In this document: piece after piece, positions 1 through 64,000 of the stretch
Layout of the letters: each line of letters opens with the position of its first letter
How positions within the stretch are numbered: position 1 is the stretch's first letter
Assembly: GCA_015664885.1 (NCBI GenBank)
Contig: DQPL01000089.1
Coordinates: 1 to 64,000 of the forward strand
Direction: 5' to 3'
Length of the DNA stretch: 64,000 bases
From: Gemmatimonadota bacterium
GTDB taxonomy: Bacteria; Gemmatimonadota; Gemmatimonadetes; Longimicrobiales; Gaopeijiaceae
The notes under the pieces: generated by a model
Database searches by the model: none
What the model saw: only the letters and a program-made list of their open reading frames with translations
Told to the model about the DNA's origin: nothing
Position numbers and translations under genes: made by a program

Positions 1-77
1 GCGAGCACCGGAGCTACGAAGGCCATCGCAAGAGCCAGCCCCGCGAACCATCCAGTGCGACCCAATACCGTCTTCAT
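1..77 (-). CDS. N-terminus of a secreted protein (partial)
   Basis: The first 25 codons of a minus-strand gene are visible and the rest lies outside the window. The ATG (CAT at 75-77) is preceded by a clear ribosome binding site (GGGAGG, about 9 bases upstream). The peptide begins MKTVLGRTGWFAGLALAM and continues with a hydrophobic stretch, which is a typical Sec signal peptide with a basic start. The gene follows ccmD in the same direction, so it may belong to the cytochrome c maturation region, but nothing visible identifies its function. Confidence 0.6.
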   Translation of the reverse strand, partial: MKTVLGRTGWFAGLALAMAFVAPVL

Positions 78-221
78 GAACAACTACCTCCCGTAAGAAC
101 AGAGCGCTCGGCCTACAGGCGTCCCGAGAGCCCATTCATCTCCAACTCGCCCGGTCTAGCTCAACGCTAGAACCGTGCCAAAGACAAACCATATGTTTAC
201 GCGAGGGAGGTCGCGTCGCAA

Positions 222-440
222 CTACTGCCCTAGCTGAGCCTCTATGCGCGCGAGGCGACGCGCAATCGACACGACCCAGCCGAGTACCATCACGATCGCG
301 ATGGCGTACGCTATGAACACGTGCCAGTACGCTCTCAGGCTTTGTGTGGCCATCTGATCACCTGGCAGTTGACCGCCCAAGTCAGATGCGACGAGCAGCA
401 GAACCACCAACGGCAACGCAACAATCCGAAGTCTTTTCAT
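222..440 (-). CDS. ccmD: CcmD-like small membrane protein
   Basis: A 72-residue protein following ccmC in the cytochrome c maturation operon. A hydrophobic N-terminal segment (residues 5-20, possibly a signal peptide) is followed by a main membrane helix at about 40-58 and then a basic tail ending RRLARIEAQLGQ. That Trp/Tyr-rich helix plus a basic, weakly coiled tail is the usual CcmD pattern. CcmD holds the CcmABC-haem-CcmE complex together and assists release of holo-CcmE. I chose the ATG at 438-440 because translation upstream of it is only a shadow of ccmC. The family is short and poorly conserved, so position in the operon is the main evidence. Confidence 0.75.
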   Translation of the reverse strand: MKRLRIVALPLVVLLLVASDLGGQLPGDQMATQSLRAYWHVFIAYAIAIVMVLGWVVSIARRLARIEAQLGQ

Positions 441-454
441 GGTCTTTATCGTGG

Positions 455-1150
455 TCAGGCGGTGGCCGCGCGCTCGCGTGCCCGCACTTCGGCGCGAAGG
501 GTCTCGAGAGCGTAGCGGAGCAAGAACAAACCAAAGAAGAGCGTCGTAAAAACCGCGAGGCTCGTCAGCAGCACGGTCAGCATGTCGCCGTCGAGCGTCG
601 GGCCCTCCGGTTTCACCACCACCGGCTGCGGATGGAGGAATTGGGGAAACCATATGACGCTCAGGTGGATGAGGGGGATGTCGAGGGCTCCTACGATCGC
701 CACCACCGCCGCGAAGCGCTTGCCCTTCTCCGGATTTTCGGTCGAGCCGCGCACCATGAAATAGCCGAGAAAGATGAACCAGAGAAGAAGCGTCAAGATC
801 AGGCGCGGCTCCCAATTCCAGTAGGTATTCCAGGCGATCGCCCCCCAGAGCGGCCCGGTGGTGAGCATGATCGTACCGAAGACCATCCCTCCCTCCGCTG
901 CGCACACCGCGGCTCGGTCCAGTCGCTCATCCCTGAGCCAGAGGTACATCCCGCTAGTGAGGGCCGCGATGCCGAAGGCGAGGAAGCACGTCCAAGCCGC
1001 CGGCACATGGATGTAGAAGATCCGCTGGGACACGCCTTGTAGCCGATCGGTCGATACCCAGAAGAACGACAGCCAGTAGACTAACAGCATGCCGACAAGG
1101 CCCAGCAACGCCAGAGCCGTCCCCGTCGAGCGTATTCCCTTTCCCGTCAT
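455..1150 (-). CDS. ccmC: Haem-handling protein CcmC
   Basis: CcmC is an inner-membrane protein that displays haem to the chaperone CcmE. The 231-residue product has about six membrane segments. It carries the tryptophan-rich periplasmic motif (WGAIAWNTYWNWEPRL, around residues 103-118) and flanking histidines (FYIHVPAAW near residue 47 and a second in DIPLIHLSVIW near 160) expected for haem binding. The start is the ATG at 1148-1150, which shares its A with the ccmB stop (TGATG). A TTG one codon upstream is possible but less likely. Together with ccmA, ccmB and ccmD it would form the ABC-driven haem release complex. Confidence 0.95.
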   Translation of the reverse strand: MTGKGIRSTGTALALLGLVGMLLVYWLSFFWVSTDRLQGVSQRIFYIHVPAAWTCFLAFGIAALTSGMYLWLRDERLDRAAVCAAEGGMVFGTIMLTTGPLWGAIAWNTYWNWEPRLILTLLLWFIFLGYFMVRGSTENPEKGKRFAAVVAIVGALDIPLIHLSVIWFPQFLHPQPVVVKPEGPTLDGDMLTVLLTSLAVFTTLFFGLFLLRYALETLRAEVRARERAATA

Positions 1151-1830
1151 CAATCCTCCACGACGAAGCGGAAGAGCACCGCACCGGCTGCTACCGCCAT
1201 GAGCACGAACGCTGCGAGCATGCGAATGTTGCCGACGACCTCGGACACGGGTCGACCCGCGAGTAACCTCTCTGTCGCTCCGGCACCGGCGACGATCATG
1301 GGCAGCAGCACCGGGAAGAGCAGGATGGGGAGGAGGGTTTCACCCATGCGCGTCCCCGACGAGACCGCAGCGAACAGCGTGCCCAGTGCGACGAACCCCA
1401 ACGTGCCCAGTGCCAGCACCAGCCCCAGCACCGCAGGACTCGTCCCTATCTCCATGCCAAAGAAGAGCATGAAGACCGCGACGATCAGAAGCGAGACGAC
1501 GTAGAGCAGAACGAAGTTGGAGAGCGTCTTCCCCAAAAAAATAGCGTCCTTGGGAACCGGACTCATCAGCACGCCGCGAAAGGCGCCGTCCTCGGACTCC
1601 AAGTGGAACGTGCGTCCTACGCCGAGTAGGCCTCCGAATACGATCGTCATCCAGATGAGCCCCGCACCAATATCCTGCGGCCGCACGGCGGTCCGGTCGA
1701 TCGAATAATTGAACAACACGGCGGAGAGCACGGCGAAGGCCCCCATGGCCACCACTCGCTCACGCGTTCGCAGCTCGAGCAGCAGGTCCTTCCATACGAT
1801 CGCGTAAATCTGACCGAGGTACGCACTCAT
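1150..1830 (-). CDS. ccmB: Haem exporter/release ABC permease CcmB
   Basis: A 226-residue polytopic membrane protein with about six hydrophobic segments, the normal CcmB length. It is the membrane subunit partnering the CcmA ATPase in remodelling the CcmC-haem-CcmE complex. The family-typical cytosolic segment after helix 2 (FHLESEDGAFRGVLMSPVP, about residues 75-93) is present. Its ATG overlaps the ccmA stop in an ATGA, and its own stop overlaps the ccmC start, so the three are very probably translationally coupled. Confidence 0.95.
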   Translation of the reverse strand: MSAYLGQIYAIVWKDLLLELRTRERVVAMGAFAVLSAVLFNYSIDRTAVRPQDIGAGLIWMTIVFGGLLGVGRTFHLESEDGAFRGVLMSPVPKDAIFLGKTLSNFVLLYVVSLLIVAVFMLFFGMEIGTSPAVLGLVLALGTLGFVALGTLFAAVSSGTRMGETLLPILLFPVLLPMIVAGAGATERLLAGRPVSEVVGNIRMLAAFVLMAVAAGAVLFRFVVED

Positions 1831-2597
1831 GCGCGCCCCTCCACCACCCGGTGGTACAACCGTTCGAAATCCGCCACGTCCACGTCCTCGCGGCTGCCCT
1901 TCCAGGCGAAGTGCCCACGCACCTGGATCGCCAACTGGGTGGCCAGCGCGATGCCCTCTCCGAGATTGTGGGTGACCATGACGACGGTGCGCCGCCCGTC
2001 CTTGAGCCCGGTAAGCACGCCGCGCAGGACGGCCGCTGCAGATGGATCCAAACCGGTGTACGGTTCATCCAGAAGCACGACGTCCGGATCGTGCAGCAGT
2101 GCCCTCGCGAGCGCGAGTCTCTGGCGCATGCCGTGCGAGAGCTGGCCCACGAAAGAATTGGAGCGGTCCCCGAGGTTCACGTCGGCCAGCCGTTCCGGAA
2201 TCCTGCGATCGAGGTCCCTCAGCCCATACAGCCGGCCGTAAAAGCGCAGGTTTTCCTCGACGGTGAGCTGGGCGTACAAGAAGCCCTGGTGTGACAACAC
2301 GCCGACGTCATGCCGCCAATCGACCCCGCCGAAGTCGAGCCGAGTGCCGTTGACGAATACGTCTCCTCGGGTGGGACGGAGCGCACCCGAAAGCAGTCCG
2401 AGCAGTGTCGACTTGCCAGCGCCATTCGGTCCGAAAACCGTCAGGAATTCTCCCCGCTGCAACGAGATGTCGATACCCGCAACGGCTGTCACCGGGCCGT
2501 ACTCTCGTACGATGCCTCGAGCCTCCAACGCCGGCGCGGCGGTCGCGGACTCGGGCGACTCTGATGCAGGGGCCCTTGCGACTCCGACGCCGCTCAC
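1827..2597 (-). CDS. ccmA: Haem release ABC transporter ATPase CcmA
   Basis: Cytoplasmic ATPase of the CcmAB complex that powers release of haem-loaded CcmE. Visible motifs are Walker A GPNGAGKST (residues 56-64), a degenerate signature QLSHGMRQR (152-160) and Walker B VVLLDEP (173-179) with a following D-loop. The start chosen is the GTG at 2595-2597, which overlaps the stop of the preceding gene as GTGA and follows a GAGG. A longer reading frame upstream only reads through that gene. This gives 256 residues with a short Ala-rich N-terminal extension before the ABC domain. Confidence 0.93.
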   Translation of the reverse strand: MSGVGVARAPASESPESATAAPALEARGIVREYGPVTAVAGIDISLQRGEFLTVFGPNGAGKSTLLGLLSGALRPTRGDVFVNGTRLDFGGVDWRHDVGVLSHQGFLYAQLTVEENLRFYGRLYGLRDLDRRIPERLADVNLGDRSNSFVGQLSHGMRQRLALARALLHDPDVVLLDEPYTGLDPSAAAVLRGVLTGLKDGRRTVVMVTHNLGEGIALATQLAIQVRGHFAWKGSREDVDVADFERLYHRVVEGRA

Positions 2598-3028
2598 CCC
2601 GCCGCCTCGGCGGCAACCGCCTGCCCACACGATGCACAGAACCGAGATCCGACTTCGTTGGAGAAACCGCAAGCATCGCAGACGGAGCCCGCGCCGAGCC
2701 CTGCCCTGATGGCGGCAATCTCGGCCTCGAGCTCGTCCTCGTCGGCCCCTGCCCCGCTCTGAGCCTGCTCGTCTGCCTCCAGCGCTGCCAAAGCCTCGGC
2801 GGTGAGCTCGGCCTTGAGGGATCGATAGTCGTGCTCGTCGAGCTTTTCAGCGAGGAAGTCGTATTCGACATCACGCAGAGCGAGCAACGCGACGCGCTTA
2901 CGAGCTTCGGTGTCCGTCAGCTCGAATTCGTCGCGCTCCAGGGATGCATGCAGGCCCTTCACCACCGGCTGCAGGATGAAGAGGACCACGGCCAACGCAA
3001 CGAGCGAAGCGCCGATGAACAGGGTCAT
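2594..3028 (-). CDS. CcmI-like membrane protein with C-terminal zinc ribbon
   Basis: A 144-residue protein between ccmF and ccmA. A single N-terminal membrane helix (residues 3-22) is followed by a helical region (about 35-90) containing LRDVEYDFLAEKLDEHDY. This resembles the segment after the first helix of CcmI/CycH, the subunit that presents apocytochrome c. The C-terminus holds four cysteines as CDAC...CASC (C117, C120, C131, C134), a zinc-ribbon arrangement not present in classical CcmI. The ATG at 3026-3028 lies one base after the ccmF stop. The CcmI resemblance and the zinc ribbon are read from the sequence; a role in apocytochrome handling is inference from context. Confidence 0.7.
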   Translation of the reverse strand: MTLFIGASLVALAVVLFILQPVVKGLHASLERDEFELTDTEARKRVALLALRDVEYDFLAEKLDEHDYRSLKAELTAEALAALEADEQAQSGAGADEDELEAEIAAIRAGLGAGSVCDACGFSNEVGSRFCASCGQAVAAEAAG

Positions 3029-3029
3029 G

Positions 3030-5093
3030 TCAGTCCGCTGCGCCCGCCATTGCCGGCTCGGCTGCGGCGTCAGACCTGGCCTCAAGCGCCACCCGGCGGC
3101 GGTCGACGCTGGGCCAGAGCGCGACGAACGTACCGATCGCCAACATGAGGCCTCCGAACCAGATCCAGCCAACGAACGGCTTGATGAGGACCTGGAGGTC
3201 GATACCTTGCGCGTTCGCGTCGGCGTTCACCGCCCCCTCCATGTCGTCCAACGCCGACAGGATCAAGTACAGATCCTCCCGAATGGTAGAGCGAATCGCC
3301 ACCTCGGTCATGGGCAAATCACCGGTCACGTACATCCGCTTCTCGGTCGTCATGAGCGGCTTCTGCTTGCCATTCTGCTGGACGGAAACCGCCGCGATCG
3401 CCTGCCAGAGCAGGTTCCGGTCCCCCTTGCCGAGCGACACCGTCAGCCCTTCATACGTCAGCGAATAGGTGTGTCCGAACGGAGAGGTGACCTCTACTAC
3501 GTCCCCCGGCAACATGTGGAAACGCTCGTCGACGTTGTAAGCCGCCCCCGCGAACGCGAAGTAGATCATCACCATCGCCACATGCACGATGTAGCCGCCC
3601 CAACGGCGCCGATTGCGGGCCACCAAGTGCATGAACGCGAGCGCATATCCCTCGCCCTCGATGCGCGCGCGCGCGCGCGTCCCCTTCCAGAACTCGATTC
3701 CGATAATCGTGAGCACAAAGGCGCAAATGCTCCAGGTCACGAGCGCTAGCGGATGTCGGGCGCCTGAAAACCACAGCGCGGTCCCGACCGCGAGCAAGAC
3801 GCTGATCGGGATTATGAAATTCTTCCTGAGATTCCGCTTGGTAGCTCGCCGCCACGCGATTACAGGACCGATCCCCGCCAAAGCGAGCAAAACAAGACCT
3901 ATCGGGAAGTTGACCTTCTCGAAGAAGGGCGGCCCGACACTGATCTTCTCACCTGTGACCCACTCGGCTACCAGCGGAAAGATCGTTCCCCAAAACACCG
4001 CGAAGGCAAAGCCCAGCAGCATGAGATTGTTGAAGAGAAACGCCGACTCCCGAGAGAGGAAGGATTCGATCCGGTTCTCACTCTGAAGCTTGGGCAAGCG
4101 GTACAGGATCAGGACGATACAGCCAGCCAAGATCGTCCCCATGAAGCCGAGGAAGATGTAGGCGATCTTCAGCTCCTGGGCGAACGAGTGTACCGACTCG
4201 ATGAGGCCCGAGCGCGTAAGGAACGTCGCGAAGATCGTGAGCAGGAACGTCATCAGCACGAGCGACATGTTCCACACCCTCAACATGCCTCGGCTTTCCT
4301 GGATCTGGATCGAATGGAGGAAGGCCGTCGCGGTCAGCCATGGCAGTAGCGAGGCGTTCTCGACTGGATCCCAGAACCAGTATCCTCCCCAACCCAGTTC
4401 CTCATACGCCCAGCGCATCCCGAAAATGATGCCGACAGAAAGGAAGAGCCACGAGGTCAAGATCCAACGGCGGGTCAGTTGGATCCACCTTGCGTCGAGC
4501 CGGCCGTTGAGCAGCGCGGCCACCGCGAACGCGAACGGGATCGTGAACGAGGTGAAGCCCAGGTAGAGCGTGGGTGGGTGGATCGTCATCCAGTAGTTCT
4601 GGAGCTGCGGGTTCAGCCCCTGACCGTTCACAGGCGTAAACGCGAGCCTCTCGAAGGGGTTCACCTCTGCGAAGAGCAGCACGACGATGAAAAACAGTAG
4701 AACACCCTGTAGCACCCCAGCGACGTAGGGCATGAACTCGCGGTTCTTGTGGCGATTCTGGAACACGCAGATGCTCGAGAAAAAGGCGAGTATCAGCGCC
4801 CAAAAGAGCAACGAGCCACGCTGACCGGCCCAGAGACCGGTGATCTTGTAAAACAGCTCGAGTTCGCGGTTCGAGTAGCTCGCTACATACCAGTACTCGA
4901 ACTTGTCACCCAGGAACGCGGCACCGACCCCCAGTGAAGCCAGGATCAGCAGGAAGAACACCGCGTAGATCCCGCGCTCGGCGCTCAGAACGAGGTCCCC
5001 ACGCTGGGTGCGCCCCCCCATGAAGCCGAGGGCCATCCCCCATGCAGCTACGGGAAGTGCAATCCAGAGGGCGAACTCGCCGAGGATGGTCAC
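3030..5093 (-). CDS. ccmF: Cytochrome c haem lyase subunit CcmF
   Basis: Large polytopic inner-membrane protein (687 residues) of the haem lyase that attaches haem to apocytochrome c in the periplasm. The tryptophan-rich WWD motif (ELGWGGYWFWDPVENASLLPW, split around residues 231-251) and surrounding conserved loop are intact, and the length matches the family. Translation starts at the GTG at 5091-5093, which overlaps the ccmE stop as GTGA. A run of alternating G and C near 3663-3679 encodes an Arg-Ala repeat in a soluble loop. No CcmH or CcmG is visible next to it, so other subunits must lie elsewhere. Confidence 0.96.
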   Translation of the reverse strand: MTILGEFALWIALPVAAWGMALGFMGGRTQRGDLVLSAERGIYAVFFLLILASLGVGAAFLGDKFEYWYVASYSNRELELFYKITGLWAGQRGSLLFWALILAFFSSICVFQNRHKNREFMPYVAGVLQGVLLFFIVVLLFAEVNPFERLAFTPVNGQGLNPQLQNYWMTIHPPTLYLGFTSFTIPFAFAVAALLNGRLDARWIQLTRRWILTSWLFLSVGIIFGMRWAYEELGWGGYWFWDPVENASLLPWLTATAFLHSIQIQESRGMLRVWNMSLVLMTFLLTIFATFLTRSGLIESVHSFAQELKIAYIFLGFMGTILAGCIVLILYRLPKLQSENRIESFLSRESAFLFNNLMLLGFAFAVFWGTIFPLVAEWVTGEKISVGPPFFEKVNFPIGLVLLALAGIGPVIAWRRATKRNLRKNFIIPISVLLAVGTALWFSGARHPLALVTWSICAFVLTIIGIEFWKGTRARARIEGEGYALAFMHLVARNRRRWGGYIVHVAMVMIYFAFAGAAYNVDERFHMLPGDVVEVTSPFGHTYSLTYEGLTVSLGKGDRNLLWQAIAAVSVQQNGKQKPLMTTEKRMYVTGDLPMTEVAIRSTIREDLYLILSALDDMEGAVNADANAQGIDLQVLIKPFVGWIWFGGLMLAIGTFVALWPSVDRRRVALEARSDAAAEPAMAGAAD
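3663..3679 (+). repeat. Alternating GC dinucleotide tract inside ccmF
   Basis: Seventeen bases of uninterrupted alternating G and C lie within the ccmF coding region, where they encode alternating Arg and Ala. Such dinucleotide tracts can slip during replication, and loss or gain of one unit would shift the frame of ccmF. Confidence 0.8.
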
Positions 5094-5512
5094 CCGGCTA
5101 GATCCTCCGGCGAAGCTTCATACCGACTGCCGCACTTCGTCAGCATCGTCGTCGCCTCGAACACCCCATCCGCTCGCATGCGGCCCTCGAGCACGACTTC
5201 GACCTCATCCGTGAAGGTGTCCGGGAGCGCGTCACGCCACTCGACAGGGAACGTCACCGACTCGTCCACCAGGTCCATGACCAGGAAGGTGTGCAGCAGC
5301 TCACCTTGCACACGCGCATACGAGCCCTTGATGACCTGCCCACTCACCTTCACGCCGACTTCGTGGAACGTCGGATCCGCTTCGACACGCGCCATGAGCT
5401 CGACGGGCGTGAGGTAGTAGACCATCGTCTGGCTCACGCCTGTCCAGATCAGATAAGTCACCACCGCGGCGACGCCGACCAGGCCCACCATGAAACGGCC
5501 GTTCTTGTTCAT
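5090..5512 (-). CDS. ccmE: Haem chaperone CcmE, CxxxY type
   Basis: Periplasmic membrane-anchored chaperone (140 residues) that carries haem from CcmC to CcmF. An N-terminal membrane helix (residues 8-25) precedes the OB-fold beta barrel. The haem-attachment site reads CGSRY (C127, Y131), that is CxxxY rather than the HxxxY of the enterobacterial protein. Cysteine-type CcmE proteins are known from archaea and some bacteria. The ATG at 5510-5512 has an AAGGA about 10 bases upstream and is the first gene of the ccm block after a 139-base gap. That gap could hold the promoter, but I see no convincing -35/-10 pair. Confidence 0.93.
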   Translation of the reverse strand: MNKNGRFMVGLVGVAAVVTYLIWTGVSQTMVYYLTPVELMARVEADPTFHEVGVKVSGQVIKGSYARVQGELLHTFLVMDLVDESVTFPVEWRDALPDTFTDEVEVVLEGRMRADGVFEATTMLTKCGSRYEASPEDLAG

Positions 5513-5651
5513 ATCGTCGTCCTTGCCAGAGTCCTTCTAATCCGGATGCAATCTAGCCGAATGAAGAGCGTGACGACCAGTCCGGGAAATCACCTACGGA
5601 CAAGCACCGACGCCTCTCAGCCCCCGGGGAACCGTGCGCCACCGCTACGGC

Positions 5652-6149
5652 TCATCCGGCGGCGCGAAATGCGGCGGCGCGCTCCAATGCCCAATGGGCC
5701 GCCGCGCTCGGGTCCTGCAACGCCGGGAGGTCGAGATCGCTAGCGGGCGGAAGGCCCAAGGTCCCGACGTCCAGGCCCATCTTCTTCGCAAGCGCGATCT
5801 CGGAGAGCGTACCCCAAGAGCCCCCGACCGCAACGGCGACCTCCGCTCCAGCTACTACGAGCGCATTGCGCGCCTCGCCGAGACCGGTCGGAAGCGGGAC
5901 CTGAATCCACGGATTAGCGTCCTCCCCGCGAGAGCCACGTAGAATCCCGATCGTCAGGCCTCCCGCCTCTGCGGCGCCCCTCGCCGCAGCCTCCATAACG
6001 CCGCCGTACCCTCCGCACACGACGACAGCTCCAAGCTTCGCCAAAGCGTGGCCCAGCGCCTGCGCGTCCGAATACTCCGATTCGCTCGCCTGCGCCGCTC
6101 CGATGACCGCGACCCGAGGCGGACGCTCCACGCGGGCGTCCGGCGTCAC
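5652..6149 (-). CDS. SLOG/LOG-like Rossmann protein (TIGR00725-type)
   Basis: A 165-residue protein with the nucleotide-binding fold of lysine-decarboxylase-like (LOG) proteins. It starts with a beta strand (RVAVIGAAQAS), then a Gly-rich segment (VCGGYGGVMEAAARGA, about residues 45-60) and the GGSWGTLSEIALA motif near residue 110, equivalent to the GGxGTxxE nucleotide-binding motif. Relatives are annotated as TIGR00725-family or molybdenum-cofactor-carrier-like proteins; the substrate here is unknown. The GTG at 6147-6149 overlaps the glpK stop (GTGA), so the longer reading frame upstream was rejected. Confidence 0.75.
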   Translation of the reverse strand: MTPDARVERPPRVAVIGAAQASESEYSDAQALGHALAKLGAVVVCGGYGGVMEAAARGAAEAGGLTIGILRGSRGEDANPWIQVPLPTGLGEARNALVVAGAEVAVAVGGSWGTLSEIALAKKMGLDVGTLGLPPASDLDLPALQDPSAAAHWALERAAAFRAAG

Positions 6150-7642
6150 ACGTCCTGCGCCCAGCGAACGGCTGCGCGAACCGCCCGGTCCCATTGGCTG
6201 GTCAACTGGGTTCGCGCTTCTTCTCCCATGCTCGGCGCATAGCGGGTCGCACCTTCCGCCTGCACGCCCAGGAAGTCGGAGGCGCTGCGCCAAACTCCGG
6301 TGGCGATGCCCGCCAGGCCCGCAGCGCCCAGGGCGGTGGTCTCGACCAAAGCCGGGCGACGCACTGGTATGTCGAGCACGTCGGCCTGCAACTGCATGAG
6401 CCAGTCGTTCAGGGCCGCGCCGCCGTCCACGCGCAGCTCGGTCGTCTCTACGCCTGAGTCGGCCTCCATGGCAGCCAACACCTCAGCGGTTCCATACGCC
6501 ATCGCCTCGAGCGCCGCACGGACTAGGTGCTCCTTGCTCGTGCCACGCGTCAGCCCGACGAGCATTCCCCGCGCCTCGGGCTCCCAATGCGGCGCGCCGA
6601 GACCCACGAACGCGGGAACGAAGTAGACGCCGCCGTTGTCATCCAGCGCCTGGGCCATCGCCTCGGAATCGGGCGCCGCGTCGAGCAATCCCAAGCCATC
6701 TCGCAACCACTGCACCGCCGCGCCCGCGATGAACACCGACCCCTCCAACGCGTACGCGAGGCCGCCCTCGGCATCGCACGCCGCGGTCGTGAGCAGACCC
6801 CGCGTCGAAGGGACGGCTTCCGCACCGGTATTGAGCAGCAGGAAGGCACCGGTTCCGAACGTGTTCTTGGCGAGGCCGGCCTCCCAGCATCCCTGACCGA
6901 AGAGCGCCGCCTGTTGGTCACCCGCGACTCCCGCGATCGGCACCTCGATGCCCAGGTGCTCGCCAACGGACGTCCCGAAGTCACCCGCGCTGGCGCGCAC
7001 GTCGGGAAGCAGCGATTGCGGGACCCCCAGTAGCTCGAGCAGCGACGGGTCCCACGCCGCGTCGGTCAGGTGGTACAGCAACGTGCGCGAAGCATTGGTG
7101 GGGTCCGTTGCGTGCACCGCTCCGTTGGTGAGCCGCGCGATGAGCCAGCTATCGATGGTCCCGACAGCGAGCTCCCCAGCCTCCGCGCGTGCGCACAGCG
7201 CGGGATCGGAGTTGAGGAGCCACGCGATCTTGGTGCCCGTGAAGTACGGATCGAGCACGAGTCCGGTCCGGGCCTGGACATCGGCTTCGTGGCCGGCCGC
7301 TTTCAGCTCCTTGCACATCTCGGTGGTGCGGCGGTCCTGCCAAACGATGGCACGATGCAGCGGTTCGAGCGTCTCACGATCCCATAGCACGAAGGTCTCG
7401 CGTTGGTTGGTGATGCCGATCGCGATCACCTCGGCTTCTGAGGCGGCGTCCAGCGCCTCCCGGGCAACGCGACGTGTCACCTCCCAGATCTCCATGGCGT
7501 CGTGCTCGACCCATCCGGGCTGCGGGAAATGCTGGGTGAACTCAGAGTAGGAGCGCCCGAGCACCGCGCCATTCTCTCCGATGACGAGGCAGGTAGTACC
7601 GGTGGTGCCCTGGTCGATGGCCAGAACGGATGGAACGCTCAT
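6146..7642 (-). CDS. glpK: Glycerol kinase
   Basis: Cytoplasmic FGGY-family kinase converting glycerol and ATP to glycerol 3-phosphate. The phosphate-binding start (AIDQGTTGTT, residues 8-17), the NQRETFVLWDRET segment near residue 80, GDQQAALFGQ near 245 and the second ATP-binding motif DGGAALNDWLMQLQAD near 405 match GlpK closely. From the ATG at 7640-7642 (GAGAGAG upstream) the protein has 498 residues, the usual length. A TTG overlapping the maf stop would add 13 residues. No glpF or glpD is adjacent, so here it sits in a mixed housekeeping array. Confidence 0.95.
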   Translation of the reverse strand: MSVPSVLAIDQGTTGTTCLVIGENGAVLGRSYSEFTQHFPQPGWVEHDAMEIWEVTRRVAREALDAASEAEVIAIGITNQRETFVLWDRETLEPLHRAIVWQDRRTTEMCKELKAAGHEADVQARTGLVLDPYFTGTKIAWLLNSDPALCARAEAGELAVGTIDSWLIARLTNGAVHATDPTNASRTLLYHLTDAAWDPSLLELLGVPQSLLPDVRASAGDFGTSVGEHLGIEVPIAGVAGDQQAALFGQGCWEAGLAKNTFGTGAFLLLNTGAEAVPSTRGLLTTAACDAEGGLAYALEGSVFIAGAAVQWLRDGLGLLDAAPDSEAMAQALDDNGGVYFVPAFVGLGAPHWEPEARGMLVGLTRGTSKEHLVRAALEAMAYGTAEVLAAMEADSGVETTELRVDGGAALNDWLMQLQADVLDIPVRRPALVETTALGAAGLAGIATGVWRSASDFLGVQAEGATRYAPSMGEEARTQLTSQWDRAVRAAVRWAQDV

Positions 7643-7677
7643 CGCTCTCTCGGCTCCGCGTGCCGCGCGCGGCAGGT

Positions 7678-8274
7678 TCAAGTGGTAGGAGTGAGGCTCC
7701 CGAAGTCATATCGCCATCCCGCCTCGCGAAGCACGTTCACGAAGGCGTCCATCGGGAACCCCATGACCGAATAGTAGTCCCCGTCGATGCCCTCGACCAA
7801 CGCGGCGCCCATGCCCTGGATTCCGTAAGCGCCCGCCTTGTCGAGCGGCTCTCCGGTCGCGACGTAGGCGCGGGCGGCATCCTCGGAAAACGCGCGGAAT
7901 CTCACCGCGGTCTCTGAGACGCTACTGGCCACGCCGTGGGGACCGGCGAGCGCGATTCCGCTGAGAACCACATGCTCGCGACCCGCGAGCGAGATCAGCA
8001 CCTCGACCGCTGCGCGGTCGTGCTCAGGCTTGCCGAGCACACGCGTGCCGTCCAACACGACGGTATCGCCGCCGATGACCAACGCCCCCGGCTCACGCTC
8101 GGATATCACGGTCGCCTTGGCGCGCGCGAGCCGCTGTACATGTTCGGCAGGAGTCTCGCCGTCCAAGTAGGACTCATCGACATCAGCCGGCATCACGAGA
8201 TGATCAAGGCCCAGTTGGGCCAGCACGTCGCTGCGTCGGGGAGAAAGCGACGCCAGGATGAGACGTGGGGTCAT
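7678..8274 (-). CDS. maf: Maf-type nucleoside triphosphate pyrophosphatase
   Basis: A 198-residue house-cleaning enzyme that hydrolyses non-canonical or modified nucleoside triphosphates to monophosphates. The N-terminal LASLSPRRSDVLAQLG matches the SxSPRR substrate motif. The metal-binding and catalytic region VIGGDTVVLDG...LGKP (about residues 66-85) and the later GAYGIQGMGA segment near 156 are present. The ATG at 8272-8274 overlaps the dtd stop as ATGA, which fixes the start against a longer in-frame extension. Confidence 0.95.
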   Translation of the reverse strand: MTPRLILASLSPRRSDVLAQLGLDHLVMPADVDESYLDGETPAEHVQRLARAKATVISEREPGALVIGGDTVVLDGTRVLGKPEHDRAAVEVLISLAGREHVVLSGIALAGPHGVASSVSETAVRFRAFSEDAARAYVATGEPLDKAGAYGIQGMGAALVEGIDGDYYSVMGFPMDAFVNVLREAGWRYDFGSLTPTT

Positions 8275-8714
8275 TCGCGGTCCAGCATGAGCGTGACTGG
8301 CCCCTCGTTCACCAGCTCTACGTCCATCATCGCGCCAAACTCTCCGGTCTCCACTCGCCCACCAGCGCGAGCGCGCAGGCACGCGACGAACTGCTCATAG
8401 AGTGGCACGGCGACCTCGGGCGGAGCCGCCGCAATGAAGCTCGGACGCCGGCCCTTTCTCGTGTCCCCGTACAAAGTGAATTGGCTGACTACGAGCAAGT
8501 CGCCGGAAACGTCCAGCAAAGAGCGATTCATCTTGCCTTCGTCGTCCGCGAAGACGCGCAGCCCGACAATCTTGTCCGCCATCCATTCGAGCTGAGTGAC
8601 GCCATCTCCGGGTCGAAAAGCCACCAGCAGGAGGTGTCCCCGGCCAATCTCCCCGACCGTCCGACCGCCGATTCGAACCTCCGCGTGAGCAACTCGCTGG
8701 AGGAGTACCCTCAC
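8271..8714 (-). CDS. dtd: D-aminoacyl-tRNA deacylase
   Basis: A 147-residue homodimeric enzyme that removes D-amino acids mischarged on tRNA. Both family hallmarks are visible: SQFTLYGDTRKGRRPSF (near residues 77-93) and the NEGPVTLML motif (about 135-143), corresponding to the Gly-cisPro-type chiral-proofreading motif NxGPVT. It starts at the GTG at 8712-8714, which overlaps the glmS stop (GTGA), and ends overlapping the maf start. Confidence 0.96.
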   Translation of the reverse strand: MRVLLQRVAHAEVRIGGRTVGEIGRGHLLLVAFRPGDGVTQLEWMADKIVGLRVFADDEGKMNRSLLDVSGDLLVVSQFTLYGDTRKGRRPSFIAAAPPEVAVPLYEQFVACLRARAGGRVETGEFGAMMDVELVNEGPVTLMLDRE

Positions 8715-10546
8715 TCGACCGTGACAGACTTGGCGAGGTTCCTCGGTTGATCGACGTCCGCGCCGCGCTGGACCGCCATGTGGTAGGCGAGCAACTGAAG
8801 CGGGACGGTCGTGAGCACCGGAAGAAGCGCCGGAATCGTCTGCGGCACGCGGATGAGATGATCGACCCTGCCCTGCAACTCGGGGGCATCGTCGCTCACC
8901 ACCGCGATGAGACGGGCGTGGCGCGCTTTCATCTCTTCGATGTTGGAGACGACCTTCTGGTACACCGGATCCCGCGGCGCGAGCACCACGACCGGCATAT
9001 CGTCATCAATGAGCGCGATCGGACCGTGCTTCATCTCAGCGGCGGGATAACCCTCCGCGTGGATATAGCTCACTTCCTTGAGCTTGAGCGCACCCTCGAG
9101 CGCTACCGGGAACTGATAGCCGCGTCCGAGATAGAGAAAGTTGCGGGCGTCCCCATAGGCTTCGGCCAACGCCTTGATCTCGTCGTTTAGCTCGAGCACC
9201 TGCTCTACCTGTTCCGGCAACATGCGCAGCGCCTCTAGGAACTCACGCCCTTGCACTACAGACAGGTGGCGGCGACGCCCCATATAAAGCGTGAACATCG
9301 CCAGAGCCACCATCTGGCTCGTAAACGCCTTGGTCGATGCCACACCGATCTCAGGGCCGGCGTGCAAATAGAGGCCGAAGTCGGTGTATCGCGCGATCGT
9401 CGAGCCGACAGCGTTGACGATGCCCATCGTCTGGACCCCGCGCTGCTTCGCCTCGTGCAGCGCAGCCATCGTATCTGCGGTCTCCCCGGACTGGCTGATC
9501 GCGAGCGCGAGCGTGCCTTCTTCCAGAACCGGATTCCGGTATCGGAACTCTGACGCATACTCCACGTCGACCGGAATGCGCGCGTGTTCCTCGAGCATGT
9601 ACTCGCCGACGAGGCCCGCATGCCAACTCGTGCCGCACGCCATGGTCACGATGCGCTTAATGCGGCCGAGATCGAACTCGTGATTCTCGATGCCGCCGAG
9701 TCTCACGTCACCCTCTTCCTCCAGAAGGCGGCCGCGCATCACGTCACGCAGCGAGGCCGGCTGCTCAAAGATCTCCTTGAGCATGAAGTGCTCGTAGCCG
9801 CCCTTCTCCATCGCCTCGACGTCCCAGGTGACCTGGTGCATCGACCGGCTTACCTCCGTCCCTTCGAGCTTATAGGTGCGATATCCTTCTGGCTCGAGCA
9901 CGGCATAGTCGCCGTCATCGAGATAGACGACCTGGCGCGTCAACGCGATGACCGCGGCAGCGTCGGAACCCGCAAGCATTTCACCGTTCTTCCCGACGCC
10001 GATCAGCAGCGGCGAGCCGTCTCGAGCCACGACGATCTTGTTCGGGTCCCTGCTCGAGACGACGGCGATGCCGTAGGCCCCGTCGATCGAGCGAAGCGCG
10101 GCGGAGACAGCATCCTCCATGGGCATGCCGTCCGTCCACAGATGATCGATCAGATGGACGACTACTTCCGTGTCGGTCTCTGATGCGAAAACGTAACCCG
10201 CCTCCAGAAGCTGCATGCGAATGCTCTCGGCGTTCTCGATGATCCCGTTGTGGACCAGGGCGATTTCGCCGTCCGACGAGGTGTGCGGGTGCGCGTTGGG
10301 CTGATTGGGCACGCCGTGCGTCGCCCAGCGAGTGTGCGCAATGCCACAGGTCCCGCGCGGATCGGCCTCGTCGACCGCCTCGGCGAGCGCAGACAGCTTG
10401 CCCGGGCGCTTGACGACCTGGACGCCGCTTCCATTCAGGAGAGCGACCCCCGCAGAGTCGTATCCGCGGTACTCGAGTCCCTTGAGACCCTGAAGCAGGA
10501 TCGGGGCGGCCTCCTTGGGGCCTACATACCCGACGATTCCGCACAT
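8711..10546 (-). CDS. glmS: Glucosamine-6-phosphate synthase (isomerizing)
   Basis: Makes glucosamine 6-phosphate from fructose 6-phosphate and glutamine, the first step to UDP-GlcNAc for peptidoglycan and LPS. The 611-residue protein starts MCGIVGYVG with catalytic Cys2 of the class II amidotransferase domain (about 1-240). Two SIS sugar isomerase domains follow, with CGTSWHAG and SQSGETADT motifs near residues 305 and 352, and the protein ends with KSVTVE. The ATG at 10544-10546 has an AGGAG upstream. glmM lies 36 bases upstream, so the two UDP-GlcNAc pathway genes are together. Confidence 0.97.
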   Translation of the reverse strand: MCGIVGYVGPKEAAPILLQGLKGLEYRGYDSAGVALLNGSGVQVVKRPGKLSALAEAVDEADPRGTCGIAHTRWATHGVPNQPNAHPHTSSDGEIALVHNGIIENAESIRMQLLEAGYVFASETDTEVVVHLIDHLWTDGMPMEDAVSAALRSIDGAYGIAVVSSRDPNKIVVARDGSPLLIGVGKNGEMLAGSDAAAVIALTRQVVYLDDGDYAVLEPEGYRTYKLEGTEVSRSMHQVTWDVEAMEKGGYEHFMLKEIFEQPASLRDVMRGRLLEEEGDVRLGGIENHEFDLGRIKRIVTMACGTSWHAGLVGEYMLEEHARIPVDVEYASEFRYRNPVLEEGTLALAISQSGETADTMAALHEAKQRGVQTMGIVNAVGSTIARYTDFGLYLHAGPEIGVASTKAFTSQMVALAMFTLYMGRRRHLSVVQGREFLEALRMLPEQVEQVLELNDEIKALAEAYGDARNFLYLGRGYQFPVALEGALKLKEVSYIHAEGYPAAEMKHGPIALIDDDMPVVVLAPRDPVYQKVVSNIEEMKARHARLIAVVSDDAPELQGRVDHLIRVPQTIPALLPVLTTVPLQLLAYHMAVQRGADVDQPRNLAKSVTVE

Positions 10547-10582
10547 GCCGTCACTCTCCTATGGATGATCAAACGACCGCCT

Positions 10583-11968
10583 TCAGGCGATTCCGCCCAA
10601 CAGCTTCGCCGCCCTGTCGATCAGGGCGTGCGCCGCTTCCTCTTCACCCGCCTCCGCGATCAGGCGCACAACCGGCTCCGTACCCGACGCCCTCACGTGC
10701 AACCAGGCCCCCCTCGCCGGCCATGCGAGGCGCAAACCGTCCTTCCGATCGACCACCTCCGCATCGAGATCCTGCTCCAGCGCGGCAAACGCCGACTCGA
10801 GAGCGTTTCGGGGGAAGGAGACCTTCACCTTCACGATCGCATACCTCGGCCACCGAGCCGCAGCCGCTGAGGCACTAACCCCTTCATCCACAATGTGTTG
10901 CAAGATGAGGCTCGCCGCGAGAGGCGCGTCGCGCGTGTCGTGGAGTGCAGGCAGGATCACGCCGCCATTCCCCTCGCCTCCGACCACGGCGTCTTCTGCC
11001 TGCATGCGCCGCGCCACGTTCACTTCTCCTACTGGTGCTCGCAGCAGTGGAACGCCGTACGCGCGAGCCACATCCTCCACGACCTGACTCGTGGAGAGGT
11101 TGGTTACGACCGGACCGGGCGTTCGCCTCAGCACGGTAGCGGCGGCCAACGCCAGGGTGAGGTCCTCGCCCAAGGCTTTTCCGGTCTCGTCCACCAGCGC
11201 TAGCCGGTCTACGTCAGGGTCGACCGCGAGCCCGATCTCGGCACCCGAGTCACGTACCAGCTCGCCAAGATCAGCGAGATTCGCGGCAGTCGGCTCGGGG
11301 TCTCGGGGGAAGAGCCCATCGGGCTGCATGCCGATGCCCTCCACTGAACAGCCAAGCGCCTCGAGCAGGTCGACCATTACGGGGCCGCCTGCGCCGTGCA
11401 CGCAGTCGATCGCGACCTTGATGTTGCGCGCGCGCAGCGCCGGCACGTCGAGATGTGGCAGGGCCAAGATCGCCTCGAGGTGCCGAGGCCAGGCCTCCGG
11501 GTCTTCGGTCACGGAGGGAATCGCATCCCATTCCGCCCTCTCCGGGTCTTGCTCGCTGAGGAAAGTGCGGAAGCGCGCCGAAAGCTCCGAGTCTAGAAAT
11601 ACGCCCTCTCCGGACACCAGTTTGAGCGCATTCCACTCAGCCGGGTTGTGGCTCGCCGTAATGCCGATGCCGCCTACCGCGTCGCTCCTCCGGACCGCCA
11701 GGAGCAGCGTCGGCGTCGGAACCATGCCCAAGTCGATCACCGCGACACCTACCGATTGCAGCCCTGCGATGACGGCGCGTAGGAACATTGGCCCTGAGGT
11801 GCGGGAATCCCTGCCAACGTACACGGGACCGCGCCCGCGCTCCCCACGCATGAACGCCCCGAAAGCGGCTGCGAGGCCGGCGATCAACTCCGGTGTAAGC
11901 GGCGCCCCGACTCGTCCACGCACGCCCGAGACGCTCACCATGAGATCCTGCGGAAGTTTTATTGGCAC
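10583..11968 (-). CDS. glmM: Phosphoglucosamine mutase-type phosphohexomutase
   Basis: Alpha-D-phosphohexomutase family enzyme (461 residues). The catalytic serine loop ITASHNPAEW (S106), metal-binding DPDVDR (250-255), sugar-binding GEGNGG near 330 and phosphate-binding RASGTEP near the C-terminus are all visible. Adjacency to glmS supports interconversion of glucosamine 6- and 1-phosphate, but a phosphomannomutase or phosphoglucomutase role cannot be excluded from motifs alone. The GTG at 11966-11968 was chosen. An ATG at 11939-11941 with an AGGA just upstream is a real alternative that removes nine residues. Confidence 0.9.
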   Translation of the reverse strand: MPIKLPQDLMVSVSGVRGRVGAPLTPELIAGLAAAFGAFMRGERGRGPVYVGRDSRTSGPMFLRAVIAGLQSVGVAVIDLGMVPTPTLLLAVRRSDAVGGIGITASHNPAEWNALKLVSGEGVFLDSELSARFRTFLSEQDPERAEWDAIPSVTEDPEAWPRHLEAILALPHLDVPALRARNIKVAIDCVHGAGGPVMVDLLEALGCSVEGIGMQPDGLFPRDPEPTAANLADLGELVRDSGAEIGLAVDPDVDRLALVDETGKALGEDLTLALAAATVLRRTPGPVVTNLSTSQVVEDVARAYGVPLLRAPVGEVNVARRMQAEDAVVGGEGNGGVILPALHDTRDAPLAASLILQHIVDEGVSASAAAARWPRYAIVKVKVSFPRNALESAFAALEQDLDAEVVDRKDGLRLAWPARGAWLHVRASGTEPVVRLIAEAGEEEAAHALIDRAAKLLGGIA

Positions 11969-12147
11969 AGAGCCCTAGCCGGCAATGTGGGTTTCGCGCC
12001 GGAAGCGCGGTCGGCGGAAGTTCACCCGGCCGGCGGGAACCCGTCAACGCAAAGGCCGCGCCACCCTCGACTGGGCTACCCTGTCCGAGTACAGCCAAAT
12101 TACATTGCGCGACTCCATCTACTCACGGATAAGCAAGGACCAACACC

Positions 12148-13314
12148 ATGAGCGAAAGGTCTCTCGGAGGCCTGCGTTTCGGTACTCTCGCGGTGCACGC
12201 GGGAGTGAGTCCGGAGCCGACGACGGGGGCGATCATGACCCCAATCTTCCAAACGTCCACCTATGTCCAGCCGGCGGTCGGAGAACCCCTGCAGGGGAGC
12301 TACGACTACGGTCGGACCGCGAACCCGACGAGAGAGGCGCTCGAAGCGAGTATCGCCGCGCTGGAAAACGGATCGCGTGGGATCGCATTTTCGTCAGGAC
12401 TCGCCGCGATCGAAGCGATCGTGAAGAGGCTTTCTGCGGGTGATCATGTCGTAAGTGAGGAAAACACGTACGGCGGCACGACCCGCATGTTCAATCACGT
12501 GCTCAGCCGTTTCGGTATCGAATTCAGCTACGTCGATACGCGCGACTCCGGCGCGATCGCCCAAGCGCTGCGGCCGAATACGAAGCTCGTGCATGTTGAG
12601 ACGCCGACGAATCCCATGATGCGCCTTTGCGACCTCCGGGAAGCCGCCGATCTCGCCCACGACGCCGGCGCCTTGCTCTCTGTCGACAACACCTTCGCTT
12701 CCCCGTACAACCAGCGACCGCTTGAAATCGGCGCCGACTTCGTGGTGCACTCGTCGACCAAGTACATCAACGGCCACTCAGACGTGATTGGCGGCCTCGT
12801 CGCGGTACGTGAAGAGGAGCTCGCCGAGGAGCTGTTCTTCATCCGGAAGTCGTCAGGCGCAGTGCCGGGCCCGATGGACTGCTGGCTGACTCTGCGTGGC
12901 ATCAAGACGCTGCACCTGCGTATTCTCCGGCACAATGAGAACGGTCTCGCGGTGGCCCGATACCTGGAGGACCACCCTGCGGTGGATCGCGTGCTCTACC
13001 CCGGGCTGGAATCGCACCCGCAGCACGAGCTGGCTGCTCGCCAGATGACCGGGTTCACCGGCATGGTGTCGGTCGACGTGGGCACCCTAGAGCGCGCCAA
13101 GACGATGACCGAGCAGCTTCGCGTCTTCGCGCTTGCGGAAAGCCTGGGCGGGGTCGAATCTCTCATCAGCGTACCCGCACTCATGACCCACGCGTCGGTC
13201 CCCCAAGACCGTCGTGAGGCGATGGGGATAACACCGGGGCTCGTTCGGTTGTCGCTCGGAATTGAGGACCAAACCGATCTACTCGAGGATCTCGAGCGAG
13301 TGCTAGCAGGGTGA
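12148..13314 (+). CDS. Cystathionine gamma-synthase/lyase family PLP enzyme
   Basis: A 388-residue fold-type I enzyme of the Cys/Met metabolism family. The YGRTANPTREALE substrate/PLP segment (about 54-66), the SSGLAAIEA phosphate loop, SVDNTFASP and the PLP lysine K205 in HSSTKYINGHSD are all intact. The family covers cystathionine gamma-synthase, cystathionine lyases and O-acetylhomoserine sulfhydrylase, and motifs do not settle which this is. It resembles the synthase/lyase branch in length and in its IKTLHLR segment. It is transcribed away from glmM across a 179-base gap in which I find only weak promoter-like matches. A paralogue lies at 29504-30673. Confidence 0.9.
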   Translation: MSERSLGGLRFGTLAVHAGVSPEPTTGAIMTPIFQTSTYVQPAVGEPLQGSYDYGRTANPTREALEASIAALENGSRGIAFSSGLAAIEAIVKRLSAGDHVVSEENTYGGTTRMFNHVLSRFGIEFSYVDTRDSGAIAQALRPNTKLVHVETPTNPMMRLCDLREAADLAHDAGALLSVDNTFASPYNQRPLEIGADFVVHSSTKYINGHSDVIGGLVAVREEELAEELFFIRKSSGAVPGPMDCWLTLRGIKTLHLRILRHNENGLAVARYLEDHPAVDRVLYPGLESHPQHELAARQMTGFTGMVSVDVGTLERAKTMTEQLRVFALAESLGGVESLISVPALMTHASVPQDRREAMGITPGLVRLSLGIEDQTDLLEDLERVLAG

Positions 13315-13432
13315 TCACGAACGGACAGAAGGGTGAAACCGAGACTCCAGGGGCGCCGTAAGGGGCTGCGAGCGCCGGCAGACCTCTCGCCGAACGCACG
13401 AAGCACGACCAACGAAAAGAGGATGTAGAGAC

Positions 13433-14461
13433 ATGGCGGACGATCAGGACGACACCGTAGACCAGACGGGCGACGATGGGGCCCAAGCCGGTAGTGATGG
13501 GGCGAAAGCACGCCGCATCCTAACCGATATCGCGCCGCACTCCTGGGAGCACCCGGCCGACAAGGCCGCTCTCCAGGCGCTTCGGCGGATCCCGGTATTC
13601 GATGAGGTTCTTAGAAAGATCTTCGGCTTCATGACCGAACGCGCGTTCCGTCTGGCGTTCCAGGCGAGCTCGGTGAGGATCAGCGATAAGCAGTTCCCGA
13701 AGATCCATGCGATCTACAAGGAGTGCCTCAAGACACTCGACGTAGAGGAAGAGTACCCGCTCTACATCTCACAGACGCCGATCGTCAATGCGGGTGCTTG
13801 GGGGATGGAGAAGCCCTTCATCATCCTGAACTCGGGAACGGTACGGCTTCTCGACGACGACCAACTCGCCTACGTGATCGGCCACGAGATCGGTCACATC
13901 ATGAGCGATCACGTTCTCTACAAGTCGATGACGGTGATCCTGCTCAACCTGGCGACGATGGGTTTCCCGATCGTTGGCTTGGCGGCTCGCGCGATCTTGG
14001 TCGCTCTGCTCGAGTGGCAGCGCAAGTCCGAGCTCTCTTCGGACCGGGCCGGATTGCTCACGGTCCAAGACCCTGAGATCGTTCTCGGCACGATGCTCAA
14101 GATGGCGGGCGGTGGCGAGCCGGAGGAAACGAGCCTGCAGGAGTACATCATTCAGGCCGAGGAGTACCGTGAGGGTGGCGACGTGGTCGACCAGGTCTTC
14201 AAGGTGCTCAACATGCTGGCGCAGACACACCCCTTCTATACAATCCGGGTTAGCGAGTTGCGGGCCTGGATCGAGACCGGCGACTACGACCGTATCGTGC
14301 GCGGGGAGTACGCACGCCGCGGCGAGCCCGATCCCGCCTACAAGGACGACCTCAAGGCAGCCGCTTCGTCGTATGCCGACGACGCGAAGGACTTCGTGGA
14401 CAACATCGCGGATGCCGCCAAGCGCATGGGCTCGGACTTCATGAGCGGCTTCAAGAAGTAG
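13433..14461 (+). CDS. M48-family metalloprotease with membrane segment
   Basis: A 342-residue zinc peptidase. The HEIGH motif (residues 151-155) gives the two histidine ligands and catalytic Glu, and the third ligand is probably the Glu in KSELSSDRAG near 199. A hydrophobic stretch at about 164-193 lies between them, as in HtpX-type enzymes. The N-terminus is acidic and shows no signal peptide, while the C-terminal 40 residues are charged and helical. A likely role is membrane or envelope protein quality control. The ATG follows AGAGGATGTAGAGAC and the gene is closed by a strong terminator, so it seems to be a single-gene transcript. Confidence 0.88.
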   Translation: MADDQDDTVDQTGDDGAQAGSDGAKARRILTDIAPHSWEHPADKAALQALRRIPVFDEVLRKIFGFMTERAFRLAFQASSVRISDKQFPKIHAIYKECLKTLDVEEEYPLYISQTPIVNAGAWGMEKPFIILNSGTVRLLDDDQLAYVIGHEIGHIMSDHVLYKSMTVILLNLATMGFPIVGLAARAILVALLEWQRKSELSSDRAGLLTVQDPEIVLGTMLKMAGGGEPEETSLQEYIIQAEEYREGGDVVDQVFKVLNMLAQTHPFYTIRVSELRAWIETGDYDRIVRGEYARRGEPDPAYKDDLKAAASSYADDAKDFVDNIADAAKRMGSDFMSGFKK

Positions 14462-14480
14462 TCGCCTGCGGGCAGAACCA

Positions 14481-14518
14481 GGGGTGATCGGGCTGCCGCC
14501 CGGTCACCCCTTTTTTTT
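14481..14518 (+). terminator. Rho-independent terminator after the M48 protease gene
   Basis: A 13-base-pair GC-rich stem (arms 14481-14493 and 14498-14510, one T-G pair) with a four-base loop is followed directly by eight T residues at 14511-14518. It begins 20 bases after the stop codon and ends 28 bases before purD. Confidence 0.95.
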
Positions 14519-14545
14519 CTTGTCACCTAGCCTAAACTCCGCCAC

Positions 14546-15823
14546 ATGCGAATCCTGATCGTAGGCACCGGTGGACGCGAGCACGCCCTCCTTTGGAAGC
14601 TTCGCCACGACGCCCCCGCCGCTGAATTCTTCGCTACCCAGCCGAACGGCGGGATGGAGCCGCTCTGCACGCCGGTCCCGATCGCGCCTGCAGACATCGA
14701 GGCACTTTCCGGATGGGCAGCGTCCCATCACATCGACCTCACCGTGGTCGGACCCGAGGCACCACTGGCGGCGGGGATCGTGGATCGCTTCGAAAAAAAG
14801 GGACTCTCAGTCTTCGGGCCGAGCAAGGACGCCGCGCGCATCGAGTCCAGCAAGGTGTTCTCGAAGGACCTGATGAGGACCGCGGGCGTGCCGACGGCGG
14901 AATACCGCACGTTTTCCAACCTCGAGGGAGCAAGATCGTGGGTGCGCGAGCGCGGAGCGCCTATCGTGATCAAGGCCTCCGGACTCGCGGCTGGAAAGGG
15001 GGTCATCGTCTGCACAACGGAGGACGAAGCCTTCGACGCGCTCCAGGCGATGCTGGGCGACCTGACGTTCGGCGAGGCCGGACGCGAGGTCGTAATCGAG
15101 GATTTTCTCGATGGGGAGGAGATCTCGGTCTTCGCGGTTACCGACGGCACCAACGCGGTCGTGCTGCAGCCGTCCCAGGACTACAAGCGCGTGGGCGAGG
15201 GTGACACGGGACTGAACACCGGTGGTATGGGAGCATATGCGCCCGTATCGATCGCCACCGACGAAGTGGTCACCGAATGCCGCATCCGCGTCATCGAACC
15301 CACGCTCCGCGCGCTAGCGGCCAGTGGCGCGCCTTTTCGCGGTCTTCTGTACGCCGGCGTCATCAGCACCAGTGACGGACTCAAGGTCATCGAGTTCAAC
15401 TGCCGCTTCGGCGACCCCGAAACACAGGTGGTGCTGCCGATGATGCGCACATCGCTCCTAGAGCTCATGCGGACCGTGGCGGAAGGAGGCGCGCTGACAC
15501 CTGGAGTGGCTGCAGCTCGACCGGGTGCGGCGGTCTCGACGATCGTCGCGTCCGGTGGCTATCCGGGCAGCTACGAAACGGGGAAGACGATCTCCATTCC
15601 GGACGACCTGGAGTCGGACGACTGCATTGTGTTCCATGCGGGTACCAGGAATGAGGATGGAAGGCTGATCACCGCCGGAGGGCGGGTGCTCGCGGTCACC
15701 GCGTTGGCACCGACGTTTCTCGCGGCCGCTGACGCCAGCGAGGCAGCCGCGGCGCGCATCGAATTCGGGGGCGCCTTCCATCGTAAGGATATCGGTTGGA
15801 GAGAACGCCTACGTCAGGAGTAG
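14546..15823 (+). CDS. purD: Phosphoribosylamine-glycine ligase
   Basis: Second enzyme of purine synthesis, an ATP-grasp ligase joining glycine to phosphoribosylamine. The 425-residue protein shows the N-domain start MRILIVGTGGREHALLWKL, the ATP-grasp lysine region VIKASGLAAGKGV (about 141-153), the GLNTGGMGAYAP segment (about 223-234) and the metal-binding EFNCRFGDPETQ (about 278-289). No strong Shine-Dalgarno precedes the ATG. mutM follows after nine bases in the same direction. Confidence 0.97.
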   Translation: MRILIVGTGGREHALLWKLRHDAPAAEFFATQPNGGMEPLCTPVPIAPADIEALSGWAASHHIDLTVVGPEAPLAAGIVDRFEKKGLSVFGPSKDAARIESSKVFSKDLMRTAGVPTAEYRTFSNLEGARSWVRERGAPIVIKASGLAAGKGVIVCTTEDEAFDALQAMLGDLTFGEAGREVVIEDFLDGEEISVFAVTDGTNAVVLQPSQDYKRVGEGDTGLNTGGMGAYAPVSIATDEVVTECRIRVIEPTLRALAASGAPFRGLLYAGVISTSDGLKVIEFNCRFGDPETQVVLPMMRTSLLELMRTVAEGGALTPGVAAARPGAAVSTIVASGGYPGSYETGKTISIPDDLESDDCIVFHAGTRNEDGRLITAGGRVLAVTALAPTFLAAADASEAAAARIEFGGAFHRKDIGWRERLRQE

Positions 15824-15832
15824 CGGCTACAC

Positions 15833-16672
15833 ATGCCTGAGCTGCCCGAGGCCGAGACGATCGTGCGGGGCCTGCGAGCGTCCGTTCTCAGGCAGACGAT
15901 TCGTCGCGTGGAGGTGGTGCGCCCGGACATCTTGAGACAGCCGAAGGCGGATTTCTTGCGGCGGGTGCGGGGGCGCCGTATCGAGAGTGTCGGCCGGCGC
16001 GGCAAGAAGGTCTTGATCGGCCTCGACGGGGACGGTCTCATCGTGGTGAACCTGGGCATGACCGGACGCCTGCTGCCATTCCCGGTTGTGCCCCGCGGAG
16101 AGAGCCGCCCGGGACATCCGGCGGTACGCTTCCGCTTCGAGGGCACGGGACTATTGGTATTCGACGACACCCGCCGGTTCGGTTCCGTCGAGGTGCTGAC
16201 CGACAGCGAGTGGCAGACCCGTTCCGCGAGTATGGGGCCCGAGCCGCTCGACTCGGGCTATACCGCAGGAAACCTCTTCGATGGACTGCAGCACTCCCGC
16301 ACCCCCGTCCGCTCTTGGCTACTCGACCAAAAGCGGATTGCTGGAGTCGGGAACATCTACGCCAACGAGGCGCTCTATCTCGCTGGGGTGCATCCTCGCC
16401 GGGAAGCCCGTGATGTGCGCCGACAAGAGGCCGTCGCGCTTCATCGGTCGATCCGGCGGGTACTGCGTGACGCGATCCGGGCGGGAGGGACGACGATTCG
16501 TGACTATCGAAATGCGGAAGGACAGCCCGGCCAGTACGCCCGCCGCCTCTACGTGTACGGAAGGGACGACGAGCCGTGCTTGAAGTGCCGCACCGAGGTG
16601 CAGCGGATGGTATTCGCCAATCGCTCGGCCTTCTATTGCCCGACCTGCCAGCCGTCGCGCTCAGAACGGTGA
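15833..16672 (+). CDS. mutM: Formamidopyrimidine-DNA glycosylase
   Basis: Base-excision repair enzyme removing 8-oxoguanine and formamidopyrimidines, with an associated AP lyase. The 279-residue protein begins MPELPEAETI, giving the catalytic N-terminal Pro2 and Glu3. It has the conserved Lys in RRGKKVL (58-59), the helix-two-turn-helix segment around GVGNIYANEALYLA, and a C-terminal zinc finger with C249, C252, C269 and C272. The Ser/Arg-rich tail is short. The stop overlaps the start of the following M16 gene as GTGA. Confidence 0.97.
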   Translation: MPELPEAETIVRGLRASVLRQTIRRVEVVRPDILRQPKADFLRRVRGRRIESVGRRGKKVLIGLDGDGLIVVNLGMTGRLLPFPVVPRGESRPGHPAVRFRFEGTGLLVFDDTRRFGSVEVLTDSEWQTRSASMGPEPLDSGYTAGNLFDGLQHSRTPVRSWLLDQKRIAGVGNIYANEALYLAGVHPRREARDVRRQEAVALHRSIRRVLRDAIRAGGTTIRDYRNAEGQPGQYARRLYVYGRDDEPCLKCRTEVQRMVFANRSAFYCPTCQPSRSER

Positions 16673-18189
16673 GCAAGCGCTCGCGTCGGCCGTGGGGCCT
16701 CCGGAAGCTGCCCAGAGCATCTGTGGCCGCCTTGCTATGGCTGCTGACGCCGGCCCTGGCTTCCGCCCAACTCTCCCCCGGCGAGCGACTCCCGGTGCGT
16801 AGTCTCACGCTCGGAAACGGAATGCGCCTCGTGATTCTGCCGCGCTCGGGGGCGCCAACCGTGTCCTTCGTCGTGCAGTACGGCGTGGGAGGCGTGAACG
16901 AGCGATTGGGCACTACAGGAATCGCTCACCTGCTCGAGCACATGTTGTTCAAAGGAACGACGACGGTCGGAACCAGAAACGTCGACGCGGAACTCGCACT
17001 CTTTCCTGGCATGGACGCGGCTCACGATTCACTGGTGCGCGCCCGCTCATCGGGCGATTCCGCGACCGTGCGCCGCCTGGACCAACTGATCGGTGAACTG
17101 GAAGACAGCGCCCGCGCCTTCGTCGAGGCCAATGAGTTCGACCGAATTCTCACGCGTGCGGGCGCCCAGGGACTGAACGCGACCACGACCAACGGGTCCA
17201 CCATTTACTTCGTGGAACTGCCCTCCAATCGGACAGAACTGTGGTTCGCGCTCGAGGCCGACCGTCTGTTGAACCCCGTCTTCCGTGAGTACTACTCGGA
17301 ACGCGACGTGGTCACGGAAGAACGACGCATGCGCGTCGAGACCAGCCCAGGCGGCGTGCTCTACGAAGCGCACCTGGCGGCGGCATTCACGATGCACCCC
17401 TATGGCGTCCCAGTCGTCGGGTACATGGCCGACCTGGAGGTTCTGAGTCGCTCCGACGTCGAGACGTACTACCGGCGGTTTTATGGCCCGAACAACGCGG
17501 TCGTGGCCATCGTCGGCGATATCGATCCGGATCGCGTCGAGCGTTGGGCTCGGGACTACCTCGGCCCCATTCCCGGCGGGGAAACACCCGATGCGGTCAC
17601 AGCCGTCGAACCCAAGCAGCTCGGCGAGCGGCGGGTGGTGGTCGAGTGGGATGCGGAACCCGCGCTTCGCATCGGCTGGCACGTTCCCGCGGGAGTCCAC
17701 GACGATGCGCCTGCGCTCGCCATCCTCACTTCGCTGCTCACGGGCGGACGCACTTCGAGGCTCCATCGACGCTTGGTCATTGAAGACCAGATAGCGGGTG
17801 GCGTTTTTTCCTCGCTCGGACCCGGCAGCCGGTATCCTCAGCTGCTGCAAATCGATACCAGCCCCCTTGCCCCGCACACCACCGAAGAGCTGGAGCGCGC
17901 GATCTACGAAGAGATCGCGCGACTCGCGAGCGACGGACCCGCACCGAACGAGCTCGAGCGAGTCAGAAACCAGATCGCCGCCGGATCGATCCGACGCATG
18001 CAGTCGCACCTCGGCCTAGCGTTTCAGCTGGCAGAATCGGTATCGCTCTTCGGGGACTGGACGGAAACATTCCGGTTCTCCGCACAACTCCGAGCCGTCA
18101 CGGCCGACGATGTGCAACGGATGGCACGCCTATACCTGACGCAGCAAAACCGCACCGTGGCGACCTTGGTCAAGAAGGACGGCTCATGA
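16669..18189 (+). CDS. Exported M16 zinc protease, catalytic partner
   Basis: A 506-residue M16 (pitrilysin/insulinase-like) peptidase with a signal peptide at residues 1-33 (predicted cut after ASA). The inverted zinc motif HLLEH is at 87-91. The third ligand is probably the Glu in VVTEERR near 217, about 125 residues later. This is roughly 50 more than in compact M16 enzymes, because of a helical insert at about 105-155. The GTG at 16669-16671 overlaps the mutM stop (GTGA). With the downstream non-catalytic paralogue it probably forms a two-subunit periplasmic protease. Confidence 0.92.
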   Translation: MSKRSRRPWGLRKLPRASVAALLWLLTPALASAQLSPGERLPVRSLTLGNGMRLVILPRSGAPTVSFVVQYGVGGVNERLGTTGIAHLLEHMLFKGTTTVGTRNVDAELALFPGMDAAHDSLVRARSSGDSATVRRLDQLIGELEDSARAFVEANEFDRILTRAGAQGLNATTTNGSTIYFVELPSNRTELWFALEADRLLNPVFREYYSERDVVTEERRMRVETSPGGVLYEAHLAAAFTMHPYGVPVVGYMADLEVLSRSDVETYYRRFYGPNNAVVAIVGDIDPDRVERWARDYLGPIPGGETPDAVTAVEPKQLGERRVVVEWDAEPALRIGWHVPAGVHDDAPALAILTSLLTGGRTSRLHRRLVIEDQIAGGVFSSLGPGSRYPQLLQIDTSPLAPHTTEELERAIYEEIARLASDGPAPNELERVRNQIAAGSIRRMQSHLGLAFQLAESVSLFGDWTETFRFSAQLRAVTADDVQRMARLYLTQQNRTVATLVKKDGS

Positions 18190-19625
18190 ACACCTGCGCA
18201 CGGGGCCCCCTGATCGCAATCGCATTCGCGGCTTGCCCCCTGCTTGCCCTCCAGGCGCAACTGCCCATTGGCAGAGCAGCCCTCGATGGTCTGGACTACC
18301 CCACGATCGACTTTCGTCCTCCCATTCCCGATGAGTACAACGTCGCAGGAGTCCCGGTACTTCTGCTCGAAGACCACGCTCTGCCCCTGGTATCGGTGTA
18401 CGCACGCTTCAAGGGCGGTTACGGGCTATTCGGGCGGGAATCCTATGCGGCGGGAACCGCGCTGCCGTCGCAGATCCGCTATGGCGGAACGAAAGAGCTG
18501 TCGCCCGACTCGGTCGACAAGGCGCTCGAGTACTACGCGATTCAGACATCGTTCGGTGGAGCCGGCGAGGCACTCTCCGCCACTATGAACACCCTGGTCC
18601 AACATCTGCCGGCGGCCATGGAGCTCTGGGGGGCGATGCTCGCCGAGCCGGCCTTCGACTCCACTCAGGTCGAAATCTGGAGGGCGCGCCAACGAGAGAG
18701 CATACGCCGGCGCGCTGACAACCCCGGTGGATTGGCATTTTCGGAGTTCAATCGGCTCCTGTACGGCGATCACCCGATCGGCTGGGAAATGGAAGACACC
18801 GATCTGTCGCCCGAGCTTCTCTCCTCCCAAAGTCTCGCCGAGCTACATCGACGTGTGGTCTGCCGGGAAAACCTCGTCTTGGGGCTTACCGGAGACATGC
18901 GCTGGCAAGACTTTCGGCCTCTGCTCGAGGCATTTGTCCGCAGCCTTCCTGCCTGCGAGGGCACCGTCCCGCCGTCGCCGATCCCCGACATTAGGGAAGA
19001 ACCAGGCGTCTACCTGATCGAGAAGGACCTGGAGCAGAGTGTGATCGTCATGGCGCACACTACAGACGTGCGCCTCGCGGACGACTCGTCCTACTACTCC
19101 GCGACGATCGGCAACTCGATTCTTGGTGGAGGCGGCTTTTCCAGCCGCATCCTTTCACGCGTGCGCACTGAAGCGGGTTTCGCCTATTCGGCCTCCTCCC
19201 TGTGGACGATGCCGAGGCGCTACGATGGGCTGCTCGGCGCCATCACACGCACGAGTCCTGAGAACACGATCCCGGCGATCGAGTTGATCCTCGAGACCAT
19301 GGAAGGACTACGAACCGCGCCCCCCGAAGCCGGGGAAGTTCAAACCGCCGTCGAGCGCATCGTGAACGGCTTCGTCTTCAACTTCGAGACGCCTGGACGC
19401 ATCGTGTCCCGAACGATGTTTTACCTGGCTCAGGACCTCCCTAGCGACTGGCTCGAGCGCTACCTGAATGGTATTCAGCGCGTGACCGCCGAGGGCATTC
19501 ACGACGCATTCGCGAGGCACCTGCGGCCCGCTGAGATGATGATCCTCATCGTGGGTGATCCAGACCGAATCGGGCGAGATGCGATCGCGGCGCTCGGTCC
19601 GGTTACAGTGCTCGACATCAACTAG
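18186..19625 (+). CDS. Exported M16-family protein lacking the zinc motif
   Basis: A 479-residue M16 homologue with an N-terminal signal peptide (residues 1-24, ending LALQAQ). Where the catalytic partner has HxxEH, this protein has no such motif (the region reads GYGLFGRESYAAGTAL). It does keep the C-terminal M16 substrate-binding features, including GGGGFSSRILSRVRTEAGFAYSA split around residues 316-338. Paired M16 genes usually encode one catalytic and one non-catalytic subunit, which fits here. The ATG overlaps the preceding stop as ATGA. Confidence 0.9.
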   Translation: MNTCARGPLIAIAFAACPLLALQAQLPIGRAALDGLDYPTIDFRPPIPDEYNVAGVPVLLLEDHALPLVSVYARFKGGYGLFGRESYAAGTALPSQIRYGGTKELSPDSVDKALEYYAIQTSFGGAGEALSATMNTLVQHLPAAMELWGAMLAEPAFDSTQVEIWRARQRESIRRRADNPGGLAFSEFNRLLYGDHPIGWEMEDTDLSPELLSSQSLAELHRRVVCRENLVLGLTGDMRWQDFRPLLEAFVRSLPACEGTVPPSPIPDIREEPGVYLIEKDLEQSVIVMAHTTDVRLADDSSYYSATIGNSILGGGGFSSRILSRVRTEAGFAYSASSLWTMPRRYDGLLGAITRTSPENTIPAIELILETMEGLRTAPPEAGEVQTAVERIVNGFVFNFETPGRIVSRTMFYLAQDLPSDWLERYLNGIQRVTAEGIHDAFARHLRPAEMMILIVGDPDRIGRDAIAALGPVTVLDIN

Positions 19626-19700
19626 CACCGACCGACGCTAGTTCGACTGCGCCTAAGCTTTGTCGCGCTACGGCCCTCGATGCGGCCAGGCTACGGTGGG

Positions 19701-20441
19701 CTAGGCCGAGCCCCAATGCAGTGCCGCAATGCCGCCCGTCAGCAGAGTCCAGCCCCCATCGGTGAAACCGACCGTCTCGAATAGCGCCCCTAGCTCAGCC
19801 GGCCCCGGGAATTCCTTCACCGACTCGGGCAGGTACGTATACGCCCAGGGGTGACCCGAGACGATGCGCCCGACGACGGGAAGGACATGGTGGAAGTAGA
19901 ACAGGTAGCCGGCGCGCATGATGGGGTTGGGCGGTACCGTGAACTCGAGGACCACGAGCCGCCCGCCCGGCTTCAACACTCGGCGCAGATCCGTAAGCCC
20001 CGCGCGCAGATCGGAAAGATTGCGCACGCCGAATCCGACTGTGGCGCCCTCGAAGGTGTCGTCCGGAAACGGGAGCCGCAGCGAGTCGCCGCATACGGCG
20101 TCGATCGCTTCGCGCTCGATCTTCGGGGCGCCCTGGACCAACATCGGATGAGCGAAGTCCGACGCAGCTATACGGCCCCGGAATCCGGCGCGATGAGCGA
20201 GCTCGAGCGCGAGATCGCAGGTGCCGGAACAGGCGTCAAGGTAAACCCCCTCCGGCGAGTCCTCCCAACCGAGCCGGTCCAGAGCTTTGCTGCGCCAGGA
20301 CCGGTCGATATTGAGACTCAGGACGTGGTTCAACAGGTCGTAACGCGGCGCAATCTCGGAGAAGAGCGTTTGCACCTGACGGTGCCGTTCGACCCCTTGC
20401 TTAGGCGCGGCCGGGGGGACGGGTGACGGGACGGATGGCAT
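19701..20441 (-). CDS. menG: Demethylmenaquinone methyltransferase
   Basis: Class I SAM-dependent methyltransferase (246 residues) of the UbiE/MenG family, the last step of menaquinone synthesis. Visible family features are VQTLFSEIAPRYDLLNHVLS (about residues 23-42), the SAM-binding loop DACSGTCDLALEL (69-81) and the typical FGVRNLSDLRAGL and LKPGGRLVVLEF segments. MenG is preferred over UbiE because no ubiquinone genes are visible, though that is inference. The gene is convergent with the M16 pair and transcribed away from the sigma factor region. Confidence 0.93.
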   Translation of the reverse strand: MPSVPSPVPPAAPKQGVERHRQVQTLFSEIAPRYDLLNHVLSLNIDRSWRSKALDRLGWEDSPEGVYLDACSGTCDLALELAHRAGFRGRIAASDFAHPMLVQGAPKIEREAIDAVCGDSLRLPFPDDTFEGATVGFGVRNLSDLRAGLTDLRRVLKPGGRLVVLEFTVPPNPIMRAGYLFYFHHVLPVVGRIVSGHPWAYTYLPESVKEFPGPAELGALFETVGFTDGGWTLLTGGIAALHWGSA

Positions 20442-20678
20442 GACAGCGAGGGACGCGACGGCTTAGATTCGGGGGCCCGACTGCGACACGAGCCGAAGTC
20501 GAAGGAGGGCGGAAGTTATGGGAAGCGGTAGGGAGCCTCAACGTCCGGAGCCGCCGGAGCCCGGCTCATTCACCCACGGCAGGACACGGATCCTCTGGGC
20601 GACATCGACTACGCACAGATCGATGATCGCGAGCTGGCCACGCTCGCTGCAGGTGGCCGCGAGCCCGCGTTCCGCGAG

Positions 20679-21194
20679 TTGCTCTCCCGGTACGAGCGTC
20701 CGGTGTTCTCGCTCATCTACCGAATGGTGAGAGACCGAACACTGGCGGAAGACCTGGCGCAAGAGGCGTTCATTCGTGCCTTCAACGCGATCGGCACATA
20801 CAAGACCAGCTACAAGTTCAGCAACTGGATCTTCAAGATCGCGAACAACCACACCATCGATTACCTACGCAAGCGGAAGCTCGATACGATCTCGATCCAC
20901 GGATCGCCCCATGCGACGACTGCGGACGAAGTCTCGCAATCGCAGTTGGTGATCGTATCAAAGGACGAGAATCCTCAGGAATTTGTTGAGAACCGTGAGC
21001 TCAGCGGGCAGATCGAAGAGGCCATTGGAGAGCTCCGCGAGGAGTACCGCACCGTGATTCAGCTACGCCACGTCGAGGGATACGCCTACGATGAGATCGC
21101 GGACATCATGGAACTCCCGCTGGGGACGGTGAAGACCTATTTGCATCGCGCCCGCTCCGAGCTCAAGAAACGTTTGTCTCACCTGGTTTCTTGA
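20679..21194 (+). CDS. ECF-type RNA polymerase sigma factor with disturbed 5' end
   Basis: The protein carries sigma-2 (RYERPVFSLIYRMVRDRT...EDLAQEAFIRAF and FSNWIFKIANNHTIDYLRKR) and sigma-4 with a helix-turn-helix (YAYDEIADIMELPLGTVKTYLHRAR). The coordinates begin at the first permitted start, TTG 20679. However, clear sigma-2 sequence (DDRELATLAAGGREPAFREL) continues upstream in the same frame to about 20586, and no ATG, GTG or TTG occurs before an in-frame stop at 20529. An ATG at 20518 with an ideal GGAGGG lies in another frame. A one-base frameshift between 20532 and about 20600, or an unusual start codon, is therefore likely. The anti-sigma gene follows. Confidence 0.85.
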   Translation: MLSRYERPVFSLIYRMVRDRTLAEDLAQEAFIRAFNAIGTYKTSYKFSNWIFKIANNHTIDYLRKRKLDTISIHGSPHATTADEVSQSQLVIVSKDENPQEFVENRELSGQIEEAIGELREEYRTVIQLRHVEGYAYDEIADIMELPLGTVKTYLHRARSELKKRLSHLVS

Positions 21195-21339
21195 CGTATG
21201 ACATATCACCAAAAAGACCCGTGCGAAGCGCGTTCTCGGGCCCCAGCGGCACGACGTCCCAGACGCCGTTTTTTATGAAACTTCGTCAATCGCGGGCCCG
21301 TAGGGGCAACCTGAGGAGTCGCAGCGGAGTTGAGACCGC

Positions 21340-22290
21340 ATGACCGGTATGTCCAGCGAGCATTTGAGCGCCGAAGTTTTGCAGGCGTTCCTCGAGGGCG
21401 ACCTTCCCGGCCGGGAGGGAGCCTCGGTCGAGCAGCACCTCGGATCTTGCGCCCGTTGCGACTCGGAACTCGAAGTCTGGCGCTCGCTATTCTCGGAGCT
21501 CGGTAGCCTCCCTTCGCGGCGCCCGAGTGAAGGCTTTCGGGATCGAGTGATGGCGGATGTTCGGATTCTGGCTCCGCTGCCGCTCGCAGCACGCATCCGA
21601 AACCGAATCGTGGTGCTCCTCCCGGGTCGCAGCGACGGCCACATTTCGGCGGGCCGACTTCAGGGGATGCTTGAGGGCCTAGTGCCGGCCACGCAGGTCG
21701 CGCGGATCGAGGCCCACTTGAGTTCGTGCGGTCAGTGCGCCAGCGAGGCCGACGCCTGGCGGTCGGTGTTCGCAACGCTCAATCGCCTGCCGCGCCTCGA
21801 GCCGGGTGAGCAGTTCGCCGGTCGGGTCATGTCAGGCATGCGCATGCCCGCGGCTATCGCGGCCTCCGTTCGTGTACCCGCATTGCACAAAGCCGTCGCG
21901 TTGGCCGGGAAGCTCGTACCTCAGACAAGGACTGCGTGGGCCGCGCTCTCAGGCATCGCAGTCGCGCCTGCGGTCACGGCCGGACTGGCCTTCTCCGCGT
22001 TGCTCTCGCACCCGACCTTCACGCCGGGCTCGCTCGTCGCTTATGCGTGGTGGCAGTTCAGCGATGTCGTATCGGCAGCGTGGACCGCGCTCTCCGGGTT
22101 GGTGTTGGACATTGCCCAGGTCACAGGTGCTCTCTCGCTTTTCGACGGACTCGCCGCGGCACCGTTGGTGGTGGCCGGGGGCGTTCTTCTTTACGGGGCC
22201 GCGAGTGTGATCGCGCTACGCGTTCTCTATAAACACGTTTACGCCAACCATCCCTTGGATGGACGATATGTTCAAGTTTCTGCTTCGTAG
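21340..22290 (+). CDS. Anti-sigma factor with two tandem zinc-binding modules
   Basis: A 316-residue probable membrane anti-sigma factor following the ECF sigma gene. Two copies of a ZAS/zf-HC2-like module are visible, at residues 7-71 and 100-168. Each has an N-terminal His, then HLxSCxxC (H33, C37, C40 and H126, C130, C133), then a similar helix (EVWRSLFSELGSLP and DAWRSVFATLNRLP). Hydrophobic segments follow at about 203-223 and 272-295, giving probable membrane anchoring. Most anti-sigma factors have one such module. The start may be the ATG at 21340 or at 21349. The 145-base gap upstream holds a GAAACTT...CGTAGG pair that loosely resembles ECF promoters. Confidence 0.85.
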   Translation: MTGMSSEHLSAEVLQAFLEGDLPGREGASVEQHLGSCARCDSELEVWRSLFSELGSLPSRRPSEGFRDRVMADVRILAPLPLAARIRNRIVVLLPGRSDGHISAGRLQGMLEGLVPATQVARIEAHLSSCGQCASEADAWRSVFATLNRLPRLEPGEQFAGRVMSGMRMPAAIAASVRVPALHKAVALAGKLVPQTRTAWAALSGIAVAPAVTAGLAFSALLSHPTFTPGSLVAYAWWQFSDVVSAAWTALSGLVLDIAQVTGALSLFDGLAAAPLVVAGGVLLYGAASVIALRVLYKHVYANHPLDGRYVQVSAS

Positions 22291-23881
22291 CTCCCTGACG
22301 GCCCTTGGCCTCGCTCTTCTGGCCGCGACTTCTACGCTCGAGGCACAGCTTCGCGACGTGGTATCGAAAGAGGTCGCGGTCGGTCGCTCAGAAGCCGCAC
22401 TCCGACTCGAATTCTCCGACGACGGCGCGCTCGAGATCGCGTTCGAGGATGGTTTGGTTGTGATCGATGGGGACGTTGTCGGCATGTTCGAGCCAGGCGA
22501 CCAACTCGAGGCCGCGTGGCGGTCCTTGTTGGGACAGGCCGTGTCTCTGGACGATGGCGAGCTCGCGATCATGCTCTCCGACTGGTCGGTTCCAGCCGGC
22601 CTGGCAAACGACCTGGCCGACCTGGCGCGCGAAGTCGACCGTGCGTTGGAAGACGCGTTGTCTTCGTTCGAGATCACGGTCAGCAGCAACTCATCGAGGG
22701 CGCCGGTCACAGTCGCGGGCGATCCCGGGTCCCTGCTGTCACTGTTTCTCAACGCGACCGGTGAGCTGGGATTGCTCGGGGAAGCGCTCGCGGGATTGAG
22801 AGGCGAATTCGCCATTCATGTCGATGAGGATGTCGTCGTGCCGGCGGGCTCGACCGTCGACGGTACGCTCGTGGTGATCCAGGGCGACGCGCGCATCGAG
22901 GGCGAAGTCGACGGCGACGTCATCGTGGTGGATGGCACGCTGGAGCTGCTCGAAGGGAGCCGGGTCCGCGGAGAGGTTCGACTCGCAGATGCTCGCTTGG
23001 TCCGCAACCTCGGCACCGTTGAAGACGGCTTGGTCGATCTACTCGAGGAAGAGCGTGTCAACGAGTCCGAGATTCGCAGCAAGATCCGCGAGGAAGTACA
23101 AGCGGAGCTCCGGGCTCAGCTGCGTCGTGAAATCCGCGACATGACCCGCCTGGAGTTCAGCGATGCAGACAATGGCTTCTCGCTCATGGCCCCATTCCGT
23201 TCGGTCTTCCGAGGGGTCGGCGAGCTCGTCAAGAACTTGATCAGCATTTTGGTCCTGGGTCTTCTCGGGGCGGGCGCAGTCGCCTTCGCCGGCACCAAGG
23301 TGGACACGATCGCCGACACCGCTCGGCGCTCTCCGGGCCGTTCCGCGATGGTCGGTATGGCGGGCACACTCCTGCTGATTCCCGTGTGGCTTCTCGGAGC
23401 CGTGGCACTCACGGTCTCAGTCATCGGCATTCCGGTTGCGCTCGTATGGCTACCCCTTTTCCCGCTGGCCGCGTGTGCCGCGGGTGTGATGGGTTACGTG
23501 GTGGTCGCGCGCAATACCGGCGAGTGGCTCGCCGACAGCGAATACCCTTGGACCGGATGGATTCGCAAATCCAACCCGATCTATACGATCTTCGGTGGCC
23601 TTTTTGGACTGATGCTCGCCTTCATGGCGGCCAACGTGCTCTCGATCACACCGTTCCTCGGGTTCCTCACCGGACTGCTCGCGTTCGCCGGATCGGTGGT
23701 CACCTTCTTCGCGATCCAGATCGGATTCGGCGCGGTCTTGCTCACTCGAGCCGGCCGGCGCAACGAGTGGGCGTCTACCTACGATCCCGATGCCGCGTGG
23801 GAACGAGCGATGGACGTGGATGTCGAAGTGGACGTTGACGAAACAGCTGACAAGGTCGACGAGGACTCCGACGATGCGTAA
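22259..23881 (+). CDS. Membrane protein with bactofilin-like segment
   Basis: A 540-residue protein overlapping the end of the anti-sigma gene. It has an N-terminal signal peptide (about 1-30) and an acidic exported domain. Residues 186-250 form a beta-helical repeat segment of the polymer-forming (bactofilin-like) type: VPAGSTVDGTLVVIQGDARI, then EGEVDGDVIVVDGTLELLEG. A charged coiled region at 260-300 follows, then about five membrane segments (324-345, 365-385, 388-417, 441-462, 465-497). The tail is acidic (Asp/Glu-rich after 505). The layout suggests an exported assembly platform anchored in the membrane and controlled by the sigma/anti-sigma pair; that role is inference. Confidence 0.75.
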   Translation: MDDMFKFLLRSSLTALGLALLAATSTLEAQLRDVVSKEVAVGRSEAALRLEFSDDGALEIAFEDGLVVIDGDVVGMFEPGDQLEAAWRSLLGQAVSLDDGELAIMLSDWSVPAGLANDLADLAREVDRALEDALSSFEITVSSNSSRAPVTVAGDPGSLLSLFLNATGELGLLGEALAGLRGEFAIHVDEDVVVPAGSTVDGTLVVIQGDARIEGEVDGDVIVVDGTLELLEGSRVRGEVRLADARLVRNLGTVEDGLVDLLEEERVNESEIRSKIREEVQAELRAQLRREIRDMTRLEFSDADNGFSLMAPFRSVFRGVGELVKNLISILVLGLLGAGAVAFAGTKVDTIADTARRSPGRSAMVGMAGTLLLIPVWLLGAVALTVSVIGIPVALVWLPLFPLAACAAGVMGYVVVARNTGEWLADSEYPWTGWIRKSNPIYTIFGGLFGLMLAFMAANVLSITPFLGFLTGLLAFAGSVVTFFAIQIGFGAVLLTRAGRRNEWASTYDPDAAWERAMDVDVEVDVDETADKVDEDSDDA

Positions 23882-24710
23882 GGCCCTGTACATCGCCGCG
23901 GTGACGGTTGCCGTGGCCCCCGCGCTGCTCGCGGGCCAGAGCTGGCGGACCGTGACCATGTCCCACCAGATCGAAGACAACAGCGAAATTCGAGTCTTCG
24001 TGGAGTACGGCGCTGGTCACCTCAAGATCGGAGCCGCGGATGGGGGCGTTCTGTACCGCATGAACTTGCGCTACGACGAAGACATCTTCGAGCCGGTTTC
24101 GGATTTCTCAGGAGATCGCCTGCACCTCGGGGTAGAGTCGATCGGCCGTGGCTTCAACATCGGTCGCAACAAGCAGAGTGGCGAGCTCGACCTGGAGTTC
24201 GCCCGTGGGATTCCGATGGACATGGATCTCGAGTTCGGAGCGGTACGAGCCGACATCGACTTTGGCGGCCTTGCCTTGACGGACCTCGATTTGAGCACGG
24301 GAGCCTCGCAATCGACCATCGACATCTCGGAGCCCAACTCAGTGGGCATGTCGACGGCACGCTTCGAGATCGGCGCGGCCGAGTTCGAGGCCCGGCATCT
24401 TGGCAATCTCAACGCCGAACGCATCGAGGTCGACGCCGGCGTCGGACAAGTCACGCTCTGGCTCAACGGTCGCTGGCAGCGTGATGCGAGCGTCTCTATC
24501 GACATGGGCCTGGGGGCTCTCGAACTCCGCGTCCCAGAAGGGCTCGGATTCCGACTCCGAAAGGAGGGCTTCCTCGTGTCCCTGGATTCCGAAGGCCTGG
24601 TCAAGCGCGGAGACTGGTATTACTCGCTCGACTATGAAGACGCCGACCGCAAAGTGACCGTCGACCTGGACGCCGCGTTCGGCAGCGTCAAGGTTGTGTG
24701 GGTTCGCTGA
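23874..24710 (+). CDS. Exported toast-rack/LiaF-C-like protein
   Basis: A 278-residue protein with a signal peptide (residues 1-22, ending LLAGQ) and a repetitive beta-strand body. Regular strands such as LTDLDLSTGASQSTIDISEP, FEIGAAEFEA and IDMGLGALELRVPEGLGFRL resemble the toast-rack fold found in LiaF-type and DUF4097-like proteins, which are often linked to envelope stress sensing. The ATG at 23874 lies inside the end of the preceding gene, so the two are translationally coupled and the longer frame upstream is not used. The precise function is unknown. Confidence 0.7.
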   Translation: MRKALYIAAVTVAVAPALLAGQSWRTVTMSHQIEDNSEIRVFVEYGAGHLKIGAADGGVLYRMNLRYDEDIFEPVSDFSGDRLHLGVESIGRGFNIGRNKQSGELDLEFARGIPMDMDLEFGAVRADIDFGGLALTDLDLSTGASQSTIDISEPNSVGMSTARFEIGAAEFEARHLGNLNAERIEVDAGVGQVTLWLNGRWQRDASVSIDMGLGALELRVPEGLGFRLRKEGFLVSLDSEGLVKRGDWYYSLDYEDADRKVTVDLDAAFGSVKVVWVR

Positions 24711-24739
24711 GTGACACCGAGGTTCGTTAGGAGAGCACC

Positions 24740-24973
24740 ATGATCGGCACGCTACTCACATTCTTCGCAGTGGGCCTCATTACTCTGCTGGTCGCCGGGG
24801 TCGTTCTCTCGATCGTCGGCACGCTTTTCTCTCTGACCTTCGGCCTCGCCTTCTTCTTGCTCTTCAAGGTCGCGCCGGTGCTGTTGGTCGGTTGGATCGC
24901 GGTGAAGATCTTCGAGAAGATGACCGGCGGAGGCTCGTTGTCCGCGGCCGACCGGAAGTGGCTCGGGGAGTAG
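24740..24973 (+). CDS. Small membrane protein at the end of the envelope cluster
   Basis: A 77-residue protein with two closely spaced hydrophobic helices (about 3-27 and 30-57) and a short soluble tail ending SAADRKWLGE. A strong AGGAGAG lies seven bases before the ATG. It follows the toast-rack protein after 29 bases and is probably the last gene of the sigma/anti-sigma unit. I do not recognise the family beyond small hypothetical membrane protein. Confidence 0.7.
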   Translation: MIGTLLTFFAVGLITLLVAGVVLSIVGTLFSLTFGLAFFLLFKVAPVLLVGWIAVKIFEKMTGGGSLSAADRKWLGE

Positions 24974-24990
24974 CCGGCGACGCACGACAT

Positions 24991-25014
24991 GTGATCCTTG
25001 ATTTATCCGCGCGC
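24991..25014 (+). repeat. 24-base near-repeat, copy 1 (upstream of the Wzz fragment)
   Basis: This stretch matches 26845-26868 at 21 of 24 positions, with the shared core TTGATTTATC followed by GCGCGC after one variable base. Both copies lie upstream of a broken polysaccharide-export gene, 22 and 117 bases before the coding remnants. Confidence 0.6.
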
Positions 25015-25035
25015 CCTGCCGAGTCTTGGCGGTAG

Positions 25036-25536
25036 CGGGTAGGAGTAGATCAGACTCTCCGGAAGCGACATGCCCTTGCTGAAGCCCACCCCACCGTCAT
25101 CGCCAAGAGAGTGGAGATTGCTGAGGTCGCCGCACAGTTGCAGCAGGCCGCGACCGCGAGTCTTGGCGCCGTGCATAGGGCTCTGGACCTCCTGGAGCAG
25201 CGGGACGAAGCCCTACGAATACAGATGGCCGACTTCCCGGAGATCGAGAGCAGGATGGCGAGCCTCGAAGCCCAGGTGCGTATCGACCAGGAGAGCCATC
25301 AGTTCATCTTGTCTCAGTTGTATCAAGCTCAGATCGCCCGTGGGGCCGCAGCACCCTACGTCGGGGTCTTCGACCCCACGACGGGAGCGTCACCCAACCA
25401 CGGCCGCGGCCACGTCAGCGTGGTGCTCGGAGGCCTGCTCGGGCTCATGCTCGGCATCGGCGCGGCATTCTCGCTCGCGTTCTTCGACCGCGCCGCAGTG
25501 GCGGCCGACCAACGATGGATGGAGAATCGCTTTTAG
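25036..25536 (+). pseudogene. 5'-truncated Wzz/Wzc-type chain-length determinant fragment
   Basis: An open frame without a credible start runs from just after an in-frame TAG at 25033 to the stop at 25536. It encodes the second half of a polysaccharide co-polymerase. Its parts are a coiled-coil piece (AEAHPTVIAKRVEIAEVAAQ), the GNVR-like segment with FPEIESRMASLEAQ and FILSQLYQAQIAR, the proline-poor linker VGVFDPTTGASP, and a final membrane helix (VVLGGLLGLMLGIGAAFSLA). The N-terminal membrane helix and Wzz domain are missing. A GTG at 25111 could in principle start a 141-residue product, but this would begin inside the coil. The stop overlaps the convergent mrp stop. Confidence 0.75.
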
Positions 25537-26639
25537 GCTCCCGCCAGAGCCCCCAGCCGATCCTCGATCGCGTCCTTCACCGCCATGAGCGCCGCGGCTG
25601 CGGCTGACTCAGGTGCGGAGATTACCGTAGGCGCGCCGTCGTCCCCGGCGATGCGCACTTCAGGATCCAGCGGTATGCGCCCGAGAAACGAAAGCTCCAT
25701 CTCGCGCGCCAGCGCCTCTCCTCCGCCCGATCCGAAGACATCGATGATCTCTTCGCAGTGCGGGCACGCGAGCCCACTCATGTTCTCGACCACGCCGAGC
25801 ACACGGGTATTCACTCGCTCGAACATCTTCACGCCTCGGCGCACGTCACCAGTTGAGACGTCTTGCGGCGTCGTCACCATCACCGCGCCGTCCAGGTCGA
25901 TCGTCTGCACGAGGGAGAGTTGAGCGTCCCCTGTGCCCGGTGGCATGTCGATCACCAATAGGTCGAGTGGCCCCCAATCGACCTGCTCCAAGAACTGTTT
26001 GAGGATTCCGGAGATGAGGGGCCCACGCATGATCGCCGGCTGCTCCTTGTCCAGAAGAAAGCCGAGACTCATGAGCTTCACGCCGTGAGCTTCGAGCGGT
26101 TCAATGAGTTCCTGACCCTTCCCGCCGCTCACGGAGGGACGTCGGTTCACACCGAACATCAGAGGTATATTTGGACCGTAGATGTCCGCATCCAGGAGCC
26201 CTACCGCTCGGCCTGAGCGCGCAAATGCCGCCGCCAGGTTGGCCGCGACCATGGACTTGCCGACACCACCCTTGCCCGAGCTCACCGCGATCACCTGCTT
26301 CACGCTCGTCAGGATACCTGGCTTGGGGGTGGGCGCGGGGACCGATCCAGGCTTCAGCCCACCCTGCCTGCCCTTCCCACCGGAAGCAGCCATCTGGGGA
26401 AGCTGCACGTTGATCTTGACGTCGGTGACGTCTTGCACCGCCTCCGTTGCCGAGCGCGCCTCCTTGACCAGCTCGCCCGAGTCCTCCGGGCGGAGGAGAA
26501 ACTGATAGTGCACCACACCGTCGTCCCCCACCTCCACATTCTGTACGTGTCCCCCAGCGATGAGATCGCGCCCACTCCCCGGGTGCCTAATGCGGGAGAG
26601 CGCGGCCATGACCGAGCGACGCAGTTCGTCAGAATTCAT
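25533..26639 (-). CDS. mrp: Mrp/ApbC-family iron-sulfur cluster carrier ATPase
   Basis: A 368-residue P-loop protein that carries or transfers Fe-S clusters in the cytoplasm. An N-terminal MIP18/DUF59-like domain (about 5-80) is joined by a Gly/Pro-rich linker to the ParA-type ATPase domain with deviant Walker A SGKGGVGKSM (121-130). The cluster-binding CxxC is present in GLACPHCEE. MGADVPGP-like segments are conserved, for example IDMPPGTGDAQLSL. The ATG at 26637-26639 was chosen over a GTG two codons upstream. It is intact and sits between two broken polysaccharide genes. Confidence 0.95.
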   Translation of the reverse strand: MNSDELRRSVMAALSRIRHPGSGRDLIAGGHVQNVEVGDDGVVHYQFLLRPEDSGELVKEARSATEAVQDVTDVKINVQLPQMAASGGKGRQGGLKPGSVPAPTPKPGILTSVKQVIAVSSGKGGVGKSMVAANLAAAFARSGRAVGLLDADIYGPNIPLMFGVNRRPSVSGGKGQELIEPLEAHGVKLMSLGFLLDKEQPAIMRGPLISGILKQFLEQVDWGPLDLLVIDMPPGTGDAQLSLVQTIDLDGAVMVTTPQDVSTGDVRRGVKMFERVNTRVLGVVENMSGLACPHCEEIIDVFGSGGGEALAREMELSFLGRIPLDPEVRIAGDDGAPTVISAPESAAAAALMAVKDAIEDRLGALAGA

Positions 26640-26985
26640 TTGCACTCATCATTGATTCTATTCCACTTCTGGTTCTTTGGTGGCCGCTTGCCGTTGGATT
26701 ATCGGACGCCTGGGGGCCTCTCGTGATCGGCCGCGGGCGCGACACCGACGCGGAAAAAAGTAGCCCATAAGCGGAAGAAAGGTACTCATAGAACAAATCT
26801 TCAGCCCAAGGCCAATCCACCCGACACTCCATATCGTAGGGCAAGTAATCATTGATTTATCGGCGCGCATGACAGAATTTGCGACACCCTAGGGAACAAA
26901 CGTTTACTCGGGAAATCTCGCCACTGGAGCGGGAACAGACCTTGCAGTATCGTGGGTACGACTAGATCACACCCCCCAGAGGCGC
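26640..26985. other. 346-base gap between mrp and the kinase remnant
   Basis: No open frame here resembles a gene. The stretch contains the second copy of the 24-base near-repeat (26845-26868). It must also hold the mrp promoter and whatever remains of the promoter of the broken kinase gene, but I see no convincing -35/-10 pair for either. Confidence 0.6.
26845..26868 (+). repeat. 24-base near-repeat, copy 2 (upstream of the kinase remnant)
   Basis: Matches 24991-25014 at 21 of 24 positions in the same orientation. It precedes the kinase pseudogene start by 117 bases. It could be a shared regulatory element of the lost polysaccharide locus or the footprint of a duplication or recombination event. 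Confidence 0.6.
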
Positions 26986-27745
26986 ATGAATATCGACCCT
27001 GGCCAGCAACCGTACATCGATCCCAGTCCGGAGGATCTAGGGGCTACGCCCCATATCTCCGACTATTGGACGGTCATCGCGCGACGCCTGTGGCTCGTGC
27101 TGGTGATTTTCACCGTGACGACCGCCTCATCGATCTTCAAGGCCTCGCAATCACGAACCACGTATACCGCCACCGTCGCATTGCAGGTCAACGACCCACA
27201 AGAGCGGTCGTCAGGACTCGTCAATATCCCAAGCCTAGGTGGCCTCAACCTCTTCGTCGATCCGATTGAATCGGAGATCCAGGTTCTCGGCTCCGCCACC
27301 ATTAAGGCAACGGTCGTCGACTCCCGGGGCATGCGGCTGGCGCGCGTGCCCGTCGAGGATGCTCGCTCCTTGATCATGCGGGACGTCTGGGTGGCGCCTG
27401 ATGTGCCCGACTATCAGCCGTTCCGCCTCATCGAGGAATTCGAGGGTCGCTATGACCAGGTCATCATCGACTCACCGCCGGTACTCGCGGTGCATACCGA
27501 CGGGGTGGTCATCGTGCTGCGATCACGGGAAACCAAACAACGTGCGGCCGAGCGCTCGGTCGACCAGTTGCGACACCTTGGAGTGCGCGTGTTCGGCGCT
27601 GTCCTGAACACCGTCACGACCGCAAATCCGGACGAAGAGCTGCTACTTGCAGTACTACTACAGTTACACCCCCACGGGGACGGCTACACAGAGCGGCTGG
27701 GAGCGGTTGCGTGACGGAATGAGCAAGGTGAAATTCTTTGAGTGA
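26986..27745 (+). pseudogene. Decayed bacterial tyrosine kinase (Wzc-type) gene
   Basis: The frame opens with a normal Wzz N-terminus: a membrane helix at residues 35-51, VALQVNDPQ, and IESEIQVLGSATI. At about residue 153 (near 27445) it jumps straight into the end of a BY-kinase domain (YDQVIIDSPPVLAV). The coil, GNVR region, second helix and Walker A are therefore missing. A further short gap follows PPVLAV, where the usual TDA segment is lost. Near 27640 the frame shifts: the Tyr-rich C-terminal cluster (YLQYYYSYTPTG) and the end KVKFFE lie in the +1 frame, with a stop at 27743-27745. In its own frame translation runs on to 27714 in nonsense sequence. It cannot encode an active kinase. Confidence 0.85.
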
Positions 27746-27768
27746 TCTGACCAAGACGGGAAGGTCCG

Positions 27769-27807
27769 GGGGGCGGGAGAACGATGCGGTTCCTCCGCCC
27801 CCTTTTT
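27769..27807 (+). terminator. Rho-independent terminator after the kinase remnant
   Basis: A GC-rich stem (arms 27769-27779 and 27792-27802, with one bulged base) and a 12-base loop are followed by five T residues at 27803-27807. It lies 24 bases after the +1-frame stop of the kinase remnant and before pruA, so it was probably the terminator of the intact kinase gene. Confidence 0.75.
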
Positions 27808-27840
27808 CGTCTACATATCCCGTTCCCCCGCCCCGGCACC

Positions 27841-29469
27841 ATGAACGGCATCCCAAGCATTCCGCCTCCATCGAACGAGCCGGTACTCTCCTACGCACCC
27901 GGTACCAGCGAGCGCACTGAACTCAAGGCCGAGCTCGAGACGCAGGCGAGCCAGGTGATCGAGATTCCCCTCATCATCGGGGGTAACGAGATACGCACTG
28001 GCAACACCTTCGACGTGGTGATGCCGCACTCGCACGGTCACGTCCTCGCGCGCGCACACGAAGCCGGTCCTGAAGAAATCGACCTGGCGGTCGCGGCCGC
28101 CCTCGACGCCCACGCCGACTGGTCGACGACCCGCTGGGAGGACCGTGCGTCCGTCTTCCTGCGCGCCGCCGAGCTGCTCGCAGGCCCGTGGCGCCAGAAG
28201 CTGAACGCCGCGACCATGCTGGGCCAGAGCAAGACAGCCTTCCAGGCGGAAATCGATTCGGCCTGCGAGATCATCGACTTCTTTCGCATCGGGGCCCACT
28301 TCGCCCAGCAGATCTACTCGATGCAGCCGATGTCCGACAAGGGCGTGTGGAACCGCTCCGAGTATAGGTCACTCGAGGGGTTCGTCTACGCGGTGACGCC
28401 GTTCAACTTCACCGCGATCGGAGCCAACCTAGCCGGTACACCGGCGATGATGGGCAACACCGTCGTCTGGAAACCCGGTCACACAGCGATCCTCGCGAAC
28501 TATTACGTCATGAAGCTGTTCGAGCAGGCGGGTTTGCCGGCCGGGGTGATCAACTTCATTGCTGGTGATGCCGCGCAAATCACGGCCAACCTGCTCTCTC
28601 GTCCCGAGTTCGCCGGCGTTCACTTCACCGGCTCGACCCGCGTCTTCAATATGTTTTGGAAGACGATCGGCGACAGCATGGGCACCTACGACGGTTATCC
28701 GCGTATTGTGGGCGAGACCGGCGGCAAGGACTTCATCGTCGTGCATCCCAGCGGCGACTCAGCCGCAGTGAAGACCGCCATAGTTCGCGGAGCGTTCGAG
28801 TACCAAGGACAAAAATGCAGCGCCGCGTCACGTGCATACATCCCCGCGAGCATGTGGGCTGAGCTCGAGGGCCCACTGGTAGAGGAAACTGCTGAGCTCA
28901 CCATGGGCGATCCACGCGACTTCACCAACTTCCTGAACGCAGTCATCGACCAGAGAGCGTTCGAGAAGATCCGGGGCTACATCGAACAGGCTCAGGAGTC
29001 GGAGGATGCGGATGTCATCGTGGGTGGCGAGTGCGACGATAGCGAGGGCTGGTTCATCCGCCCAACCATCATCGTCGCCAAGAACCCCGACTACAGGTCG
29101 ATGTGCGATGAGATCTTCGGCCCCGTAATCACGATCTACGTCTATGACGACGCAGACTGGTCGGAGACGCTGAAGGTCGTGGACACGACCTCGCCCTACG
29201 CGCTGACCGGCGCCGTGTTCGCAAGAGATCGGAGTGCCATCCGGGAGGCCATGGAGGCGCTTCGGCACTCGGCCGGCAACTTCTATATCAACGACAAGCC
29301 GAGCGGCGCAGTGGTGGGCCAACAACCGTTCGGCGGCGCTCGAGCATCCGGAACGAATGACAAAGCCGGCTCGATGTTGAACCTGCTACGCTGGGTGAGT
29401 GCGCGCACGATCAAGGAGACCTTCGTACCACCGACCGACTACACCTATCCCTTCATGGGCGGCAAGTAG
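27841..29469 (+). CDS. pruA: 1-pyrroline-5-carboxylate dehydrogenase
   Basis: Aldehyde dehydrogenase superfamily enzyme oxidising glutamate semialdehyde to glutamate in proline degradation. From the ATG at 27841 it has 542 residues, the length of the single-domain P5C dehydrogenase. The NAD-binding segment (VTPFNFTAIGANLAGTPAMM), catalytic Glu in GETGGKDF, catalytic Cys in EYQGQKCSAASRAY and the C-terminal PFGGARASGTNDKAG match this subfamily. No proline dehydrogenase gene is adjacent. An in-frame upstream ATG at 27784 falls in the terminator stem and is not credible. Confidence 0.95.
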   Translation: MNGIPSIPPPSNEPVLSYAPGTSERTELKAELETQASQVIEIPLIIGGNEIRTGNTFDVVMPHSHGHVLARAHEAGPEEIDLAVAAALDAHADWSTTRWEDRASVFLRAAELLAGPWRQKLNAATMLGQSKTAFQAEIDSACEIIDFFRIGAHFAQQIYSMQPMSDKGVWNRSEYRSLEGFVYAVTPFNFTAIGANLAGTPAMMGNTVVWKPGHTAILANYYVMKLFEQAGLPAGVINFIAGDAAQITANLLSRPEFAGVHFTGSTRVFNMFWKTIGDSMGTYDGYPRIVGETGGKDFIVVHPSGDSAAVKTAIVRGAFEYQGQKCSAASRAYIPASMWAELEGPLVEETAELTMGDPRDFTNFLNAVIDQRAFEKIRGYIEQAQESEDADVIVGGECDDSEGWFIRPTIIVAKNPDYRSMCDEIFGPVITIYVYDDADWSETLKVVDTTSPYALTGAVFARDRSAIREAMEALRHSAGNFYINDKPSGAVVGQQPFGGARASGTNDKAGSMLNLLRWVSARTIKETFVPPTDYTYPFMGGK

Positions 29470-29503
29470 CGTTACGAGCGGTGATCGACGTCGGTAGGTG
29501 ACC

Positions 29504-30673
29504 CTAGCAGCTTCCTAGCGCTTGATCGAAGTCGGCAATCAGATCTTCGACGTTCTCGATCCCGACGCTGATGCGGACGAAGCCCTCTAGGATCCCCAGC
29601 GCTTCGCGTTCTCCCGGGCTCAGGTGGGCGTGCGACGTGTGGCGTGGTTGCGAGAGCAACGTCTCCACGCCTCCCAGGCTGGGCGCGGCCGAGGCCACCT
29701 TCAGCTCACCCAGGAAGCGATCAGCCGCATCACCTCCCCCAGCGAGCACGATGCTCACCATGCCGCCGAATCCGTTCATGAGCTCGGCGGCAATCGCATG
29801 ATCGGGGTGGCTGGGCAAGCCGGGGTAGATGGTCGTCACCACCTCTTCTTTCGTCTCGAACCACTCTGCGATCGCGGTGGCATTCGTGTTGTGGCGAGCA
29901 ACGCGCACCTCCAGCGTTCGCATGCCTCTGTCCAGCAGCCACGCTGCGTCAGGGTCCAGCGCCGGGCCGTATAAGCGCGAGAGCCGCGAGACTTCCTCCA
30001 CTAGCCCTCTGGTGCCAGCTACCGCCCCAGCGATCAGGTCGGAGTGACCCCCGAGATACTTCGTAGCGCTGTGAATGATGACGTCGATCCCCGCCTCGAT
30101 ACCGCGAAAGTTCATCGGTGAAGCGAAGGTCGCGTCGCAGGTGACTGTAATCCCGTGTTCGTGCGCGAGGGCCGCGATGGGCCGCGGATCGAAGAAGCGC
30201 AGGCTGGGGTTGGTCGGCAATTCGACGTGAAAGACCCGAGTGTTCGGCTGCAGCGCATCCTGCCACCCCGCGAGCGACTCCGGCTCGACGAAGGTCGTCT
30301 CGACCCCCCGCCGCGGGAGCTCGCGCTCAAGCAGAGTGTGTGTGGCACCATACAGGTACTTCGACGCGACGATATGGTCACCAGCTTCGGCGAGCGCGAG
30401 AAATGTCATCGCGGTAGCGCCCATGCCGCTGCCGAGAGCCACCGCGGCCTCGCTGCCCTCCAGGGCTGCGATCTTGCGCCCAACCAGGAGCTGGTTGGGG
30501 TTGCCGTACCGGCCGTAGCGTAGCTCCCCGTCTTCCGGCGTAGCCCATTGGAACGTCGCGCTACGCACGATGGGCGGAACGATGGGCTGTCCAGAGCGCT
30601 TCGCCTCTACCGCCCCGTGGATCGCGACCGTTGCCGGTCCGGGCAAGCGAGCCGGCTTCTGTTCGTCGGACAT
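29504..30673 (-). CDS. Cys/Met metabolism PLP enzyme (cystathionine synthase/lyase-like)
   Basis: A 389-residue fold-type I enzyme, second of the family in this window. YGRYGNPNQLLVGRKIAALEG, GSGMGATAMTFLAL, CDATFASP and the PLP lysine K205 in HSATKYLGGHSD are present. It differs from the copy at 12148 in key segments, for instance RYGRYGNPNQ instead of DYGRTANPTR, so the specificities probably differ. The ATG has a GAGG seven bases upstream. It lies only 20 bases after the STAS gene and so is probably the last gene of the lepA operon. Confidence 0.88.
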   Translation of the reverse strand: MSDEQKPARLPGPATVAIHGAVEAKRSGQPIVPPIVRSATFQWATPEDGELRYGRYGNPNQLLVGRKIAALEGSEAAVALGSGMGATAMTFLALAEAGDHIVASKYLYGATHTLLERELPRRGVETTFVEPESLAGWQDALQPNTRVFHVELPTNPSLRFFDPRPIAALAHEHGITVTCDATFASPMNFRGIEAGIDVIIHSATKYLGGHSDLIAGAVAGTRGLVEEVSRLSRLYGPALDPDAAWLLDRGMRTLEVRVARHNTNATAIAEWFETKEEVVTTIYPGLPSHPDHAIAAELMNGFGGMVSIVLAGGGDAADRFLGELKVASAAPSLGGVETLLSQPRHTSHAHLSPGEREALGILEGFVRISVGIENVEDLIADFDQALGSC

Positions 30674-30693
30674 GGTACCTCGCTAGAAGGGGC

Positions 30694-31275
30694 CTACAAG
30701 AGATGCCGAACCAGTCGGCTGAGCGCATGGTACCGGCCCGAGACAGGACTGCGAAACGCGACGCGACGCTCGACCAACCGGTCGAGGGCATGGCGCGTGT
30801 CCTCATCGGGGTAGAGGTCGGTCAAGTCCTCCGCGGTGACGAGTCCGTGTTGTTCGAGCACCAGCCAGCTGGATGCCTCGATCGGCTCAGGCGCGCCGAG
30901 CAACTCAAAGCTGCCGGCTTCGGTTTCACCGACAGCAACCAGACTCTGACGCTCCAGCACGACCTGAATCTGGTCCCGGTGCGGCTCGTGCACGCCGCAA
31001 AAGACGAAGAACGCCTCGTGTGCGCGTTCGTGCAGGTACCGCTGGAGTAGCTTGGCGACGACCTCATCAGCGCACGAGTAGTCGAGAATCGTGACCTCGG
31101 ATAGATCGATCAGAGAGAGCGACTGCTGGCCCGCTCCACTCAGTTGGGTCTCGATCGCCATGCGGACCGCACGACCTGTCGGGCGGGTGACCAAGTGCGA
31201 GTACAGCGACGTGACCGTCTTCTGGACCAGGCTACCCACGTCGATCGCGATGGGATCCGGCGGCACGTCGCTCAT
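30694..31275 (-). CDS. STAS-domain protein with C-terminal winged-helix-like region
   Basis: A 193-residue protein. Residues 10-110 look like a STAS domain (SLSLIDLSEVTILDYSCADE, 52-71). S67 falls where anti-anti-sigma factors such as SpoIIAA carry their phosphorylated serine. Residues 135-193 (WLVLEQHGLVTAEDLTDLYP, then HALDRLVERRVAFRS and RYHALSRL) resemble a winged helix with a beta hairpin. The ATG overlaps the stop of the HATPase gene (ATGA), so the two are made together. It may be the partner whose binding is controlled by the HATPase protein; this is inference. Confidence 0.65.
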   Translation of the reverse strand: MSDVPPDPIAIDVGSLVQKTVTSLYSHLVTRPTGRAVRMAIETQLSGAGQQSLSLIDLSEVTILDYSCADEVVAKLLQRYLHERAHEAFFVFCGVHEPHRDQIQVVLERQSLVAVGETEAGSFELLGAPEPIEASSWLVLEQHGLVTAEDLTDLYPDEDTRHALDRLVERRVAFRSPVSGRYHALSRLVRHLL

Positions 31276-32159
31276 TCGTCGACCCGTGCCGGCAGGATGA
31301 TGCTGATCTGAGCACCTGGAAATGGTTCCAGCGTATCGACGAGCGGCGGAGAGTCGTCCCACTCCGGGACCTGTCCGATGCGCGCCGTGCCACTCCGGAT
31401 CGTGATCGCGCCGTTCCAGCGTTGTACTTGGCGACGCATTTGCTGGATTCCTTGGCCGCGGCCGGAATCCGGAAAGCGAGTCAGCCCGTGCAGGAACGCG
31501 GCCTCGAGCGCCGTCGTATCACCCCACCGATCTCCATATCGCGCCGAATGCTCCTCGGTCAGAGAACCGCGAAAGCCGCGGCCGAGATCCATTACGGAGA
31601 TCACCACCACATACCGGCCGAGTCGGCGCGCCCAGTTGTACGCCTGCGCGGCGACCCACCCGGACGCATCAGCGTGCTCGATGATGTTCTGGCACACTTC
31701 CGAGAGGATGACAGAGAACGGGACAACCGCAGTCGCGGGGTAGTGGAGTTTCGACGCGAGCACTGCGCCGGTCCCGCTTTGCACTCGGTCGATGACCTTG
31801 TGTACGTCCGCGTTGCCCTGGATCTGCGTGATCTCGAGCAGGACGTCCGAGGTCCCCGAAGCACGTCGCGGCGGGTGTCCATCGAAGTCGAAGATGCCCT
31901 GAGCCTCCCGAAAGAAGCCCATGCGGCTGAGGTAGCCGAGTACGTCAACGCTCTCGGGCAATTCCAGCCGCGGCAAGGCGCCCTGCCGGTCTCTCGCGAC
32001 CGAGCCAGCGGCGAGAAGCGCCACCATGCCGTTCGGGTCGATCCAACGCACGTGACGAGCATCGAACAACGAGCGCTGCTCCTGCATGGCCGCGACAGCG
32101 TCGAGCAACCCGTCGACCGTCTGATGGTCCAACGATCCCGGCACTGCCACTACGTTCAC
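31272..32159 (-). CDS. STAS-like plus HATPase (GHKL) switch protein
   Basis: A 295-residue protein. Residues 1-85 resemble a STAS domain with VRWIDPNGMVALL at 38-50, where Asn43 replaces the usual phosphorylatable Ser. Residues 140-295 form a GHKL ATPase: N-box SEVCQNIIEHADASG (153-167), G1 box MDLGRGF (190-196) and G2 box GRGQGIQQM (233-241). It has no transmitter or receiver domain and resembles RsbW/SpoIIAB-type kinases or ATP-switch proteins. The GTG at 32157-32159 overlaps the PfkB gene stop (GTGA). It is the penultimate regulatory gene of the lepA operon. Confidence 0.7.
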   Translation of the reverse strand: MNVVAVPGSLDHQTVDGLLDAVAAMQEQRSLFDARHVRWIDPNGMVALLAAGSVARDRQGALPRLELPESVDVLGYLSRMGFFREAQGIFDFDGHPPRRASGTSDVLLEITQIQGNADVHKVIDRVQSGTGAVLASKLHYPATAVVPFSVILSEVCQNIIEHADASGWVAAQAYNWARRLGRYVVVISVMDLGRGFRGSLTEEHSARYGDRWGDTTALEAAFLHGLTRFPDSGRGQGIQQMRRQVQRWNGAITIRSGTARIGQVPEWDDSPPLVDTLEPFPGAQISIILPARVDE

Positions 32160-33145
32160 CTGCTCTCCTCCACATGCGAGAGTCGACCCGCCAAGTGTCG
32201 CCACAGCCCGCGCGCGCCTCGATGATCCACGTTTCGCCCCGCGAACCGGTTCGCGTGGGTCATCGCAGTCTCGAGGTCGTCACCCGCCAACATCCGGGCG
32301 AAGGCGGTCGCTCCCCAGACGTCCCCGCAACCTGTCGGGTCTCCGGTTCTGGGCATGTCGAGAGGCCCGACCTTGCCGCTGTGCACGCCGGTCGACAATG
32401 CGACGCGTTCATCCTGCCGCCAACGCGCCGGGTCGGCAACAAAGTCGGCGGAGGATACAAAGGCGGCGCCGCGCGGACCGAGCGTTACCGCGATGAGCCG
32501 CAGACCGGGGCCGAGCGCCCCAGCAGCGAGCGCCCAGGGGTCACCCTGAGCACCGAGCAACTCGAATTCGTCCTCGTTCATTTGCACCGCGTCGAAACAC
32601 CGAAGCCACGCTTCCCACGCCTCCAAGGTCCGAGGCACTCGCACGCCATGCTGGGTCATGTGGAGGAAGAGCGAGTGGAGGTCGGCGTACGCGGGGCCGC
32701 GGTACCCCACGCGTAACGCCTGCGCGGTACCCAGGTCCATCTCGAAGCCCGAGATGAAGTTCACATAAAGTGCATCACACAACTCGACGATCGGCGCCAG
32801 TTCCGGCCAGGTCCAGGGTGGCACGCCTCCCGTAAGCCGCTCCATGCGCCGCGCATCGTCCTGGTAGCGCAGTTCGACCCGGTTGTTCGGCTCTGGTACG
32901 ACGATGATACCCGAGTCATCGACGCCCGGAATGCTTCGCAGGAAGCGCCGGCCGTCCTCGGCGAGGTCACGCCCCAACTTGAGGATCGGCAGCAGTCGCC
33001 ATCCCCGGGGAATGGAGGCGCTGAGCGCGCCCAAAGCGTACCCGATACCACCCCACTCCTCGATCGGCTCAGAACGGCCATCGCGGTCCGATATGTGATC
33101 CCATACCAGCGTTCCGATTACGCCCAGGGTGCGAGGTTGCTTCAC
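32156..33145 (-). CDS. PfkB-family carbohydrate/nucleoside kinase
   Basis: A 329-residue ribokinase-like protein. It starts with a beta strand and GTLVWDHI, where PfkB kinases carry a sugar-binding Asp. It has a long Trp-rich middle region and ends with the anion-hole motif GDPTGCGDVWG (268-278), in which D275 is the catalytic base. The Gly-Cys-Gly-Asp form is a mild variant of GAGD. The substrate cannot be read from the sequence. The GTG at 33143-33145 overlaps the ROK gene stop (GTGA), and the gene sits among sugar-acting genes (ROK kinase, GT2). Confidence 0.85.
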   Translation of the reverse strand: MKQPRTLGVIGTLVWDHISDRDGRSEPIEEWGGIGYALGALSASIPRGWRLLPILKLGRDLAEDGRRFLRSIPGVDDSGIIVVPEPNNRVELRYQDDARRMERLTGGVPPWTWPELAPIVELCDALYVNFISGFEMDLGTAQALRVGYRGPAYADLHSLFLHMTQHGVRVPRTLEAWEAWLRCFDAVQMNEDEFELLGAQGDPWALAAGALGPGLRLIAVTLGPRGAAFVSSADFVADPARWRQDERVALSTGVHSGKVGPLDMPRTGDPTGCGDVWGATAFARMLAGDDLETAMTHANRFAGRNVDHRGARGLWRHLAGRLSHVEESR

Positions 33146-34152
33146 GCACCCACTTCCCTTTCCGATCGACCGTCCAGGACCTCCGAAACGAAGATCCCGG
33201 CTGCACCGATCACACCCGCCGTCTCCGGAAGCTCGCCCGGTACGATCTGGCATGCTTCGACCGCGGACTTGAACGCCCGACGACGTACCTCGGCGCGTAA
33301 CGGACCGAACAGGTGATCACCTGCGCGCGTGACGCCCCCAACGATGACGATGACCTCCGGGTTGAGCGTATTCACGATATTGGCTACGCCGGCTCCCAGG
33401 ATCTTGGCGGTCTCGAGCATCACTTCGTGGGCGTACTCGTCCCCCAGCACGAGCGCCTCGTACACGGTCACGGCGGTGATGCGCTCGAGGTCATTCTCTA
33501 CCAACTCCGAGAGCACGGACTCGTAACCGGCCTCTACGCCTTCGCGCGCACGCGCGGCGATGTTCGGACCGGACGCATAGGCCTCCAGGCATCCGTAGTT
33601 GCCACACGCACAGCGCCGACCGTTGAGATCGATCGTGGTATGCCCGATCTCCCCCGCGCTGCCCGAGACGCCACGCACGACGCGTCCGTCGAGGATCACG
33701 CCACCGCCGATCCCTGTACCCAGCGTGACACCCACCAACGTGCTGACGCCCCGCCCCGCGCCTTGCCACCATTCGCCGTACGTGGCGCAGTTGGCGTCGT
33801 TGTCGAGCGTGGCAGGCAAGTCGAGACCATGCGCGATGCGGTCGCGGATGGGATAGTCGGTCCAGCCGAGATTTGGCGTCGCGATCACGACCCCTGCATC
33901 GAGATCGAGCGGGCCGGGGCAACCGATCCCGACGCCGACGATGTCGTCACGCGAGCCTCCGTGCGCGTCGAGCACCTCCTTAATCGCGTCTTCGGCCATG
34001 CGCTCGATGTCAGCCACGGCCGCGTCCGCGCCGCGTTCGGGCTCGGTGGCACGCGAACGCAAAGCCAAGGGATCGCCTCCCGCGACGGGGACGAGGCCCA
34101 CGACCAGGTTGGTCCCCCCGATGTCCACGCCGACGACCCAGCCGCCGCTCAC
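33142..34152 (-). CDS. ROK-family sugar kinase (glucokinase-like)
   Basis: A 336-residue ROK kinase with no N-terminal DNA-binding domain. The phosphate-binding VVGVDIGGTN (6-15), catalytic DNDAN (117-121), GEIGH (167-171) and the zinc motif CACGNYGCLE (181-190) are intact, which fits a glucokinase, N-acetylmannosamine or N-acetylglucosamine kinase. The GTG at 34150-34152 overlaps the glycosyltransferase stop (GTGA); the much longer open frame upstream is a shadow. It precedes a second sugar kinase gene in the same operon. Confidence 0.92.
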   Translation of the reverse strand: MSGGWVVGVDIGGTNLVVGLVPVAGGDPLALRSRATEPERGADAAVADIERMAEDAIKEVLDAHGGSRDDIVGVGIGCPGPLDLDAGVVIATPNLGWTDYPIRDRIAHGLDLPATLDNDANCATYGEWWQGAGRGVSTLVGVTLGTGIGGGVILDGRVVRGVSGSAGEIGHTTIDLNGRRCACGNYGCLEAYASGPNIAARAREGVEAGYESVLSELVENDLERITAVTVYEALVLGDEYAHEVMLETAKILGAGVANIVNTLNPEVIVIVGGVTRAGDHLFGPLRAEVRRRAFKSAVEACQIVPGELPETAGVIGAAGIFVSEVLDGRSEREVGA

Positions 34153-35009
34153 GCAGTAGCCTCGGGGTCGATGCGCACGGACACGTCGATCGCCTCGGTT
34201 TCTCGCAGACCGTTCGGCGCGCGCGTCTCCCGCTGTCGACGTATGCGGTCGCGGATAGCCCGGTTCGCCCGCGTCGTCGCAGGGTCCTTGTAGGGGCGCC
34301 CATGGTGAAGGTGTAGGCAGACCGCGCGGTGCCGAATCTGCTTGCCGTGAACCCCGGCGTTCTCGAGCCGCTCGCCCGCAGCCCGGTCGAGGCCACCCCA
34401 GCCCATGTCCAGGTCGAATCCGTTGATGCTCAGCAGATGCTCCTTCCAAGTCGAGGCACTGTGGCCATTCCAGGTTGGTCGGGTCGGCGTTATGGCGTCG
34501 AGCGCGCGCGCGAGCATGGCACTCCTGGTGAGCCGCAGAGCTCGGCGCCCCGGGCGGTATCCGTGTGCCCGGAGCCACGACGCATCAAATACATGACCGG
34601 TGTCGATGGCGCGCTCGTCCACCTCGAGCGTCACCGACTCCGGAAGCTTCAAGTACCCGCCTGACAGGAATCGATCCGGTTCCGCAAGGCTCAGGTGGGT
34701 GGCCACGAAGTCGTCTCTGGGAATGCAGTCCCCGTCGCTGAAGATCAGATAAGCACCGGCGGCGGCGGCGATCGCCCGATTGAGCGCCTCGGTCTTTCTG
34801 AATCCCCGGTCGGGGTGCCAGACATGGCGCACGTTCAGTCCCTCTTCGGCTGCCCGCCGCACTACGCTTGCCGTCTCCGGGCCCGAACCATCGTCGGCGA
34901 CCACCACCTCGAAGTCCGAAAGCGTCTGGCGCGCGTATCCAAGTAGCGCCAGCTCCAAGCAGCGCGGTTGCTCGTACGTCGAGAGAACGATCGAAACCTG
35001 CTCGTTCAA
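34149..35009 (-). CDS. Family 2 glycosyltransferase
   Basis: A 286-residue soluble GT-A fold enzyme. The N-terminal nucleotide-sugar domain shows [22 protein letters not shown] (about 32-43) and the metal-binding FSDGDC (about 89-94). A galactosyltransferase-like C-terminal segment ([20 protein letters not shown], about 194-213) is also visible. There are no membrane segments. The start is the TTG at 35007-35009, overlapping the lepA stop (TTGA). The acceptor is unknown; the two following sugar kinases make a glycan or glycolipid pathway possible. Confidence 0.85.
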
Positions 35010-36808
35010 TCGTCACCCAGGTGCAGCACCGCCAGAAAGGCCTCCTGAGGGATCTCTACGGTTCCGACCAGCTTCATTCGCTTCTTCCCCGCCTTTTGCT
35101 TTTCGAGCAGCTTGCGCTTGCGGGTGATGTCCCCGCCATAACACTTGGCGGTCACGGCCTTGCGGTGCGGCTTCACGTTCGTGCGGGCAATGACGTCGTT
35201 TCCGATCGCGGCCTGCAGCGAGACCGCGAATTGCTGCCGAGGGATCAGTTCCTTGAGCTTCCGCACCAGATCACGGCCATGCAGGAAGGCCTTGTCCTCG
35301 TGGATGATCACGCTGAACGCGTCCACCGGATCTCCGTTCACGAGGATGTCGAGGCGGACGAGCTGGTCCGGCCGCATCTCGATGAACTCGTAGTCGAGCC
35401 CCGCGTAGCCCCGCGTACCGCTCTTGAGGCGGTCGTAGAAGTCGAGCACGATCTCAGAGAGCGGCAGCTCGAAGTCTAATTCGACGCGTTGCGGATCCAG
35501 GTAGTTCATGCCCTTGAAGGTCCCCCGGCGCTCGTGACAGAGCTTCTGAACGTTGCCGATGTACTCGGATGGGCAGAGGATACGCGCGAGCACGATGGGT
35601 TCGGCAACCGACTCGATGCGTACGGGGTCGGGCAGCGCAGTCGGGCTCTCGACGTGCAATTCAGAGCCATCGGTGAGCTTGACGTAGTACTCCACATTCG
35701 GCACCGTCGTGATGAGTTCGACGCCGAACTCCCGATCGAGGCGTTCTTGCACGATCTCCATGTGGAGTAGCCCAAGGAACCCGCACCGGAAACCGAAGCC
35801 GAGGGCGATCGACGTTTCGGGCACGTATTGCAGCGAGGCGTCGTTGAGTCTCAGGCGCTCCAACGCTTCACGCAGATCCTCGTAGTCGTCCGCATCCGTC
35901 GGGTACAGGCCAGCGAACACCATCGGGCGAACCTCTTTATACCCCTGCAGCAACTCGCCCGCTCTGTTCTCAGCATCGAGAATCGTGTCTCCGACCTTCG
36001 TATCAGCGACCGCCCTGATTGTGGCAACGACGTACCCCACCTGTCCTGGCGTAAGCTCTGAGCGCGGCCAGCGGCCCAGGCGTAGGCTCCCGACCTCGGT
36101 GACATCATACTTCGCGTCGACAGTCCCGAACGTGATCTTCGTTCCGGCCTTGATGGTGCCGTCGACGACGCGAATGGAGGGCACTGCTCCGAGATACTTG
36201 TCGTAGTACGAGTCGAAGATCAGTGCACGCAGCGGGGCGTTGATGTCACCCTGCGGCGGCGGCACTCGTGCAACGACCGCCTCCAGGATTGCGTCGATGC
36301 CGACTCCTTCTTTCGCGCTCGCCAGGAGTACGGAGTCAGCTTCGACGCCCAGCAGGTCGACGACCTCGTCCCGCCGTCGCTCAGGTTCCGCTCCCGGCAG
36401 GTCGATCTTGTTGATAACCGGAATGATCTCCAAGTCGGCGTCGAGCGCCAGGAACAGGTTCGAGAGCGTCTGAGCCTGCACACCCTGGGTCGCGTCCACG
36501 ACGAGAATCGCCCCTTCGCAAGCCGCCAGCGAGCGCGACACCTCGTAGGTGAAGTCCACGTGCCCCGGCGTGTCGATGAGGTTCAGCTCATACTCGTTCC
36601 CGTCTTCCGCCTCATACGCCATGCGAACCGCGTGCAGCTTGATGGTGATCCCACGCTCGCGCTCGAGCTCGTTGTCGTCCAACACCTGCTCGCGCATCTG
36701 GCGCTTATCGAGCGTTTGGGTGCCCTCGAGCAATCGGTCGGCCAACGTCGATTTGCCGTGGTCGATGTGCGCCACGATACAGAAATTCCGAATGCGATCC
36801 GTGTCCAA
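35006..36808 (-). CDS. lepA: Elongation factor 4 (LepA)
   Basis: Ribosome-associated GTPase that can back-translocate stalled ribosomes. G1 [10 protein letters not shown]3 DTPGHVDF and G4 NKID are all present, and the C-terminal LepA-specific domain ends with [31 protein letters not shown]. The start taken is the TTG at 36806-36808, giving [18 protein letters not shown] and 600 residues, the usual length. An ATG at 36917-36919 would add a 37-residue extension unlike other LepA proteins. The gene heads a probable seven-gene operon running to 29504. Confidence 0.93.
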
Positions 36809-36922
36809 GAAGCAGCGCGTGAGTATAGAGGAGTGAGGCCCGGAGAGAGCCAAAGCTAATCGTGCGCCGAGTGCCCTCGAAGTCCAAGAAGGCTGTACGG
36901 CTTTCGCCAACGTCCGCATTGA

Positions 36923-36950
36923 TTGACGAGTCAGTGATAGAGGTTAGTGT
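36923..36950 (+). promoter_or_regulatory. Candidate promoter for the lipoprotein gene
   Basis: TTGACG (36923-36928) and TAGTGT (36945-36950) are separated by 16 bases, about 115 bases before the lipoprotein ATG. The -35 is good but the -10 is weak. It lies just upstream of, and diverges from, lepA. Confidence 0.3.
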
Positions 36951-37065
36951 TGAAGCACCCGCTGAGAGTTGATTCCACGCGGGCGCCCCCCCAACCGCGC
37001 CCCTCCCGAGAGACACCGACCGAGCAATACTCGTGTCGCCTTTCACGCCGTCCAAGGAGTGCCTC

Positions 37066-37461
37066 ATGAACCGTTTTCGGATGGTGTCCACGGCCGTGGC
37101 CGGATGCCTCCTCTTCTCCGGGTGTGAAGTGCCCACCGATCCGCCGATTCTGGAGCAGCGGTGGATCGTCCCCATCGAGGAGACCACGCTATCAGTGGAC
37201 CAGTTGCTGCCAGCCGGGGTTTCGGTCTCCGGTAACAGCTTCAGTGTGAGCATGGATCCGTTCTCGACCGGCCAAACATTGGGCGCTGCGTGCGGCGCTT
37301 GCGCGGCCCTGAACGGCCTCACGGCGCCGGCCCCCGCGTTTTCGACCTCCTTCGACACGAGTGAGAACCTACCTGCCGATGTAACGGCTGCTACGATCTC
37401 GAGCGCGTCCATTGAGATCCAGATCGCAAACGGCTTCTCCTTCGATCCCATCGCTGCCTGA
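37066..37461 (+). CDS. Small lipoprotein of unknown function, possibly truncated
   Basis: A 131-residue product with a lipoprotein signal peptide. The lipobox is FSGC with the lipidated Cys near residue 20, followed by EVPTDPPILEQRWIVPIEE. The rest is a low-complexity Ser/Thr/Ala-rich beta-type sequence with a CGAC pair near residue 73. An ideal AAGGAG lies upstream of the ATG. The chain stops abruptly inside a beta strand (IEIQIANGFSFDPIAA), so it may be the start of a longer protein cut by a mutation or deletion. I see no clear continuation in the next 180 bases. Confidence 0.6.
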   Translation: MNRFRMVSTAVAGCLLFSGCEVPTDPPILEQRWIVPIEETTLSVDQLLPAGVSVSGNSFSVSMDPFSTGQTLGAACGACAALNGLTAPAPAFSTSFDTSENLPADVTAATISSASIEIQIANGFSFDPIAA

Positions 37462-37646
37462 ATCCCCCTCCTCTGGCCCAGCAAGGGGGCAACAGCCATG
37501 CCACGCGGCGGAACCGCTTCATTGCTGGTACCTGGAGTCGTTCACGTCCACAGCCGAGGACACCGCGGCGGCGCGGGAGGACAGGGTGTGGACATGCTTC
37601 GCGCCCGTTGAGCGGTGCTGGGCCCGCCGGTAGCTTTCCTGGCTCT

Positions 37647-38573
37647 ATGGACAAACAACGCACTGCTTCGCCGACCCGGCGCCCCGATCTGCTCGATCCG
37701 GCGACGCTATCACAGCTCGGTGGTATCGAATTCATCGCGCGTGAGGTCGTGGAAGGCTTTTTGATGGGTCTGCACCGCTCACCCCACCGGGGATTCTCGG
37801 CGGAGTTCGCCGAGCTACGTGCATACCAGGCCGGGGACGATCTCCGCTACATCGACTGGCGCATGTACGGCCGCTCGGATCGCTTCTTCGTCAAGCAGTT
37901 CGAGCAAGAGACCAATCTCCGCGCCCACCTGCTGCTGGACGTCAGCGAGTCGATGGGGTGGAGCTCGGACCCGGGAGTACAGCCCACCAAGCTGTGGTAC
38001 GCCAAGCACCTGGCTGCCTCGCTAGCGCTCATCCTTTTGCGCCAGGGCGACTCCGTGGGCCTTTTGGCGTTTCACGACACAATCGTGGACCGAGTTCAAG
38101 CGCGGGGCGGACGACGGCAGTGGAGTGAGCTCGCGCGCCGGCTGACGGCTCTTCAGGCGACGGGTGGCACCTCGGCCGAAGGCGCGTTGCGGGACCTGGC
38201 AGTGCGCCTCCGTCGCGCCGGCCTCGTAGTCCTGCTCTCGGATCTACTCGTCAACACGGATGAAACCCTGACCGCGCTCAAGTTCCTGAGGCATCACGGA
38301 CACGAGGTGCTGGTCTTTCATCTGCTGGATCCCGGGGAGCGGGAGCTGCCCGCGGCCTCGGAGGCGCGCTTCTACGATCCGGAGACCAACGACGAACTGC
38401 TGGTCAGTGTGGCGGACATTCGGGTCGAGTACCGGGAGGCCGTAGCCGACGCCCTCGAGGAGTGGAAGCGAAAACTGCAGCCGCATGGCATCGACTACCA
38501 AGTGATCGATACCGACCAGCCGCTCTCGTTGGCTCTGCGCGCCTATCTGCGCAAGCGGGAGCGCCTCGGATGA
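37647..38573 (+). CDS. DUF58 domain protein (VWA-like)
   Basis: A 308-residue cytoplasmic protein of the DUF58 family, usually found with MoxR ATPases and Bat proteins. The DUF58 signature FSAEFAELRAYQAGDDLRYI, IDWRMYGRSDRFFVKQFEQE is at about residues 49-87, and VWA-like DVSESMGW (about 97-104) carries a MIDAS-like DxSxS. No moxR gene is adjacent here. The ATG at 37647 has no strong Shine-Dalgarno. The BatA-like gene follows 22 bases downstream. Confidence 0.88.
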   Translation: MDKQRTASPTRRPDLLDPATLSQLGGIEFIAREVVEGFLMGLHRSPHRGFSAEFAELRAYQAGDDLRYIDWRMYGRSDRFFVKQFEQETNLRAHLLLDVSESMGWSSDPGVQPTKLWYAKHLAASLALILLRQGDSVGLLAFHDTIVDRVQARGGRRQWSELARRLTALQATGGTSAEGALRDLAVRLRRAGLVVLLSDLLVNTDETLTALKFLRHHGHEVLVFHLLDPGERELPAASEARFYDPETNDELLVSVADIRVEYREAVADALEEWKRKLQPHGIDYQVIDTDQPLSLALRAYLRKRERLG

Positions 38574-38595
38574 CGCTTCGCATCGAGCTCTACTG

Positions 38596-40545
38596 ATGGG
38601 GGCTCTGAGTCCGCTATTCCTCGTAGCCGCGCTCACGGTCGGAGTGCCCATCTACCTCCACTTATTCCATCGGCACGAGACACGACGGCAGAGCTTCCCA
38701 GCGCTTCGCTACCTCGAGCGCACGGAGCGAGAGCATGCCCGCCAGATCAGGCTTCGTCAGCTGATCCTGCTGCTCATGCGCGTCACCGTCCTTGTGCTGT
38801 TGGTCGGCTCCGGCGCTCGCCTCTTTTTCAACGGCCGTGGCTCCGCGCACCCGGCGACCGCCGTGGTCATCGTGATCGACAACTCCATGAGCAGCGGCCT
38901 AGTGGTCGGAGAGGTCCGCGTTCTCGATCGCCTCAAAGAGCTCGCCCGCCAGACCCTCGAGGGCGCCTCCGACGAGGATCTGTTCTGGGTCATTCGTGCC
39001 GGCGAACCATGGCTACCCGCGCTGCCGGCGTCGGCCGCACAGGCCAGAGAGGCGGTCGACGCGATCGAAGCCAGCGACGCCGCCGGTGACTTGACCGCCT
39101 CGCTCGAGCGCGCGGCGGAACTGTTGCGGACCGCCGAACTGGAACGCCGAGAAATTCATCTGCTCTCCGATCTCCAGCGCACTGCCTTTCAACCGCCTCA
39201 GGAGGCCCCCGCCGGGACGCTACCGGTAGTGGCCTGGGTCTCGAGCACGTCTTCGACGCCCAACCACGCCCTGAGTGGAGCCCTGGTGGGAGGTGGTTTA
39301 CCGCCGCTGGAAGGCCAGCGGACCACGGTGGTCGTGACCGCGCTCGAAACTGGCGACACCACGCGGCTACCCCTTAGGGTGCTCGTCAACGAGCGCATCC
39401 GGGGTGCCGCAACCGTCCCGCAAGGTTCGGCCACGTCGGTCGTGCTGCCGCCCACCGCTGCCGGCTGGGTCCGTGGCTATGCCGACACCGACCCCGACGC
39501 CCTGCGGGCCGACGATCGTCGCTACTTCGCCTATCGTTCGCGCTCCGCGCCGTTGCTCGCGTCAACGCGTGACGCAGGCATGTTCATAAGCGAAGCCGTT
39601 ACCGTGCTGGCGTCTGCGAATCGGGTCGTGCGTAGCTCGGCCGCCACCGCGGAACTGCTCATCTCGGCCGGTGGCGACAATCTGGATCAACTCGGCGCAA
39701 CGGGCGCGGCGCTGATCGTACCCGCAGCGGACCCCACGCTGCTTCCGGCGCTCAATCGCCGTCTGGCGGACGCCGGCATCCCCTGGCGGTATGAGGTGCG
39801 CGCGCTTTCGGGCGGCGCCGAGCTGCAAGGACGTACGCTTCCGGCACCGCTCGAGGGCGTCCGAGTCGAGGCGTGGTACCGCATGACGCTCGCCTCCGCC
39901 CCCACCACGCCGACGAGAACCCTGGCAGAGGTGAATACCGACCCGTGGGCTGTTGAGGGCACATCAGCGTTCGGCCGCCGCTACCTACTGCTCGCCTCGT
40001 CACTCGATGCGCCGTCCACAACGCTGCCGGTATCGACTGGGATGCTGCGCTTCATCGACTGGGCGGCGAGCGCCTGGGCTGGTCGGGCAGGCTTGGAAGG
40101 TGAGCTGCTGGCAGGTGCGCACTTGCCTGCGCCTTTGGGAGCCACAAAAGTGCGCTTCCCGTCTGGCGAAGATCATGAAATCGACGGCACGCGCACGGTC
40201 CGTGGCACTGGCAAGGCCGGTTTCTACACTTTTCTCGCTTCGGATACGACGGTGTCGGTGGTCGCGCTGAACACACCGGTGAACGAGTCTCGCCTGGCGC
40301 GTGTTTCGGAGGACGATCTCCCAGCCCTGATCGGATCTGGCGTAGTCTCGGTCGAGCGAGAAGAGGACTGGGCCCGTACCGTCTTCCGGACGCGTCAGGG
40401 CCCCGAGCTCTGGTGGCCGCTGCTTCTGGCGGCGGCCCTGCTGATGGCGATCGAAGCGCTGTTGGCCGCCGCAGGTCGGGTAAAGATACCTGCCAAGACG
40501 CGACCGAAGGCCGCGCGCAGCACGGTGCCGAATGCCGCGGCCTGA
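38596..40545 (+). CDS. BatA-like membrane protein with VWA domain
   Basis: A 649-residue protein. Its N-terminus (SPLFLVAALTVGVPIYLHLF, then RRQSFPALRYLERTEREHAR) is the BatA/aerotolerance N-terminal domain with two membrane helices at about 4-22 and 52-74. A VWA domain follows (VVIVIDNSMSSG, about 92-103, with a MIDAS-like DNSMS), then a large exported region and a last helix at about 613-632. It pairs with the DUF58 gene. Bat systems are linked to membrane stability and stress tolerance, but the specific role is not established. Its stop lies 14 bases inside the mfd gene. Confidence 0.85.
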   Translation: MGALSPLFLVAALTVGVPIYLHLFHRHETRRQSFPALRYLERTEREHARQIRLRQLILLLMRVTVLVLLVGSGARLFFNGRGSAHPATAVVIVIDNSMSSGLVVGEVRVLDRLKELARQTLEGASDEDLFWVIRAGEPWLPALPASAAQAREAVDAIEASDAAGDLTASLERAAELLRTAELERREIHLLSDLQRTAFQPPQEAPAGTLPVVAWVSSTSSTPNHALSGALVGGGLPPLEGQRTTVVVTALETGDTTRLPLRVLVNERIRGAATVPQGSATSVVLPPTAAGWVRGYADTDPDALRADDRRYFAYRSRSAPLLASTRDAGMFISEAVTVLASANRVVRSSAATAELLISAGGDNLDQLGATGAALIVPAADPTLLPALNRRLADAGIPWRYEVRALSGGAELQGRTLPAPLEGVRVEAWYRMTLASAPTTPTRTLAEVNTDPWAVEGTSAFGRRYLLLASSLDAPSTTLPVSTGMLRFIDWAASAWAGRAGLEGELLAGAHLPAPLGATKVRFPSGEDHEIDGTRTVRGTGKAGFYTFLASDTTVSVVALNTPVNESRLARVSEDDLPALIGSGVVSVEREEDWARTVFRTRQGPELWWPLLLAAALLMAIEALLAAAGRVKIPAKTRPKAARSTVPNAAA

Positions 40546-43500
40546 CCCGATCCTCGATGCGGTCGCTTCGTGCCCTACGGTCGAAGCACTCACCACGGGC
40601 CTCCCGACGTCAGGTACCGTAGCTCAGGTCGGCGGAGTCATCGGTTCGCTCGGGCCTCTGGTACTCGCAGCACTCCACCGAGCGAATCGAGAGCGTGTGT
40701 TCGTCGCTTTGGCTCCGACACCTCTGGACGCAATCGCGGCGGAGGCTGACCTCGAGACCGTGCTGGGGGGGGCCGGCGCTTCTCACTTGTATCCGCAGAA
40801 GGAAGCACTGCCCTACGAAGAGTCGGAGCCGCATCTCGAAATCGGGGGCCTCAGGGTCGAGGCGGTACAGGCGCTGTTCTCCGGCCGCACCCAGATCCTG
40901 GTCACGACCCCGCGTGCCCTCCAAGAGCGGGTCCCTATTCCGGAACGACTCGCCGAGCTGAGGCGGACGTTTCGCGCGGGTGACCAGGTGGTCTTCTCGG
41001 AACTGCCCGTGTACCTCGAGGCGCAGGGTTTCGAGAAAGTGGCCCTAGTCGAGGCGGTAGGCCAGTTCGCTGTGAGAGGTGGCATCCTCGACATTTTCTC
41101 AGTCGCGGCAGGGGACCCGGTGCGAATCGAGTTCTGGGGCGACGAGATCGAGTCGATCCGCAGCTTCGACATCCTGGACCAGCGTTCGACGGGAGAACTG
41201 GCGGAGACGCACGTGCTGCCCGTCGACTTTCGCAGAAATGAAGAGAACTCGGAACGCACGGTTGCCAGATCCCTGCTCGAGTTGCTGCCCTCCGACGCAA
41301 TCATCGTTCGTCTCGGCGCATGGGAGATCCCGGAGGACGTGCGACGCACGTGGACACGTGTCTCGACGTTGTACGAAGAGCTCGTCCATTCGGGCGCAAC
41401 TCCGCTGCCGCCCTCCTCACTCTTCCTGGAACCCGAAGAATTCGCTCAACGGATGGCTCGCTTTCCCAGACTCGAACTGGACGAGGCGTCCGGACCCGGC
41501 GCAAGCCTTCCGGCAAAAGTGCCACCGGCGATCGACCGCGATATGGCGAAGCTGGAGGCGTATCTACGGGAGGGCAGCACCACCGGCAACGATACCCTTC
41601 TGCTCTGCGACAACGATGGCCAACTCCAGCGGCTCGAGGAGATCCTCGGCGGCGCCCGGCGGCTCCCGCCGGGCACGCGCATCGGCCTCGGGTCGCTATC
41701 GACCGGGTTCGAACTCGCCTGTGGCGCCGCACCGCTGCGAGTGCTCAACGACCACGAGATCTTTCGCCGAACGCGCCGGGTCCGCCGCAGCCGCCGCTTC
41801 AGAGGAGCCGTAGCGCTGGAGAGCCTCTCGCAGCTGACCCCCGGGGACTACGTGGTCCACATGGATCACGGCGTGGGGCGCTTCGTCGGTCTGGAGCATC
41901 TGGAGATCGCTGGAGAGGAGATCGAGGCGTTGACCATCGAGTACGGCGGCGGCGAGCTGCTTCGGCTTCCGGTCTACCGGCTCGATCTGATCGAGCGCTG
42001 GGTCGGTGCATCCGACGACTCCAAGCCGCCGGGCATCCACCGCATCGGCGGCAAGCGCTGGAAGAGCCAAAAGAAGAAGACGGAGCAGGTCATCGAGGCC
42101 ATGACCGTGGAGTTGCTCGAGCTCTACGCGCGCCGGGAGGCCGCAACGGGCTTCGCGTTCTCGAAGGACACGCGTTGGCAGATGGAGATGGAATCCTCGT
42201 TCCTCTTCGAGGATACTCCAGATCAACGCCAGGCCAGCGAAGACGTGAAGCGCGACATGGAGTCCACGCGACCCATGGACCGCCTCATCTGCGGAGACGT
42301 CGGTTACGGCAAGACCGAAGTCGCGATCCGGGCGGCCTTCAAAGCGATCCAGGACGGGAAGCAGGTCGCAGTACTGGCGCCCACGACGATCCTGGTCGAG
42401 CAGCACCGGCACACCTTCCAGGAGCGCCTGGCGGACTATCCGGTGCGCGTCGGGGCGCTGAGCCGATTCCGCTCGCCCAAGGAACAGAAGGAGATCCTCG
42501 CTCAAGTCGCCACTGGTGAGGTCGACATCATCGTCGGGACCCATCGCCTGCTCTCTGATGACGTCGTAATGAAGGACCTCGGGCTGCTCATCATCGACGA
42601 AGAGCAACGCTTCGGCGTCAAGCACAAGGAGCGCCTCAAGAGACTGCGCGCATCGATCGACGTGCTCGCGCTGTCGGCCACGCCAATTCCCCGCACGCTC
42701 TACCTATCGCTCTCGGGGATCCGCGACATGTCACTCATCCGCACGCCGCCGCGCGACCGCATGCCGATCTTCACCAACGTTCTTCCTTGGACGGATCAAC
42801 TGCTGTCCGAAGCGCTGCACCGCGAGCTCGACCGCGGGGGGCAGACGTTCTTCCTCCACAACCGCGTCGATACGATCTACACCGTCGCAGAGGACGTAAG
42901 AGCGCTCGCACCCGAGGCGCGAATGGAAGTCGCGCACGGTCAGATGAGCGCAAGGGAACTGGACAACGTGATGCGGGCTTTCGTCGACGGAGAGATCGAC
43001 GTACTCGTTTGCTCGTCGATCATCGAGAACGGTCTCGACGTACCCAACGCCAATACACTCATCGTCGATCGCGCGGACCGCTTCGGCCTCTCCCAGTTGT
43101 ACCAGATCCGTGGAAGGGTTGGGCGCTCTCACCGGCGGGCGTACTGCTACCTCTTGGTCCCGGACCCGGTAGCCGAGGACGCAGAGCGACGACTGCGCGT
43201 ACTCGAGCACTACACCGAGCTCGGCTCGGGCTATTCGGTGGCGCTGCGCGACCTCGAGCTTCGTGGGGCGGGCAACCTGCTCGGCGCCGATCAATCAGGT
43301 TTCGCGCAGCATGTCGGACTCGATGCGTATATGCGGCTCGTCAAGAGGACGGTCGATCGACTTCAGAAGGGTGAGCAGCAGCCGGAGTGGCCCGATCCCG
43401 ACGTCTCATTGGCGGGACCCGCGTACTTACCGGAGGGGTACGTTTCCGACCCGGGTCAGAAACTTCATCTTTACCGACGGCTCTCGCGCGTCGAGGGGCG

Positions 43501-43846
43501 GACGCAGGTGGAGTCGCTGCGGATCGAGTTGCTGGATCGTTTTGGATCGCTCCCTGTTGAAGTCGAGAGCCTGCTCGACGCTGCCGTGCTCCGAGTGTTG
43601 GGAAGGAGCTTGGGGGTTGATCGTATCCTTGTACGGGAGGACTCTGCGCGAGTGACGTTCAGGCCGGGCTTCGTGCCCCGCATGGCGGTGCTCGAGGGTC
43701 CTTTAAGGCAGAGACAGACCGAAGTCGAGATACGTCGTCTGGAGCCGCTTTCGATCGTGCTTCATCAAGTTGGAATGGACCCCGTTCTGGAGACGCTGAT
43801 GGTGGCGCTCGAGGCCCTTCGCTCAGCCCACTCAGCTGCCGCATGA
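40532..43846 (+). CDS. mfd: Transcription-repair coupling factor
   Basis: A 1104-residue ATPase that removes stalled RNA polymerase and recruits UvrA. The N-terminal UvrB-like module (about 1-340) is followed by the RNA-polymerase-interaction (CarD-like) domain from about residue 430 ([20 protein letters not shown]). RecG-like motor motifs come next: Walker [10 protein letters not shown] near 588, DEEQRFG near 689, [13 protein letters not shown] and [18 protein letters not shown]. The C-terminal TRCF domain begins near 955. All appear intact. The ATG at 40532 lies inside the preceding gene's end. Confidence 0.97.
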
Positions 43847-43870
43847 TTTGGTGCTAGGAGAATCGATTCT

Positions 43871-45310
43871 ATGAAAATGCGTTGGACGCTCGGTATGGTG
43901 GCGCTCCTCATGTCGGGCGCAGTCGCATGTAGCGACGCCGGCTCGAACGATGGGCTCGTGGCGCGCGTCGGAGACTATCAACTGACGGTAGCGGACGTCG
44001 CCGAACTCATGGTCAACGAGGAGCGACTTCCGGCACAAGTCACGGTCATCCGGCAAGTCGCCGATCTTTGGATCCAGTACACACTTCTCGGTGCGGCTGT
44101 GTGGCAGGACACCTCACTCAGCTCCATCGAGTTCGAGGCACTGGTCCGCCAACAGCTGGATCAACTAATGATCTTCGAGCTCCGCGATTCGGTCGTCCAG
44201 ATCGACACGGTGATCGCCGATGACGAGCTCCAAGAACTCTATGCGGCTGAGGACCCCGCACTCGAGATGCGGGCGCGTCACATTTTGATGCAGTACCCGC
44301 CCAGCGCATCCGATGCGGAACGCGGCGGAGCCCGCATACAACTCCAGAGAATCCGCGACCGGATCGTGGCCGGTGAATCGTTCGAGTCGCTCGCTGAGCA
44401 GTTCAGCCAGGATCGGGGCTCGGCGGCTTTTGGTGGGGATCTCGGCTTTTTCGGTCGTGGCGACATGACGGCGCCCTTCGAGCAAGCGGTGCTCGCGCTC
44501 GAGCCCGGTGAGCTGAGCGGCCTCGTCGAGACCCAGTACGGTCTCCACCTCATCCGACTCGAGCAAAGGCGCATCCAAAACTTCGACGAGATCGCCCCGG
44601 GCTTTCGTGAGCGCGTCCTGACCGAGCGCTTCCTGCGCGCCGAATCCACATACATCGCCGACGTCGAAACACGAGCGCAGGCCAAGCCATTGGCGGGGGC
44701 GTTCGAGGTGCTGCGAGAGCTCGCACGCAACCCTGGGACCAGGCTGAGCAGACGAGCCGGAGCCCGTGCACTCTTCGAGTACGTTGGCGGAGACCTCACC
44801 GTGCGTGAGGTCCAGCTCGTGCTGCAGAGCCAGAATGCCGAATTCCGGGACGAAGTCGTCGCCGGAGACGAGGAGCGGCTCGACGGGTACCTGCGTGGCA
44901 TGGTGCAACGCAAAGTGCTCGCGGCGGAGGCAAATGCGGCGGGGTTCGGCGTCTCAGTGGAACGCGTCGATTCGATGATCGCCGACGCTCGAGTACAACT
45001 CCGTGGCGCGGCCCAAGTATTGGGATTGCTGTCGCTGGATCGGGCGCCCGGCGAGGATCTGGACCAGGCCATCGCGCGCTCGGTCCTAGAGGCGGTGGGC
45101 AAGGTGCTGACAGGTGCGACCGAGATGGTCCGGCTCGGAGGAATCCAATACCAGCTCGCCGAGGGCTCGTCCGCGGCGGTCTTCGACCGCGGTGTTGGCG
45201 AGGCAATCCTCCGGATCGGGCAACTGCGCATGAACCGCAGCCCATCCCTACTGGAGGAGGCTGCCGACACGGTGAGCCTCAGTGCCGACACCGCGTCATC
45301 GGGACGCTGA
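43871..45310 (+). CDS. PpiC-type peptidylprolyl isomerase lipoprotein
   Basis: A 479-residue exported foldase with a lipoprotein signal peptide (lipobox AVAC at about 17-20). One parvulin-type PPIase domain lies at about 135-236 (MRARHILMQYP...FGGDLGFFGRGDM...[12 protein letters not shown]). The regions before and after it are helical, as in SurA/PrsA. A likely role is folding of outer-membrane or secreted proteins. Its neighbour is a SurA-like isomerase 36 bases downstream, so the two are probably co-expressed. A GGAG precedes the ATG. Confidence 0.88.
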   Translation: MKMRWTLGMVALLMSGAVACSDAGSNDGLVARVGDYQLTVADVAELMVNEERLPAQVTVIRQVADLWIQYTLLGAAVWQDTSLSSIEFEALVRQQLDQLMIFELRDSVVQIDTVIADDELQELYAAEDPALEMRARHILMQYPPSASDAERGGARIQLQRIRDRIVAGESFESLAEQFSQDRGSAAFGGDLGFFGRGDMTAPFEQAVLALEPGELSGLVETQYGLHLIRLEQRRIQNFDEIAPGFRERVLTERFLRAESTYIADVETRAQAKPLAGAFEVLRELARNPGTRLSRRAGARALFEYVGGDLTVREVQLVLQSQNAEFRDEVVAGDEERLDGYLRGMVQRKVLAAEANAAGFGVSVERVDSMIADARVQLRGAAQVLGLLSLDRAPGEDLDQAIARSVLEAVGKVLTGATEMVRLGGIQYQLAEGSSAAVFDRGVGEAILRIGQLRMNRSPSLLEEAADTVSLSADTASSGR

Positions 45311-45346
45311 AGGAAACCCTGACTCTCCATCGGTTTACGACGTAAC

Positions 45347-46657
45347 ATGCCGAAAAAACTGATTCCCTTCGTCTTTGGGCTGGCCCTGCTTCCGGGGCTC
45401 GCCTCCGCGCAGTTGGCGACCGACGACGATATCGTCGACCGCGTGGTCGCGGTGGTTGGCGACTCGGTCGTCCTCCAGTCACAAGTGATGGAGGGGGTTC
45501 AGCGCATCATGCTCACGCAAAACGCTCAGCTTCCGGAGCCGGGGCCCGAACTCGAGCGCTTGATGAGCGACATGCTAGAACAGCTCGTGAGCACTGTTCT
45601 GATTTCTCAGGAGGCGGCACGCGATTCACTTATCGAAGTAGACGAAGTCCTGATCGAGGAACGAGTTACCGAGCAGATCGGTCAGGTGACGGAGCAGGTG
45701 GGGGGGCAAACTGCTCTGCGACAGTCGCTTACCGGCATGGGCCTCACGCTCGCCGAGTATCGCGACATGCGCCGCAGTGAAATCCGTCAGGAGCAGGTCC
45801 AGCAGATGTTCATACAGTCACGGCTGCGGAACGCGCCGCCAATCGAGCTGACAGAAGACGAACTGCTCGCTTCGTTCCAGGCGGCGAGAGCACAACTCGA
45901 GCAGCGCCCGAAGCTGGTGACCTTCGATCAAGTGGTGATGATGCCGACGCCCTCCGAAGCCTCGGTCGACACAGCGCGCACCCGGCTCGAAGCACTGCTT
46001 ACGCAGGTCCGAGAGGGAGCCGATTTCGCCGAATTGGCCACCGAACACTCTGACGATCCCAGCGGGGCCACGGCCGGCGGTGACCTCGGGTGGTTCCGCC
46101 GCGGCAGCATGGTCAGGGAATTCGAAGAAGCGGCGTTCGCGCTCTTCGAGGGGGAAGTGAGCGACATCGTCGAGACCCAATACGGACTGCACATAATCAA
46201 GGTCGACCGCAGCCGCATCGGCGAGCGCAGGGCCCGACACATCCTGCTCATTCCCCAAGTGACCGAGACCGACCTCCAGCGCATGCGTGACATCGCGGCG
46301 GAGGTGCTCGCACAGGTGCAGAGCGGAGCCGACATCGAACCATTGATCGAACAGTATGCCGATCCCGAGGCACCCGATTCGGTAACGATCGAGTTGGAGG
46401 GAATCCCTTCCCTTCCGCCTGGTTACGAGGCCATCGCTGCCGCATCGGCCGGCGACGTAATAGGCCCGATCGAATACGACACGGGACAGGGCACCAAACG
46501 GATCTCCGTGGTCAGGGTGACCGACGTGCGGGAAGCCGGGGCGTATACGTTCGAGGACCTCAGAGGCCAGCTTGCGGATCGACTGCGACAACAGAAGCAG
46601 ATCGCGGGAATCCTCGAGGCCCTACGCGCCAAAACGCACATCGAAATCCGACAATAA
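45347..46657 (+). CDS. surA: SurA-like periplasmic chaperone/isomerase
   Basis: A 436-residue protein with a cleavable signal peptide (residues 1-21, ending ASAQ). The N-terminal SurA chaperone module ([20 protein letters not shown], then the helical region to about 175) is followed by a parvulin PPIase domain at about 190-285 ([10 protein letters not shown]...[12 protein letters not shown]...[12 protein letters not shown]). A second, divergent parvulin copy lies at about 290-385 ([11 protein letters not shown]), and a C-terminal helix rejoins the chaperone core. SurA escorts outer-membrane proteins through the periplasm. pdxA follows 10 bases later, as in many genomes. Confidence 0.9.
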
Positions 46658-46667
46658 CGCGAAGCGG

Positions 46668-47612
46668 ATGCGGACTCGCATCGCGGTCACACTCGGAGAT
46701 CCCCGCGGCATCGGGCCGGAAGTGGCCTTCCAAGCAGTGGCGGGAGAGCTGCCACCGGGCGTCGACCTTACGTTCTTTGGAAGCGACGCCCTCGGGCCTC
46801 AGGTCCCCGCTGGTTGTGACTTCGTGTCGGTCGGCGGGTTCGACGGCAGTGAGCAAGACGCCGGCAACGTGTCGGTACTCGCGATCCAACGCGCGGTCGA
46901 GAGCGCTATGCGGGGAGAGTATCGGGCGCTGGTGACCGCGCCGGTCTCCAAGCCCGCGTTGCGCGCGGCGGGGCGCGACGTACCGGGGCAAACCGAGCTG
47001 CTGCAACAACTCACCGGGTGTGAGAGCGTAGGAATGCTGATGGCCGCCGAAAGGACTCGGCTGGGGCCGCCGCTTCGCGTTCTGCTCGCGACGACCCACT
47101 ACGCGCTGCGCGATGTGCCCGAAATGGTCACAACGGACCTACTTGCGGACCAGGCTGAGTTGCTTTGCGCGGCCCTCCGGCGGGACTGGAAGATCGATGA
47201 GCCTCGGCTGGCCCTCTGCGCACTCAACCCCCACGCATCCGAAGGAGGCCTATTCGGAGACGAAGAAGCGAGAGTGTTCGAGCCGGCTGTCCAACGCGCT
47301 GAGTCAGCCGGCATCGATCTCTCTGGTCCGCATCCCGCCGACACCGTCTTCCAGCGGGCATTGGCTGGACACTTCGACGCAGTCATCGCGCCGTATCATG
47401 ACGTGGGCATGGCAGCGTTCAAGACAGTGTCATTCGGGGGAGGAGTCAACGTGACGCTGGGGCTCCCCTTCGTGCGCACTTCCCCAGACCACGGTACCGC
47501 CTTCGACATCGCCGGCACGGGGCGTGCAGACGCATCGTCCATGCGTGAGGCACTCCGCCTAGCGCAACAACTCTCGTCCGCCCGCTTTGACACGGATTCT
47601 GTCGATGTCTAA
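46668..47612 (+). CDS. pdxA: 4-hydroxythreonine-4-phosphate dehydrogenase
   Basis: A 314-residue NAD-dependent enzyme of pyridoxal phosphate synthesis. The start RIAVTLGDPRGIGPEV, TAPVSKPALRAAG, metal-binding histidines in TTHYALRDVP and PYHDVGMAAFK, and the C-terminal TSPDHGTAFDIAGTG are characteristic. The ATG at 46668 was chosen; the open frame upstream is a shadow of the surA-like gene. Its location directly after the surA-like gene is a common bacterial arrangement. Confidence 0.95.
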   Translation: MRTRIAVTLGDPRGIGPEVAFQAVAGELPPGVDLTFFGSDALGPQVPAGCDFVSVGGFDGSEQDAGNVSVLAIQRAVESAMRGEYRALVTAPVSKPALRAAGRDVPGQTELLQQLTGCESVGMLMAAERTRLGPPLRVLLATTHYALRDVPEMVTTDLLADQAELLCAALRRDWKIDEPRLALCALNPHASEGGLFGDEEARVFEPAVQRAESAGIDLSGPHPADTVFQRALAGHFDAVIAPYHDVGMAAFKTVSFGGGVNVTLGLPFVRTSPDHGTAFDIAGTGRADASSMREALRLAQQLSSARFDTDSVDV

Positions 47613-47666
47613 CCTTTCGTCCCGGAATGACGCTTCCTCCGCAAACCACCGAGGCGCCACGATCCG

Positions 47667-48338
47667 GTGATCAAACTCACGAACGTATCCAAAGAGTATG
47701 CGAAGGGCGGATTTGCGCTTCGCGACGTCTCGCTACACGTGAAGAAGGGCGAGTTCGTGTTCCTCACAGGACACTCCGGGTCGGGAAAGTCCACGACGAT
47801 GCGGCTTAGCCACATGGCCGAGCGACCCACCAGTGGGGAAGTACGGGTTACCGGATACACCTCGGACCGCATCACTCAACGAGCCCTGTGGAAGATCCGG
47901 CGCCGCGTCGGCTTCGTCTTCCAAGACTTTCGCCTGCTTCCCGGTCGCACGGCCCTGGAGAACGTCTCCTTCGTGCTGGAGGTAACCGGCACCCCACGAA
48001 AGGACATCGTGCCGCGCGCCCAGAGGCTGCTGACAAGAGTCGGCCTCACTCCGAAGGCCGGCTCACTCGTGCACGAGCTCTCTGGTGGAGAGCAGCAACG
48101 CGTCGCGATCGCTCGGGCTTTGGCCAACAGTCCATACGTCCTGCTCGCGGATGAGCCGACGGGGAACTTGGACGACCGCGCTACACGCGGCGTGATGGAC
48201 CTCTTCTGGGACATCAACGCGAACGGCATGGCAGTACTCATGGCGACGCATGACCTAGAGCTCGTACGTCGCTACCCCAAGGCGCGCGTGCTCGAGCTCG
48301 ACAACGGCCGGCTCGTTTACGACTCGGCAGCCGCGTAG
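47667..48338 (+). CDS. ftsE: Cell division ABC ATPase FtsE
   Basis: A 223-residue ATPase that with FtsX transmits cytoplasmic ATP hydrolysis to a periplasmic activator of peptidoglycan hydrolases. Walker [10 protein letters not shown] (about 35-43), the Q-loop VFQDFRLLP, signature [15 protein letters not shown] and Walker [13 protein letters not shown] are intact. [17 protein letters not shown] is characteristic of FtsE. The GTG at 47667 is preceded by a GAGG. ftsX follows nine bases later. Confidence 0.95.
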
Positions 48339-48347
48339 GGCGGCCGC

Positions 48348-49202
48348 GTGTACGCGATAAGAGAGGCGCTGGCGGCGTTTCGACGCGCTCCCGTCCTCAC
48401 GGGTCTCGCGTCGGCCATGGTCGGGCTCGCGCTCTACGTCATAGGACTCCTCGGCCTCGCGACCTACAACCTCCAGCAGGCCCTGAGCACGATCGAGGAC
48501 CGCGTACAGATCGCGGTGTATCTGCGCGATGACACGCGGCAGAGTGAGATCGACCTCGCTCAGGCCGAGCTGGGTGAGATTCCCGAAGTGCGAGCCGTGC
48601 GCTTCATCTCGAAGCGAGAGGCGCTCGAGCTCGCGCGCGAGGAGTTGCCGGAATTCAGCGCACTCTTCAGCGACCTCGAGGTCAACCCACTGCCTCAATC
48701 GCTGGAAGTGGAACTAATCCCCGGGGAGCGCAGCCAGGAAGTCGTGGAGAGGATCTCGGCGGCCGCCCTGCGCTACCCGTTCGTCGAGGACGCCCGATAC
48801 GGTCGCGAGTGGGTGGACCGGCTGTTCGCGCTGCGTCGCATCGGCGCAGCGACCACATTCGCCATGGGCTCCGCATTCGCCGTGGTCGCCGCGCTCATCA
48901 TCGGGACCGCGCTGCGCATCGCGATCTTCGCCCGCCGAGAGGAGATCTATGTGATGCGCCTGGTTGGGGCCACCAACGGATTCATCCGCCGACCGTTCCT
49001 GCTCGAGGGAGCCCTCTCGGGCCTCCTCGGTGGTGGGCTCGCCTGGCTGATGACCTGGGCCACCTACCGCGGGGTGTACGCATTCCTGTTCCAGCTGGCA
49101 TGGATCCCCCCGACGTGGATCTTCGCTGGTCTGGCCTCGGGCGCGTTCTTTGGCGCCATCGCGAGCGCGCTCGCGATCGGCCGGCACCTCCGCCAGGTGT
49201 AA
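48348..49202 (+). CDS. ftsX: Cell division protein FtsX
   Basis: A 284-residue membrane protein, partner of FtsE. It shows the FtsX pattern: a first helix at about 22-44, a periplasmic loop (about 45-165, with VYLRDDTRQSEIDLAQ and VRFISKREALE), then three further helices at about 170-195, 215-243 and 255-278. The start is the GTG at 48348. The next gene, encoding an EnvC-like protein, is what FtsX would activate. Confidence 0.94.
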   Translation: MYAIREALAAFRRAPVLTGLASAMVGLALYVIGLLGLATYNLQQALSTIEDRVQIAVYLRDDTRQSEIDLAQAELGEIPEVRAVRFISKREALELAREELPEFSALFSDLEVNPLPQSLEVELIPGERSQEVVERISAAALRYPFVEDARYGREWVDRLFALRRIGAATTFAMGSAFAVVAALIIGTALRIAIFARREEIYVMRLVGATNGFIRRPFLLEGALSGLLGGGLAWLMTWATYRGVYAFLFQLAWIPPTWIFAGLASGAFFGAIASALAIGRHLRQV

Positions 49203-49204
49203 CG

Positions 49205-50422
49205 ATGCGCTGCACCCGGACGGTCGTCGCCGGCTTCATTGCGGTCAGCGCGCTCGCATGCATGGCGGGGGCGCTCGCGGGTCAGACCGACCTGCGCCGC
49301 GAGATCCTCGAGAGCCAACGCCGCCTCGAACAGATCCGGGCCGAACAAAGCAGGCTCGAGGGCGAGATCGGCGACGTACGCAACCGGGTGAGGGACGCGT
49401 CAGAAGATCTCGCCAATGTCGAGCGCCGACTCTCCGCGTCGCGCTCAGTGGTGGCAGAAATTCAGTTTCAGTCGGACGCGGTCACCCAGTCGATCCAGGA
49501 GACCACTCGTGAGCTGGTGCAGGCACGCGAGAAGCTCGCAGAGAATGAAGCCGTGCTCAACCGACGCCTGAGGGACATCTACAAGATGGGCCCATTGCAC
49601 ACTGTCGGAGTTCTTTTGGGCGCATCTTCGTTCACTGATCTGCTCAACAGGTATCGCTACCTGCAGCGAATCGCATCGTTCGACCGCTCGCTCGTCAGCC
49701 GAGTCGAAACGATCGAGGGCGAGCTCGTGGAGCGCAACGACGACCTGAGGCAGCGCATGGCTGAGCTCGGGAGCCTCCGCCAAAATCGACTCTCGGAGGT
49801 CGCCCAGCTTCGTTCGGTCGAGTCCGAGCGTCAGACGGCGCTGGCCGAGTTTCGTAGCCGTGAGCGCCAGACAGTGAGCCGGCTGGAGCAGCTCGACGCG
49901 GATGAAGGCCGCATGACGCAACTCATCGGCGATCTGGAGACCCGGCGCCGAGAGATAGAGGCGCGCACCGCAACAGCACGCGCCGATGCTTCGCTCTCAG
50001 CGGACGACGCCGGCTCCCTTGACTGGCCCCTCGACGGCGAGGTGATCTATCGCTTCGGCCGTGAACGAAGTCCGAACGGGACCGTGCTACGATGGAACGG
50101 CATCGGGATTTCCGCTTCCCCCGGGAGCCCGGTCACGGCAGTACGGGCCGGAACGGTCGTTCTCGCAGGCCCGTTCGAAGGCTACGGGCCTACGGTGGTG
50201 CTGAGCCATGGAGATGGCTTCTATACCCTGTACCTATATCTGGAAGAGATCGGCGTAGTCGAGGGACGCACTGTCTCGATCGGGCAGGTCGTGGGGACCG
50301 TGGGCGGGACTGATACACCGGAGGGCCCGCACATCGAGTTCCAGGTACGCGCTCCGGTGAACGGTGGCTCTCCGCAGGCGCAGGACCCGTTGCAGTGGCT
50401 GAGCGCCCGAGAGAACGAGTGA
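49205..50422 (+). CDS. envC: EnvC-like murein hydrolase activator with degenerate LytM domain
   Basis: A 405-residue exported protein: signal peptide (about 1-27), long coiled coil (about 30-270), and a C-terminal LytM/M23 fold (about 285-395). The zinc and catalytic residues of active LytM enzymes are lost. The usual HxGxD is WNGIG, the usual HLS is YLEE, and the usual HxH is HIE. EnvC-type activators of amidases have such dead active sites, and their coiled coil binds FtsX. Position immediately after ftsEX, two bases from the ftsX stop, supports this. The ATG at 49205 is used; the longer frame is an ftsX shadow. Confidence 0.9.
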   Translation: MRCTRTVVAGFIAVSALACMAGALAGQTDLRREILESQRRLEQIRAEQSRLEGEIGDVRNRVRDASEDLANVERRLSASRSVVAEIQFQSDAVTQSIQETTRELVQAREKLAENEAVLNRRLRDIYKMGPLHTVGVLLGASSFTDLLNRYRYLQRIASFDRSLVSRVETIEGELVERNDDLRQRMAELGSLRQNRLSEVAQLRSVESERQTALAEFRSRERQTVSRLEQLDADEGRMTQLIGDLETRRREIEARTATARADASLSADDAGSLDWPLDGEVIYRFGRERSPNGTVLRWNGIGISASPGSPVTAVRAGTVVLAGPFEGYGPTVVLSHGDGFYTLYLYLEEIGVVEGRTVSIGQVVGTVGGTDTPEGPHIEFQVRAPVNGGSPQAQDPLQWLSARENE

Positions 50423-51582
50423 AACTTCATCCGGTTGTTGGACACCAGGACCTGCTGCAGGCACTCGCGGCCGCTTACGCCCGGGGCTCATTGCCGTCCA
50501 CACTGCTGCTTCACGGACCGAAGGGCGTGGGTAAGCAGCGCGTCGCGCTATGGCTGGGCCAACTCTTGGCATGTGAGGCGCCCTCCCCCGCTGGGCCGTG
50601 CGCGCTGTGCCCAAGCTGCCGTATGGCGCTGGGCGTCGAACACCCCGACCTGCACTGGTACTTCCCGCTCGCCCGACCCAAGGGCGTGAGCGGGGAGCGT
50701 CTGGTCGGAGCGCTCGAGGACGCGAGAGCGAAAGCTTTGGCGGAGCGGCGCTCCGAACCCATTCGCGCGAGCTACGACGACGAGTTGCGCGGACTCTATC
50801 TCGGCGTGGTGCAGAACATCCGGAGCCGCGCCTATCTACGCCCGACCATGGCCAACGGCCAGATCTTCATCGTCGGGGACGCGGAGATGCTCGTCTCTCA
50901 AGAAGCGAGTCAGGAGGCCGCGAACGCGCTGCTCAAGCTGCTCGAAGAACCCCCTGGGGCGTCTCGATTCATCCTCACGTCGAGTGAACCGGGCCGCCTC
51001 CTGCCGACGATCCGGTCTCGCACCGTGTCCATCCATCTCACGCCTGTGCCCGTGGCCGATGTCGAGGCGTTTCTGGTCGCCGGCGTTTCGGCAGACCCGA
51101 ACGAGGCGGCTTGGGCCGCTGCGCTCTCCCAGGGCGCGATCGGACGTGCCCTCGGCTTCCTTTCTGACGGGGACGCGAAGGGCCCTCTCGAGGCGCTGAG
51201 GCGCAAAGCCTACGTGCTGGTGGATGCGGCTCTCTCGGATTCCCCTGTAACCGGCTACTCGGTCGCACTCTCATACTCGCCGGCAGGGGCGAGGAAGCTC
51301 ATGGACCTCTTTGCATTCGTCGAGGAGTGGCTCAGGGATCTCGGGGCGGTCGCATCTGGTGCCGGCGACGCGGTTTTCAACCACGACGCGCGTCCGCGAC
51401 TGACCGAGATCGTCAGCCGCTCTGGAATCACTGCCAATGACCTGGCGCTCGCAATCTCGGCGGTCGAAGAAGCAAGGGAGCTCGCGCGTGGGAATGTGAA
51501 CCCCCAGCTGGTGATCAGCGGCCTGATCCGGAGCATTCGGAGTCGGGTGGTGGACGGGCCTCTAATGGAGATGACTCCATGA
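50419..51582 (+). CDS. holB: DNA polymerase III delta-prime subunit
   Basis: A 387-residue AAA+ clamp-loader subunit. [15 protein letters not shown] (Walker A, about 37-51), four cysteines in [16 protein letters not shown] (zinc module), [20 protein letters not shown] and [20 protein letters not shown] with the sensor-1 region, and PTIRSRTV, match DnaX/HolB-type loaders. The shorter catalytic region and lack of the tau/gamma C-terminus favour the delta-prime subunit. The GTG at 50419 overlaps the envC stop (GTGA). The same frame opens at a GTG eight codons upstream, but this lies inside the envC C-terminus. Confidence 0.88.
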
Positions 51583-52085
51583 CCGACAGCGCCGAGGGGC
51601 TGACGCATCTGGACGATGAAGGCCGCGCCCGCATGGTCGACGTTTCCCAGAAGGCAGTGACCGATCGCCGTGCGACCGCGACCGGACATATCGTCATGGA
51701 TGCGGCTACGCTCGCGCGGATCGTGGCGGGTGACGTGCCCAAAGGCAGCGTCGTGCAAGTCGCTGAACTCGCGGGAGTGCTCGCGGGCAAGAAAACCTCG
51801 GACCTGATTCCGCTCTGCCACCAGCTGCCCGGGGCAAACATCACCGTGCGTCTCGAGCCTGACGAGAAGCTGCCGGGCATCGTCGCGCACGCCGAAGCCA
51901 TCATCGCGGGGCAGACGGGCGTCGAGATGGAGGCGCTGACTGCGGTCAGCGTGGCACTGCTTACCGTCTACGACATGGTGAAAGCGGTCGACCGGGGCAT
52001 GCGGATTGGTGGCATCGCCCTGCTGAGCAAAGAGGGCGGCGCGTCCGGAACTTGGCTGCGAGACTCTGGGGAGTCGGGCGAGTAG
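51579..52085 (+). CDS. moaC: Cyclic pyranopterin monophosphate synthase
   Basis: A 168-residue enzyme that with MoaA converts GTP-derived intermediate to cyclic pyranopterin monophosphate for molybdenum cofactor. Recognisable features are [32 protein letters not shown] and [27 protein letters not shown] split across about 126-152. The ATG overlaps the holB stop (ATGA). No other moa gene is visible in the window. Confidence 0.95.
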
Positions 52086-52088
52086 GTC

Positions 52089-53288
52089 TCAGCTCGCCGG
52101 CGCGGAGCCTCTTCGTACGCTCGGCGACACCGGTACCGTGATCAAAGCCCCGATGCGCAACCGCCGTGGCCGAACGAGGGGATTGGCGGCCCTGAGATCG
52201 GCGAGCGGGACACCGTACTCGCGCGCGATGTGGCCCAGCGTCTCACCAGCGGATACCTGATGCTCGAGGAAACTCACGCGCTCATCGCGCGGAATGCGTG
52301 CGTAGTTCCTCTGAAACGTGGACCCCATCCCAGCCGGTACCCTCACCAACACGCGCCGGCCCGGTGGCGTCATTCCACGCACGTACTCGGGGTTGAGCCG
52401 TGCGATCTCGCTCTCCGTGCTCTCAGCGGCGCGCGCCACCACGTCGAGCGTGGTCGCGTCGGGGATCATCACCTGTTCGAACTCGAAGCCGCCGCTCTCG
52501 ACCGCTGTATACCCGTGGGACGCCGGCGAGCCCGCCACTACGATCGCTCCCAGCAGCTTCGGCACGAAGTCCTGCGTCTCTTTCGGAAGATGGCGCCGAA
52601 GCGCCCAATAGAGGCTGTCGGAGCCCGGAGCTAGCGGAGCATACCGTCGCAGGACCCGCTCGACGCGCGCTGGGCCGGAGTTGTACGCGGCCAGCGCAAG
52701 GAACCACGAGCCGAAGTCCTGGCGCAATGTGGCGAGGAAACGCACCGCCGCCGCCGTCGACTTGTACGGGTCACGGCGCTCATCGACGAGCGGGTTGATC
52801 TCCATGCCGAAGCCACGCGCTGTGGGCGCCATGAACTGCCAGAGGCCGACGGCGCTCGCGACGCTCACCGCGCCCGGGCTGTACCCGCTCTCGATCACGG
52901 GCAGGTAGCGCAGCGACGGCGGCAGATCTCGGGCTGCGAGCGCAGAGTCCACGGTCTCTTCAAACCACGCCATGCGCTCGAGGTAGCTCGGGAACCAGCG
53001 CGACGACCTCGTCCGCCAGAACTCGATCCACTCGTCGACCTCCGCACAAAACTCAGGGTTTCGCAACATCGGAGAGCTGAGGATCTCGTCATCGAGTCCC
53101 GTCAGGTCCGGTGGAACAAGGAAGTCGGTTACCGGCAGGGTCCGCAGCACCGGCGCATCGACGACGATGAATACGTCATCAGGCGCGGATGGCGGCCCCA
53201 CCAGGGACGCCCCTCCGACGCAACTGCCCGCGATGACCCCAACGAGACATGCGAGCAGGCCAATGCCAAAACCGCCGTTCCGCTTCAT
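52089..53288 (-). CDS. MltD-like lytic transglycosylase with LysM
   Basis: A 399-residue exported enzyme cleaving peptidoglycan glycan strands. The N-terminus has a lipoprotein-like signal peptide (GSC near residue 23). The SLT catalytic domain shows YLPVIESGYSPGAVSVASAV, in which the Glu in IESGY is catalytic, then GLWQFMAPTARGFG and LALAAYNSGPARVERVL. A single LysM peptidoglycan-binding module is at about 342-386. MltD proteins have this order. Convergent with moaC, three bases apart. Confidence 0.9.
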   Translation of the reverse strand: MKRNGGFGIGLLACLVGVIAGSCVGGASLVGPPSAPDDVFIVVDAPVLRTLPVTDFLVPPDLTGLDDEILSSPMLRNPEFCAEVDEWIEFWRTRSSRWFPSYLERMAWFEETVDSALAARDLPPSLRYLPVIESGYSPGAVSVASAVGLWQFMAPTARGFGMEINPLVDERRDPYKSTAAAVRFLATLRQDFGSWFLALAAYNSGPARVERVLRRYAPLAPGSDSLYWALRRHLPKETQDFVPKLLGAIVVAGSPASHGYTAVESGGFEFEQVMIPDATTLDVVARAAESTESEIARLNPEYVRGMTPPGRRVLVRVPAGMGSTFQRNYARIPRDERVSFLEHQVSAGETLGHIAREYGVPLADLRAANPLVRPRRLRIGALITVPVSPSVRRGSAPAS

Positions 53289-53331
53289 GGGTAAAGCTAT
53301 GTCACACAGGCGGAATGAGGCCAGACAACGC

Positions 53332-54807
53332 CTACATGTGATAGTTGGGCGCTTCCCGCGTAATCGTCACGTCGTGGGGATGCGACTCACGCAGGCCGCC
53401 GGTCGTGATGCGGTTGAAGCGAGCCGTGCGCAGCTCTTCCAACGACGCGGCTCCGCAGTATCCCATACCGCTGCGTAGACCGCCGACGAGCTGATAGATC
53501 GTGTCCGAGACGGGCCCCTTGTACGGTACCCGGGCCTCGATGCCCTCGGGCACCAGCTTGGCCGCGCTGGTCTCGCTCTCCTGGAAATAGCGGTCGGCGG
53601 AGCCCTCTTCCATCGCGGACAACGAGCCCATGCCACGTACAGTCTTGAAGCGGCGACCCTCGAGCAGGAAGCTCTCCCCGGGCGACTCATCGGTGCCGGC
53701 GAACATCGAGCCCATCATCACCGAATGTGCACCGGCAGCGAGCGCCTTCACGACATCGCCCGAGTACCGGATGCCGCCGTCGGCGATAATGGGTACGGAT
53801 CCCTCGACGCCGTCTACCGCGTCCATGATGGCCGTGAGCTGCGGGAGGCCCACGCCCGTCACGACTCGCGTGGTGCAGATCGATCCGGGGCCGACACCAA
53901 CCTTCACGGCGTCGACGCCTCGCTCGACCAATGCCTGAGCACCCTCCACTGTCCCGACGTTGCCGCCCACGAGCTGGACGTCGGGAAAGCGCTCGCGGAC
54001 ACGAGAGACGGCCTCCAGGACGCCCTCGGAGTGACCGTGCGCGGTATCGACTACGATTAGGTCGACGCCGGCATCCACGAGTAGAGCAGCGCGCTCCAGA
54101 TCGGCCATCGAGGCACCGATAGCCGCGCCGACCCTCAGGCGGCCGTGGCGGTCCTTGCACGCGTCGGGATACTGCCGGCGCTTGAAGATGTCCTTGACGG
54201 TGATGAGCCCCTTCAGGTGCCCTGCATCGTCGACCACCGGGAGCTTCTCGATGCGATGCTCATGCAGGATCGCCTGAGCCTCGTCGAGCGTCGTCCCCAC
54301 CGGCACGGTGACGAGGTCCTTGGACGTCATCACCTCCAGGATCGACAGGTCCATGTCGGTCTCGAACTGCAGGTCACGATTGGTGATGATGCCGACGAGC
54401 CGACCTCCGGACTCCACGATCGGCACACCGCTGATCGAGAAGCGCGCCATGAGTGCATGTGCGTCCCGAAGAGTCGCGTCGCGCATCAGTGTGATCGGAT
54501 TCAGGATCATCCCGCTTTCGGAACGCTTCACCCGGTCGACTTCCTGCGCCTGCCGCTCTGGTGGCACGTTCTTATGGATGATCCCGATGCCGCCTTCCCG
54601 CGCCATCTGGATCGCCATCCCGGACTCGGTGACCGTGTCCATCGCGGCTGAGAGCAGCGGGATCTTGAGCGTGATGTCCCGAGTCACGCGCGACGACACG
54701 TCGGTGTCCTTGGGGTGCACGAGTGAATGCCCGGGGACCAGAAGAACATCGTCGAACGTCAGTGCTTCCGTGGCGATTCGGGCTCTCTGGCTCGATGGAT
54801 CAGCCAT
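53332..54807 (-). CDS. guaB: IMP dehydrogenase
   Basis: Converts IMP to XMP, the committed step to GMP. The 491-residue protein has the TIM-barrel start [10 protein letters not shown], two CBS domains at about 95-205, and the catalytic loop [15 protein letters not shown] with the active-site cysteine (about 300-314). [18 protein letters not shown] and the flap (GMGSL...YKGPV) are also present. The ATG at 54805-54807 is used; a TTG nine codons upstream is unlikely. A good promoter and a structured leader of about 105 bases lie upstream, so guaB is probably a separate transcription unit. Confidence 0.96.
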
Positions 54808-54836
54808 CGCTCGTAGACCTTTCTCTAATGACAAAC

Positions 54837-54880
54837 GCCCGCCCCTCGAGGCACCGAAAACGGCGCGTCGGAGGGCAGGC
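54837..54880 (-). other. Hairpin in the guaB leader
   Basis: In the predicted guaB leader, arms at 54871-54880 and 54837-54847 form a stem of about 10 pairs with one G-U pair and one bulged base. The 23 bases between can form a second imperfect stem around GCCG/CGGT. No T-run follows, so it is not a terminator. It ends about 30 bases before the guaB start codon. Confidence 0.45.
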
Positions 54881-54918
54881 GCGAACCCACTCCGCAGAGT
54901 GTGACTCTTCCATTGGAA

Positions 54919-54947
54919 AGGATATCCGGAGCACCTCAGGGAGTCAA
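54919..54947 (-). promoter_or_regulatory. Promoter of guaB
   Basis: On the minus strand TTGACT (54942-54947) and TATCCT (54919-54924) are separated by exactly 17 bases. Transcription would start near 54912, leaving a leader of about 105 bases before guaB. Confidence 0.7.
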
Positions 54948-54977
54948 CGGGCCCTGCGCGCCCCTGTCAGGACTAGT

Positions 54978-55373
54978 CTAGGAAGCCTCCTCGGCACCCT
55001 TGCCTACGCTCTTGGAGGCCTGGTCGGGATCTGCTTCGATCTGCTCGGCGTCGTCCTCGTCGTCCGGCGTCGAGTCGAGAACCTGACTGAGATCAGTGAG
55101 CACCTTCTTGCCGGCCGATCGTACTCCGGACAGCACGCGGTCGGCAGCCGAGATGAATTGGAATGCCTCGCGTATCGTGTTCGGGCTCACAGCCTTCTTC
55201 CGGAGCTTGTCCTCGAGCCCCTCCGCGAACTTCTGGAGGCCAGAAGCCTCGACGGCCTCGTCCTGGGCGTACTTGGCCTCTAGGAACTCGATGTAGTCCA
55301 GAGCCTGATAGATGTGCTGGTCCGGGAGAGATTCGATCGTGCGCATGAGGCGCTTGCGAAGAACGTCGTGCAT
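54978..55373 (-). CDS. Small cytoplasmic helical protein, unknown
   Basis: A 131-residue soluble, helix-rich protein starting MHDVLRKRLMRTIESLPDQH followed by ALDYIEFLEAKYAQDEA. The final 30 residues are acidic and disordered-looking. The N-terminal third resembles small DUF2281-like helical proteins, but I cannot identify it. Its ATG (55371-55373) lies 71 bases from the divergent acyltransferase gene, so the two may share a control region. Confidence 0.6.
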   Translation of the reverse strand: MHDVLRKRLMRTIESLPDQHIYQALDYIEFLEAKYAQDEAVEASGLQKFAEGLEDKLRKKAVSPNTIREAFQFISAADRVLSGVRSAGKKVLTDLSQVLDSTPDDEDDAEQIEADPDQASKSVGKGAEEAS

Positions 55374-55444
55374 GGCTCTTAAGGTACACGCAGCTCGGTC
55401 ACGAGCCCACCTTGTTTCCGTTTCGAATCCAGATAACGTCCTGC

Positions 55445-56272
55445 ATGCCATTCCTCCCCCTACGCCCAGTACCGGTCGCCGACAGTGCCGCCACTTTGTA
55501 TCAAGAGTGGCTGAGCTGGCTTGCCGAGGAGCTCGGGCGCCCCGATTGCGACCGGAACGAGCTCGTCCGGACCGTGCTGACGGACATCTATTTTCCGGAG
55601 CTTGCCGACCGAGACACTTCGACCTTGAGCCGCACTACACAGGTCACACTCGCGCAGATGGATCCGAGGAATGTCACCCTGGAACCGGAGTACTACCAGG
55701 AGATTGACCTCGAGAAGTACGCCCCGAGGAAGCCCCTGCTGTGGTTATGGGAGATGTTCGACCGCAGCGCGCTAGGCGAGAACGTCGAACTCGGAATCCA
55801 CTTCCGGCGCCTGCTAGCGCGGCACTTATTCGCGAGCTGCGGCAAGAACTTCAAGGCTTTTACCCACGTGCGTGTGTCAGTCGGCTACAACCTCAACGTG
55901 GGAGACAATGTGGTCATCCACCGCCACGTGCTTCTCGACGATCGCGGCGGCATCGACATCGGAAACGGCTCCTCGGTGTCCGACTTCGCCAACGTGTACT
56001 CGCACTCCCACAATATTGTGGACGGCCGCATCGTCTATCTGCCGAAAACGGTCATCGGCAACGGCGTGCGCATCACCTATCACGCGACGATTCTGGCGGG
56101 TACCCATATCGCAGACGACTCCATGATCGGCGCGGGGTCGATGCTGACACGCAGTACCGAGCCGCACTGGGTCTACGTCGGCGTGCCGGCCCATAAGGTG
56201 AAGGAAAAGCCGGCCGATGAGCGAGCGCAGAAAGCGCCGCCCACACCCGATCCCATGATCAACCCGGAATAG
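55445..56272 (+). CDS. Hexapeptide-repeat acyltransferase
   Basis: A 275-residue protein. About 140 N-terminal residues have no evident motif. The left-handed beta-helix hexapeptide region (about 150-235) shows FTHVRVSVGYNLNVGDNVVI, IGNGSSVSDFANVYSHSHN with the catalytic-type His, and IGNGVRITYHATILAGTHIA ending VYVGVPAHKVKE. This is the maltose/galactoside O-acetyltransferase-like arrangement. The acceptor sugar or lipid is unknown. The ATG at 55445 was chosen over an upstream TTG at 55412. Confidence 0.85.
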   Translation: MPFLPLRPVPVADSAATLYQEWLSWLAEELGRPDCDRNELVRTVLTDIYFPELADRDTSTLSRTTQVTLAQMDPRNVTLEPEYYQEIDLEKYAPRKPLLWLWEMFDRSALGENVELGIHFRRLLARHLFASCGKNFKAFTHVRVSVGYNLNVGDNVVIHRHVLLDDRGGIDIGNGSSVSDFANVYSHSHNIVDGRIVYLPKTVIGNGVRITYHATILAGTHIADDSMIGAGSMLTRSTEPHWVYVGVPAHKVKEKPADERAQKAPPTPDPMINPE

Positions 56273-56290
56273 CGCTGGCACCGTCCCGAG

Positions 56291-58249
56291 CTAGTCCTCG
56301 TCCTCTTCGTGCATCTCCTGTAGCCTCGCCACCACAGCTGGGTCAGCAAGCGTCGTGGTATCGCCAACCGTGCGCCCCTCGGCGATATCGCGCAGAAGCC
56401 GACGCATGATCTTGCCGGATCGCGTCTTGGGGAGATCCGCGGTGAAGACGACTATCTCCGGCTTGGCGATGGCTCCGATCTTCTTGCCGACGTGATCGCG
56501 GATCTCGCTGAGTAGCTCGTCGGTGCCGTCGAGCCCGTGCTTGAGCGTGACGAACGCCGCAATCGACTGGCCCTTGATGTCGTGGCTCTTGCCCACCACG
56601 GCCGATTCAGCCACGGCGGGGTGATCCACCAGCGCGCTCTCGACCTCCATCGTGCCAATCCGGTGCCCCGCGACGTTGAGCACATCGTCCACGCGGCCGA
56701 GGATCCAGAAGAACCCGTCTTCATCGCGTTTGGAACCGTCGCCGGGGAAATAGACCCCGTCCCACTTCGACCAATACGTGTCCTGGTAGCGCTGGTCGTC
56801 TCCCCAAATCGTTCGCAGCATCGACGGCCACGGAGAGGTGATGGCGAGGTAGCCGGCCGGAATCTCATCACCAGCCTCCGACTTGATGGTCACGTCGATC
56901 CCGGGAAACGGAAGTGTCGCGGTCCCCGGCTTGGTCCGCGTCACACCAGGTAGCGGGGTGATCATGATCGCGCCGGTCTCGGTTTGCCACCACGTGTCGA
57001 CGATTGGACACCGCTCTCCGCCAACGACTTCGTGGTACCACACCCAGGCTTCGGGGTTGATCGGCTCACCCACGGTCCCCAGCAGCCGGAGTTTGGAAAG
57101 GTCGTACTTCCCGGGCCATTGATCGCCCCACTTCATGAAGGCGCGGATCGCGGTAGGCGCGGTGTAGAAGACCGTGACGCCATACTTCTCGCAGATGTGC
57201 CAGAGTCGGCCCCAATCCGGCGTGTCCGGAGAGCCCTCGTACATCATCACGCGCGCGCCGTTCGCGAGCGGCCCGTACACGATATAGCTGTGGCCCGTGA
57301 CCCATCCCACGTCCGCGGTGCACCAATAGACGTCGTCGTCCTGGAGGTCGAACACCACCTTCGTCGTGGCAGCCACCTGGGTCAGATAACCACCGGTCGT
57401 GTGCACCACCCCCTTGGGCGTTCCCGTCGTACCGGAGGTGTAGAGAATAAAGAGGATGTCCTCCGCATCCATCGACTCGGCCGGACAATCGCTGGAGGCA
57501 GAAGCCGTCAGGTCATGATACCAATGGTCACGACCCGCCAGCATCGCGGAGTCGACCTGCTCGCTCAACTCACCGCCCCGCCGAACCACGACCACGTTCT
57601 CGACCGTGGGCGACGACTCCAGAGCGAGGTCGGCATTGGCCTTGAGCGGCACTATGGCGCCTCGCCGCCAGCCGCCGTCGGCCGTGATGAGCACCTTGGC
57701 CTGGGCGTCGTTGTTGCGGTCCGCCAGGGACTCGGGGCTGAACCCTCCGAAGACGACCGAGTGCACCGCGCCGATGCGCGCGCACGCGAGCATGGCGATC
57801 GCGGCCTCGGGAATCATGGGCAGGTAAATCGTGACTCGATCGCCCTTGCGTACGCCCAACCCCTTCAAGCCGTTCGCGAACTGGCACACCTCCTTGTGAA
57901 GTTCGGAGTAGGTGAACGTGCGCTCATCTCCCGGCTCACCCTCCCAGATGAGCGCGACTTGCTCCGCTCGGGGGCCGCCCAGGTGCCTGTCCAAGCAGTT
58001 GTGCGCAACGTTGAGCCTGCCCCCCAGGAACCACTTGGCATGCGGTGGCGTCCACTCCAGCACCGTGTGCCACGGCTCGAACCAGTCGAGCTGCTCGGCC
58101 CAGCCAGCCCAATAGGCCTCGCGGTCGGACGCCGCCCGCCCGTACATCTCGTCGTCCGACACCACTGCCCGCGCAACGAAGTCCTGCGCGGGAGAGAAAC
58201 GGCGATCTTCGCTCAGAAGGGAGTCGAGCGCGCCAGAATCGTTGCTCAT
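56291..58249 (-). CDS. acs: Acetyl-CoA synthetase
   Basis: A 652-residue AMP-forming ligase, the length of Acs. The P-loop [48 protein letters not shown] and [20 protein letters not shown] are conserved, and the C-terminal catalytic lysine is in [15 protein letters not shown]. Acetylation of that lysine often controls the enzyme. The ATG at 58247-58249 has a GAGG six bases upstream. It is divergent from the P-type ATPase across about 155 bases. Confidence 0.97.
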
Positions 58250-58373
58250 TGAGGTCCTCTTGGTAGCGATGGACTCGGCTTGGCCAGAAGGTGGGCTGAC
58301 AATCTGCACGCTTCAATGCGCGTAGCAAAGCGACCCATGGGTGGCCTTCCACCTGGGCCGCCGGATCAGTAGC

Positions 58374-58396
58374 TTATCGAGAATCATTCTTGATAC
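58374..58396 (+). promoter_or_regulatory. Fur-family-type operator upstream of the metal ATPase gene
   Basis: A 23-base palindrome with 9 of 11 symmetric pairs, centred on 58385. The inner arms are AGAAT-C-ATTCT and the outer arms TATC and GATA. It resembles the AT-rich 7-1-7 boxes of Fur/PerR regulators but matches their consensus only partly. It ends 9 bases before the ATPase ATG, so a bound repressor would block transcription or translation initiation. A PerR-like regulator is encoded 2.6 kb downstream. Confidence 0.6.
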
Positions 58397-58405
58397 TGGT
58401 ATCCG

Positions 58406-60373
58406 ATGGCCAGCTGCTGCGATCCATACGAAGACCGATACGAGGAACGCTGGCGTAGGGGTGCGCTGTCCACGCTCACGTGCGGCATCGCCTGGCTCGC
58501 CGGCTTCGCGTTGGCCTCCCTGGGCATGCCGGAGGCCTCTCTTGCGCTCCTGCTGCTCGCCTACGTCGCTGGTGGCTGGGAGGCCAGCGGCCGGGCGTAC
58601 GCCGCGGTACGGCAAGCCACGCTCGATGTAGACCTGCTCATGCTGCTGGCTGCCGCCGGTGCGGGGGTTGTCGGTCATTGGTTGGAAGGCGCGGCCCTGC
58701 TCTTCTTGTTCTCCCTCGGAAACAGTCTGGAGAACTACGCGTTCGGCCGTACGAGGCGCTCCATCCGAGCGCTCATGGAGCTACGACCCGACGAGGTGAG
58801 CCGCGTTGAGGATGGGAAGGCTCGTACGGTCCCGCTCGACTCGCTGGCCCCCGGGGACATTGTCCGCGTTCAGCCAGGCGAGCGTGTCCCCGTCGACGGT
58901 CGAGTCGTCGACGGCCGGTCACACGTGGACGAGTCCACGCTCACAGGCGAACCCATACCGGTATCCAAGGAGGTCGGCTCTCCGGTCTACGCCGGCAGCC
59001 TCAACACGTCGGGTTCCCTGGACGTGCGCATGACCAGCGCCGCGGACGATACCACTCTGGCGCGGGTCATCCGGCTGGTGGAAAGCGCCCGGGAGACGCG
59101 CGCGCCGACGCAAAGCTGGATCGAGGCCGTCGAGAGCCGTTACGCCGCAGGAGTTATCGTCGCGTCGCTGGCGGCCGTGCTGTTGCCCTGGCTGCTGCTC
59201 GGGTGGGCATTCGACGACGCCTTTTACCGGGCCATGACGCTCTTGGTGGTCGCGTCTCCGTGTGCGTTGGTCATTTCGATTCCAGCCACCATCGTCGCCG
59301 CCGTGTCGAACGGAGCGCGACACGGAGTGCTCTTCAAGGGCGGAGCGTCGCTCGATGCCCTCGCCGACGTACGAGTCATCGCTTTCGACAAGACCGGAAC
59401 GCTCACGGTCGGCCGGCCTGAATTGGCCGGTGTCGCCATCCTGAGTGCCGCGCACGCGCTTGCAGGCCCAGGCCCACAACTCGCCGGCACCGATACCGTC
59501 GCCGACGAAGAGCGCCTGTTGAGATTAGTCGCATCAGCCGAGTCACGTTCCGAACACCCGCTCGCCGGTGCGCTCGTGCGCGCGGCGTCCGATCGGGACC
59601 TCGATGTGCCCGACCCCGAGTCGTTCCAGTCAACTCCGGGGCAAGGGGTCGAGGCAATCGTCGAGGGCACGCGCGTTCGAGTGGGGCGACCCTCGTGGGT
59701 GACGGCCGCTAGCGATACCCCAGCGCTTGGGAGGGGGCTGGAAGCGATCGCTGAACACCGGACCCCTGGCACGACGCCCGTATATGTTAGCCTCGACGGG
59801 CAGTTCGAGGCCGTGTTGGGGATCGCTGATGCGCCTAGGCCTGGACTCCAGCACGCGCTCGCACACCTGCGTCGACAGGGAATCCGGCATTTCGCGATGC
59901 TCACGGGCGACGACCGGGGCACCGCGGAAGCCATCTCTTCGGATCTCGATATCGATGAGGTCTACGCTGAGCTCCTGCCGGATGGAAAAGCCGAGGTACT
60001 CGAGAAGCTCAGGCAACAGCACGGACCTGTCGCCATGGTCGGAGACGGCGTGAACGACGCCCCGGCACTCGCCGTGGCCGATGTGGGGATCGCGCTGGGT
60101 GCGGCCGGAACGGACGTCGCTCTGGAGACCGCCGACATAGTGGTCATGGGAGAGGATCTCGACCAGATCGGTCACGCCGTTCGGCTCAGTCGAAGGGCCC
60201 GCCGGATCGTCCGTCAAAACCTGTTCTTCTCGGTAACGGTGATGGTGGGCCTGGTCGCGCTGGCGCTCGCCGGCCAGATAGGCCTGACCGCCGGAGTGAT
60301 CGGACACGAAGGCAGCACGATCATCGTGGTCTTCAACGGTCTCAGATTGCTCGCCGACGGACGTGGCGGATGA
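58406..60373 (+). CDS. P1B-type heavy-metal-exporting ATPase, P1B-4-like
   Basis: A 655-residue P-type ATPase without an N-terminal heavy-metal-binding domain. TGE is at 180-182, SPC in the sixth helix at 284-286, DKTGT at 328-332, and HP, TGDD and GDGVND follow. The last helix has HEGST (634-638) followed by the NxLRLL segment. SPC with HEGST is the pattern of the P1B-4 group (CoaT, CtpD, PfeT), which exports Co2+, Fe2+ or related ions, rather than the Zn/Cd ZntA group. An N-terminal CC pair (SCCDPYED) is present. The nearby PerR-like regulator suggests control by iron or peroxide. Confidence 0.88.
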   Translation: MASCCDPYEDRYEERWRRGALSTLTCGIAWLAGFALASLGMPEASLALLLLAYVAGGWEASGRAYAAVRQATLDVDLLMLLAAAGAGVVGHWLEGAALLFLFSLGNSLENYAFGRTRRSIRALMELRPDEVSRVEDGKARTVPLDSLAPGDIVRVQPGERVPVDGRVVDGRSHVDESTLTGEPIPVSKEVGSPVYAGSLNTSGSLDVRMTSAADDTTLARVIRLVESARETRAPTQSWIEAVESRYAAGVIVASLAAVLLPWLLLGWAFDDAFYRAMTLLVVASPCALVISIPATIVAAVSNGARHGVLFKGGASLDALADVRVIAFDKTGTLTVGRPELAGVAILSAAHALAGPGPQLAGTDTVADEERLLRLVASAESRSEHPLAGALVRAASDRDLDVPDPESFQSTPGQGVEAIVEGTRVRVGRPSWVTAASDTPALGRGLEAIAEHRTPGTTPVYVSLDGQFEAVLGIADAPRPGLQHALAHLRRQGIRHFAMLTGDDRGTAEAISSDLDIDEVYAELLPDGKAEVLEKLRQQHGPVAMVGDGVNDAPALAVADVGIALGAAGTDVALETADIVVMGEDLDQIGHAVRLSRRARRIVRQNLFFSVTVMVGLVALALAGQIGLTAGVIGHEGSTIIVVFNGLRLLADGRGG

Positions 60374-60378
60374 GGCGT

Positions 60379-60942
60379 CTAGCCCACTGGCGGCATGATG
60401 GCGCGCAAGGCCTCCGCCTCGAGCAAGCGCTCGAAGGCCTGCACGGTAGCCTGCGCAAGCTCGACGATAGCGACATGACCGGCGCCGATGGTGGCGCGGG
60501 GCAACTGCAGCTTGAAGCGAACCTGGGCTTCGGCCGCCCCAGGATCATCTCCAGCTTCGCGAAGACGCAGCCGCAGCGACACCGGCGTGCGATGACCCTC
60601 GGGCAGCGACGCCTCACTCAACTCGCCCAAGAGTCCCAAAGAGGTCTGCATCCGGCCCAGGTCCTGGAGCTCGAGCAGGTCGACCACGAGCGCCATGTTC
60701 CCCATGAGCCCTCGACTCGTCTCGTCGAGATACACGTCGATGCTCACGTCTTGCGGTCCCGCGTCGAGATGGAAAAAAAGGTAGGCGCTGCGGGTGGACT
60801 CCCCGTCCCAGCGACCTTCGAACTGATGGCTGGTGGTCTTCTGGAGGCCCGACAACTGCCACCCGGCCGCCAGCACACCTTCCTGCACGGCCTCGATGAG
60901 CGGCTCGAGCGTAACAATGGAATTCGAGGGGAAATCCGTCAC
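60379..60942 (-). CDS. Unknown protein between the metal ATPase and PerR-like genes
   Basis: A 187-residue soluble protein of unknown family. The sequence is mixed alpha/beta with repeated amphipathic segments (SIDVYLDETSRGLMGNMALV, then a helical C-terminus ending QAFERLLEAEALRAIMPPVG). The GTG at 60940-60942 was chosen because the longer frame runs into the divergent regulator gene. It is convergent with the ATPase gene (five bases apart) and divergent from the perR-like gene (36 bases apart). It has no cysteines or metal motif. Confidence 0.6.
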   Translation of the reverse strand: MTDFPSNSIVTLEPLIEAVQEGVLAAGWQLSGLQKTTSHQFEGRWDGESTRSAYLFFHLDAGPQDVSIDVYLDETSRGLMGNMALVVDLLELQDLGRMQTSLGLLGELSEASLPEGHRTPVSLRLRLREAGDDPGAAEAQVRFKLQLPRATIGAGHVAIVELAQATVQAFERLLEAEALRAIMPPVG

Positions 60943-60948
60943 GACCGG

Positions 60949-60978
60949 TTGACACCCTTTTGCAAGGCCGGGTAATCT
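60949..60978 (+). promoter_or_regulatory. Candidate promoter of the perR-like gene
   Basis: A perfect TTGACA (60949-60954) and TAATCT (60973-60978), 18 bases apart. The -10 abuts the first ATG, so the transcript would start close to the second ATG at 60985 and might be leaderless. The same 36 bases must also hold signals for the divergent unknown gene. Confidence 0.45.
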
Positions 60979-61443
60979 ATGCTCATGCACGATCCATCGA
61001 GCGATCTACGTTTGCGAAAGGCCCTCGAGGGCAGCGGCCACCGCTTCACGGAGCAACGCGCTGCCGTGTACCGGTTTCTCGCCGATACGGATGTGCATCC
61101 CACCGCGGACGAAGTATATCTCGCGGTACGCCAGGACCTGACCAGAATCTCGCTGGCGACCGTCTACAAGAGCCTCGAAACGCTCGTGGGCTGCGGGCTG
61201 GCGGTCAAGCTCACCTATGGCGACAACTCAGCTCGATACGACGGGCGCACCGACCCGCATCATCATGCACGCTGTCTCAACTGCGGGCGGGTCGTCGACA
61301 TCCACGGTAAGATCGCGGACTCCGAAATCGAGGGCCTTCAGTCGGGGACCGCCGGCTTCACGGTCACCGGCTTCCGCCTCGAGCTCTCCGGCTATTGCGC
61401 GACATGTGTGCCCGAGGGCGGGCCCGACCCCCTTCATGCCTGA
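60979..61443 (+). CDS. Fur-family regulator, PerR-like
   Basis: A 154-residue metal-dependent repressor with an N-terminal winged helix and the Fur hinge. The metal-sensing residues line up with PerR rather than Fur. They are H40, D88 (in SARYD), H94, H96 (in DPHHHARC) and D107 (in VVDI), with Asp at both positions where Fur usually has Glu. Structural zinc is held by C99, C102, C140 and C143. PerR senses peroxide through Fe-dependent histidine oxidation and often controls iron export. The ATG at 60979 or the second ATG at 60985 may be used. Confidence 0.85.
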   Translation: MLMHDPSSDLRLRKALEGSGHRFTEQRAAVYRFLADTDVHPTADEVYLAVRQDLTRISLATVYKSLETLVGCGLAVKLTYGDNSARYDGRTDPHHHARCLNCGRVVDIHGKIADSEIEGLQSGTAGFTVTGFRLELSGYCATCVPEGGPDPLHA

Positions 61444-61476
61444 GCCCAGCTGTCTCTTGAGCATCGCTGCCGCCGC

Positions 61477-63201
61477 GTGAGGTCGCTCCAGCGGCGCATG
61501 ATGTTGGCAGGACTACTCGTCGCCGCTCTTCCGGCGATCCACCCTGCGCAGGCGCAGGAGCTCTCTCGACTCCGGTCCGATCTCAAGCAGGCCTTGGAGA
61601 CGTATCGCTGGCAGGACGCGCAGTGGGGCGTGCTCGTGGTCTCCTTGGACCAGGGCGACACGCTCTTCTCGGTCGGGCCCGACACGCCGCTCGCGCCAGC
61701 ATCCAACCTGAAACTGTTCACCACGGCCGCGGCGTTGCGACGGCTAGGCGCGGACTTCCGCTTCCAGACCTACCTCTTGACGGACGGGGTGGTCAGCCAG
61801 GGGGTGTTGCGCGGCGACCTCGTACTCTACGGGACCGGCGACCCGGGCATCTCCGACCGTTTCTTCTCGGAGAAGGACGGAGTCTTCCAAGTGCTGGTCG
61901 ATCAGCTCGAACAACTCGGGATCACATCAGTCACCGGTAGGCTGATCGCGGACGCGTCCCATCTACCGGGACCGCTGCGTCCCACCGAATGGGACCCCGC
62001 CGACCTCAACGATCACTTTGCTGGCGCGGTCTCGGCGCTCTCGTACAACGACAACGTTGTCTCGTTCAGAGTGATCGCAGGCAATCGCAGCGGAGTGCGA
62101 CCCGAGGTGCAAACGGTACCGGACCACGCCGGCCTCGACGTCGTGAACAACGCACTGACGGTCACCGGTCGAGCGCGCCCGCGCCTCGCCATTTTGCGCG
62201 AGAACCCGCTTGATCCCATTCGGATCGAGGGTCGTGTCACGCGAGGGGCACGCGACGTATGGCGCCAGATGACGGTGTCCTCCCCGCCACACTTCGCGGC
62301 ATCCGCGCTGCGAGCCGTGCTCGTGGAGCGCGGGATCCGAGTGCAAGGCGGAATCCGTGTCGTGGAGACACCCGCCAACTCGATTGTTGGGCGCATTACA
62401 GCCCCCACGGTCACGGGTCGCCGCCGAACCCGGATCCTCGCCAAGCACGTCTCCGCGCCTCTGCACGAATACCTGGCCGTGGTCAACAAGAGAAGCAACA
62501 ATCTCTACGCGGAGCTTCTCTTCCGTACCGTCGGCCGTAGTGTCGAGGGTAGCGGCAGTCCGGCGGCGAGCTCGAAAGCCGTTCTGGATGCTGCCGCCGA
62601 GCTCGGCGTGGCGACCGCGGATCTAGTGCTGCTGGACGGCTCTGGACTCTCGGCCGGGAGTCGTGTAACGGCTGCCTCGTTCGTCGCCCTGCTCGCGGGC
62701 ATGGCCGAGACCGAGCAGTGGCCCGAGTATTGGGCGTCGATGCCGGTGGCCGGACAACGTAGGGAGCTCGGCCGCATGTACCGTACCGCGGCCGCCGGCA
62801 ATCTACGTGCAAAGACCGGCACGATCGAAGGTGTGTCCGCACTCAGCGGCATGGTGCGCTCTCGAGATCAAGAGCGTCTGGCGTTCTCGATTCTCCTGAA
62901 CGGGGCACCGTCGACCACGAGGGCGAAGCGTGTCGAGAACATCATCGGCGCCCGCCTCGCTCAGTTCCAAAGAGCGCCGGGCCAAGCTCCGATGGTCACG
63001 GTCGCCGAGACGACCTCTGCCACGGAGGGGACAGCCGACGACGGTAGGTACCGGGTACGTAGCGGCGAGAGCCTCAGCCTGATCGCCCAACGTCTAGGGC
63101 TTACGCTCGACGCCATGCTTCGAGCCAACCCTCGTGTCGAGCCCAACCGCATCTTCGCCGGGCAGTGGCTCGCGGTTCCTCAACCTGGCGGAGGGAGCTA
63201 G
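61477..63201 (+). CDS. dacB: PBP4-type D-Ala-D-Ala carboxypeptidase with LysM
   Basis: A 574-residue exported peptidoglycan enzyme of the S13 family. The signal peptide (ending PAQAQE) is followed by the SxxK motif SNLK (76-79), SxN as SNN near 341 and KTG (446-448). The long insert between the first two motifs is typical of PBP4/DacB. A LysM module at about 525-570 adds peptidoglycan binding, which most DacB proteins lack. A GTG start at 61477 or an ATG at 61498 are both possible. The stop lies one base from the convergent gene. Confidence 0.93.
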   Translation: MRSLQRRMMLAGLLVAALPAIHPAQAQELSRLRSDLKQALETYRWQDAQWGVLVVSLDQGDTLFSVGPDTPLAPASNLKLFTTAAALRRLGADFRFQTYLLTDGVVSQGVLRGDLVLYGTGDPGISDRFFSEKDGVFQVLVDQLEQLGITSVTGRLIADASHLPGPLRPTEWDPADLNDHFAGAVSALSYNDNVVSFRVIAGNRSGVRPEVQTVPDHAGLDVVNNALTVTGRARPRLAILRENPLDPIRIEGRVTRGARDVWRQMTVSSPPHFAASALRAVLVERGIRVQGGIRVVETPANSIVGRITAPTVTGRRRTRILAKHVSAPLHEYLAVVNKRSNNLYAELLFRTVGRSVEGSGSPAASSKAVLDAAAELGVATADLVLLDGSGLSAGSRVTAASFVALLAGMAETEQWPEYWASMPVAGQRRELGRMYRTAAAGNLRAKTGTIEGVSALSGMVRSRDQERLAFSILLNGAPSTTRAKRVENIIGARLAQFQRAPGQAPMVTVAETTSATEGTADDGRYRVRSGESLSLIAQRLGLTLDAMLRANPRVEPNRIFAGQWLAVPQPGGGS

Positions 63202-63202
63202 C

Positions 63203-64000
63203 TCAACCCGCTGCTAGCAGCCCCACAACGCGCTCCATCTCTTCGACGGTGTTGTAGAAGTGCGGCGCGAAGCGAATCGCGCCGTCACGCACCGAGAATA
63301 CCACCCGCTCCCGCCGCAGGTCGGCAGCCACCGTGCTGACATCGGGGGGGAAGAACGAGATGATGCCGGCACGCCTCGCGGACTCCAACGGCGTCCACAT
63401 GCGCACGTCGGACCTCGCCGACGCCCACTCGATGAGCGGCTCATGCACGTGGAGGATGTGGTCCCGAATGGACTCGACCCCCACCTCGAGCAGAATCTCA
63501 ACCGACCGGGCTAGCCCGAGGTAGTCCTGAACGCCCAGAGTGGCTGGCTCGAACTTGCGGGCGTTGCCCCGCCACTCCTGTTCGTACTGTCGCGTATCCA
63601 AGACCCTCGGGGATCCCTCCAGGGCCAACCATGATGGTACCGGAGGATCGAAGCGACCGAGTAACTCCCGGCGAATCCAGGTAAAGCCGGATCCGAAGGG
63701 AGCGCATAGCCATTTCTGACCGCCCGCAGAGACGACGTCCGCGTGCACGTCGTGGACGCGAAACGGTGCCGCACCCAGGCCCTGAATCGCGTCGACACAG
63801 AACAACACATCGTGGGCCTTGCAACCGGCTCCGAGGCGCGCCAGGTCTGCTCGATATCCCGACGCGAACTGCACCATCGACACCGAGAGCGCTCGCACTC
63901 CCTGGCGCTCGACGGCGGCGAGAAGCGCTGTTTCGTCCGGCAATGCGTCCGAGTCACAGGGTACCACGACGACTCGGAAGCCGCGCTGCTGCAATGACTT
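63203..64000 (-). CDS. Class V aminotransferase (partial, 5' end outside window)
   Basis: At least 265 residues of a fold-type I PLP enzyme are visible; the reading frame is open to the right edge. It shows FCVDAIQGLGAAPFRVHDVH, the PLP-lysine region SAGGQKWLCAPFGSGF and a C-terminal region ending RFAPHFYNTVEEMERVVGLL, as in the cysteine desulfurase/isopenicillin-epimerase-like group. The substrate cannot be told from this part. Confidence 0.88.
   Translation of the reverse strand, partial: KSLQQRGFRVVVVPCDSDALPDETALLAAVERQGVRALSVSMVQFASGYRADLARLGAGCKAHDVLFCVDAIQGLGAAPFRVHDVHADVVSAGGQKWLCAPFGSGFTWIRRELLGRFDPPVPSWLALEGSPRVLDTRQYEQEWRGNARKFEPATLGVQDYLGLARSVEILLEVGVESIRDHILHVHEPLIEWASARSDVRMWTPLESARRAGIISFFPPDVSTVAADLRRERVVFSVRDGAIRFAPHFYNTVEEMERVVGLLAAG

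Follow-up and report, generated by a model that had tools for sequence, protein, structure and literature searches.

A probable SigW-type operon of Gemmatimonadota coding for a predicted exported membrane protein with a bactofilin fold

Results

Genes of the locus

The window, i.e. the whole 64-kb stretch of DNA that was analysed, belongs to contig C99 of a Gemmatimonadota genome (G000). On its plus strand, it harbours successive genes for an ECF sigma factor, an anti-sigma factor, a protein that we called P3, a toast-rack protein and a small membrane protein (Table 1). The sigma frame contains no in-frame ATG, GTG or TTG codon before position 20679 and is thus devoid of a standard start, and both region 2 and region 4 are present. 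The SigW equivalog is its best-scoring NCBIfam model, even though the score of 161.4 bits lies below the cut-off of 209. The adjoining gene codes for a zinc-finger anti-sigma factor (Pfam PF13490, E 6.5e-12).

As the earlier note on this DNA had pointed out, the following genes overlap. The P3 gene starts, at 22268 or 22259, inside the 3' end of the anti-sigma gene, which runs to 22290, and its stop overlaps the ATG of the toast-rack gene, at 23874, by 8 nt. From the anti-sigma gene through the toast-rack gene, these overlapping stops and starts resemble those of translationally coupled genes. The toast-rack identity proposed in the note was borne out by a profile of ten family members that matches PDB 4qrk with an E-value of 6.8e-27; taken alone, the toast-rack protein of the window gave Pfam matches below the cut-offs (toast-rack families DUF2154/DUF4097). 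The last product had been described as a small membrane protein with two helices. It is small and hydrophobic, and two helices are plausible, but the hydropathy scan delineates one long hydrophobic region.

Table 1. Features of the locus and of the second promoter site of the window (positions in the window)
Feature	Position	Strand	Basis or remark
M48 metallopeptidase gene	13433..14461	+	counterpart preceded by this promoter type in 4/4 genomes compared
Promoter site before the M48 peptidase gene	13335..13360	+	sole other exact promoter site in the 64-kb window
ECF sigma factor frame, regions 2 and 4	20562..21194	+	frame and domain matches
Predicted SigW-type promoter, GAAACTTCGTCAATCGCGGGCCCGTA	21277..21302	+	37 nt 5' of the anti-sigma ATG; equivalent position in 58/61 loci
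Anti-sigma factor, C-terminal hydrophobic helices	21340..22290	+	two HxxxCxxC zinc-finger motifs, residues 33 and 126
P3, predicted exported bactofilin-fold membrane protein, 537 aa	22268..23881	+	alternative start 22259 gives 540 aa
P3 signal peptide, likely cut before Q27	22268..22348	+	sequence; [AG]Q motif in relatives
P3 N-module, residues 30-131, strands plus helices	22355..22660	+	pLDDT 89-96
P3 beta-helix, residues 178-258, bactofilin fold	22799..23041	+	Pfam match, model, structure alignment
P3 membrane module, residues 305-492, about five helices	23180..23743	+	most conserved part of P3
Toast-rack protein, exported, 278 aa, signal peptide	23874..24710	+	profile match
Small membrane protein, 77 aa, hydrophobic N-terminal two thirds	24740..24973	+	hydropathy; present in 32/61 loci

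Predicted fold of P3

P3 is composed of a signal peptide, an N-module, a beta-helix and about five membrane helices, the latter located with a hydropathy scan and the helices of an AlphaFold model. The note's description of a signal peptide followed by a beta-helical segment and several membrane helices therefore agrees with the sequence, a weak Pfam match and the models. The Pfam match, to the bactofilin family PF04519, covers residues 186-244 of the 540-aa form with an E-value of 2e-5 and falls short of the gathering score (25.2 vs 27.9 bits); the same family was detected at E<=0.1 in 29 of 41 P3 relatives. No Pfam or NCBIfam entry matches the membrane module, in which nearly all the invariant residues of P3 are found.

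The AlphaFold model of the whole chain, built with 29 aligned sequences, has a pLDDT of 81.5 and a pTM of 0.44. Local pLDDT values are 84-95 in the beta segment (residues 181-260), and most of those in the membrane helices exceed 90. Modelled alone, the beta segment reached a pLDDT of 91.4 and a pTM of 0.81. The predicted core is a right-handed beta-helix, the fold on which the note had made its proposal depend.

Neither the whole model nor the isolated beta-helix had a Foldseek match at E<=0.001, and in the list for the latter, bactofilins ranked 42nd and 44th. They came to the top only when the Foldseek candidates were aligned with VIA-align. With the whole model, 6ria ranked first (Z 9.4, 71 residues, 2.9 A) and 2n3d second (Z 8.6, 72 residues, 2.1 A), and with the beta segment alone these two bactofilins were again first and second (Z 8.8 and 8.4). 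This margin is modest, since the structures next in rank reached Z 7.6 and 7.8, respectively. In addition, 6ria was found by sequence with a profile of the beta segment (E 0.002). The beta-helix of P3, of approximately 80 residues, aligns to residues 65-139 only of BacA, and in the model it is flanked by helices on both sides (residues 153-174 and 258-297).

Predicted topology of P3

An [AG]Q motif is present within residues 16-55 in 39 of the 41 relatives, and two short loops of the membrane module are almost devoid of Lys and Arg residues (0.00 and 0.10 per sequence). The stretch that follows the last helix has a net positive charge in 38 of the 41 proteins. The two longer loops do carry Lys and Arg residues, with a net positive charge in just 18 and 22 of the 41 relatives. 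In 29 of them, positive charges also prevail in the residues ahead of the first helix, which is slightly at odds with an outward beta-helix. Based on the signal peptide and the charge pattern of the loops, the beta-helix is likely to be located outside the cytoplasmic membrane and the C-terminus inside. Prediction thus backs both the fold and the topology of the 'exported bactofilin-like' protein of the earlier note. By the same features, P3 departs from the description of bactofilins as cytoplasmic proteins without signal peptides.

Gene order in Gemmatimonadota

Profile matches were found in 253 of 298 Gemmatimonadota genomes, from which 60 loci were picked, one or a few per genus with a bias towards high scores, and analysed together with that of the window. 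HMM searches of these 61 loci detected the sigma factor in 59, the anti-sigma factor in 60, P3 in 61, the toast-rack protein in 53 and the small membrane protein in 32. Gene order and strand are uniform. Some of the missing partners fall at contig ends (e.g. loci L054 and L071), and one P3 gene (L055) has no partner at all. The genes are thus kept together in relatives, as the proposal of the note required. Most anti-sigma factors of family f1 harbour two zinc-finger motifs, and 13 of 60 Gemmatimonadota anti-sigma frames have no HxxxCxxC motif.

A SigW-type promoter and a candidate regulon

Enumeration of motif pairs in the regions upstream of the sigma genes gave GAAAC-N17-CGTA as the top pair, present in 28 of 59 loci, vs 0.04 matches per 59 shuffled regions. 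It equals the SigW consensus TGAAAC-N16,17-CGTA as given in PMC2375139. We then considered spacings of 16 to 18 nt (GAAAC-N16-18-CGTA). In 58 of the 61 loci, such a site directly precedes the anti-sigma/P3/toast-rack unit, and in 32 of them one lies upstream of the sigma gene; the sigma gene of the window has none. Only 11 other sites were found in 1,503,354 bases, both strands counted. Because of this distribution, the unit is very probably a sigma-driven operon, and the sequence data make its regulation by the SigW-type sigma factor highly probable. The proposal that these genes are targets of the ECF system is therefore well supported.

Genome-wide, the pattern is less specific. Exact N17 sites number 20 in the genome of the window vs 7 for the reversed pattern, and 14 vs 7, 14 vs 7 and 12 vs 3 in three relatives. 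By these counts, the share of genome-wide sites above chance may be about half or fewer, and roughly two thirds in the genome of the window, with its 7 control sites for 20. The comparison of the four genomes took in 50 site loci and left out 10 further sites. Apart from the M48 peptidase genes (Table 1), sites precede genes of related PadR regulators in two relatives (G116 and G226) and a short, broken-looking PadR frame in G000, as well as genes of a second PadR type in G116 and G265. They are also associated with small membrane proteins sharing 28% identity in G000 and G265, and with an outer-membrane efflux protein in G000. Many of the remaining sites are intragenic and probably occur by chance.

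P3 proteins of Zixibacteria and Chloroflexota

The genome scan also matched one Zixibacteria and one Anaerolineales record. A P3 profile then matched 98 of 98 Zixibacteria and 76 of 151 Chloroflexota genomes, some of the matches covering the beta-helix alone. We analysed 42 loci outside Gemmatimonadota, namely those of the two initial records (L123 and L125) and 20 high-scoring matches per phylum, the latter chosen to include the membrane module, so that the counts hold for the chosen loci. A sigma gene is found upstream of P3 in all 42.

In Chloroflexota, a zinc-finger frame lies between the sigma and P3 genes in 19 of 21 loci, and the toast-rack model matches two loci, in one case before P3. 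In Zixibacteria, a frame of about 350-430 residues takes that position in 14 of 21 loci, and the four frames tested were all DUF4097 toast racks above the cut-off; in the other seven, P3 directly follows the sigma gene. A toast-rack gene follows P3 in 9 of the 21. No zinc-finger anti-sigma motif was seen near the sigma gene in the 21 Zixibacteria loci, apart from one unrelated match in L123. Of the 21 Zixibacteria loci, 14 carry the promoter site before the sigma gene (0.05 in shuffled sequences). So do 3 of the 21 Chloroflexota loci, in which the commonest pattern is GCAAC-N16-CGTA (8 of 21).

Distribution and loss of modules

Among 103 P3 proteins of the three phyla, all have the membrane module except that of L054, which is cut by a contig end. 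The beta-helix was detected in 90. The 13 proteins devoid of it all belong to Gemmatimonadota and include the six members of family f2, and several have a charged helix-like stretch in its place. The N-module is limited to Gemmatimonadota (50 of 61) and was found in none of the Zixibacteria or Chloroflexota relatives. Judging from this distribution, the beta-helix is probably ancestral yet losable, and what stays constant in P3 is the membrane module. Since the beta-helix can be lost with the membrane module kept, a bactofilin scaffold is not a constant feature of these proteins.

Discussion

The gene cluster is real and conserved; its regulatory logic is ordinary, but its main product is unusual. 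We found no description of it in the open-access literature on bactofilins with toast-rack proteins, ECF sigma and anti-sigma factors, the periplasm or membrane targeting. The predicted SigW-type promoter upstream of the anti-sigma/P3/toast-rack unit goes beyond the earlier note.

Bactofilins are otherwise known as scaffolds inside the cell. P3 resembles them (PF04519; BacA, TtBac) by its predicted right-handed beta-helix, with 6ria and 2n3d as best structures, but it is exported by prediction, its beta-helix is shorter with helices at both ends, and it is fused to about five membrane helices and the N-module. The regulatory part recalls SigW and RsiW of Bacillus subtilis, with a SigW-like sigma factor, a membrane anti-sigma factor with a zinc finger and a matching promoter consensus. 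Unlike that system, the sigma gene and the anti-sigma/P3/toast-rack unit have separate promoters, most f1 anti-sigma factors have two zinc-finger motifs, and a search of the window's genome did not find the PrsW protease. As in the Psp and Lia systems, a toast-rack protein, a multi-helix membrane partner and a regulator are found in one operon. However, Pfam searches detected no PspA, PspC or LiaI-LiaF-TM domain in it; PspA/LiaH is absent from the operon, and the single PspA match of the genome is on another contig (C116). Toast-rack contexts with a linked sigma factor are mentioned by Ravi et al. 2024 (PMC11237479), the main text of which does not contain the word bactofilin. The toast-rack domain is predicted there to be intracellular, in contrast with the exported protein of this operon.

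On balance, we somewhat favour a SigW-type envelope-stress operon whose products act on the cytoplasmic membrane from its outer face, with P3 as an effector. Envelope stress would cause the membrane anti-sigma factor to free the sigma factor, which would drive transcription from the promoter found by footprinting 5' of the anti-sigma gene. Its output would be the anti-sigma factor itself, as feedback, together with P3 and the products of the two genes that follow, the toast-rack and the small membrane protein. P3 would be exported, with its beta-helix outside held by the five-helix module and its C-terminus inside. P3 may combine with the exported toast-rack protein, which is beta-helical too, in a stress-induced complex that covers the membrane on its outer face and shields it, a job like that of Psp and Lia proteins. 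We put forward this protective complex tentatively, as slightly short of an even chance. The effector role is preferred because P3 lies downstream of a sigma-type promoter together with the toast-rack protein.

In a rival reading, which is rather unlikely, P3 would be a sensor or regulator of the sigma factor instead, whose outer beta-helix and N-module would read the state of the envelope and whose membrane module would signal to the anti-sigma or the sigma factor. We retain this reading because the element that stays constant across three phyla is the sigma-P3 pair, seen in all 42 loci examined outside Gemmatimonadota. The common promoter of P3 and the anti-sigma factor in Gemmatimonadota and the concentration of invariant residues in the membrane module are also consistent with it, as are the Zixibacteria loci without an adjoining zinc-finger motif, in a third of which (7/21) P3 is the next gene. 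Nevertheless, an anti-sigma factor of Zixibacteria could be encoded elsewhere in the genome, and the missing motif is weak evidence, because it is also missing from 13 of 60 Gemmatimonadota anti-sigma frames. Furthermore, the predicted cytoplasmic parts of P3 amount to short loops and a variable acidic tail, which speaks against the sensor.

More speculatively, P3 might be sensor and effector in one, wired to a SigW-type sigma factor in at least three phyla. It would control the sigma factor, by itself in Zixibacteria and jointly with the zinc-finger anti-sigma factor elsewhere. Once induced, it would build a protective lattice with toast-rack proteins, located on the cytoplasmic membrane at its outer face.

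The earlier note had proposed a scaffold or a sensor. For the former, the outer bactofilin domains of P3 would stack into filaments on the outer face of the membrane. Bactofilin filaments assemble end to end through the beta-helix. The structural alignments assign a bactofilin fold to P3, and bactofilins are described as forming non-polar filaments in PMC12448750. Nonetheless, the helices predicted at both ends of the short beta-helix and the loss of the latter in 13 of 103 relatives weaken the case for a polymer, which we consider improbable, while the sigma-P3 pair of Zixibacteria speaks for the sensor. Finally, an ordinary cytoplasmic bactofilin placed by chance next to an ECF system is strongly disfavoured and hardly credible, given the signal peptides of the relatives, the gene order in three phyla and the promoter sites, even though the genome does encode an ordinary-looking bactofilin elsewhere (contig C130, 91.4 bits).

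By prediction, these analyses place the bactofilin fold beyond the cytoplasmic membrane as well, and gene order and promoter link it to a SigW-type response; such stress responses have hardly been studied in the phyla concerned. For a phylum of which most knowledge comes from metagenomes, they also provide a testable regulon, composed of P3, the toast-rack protein, the M48 peptidase, the PadR genes and small membrane proteins. The Zixibacteria, with no zinc-finger anti-sigma factor seen beside the sigma gene, represent a natural contrast between the effector and sensor roles of P3. Altogether, the sigma-P3 pairing points to a little-noticed, widespread way of envelope care in three phyla.

Start of the sigma gene and motifs of the anti-sigma

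A 68-nt stretch that carries the promoter site and the ATG of the ECF sigma gene in two relatives (G226 and G287) is absent from both genomes of the window's genus, at an identical junction, namely in the window (20518-20680) and at the corresponding locus of G116 (L034). In the window's sigma frame, the first standard start is a TTG at 20679, with none earlier. The absence of these 68 nt before the sigma gene in this genus may represent a true loss or an assembly error.

The anti-sigma proteins of the window's family (f1) mostly harbour two HxxxCxxC zinc-finger motifs (19 of 25 frames, including that of the window, 21340-22290), and one has three. The anti-sigma frames outside this family have one or none.

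Other features of the window and its genome

Additional features of the window and its own genome (G000)
Feature	Location	Remarks
M48 metallopeptidase	window 13433-14461	own SigW-type site, conserved in 4/4 genomes
242-aa frame	window 26986-27714	putative Wzz/Wzc-like
Ordinary-looking bactofilin (L001)	G000:C130:9302-9592	91.4 bits; 199-aa open frame

We take the putative Wzz/Wzc-like frame to be a Wzz/Wzc-like N-terminus fused to a Wzc-like C-terminal stretch, the middle part of the usual family layout being apparently gone. Near the ordinary-looking bactofilin is a putative M23-like peptidase frame, so labelled by reading of the frame. Elsewhere in the same genome (L139, contig C74), a SigW-type site is found 85 nt upstream of a 471-aa frame of no assigned kind.
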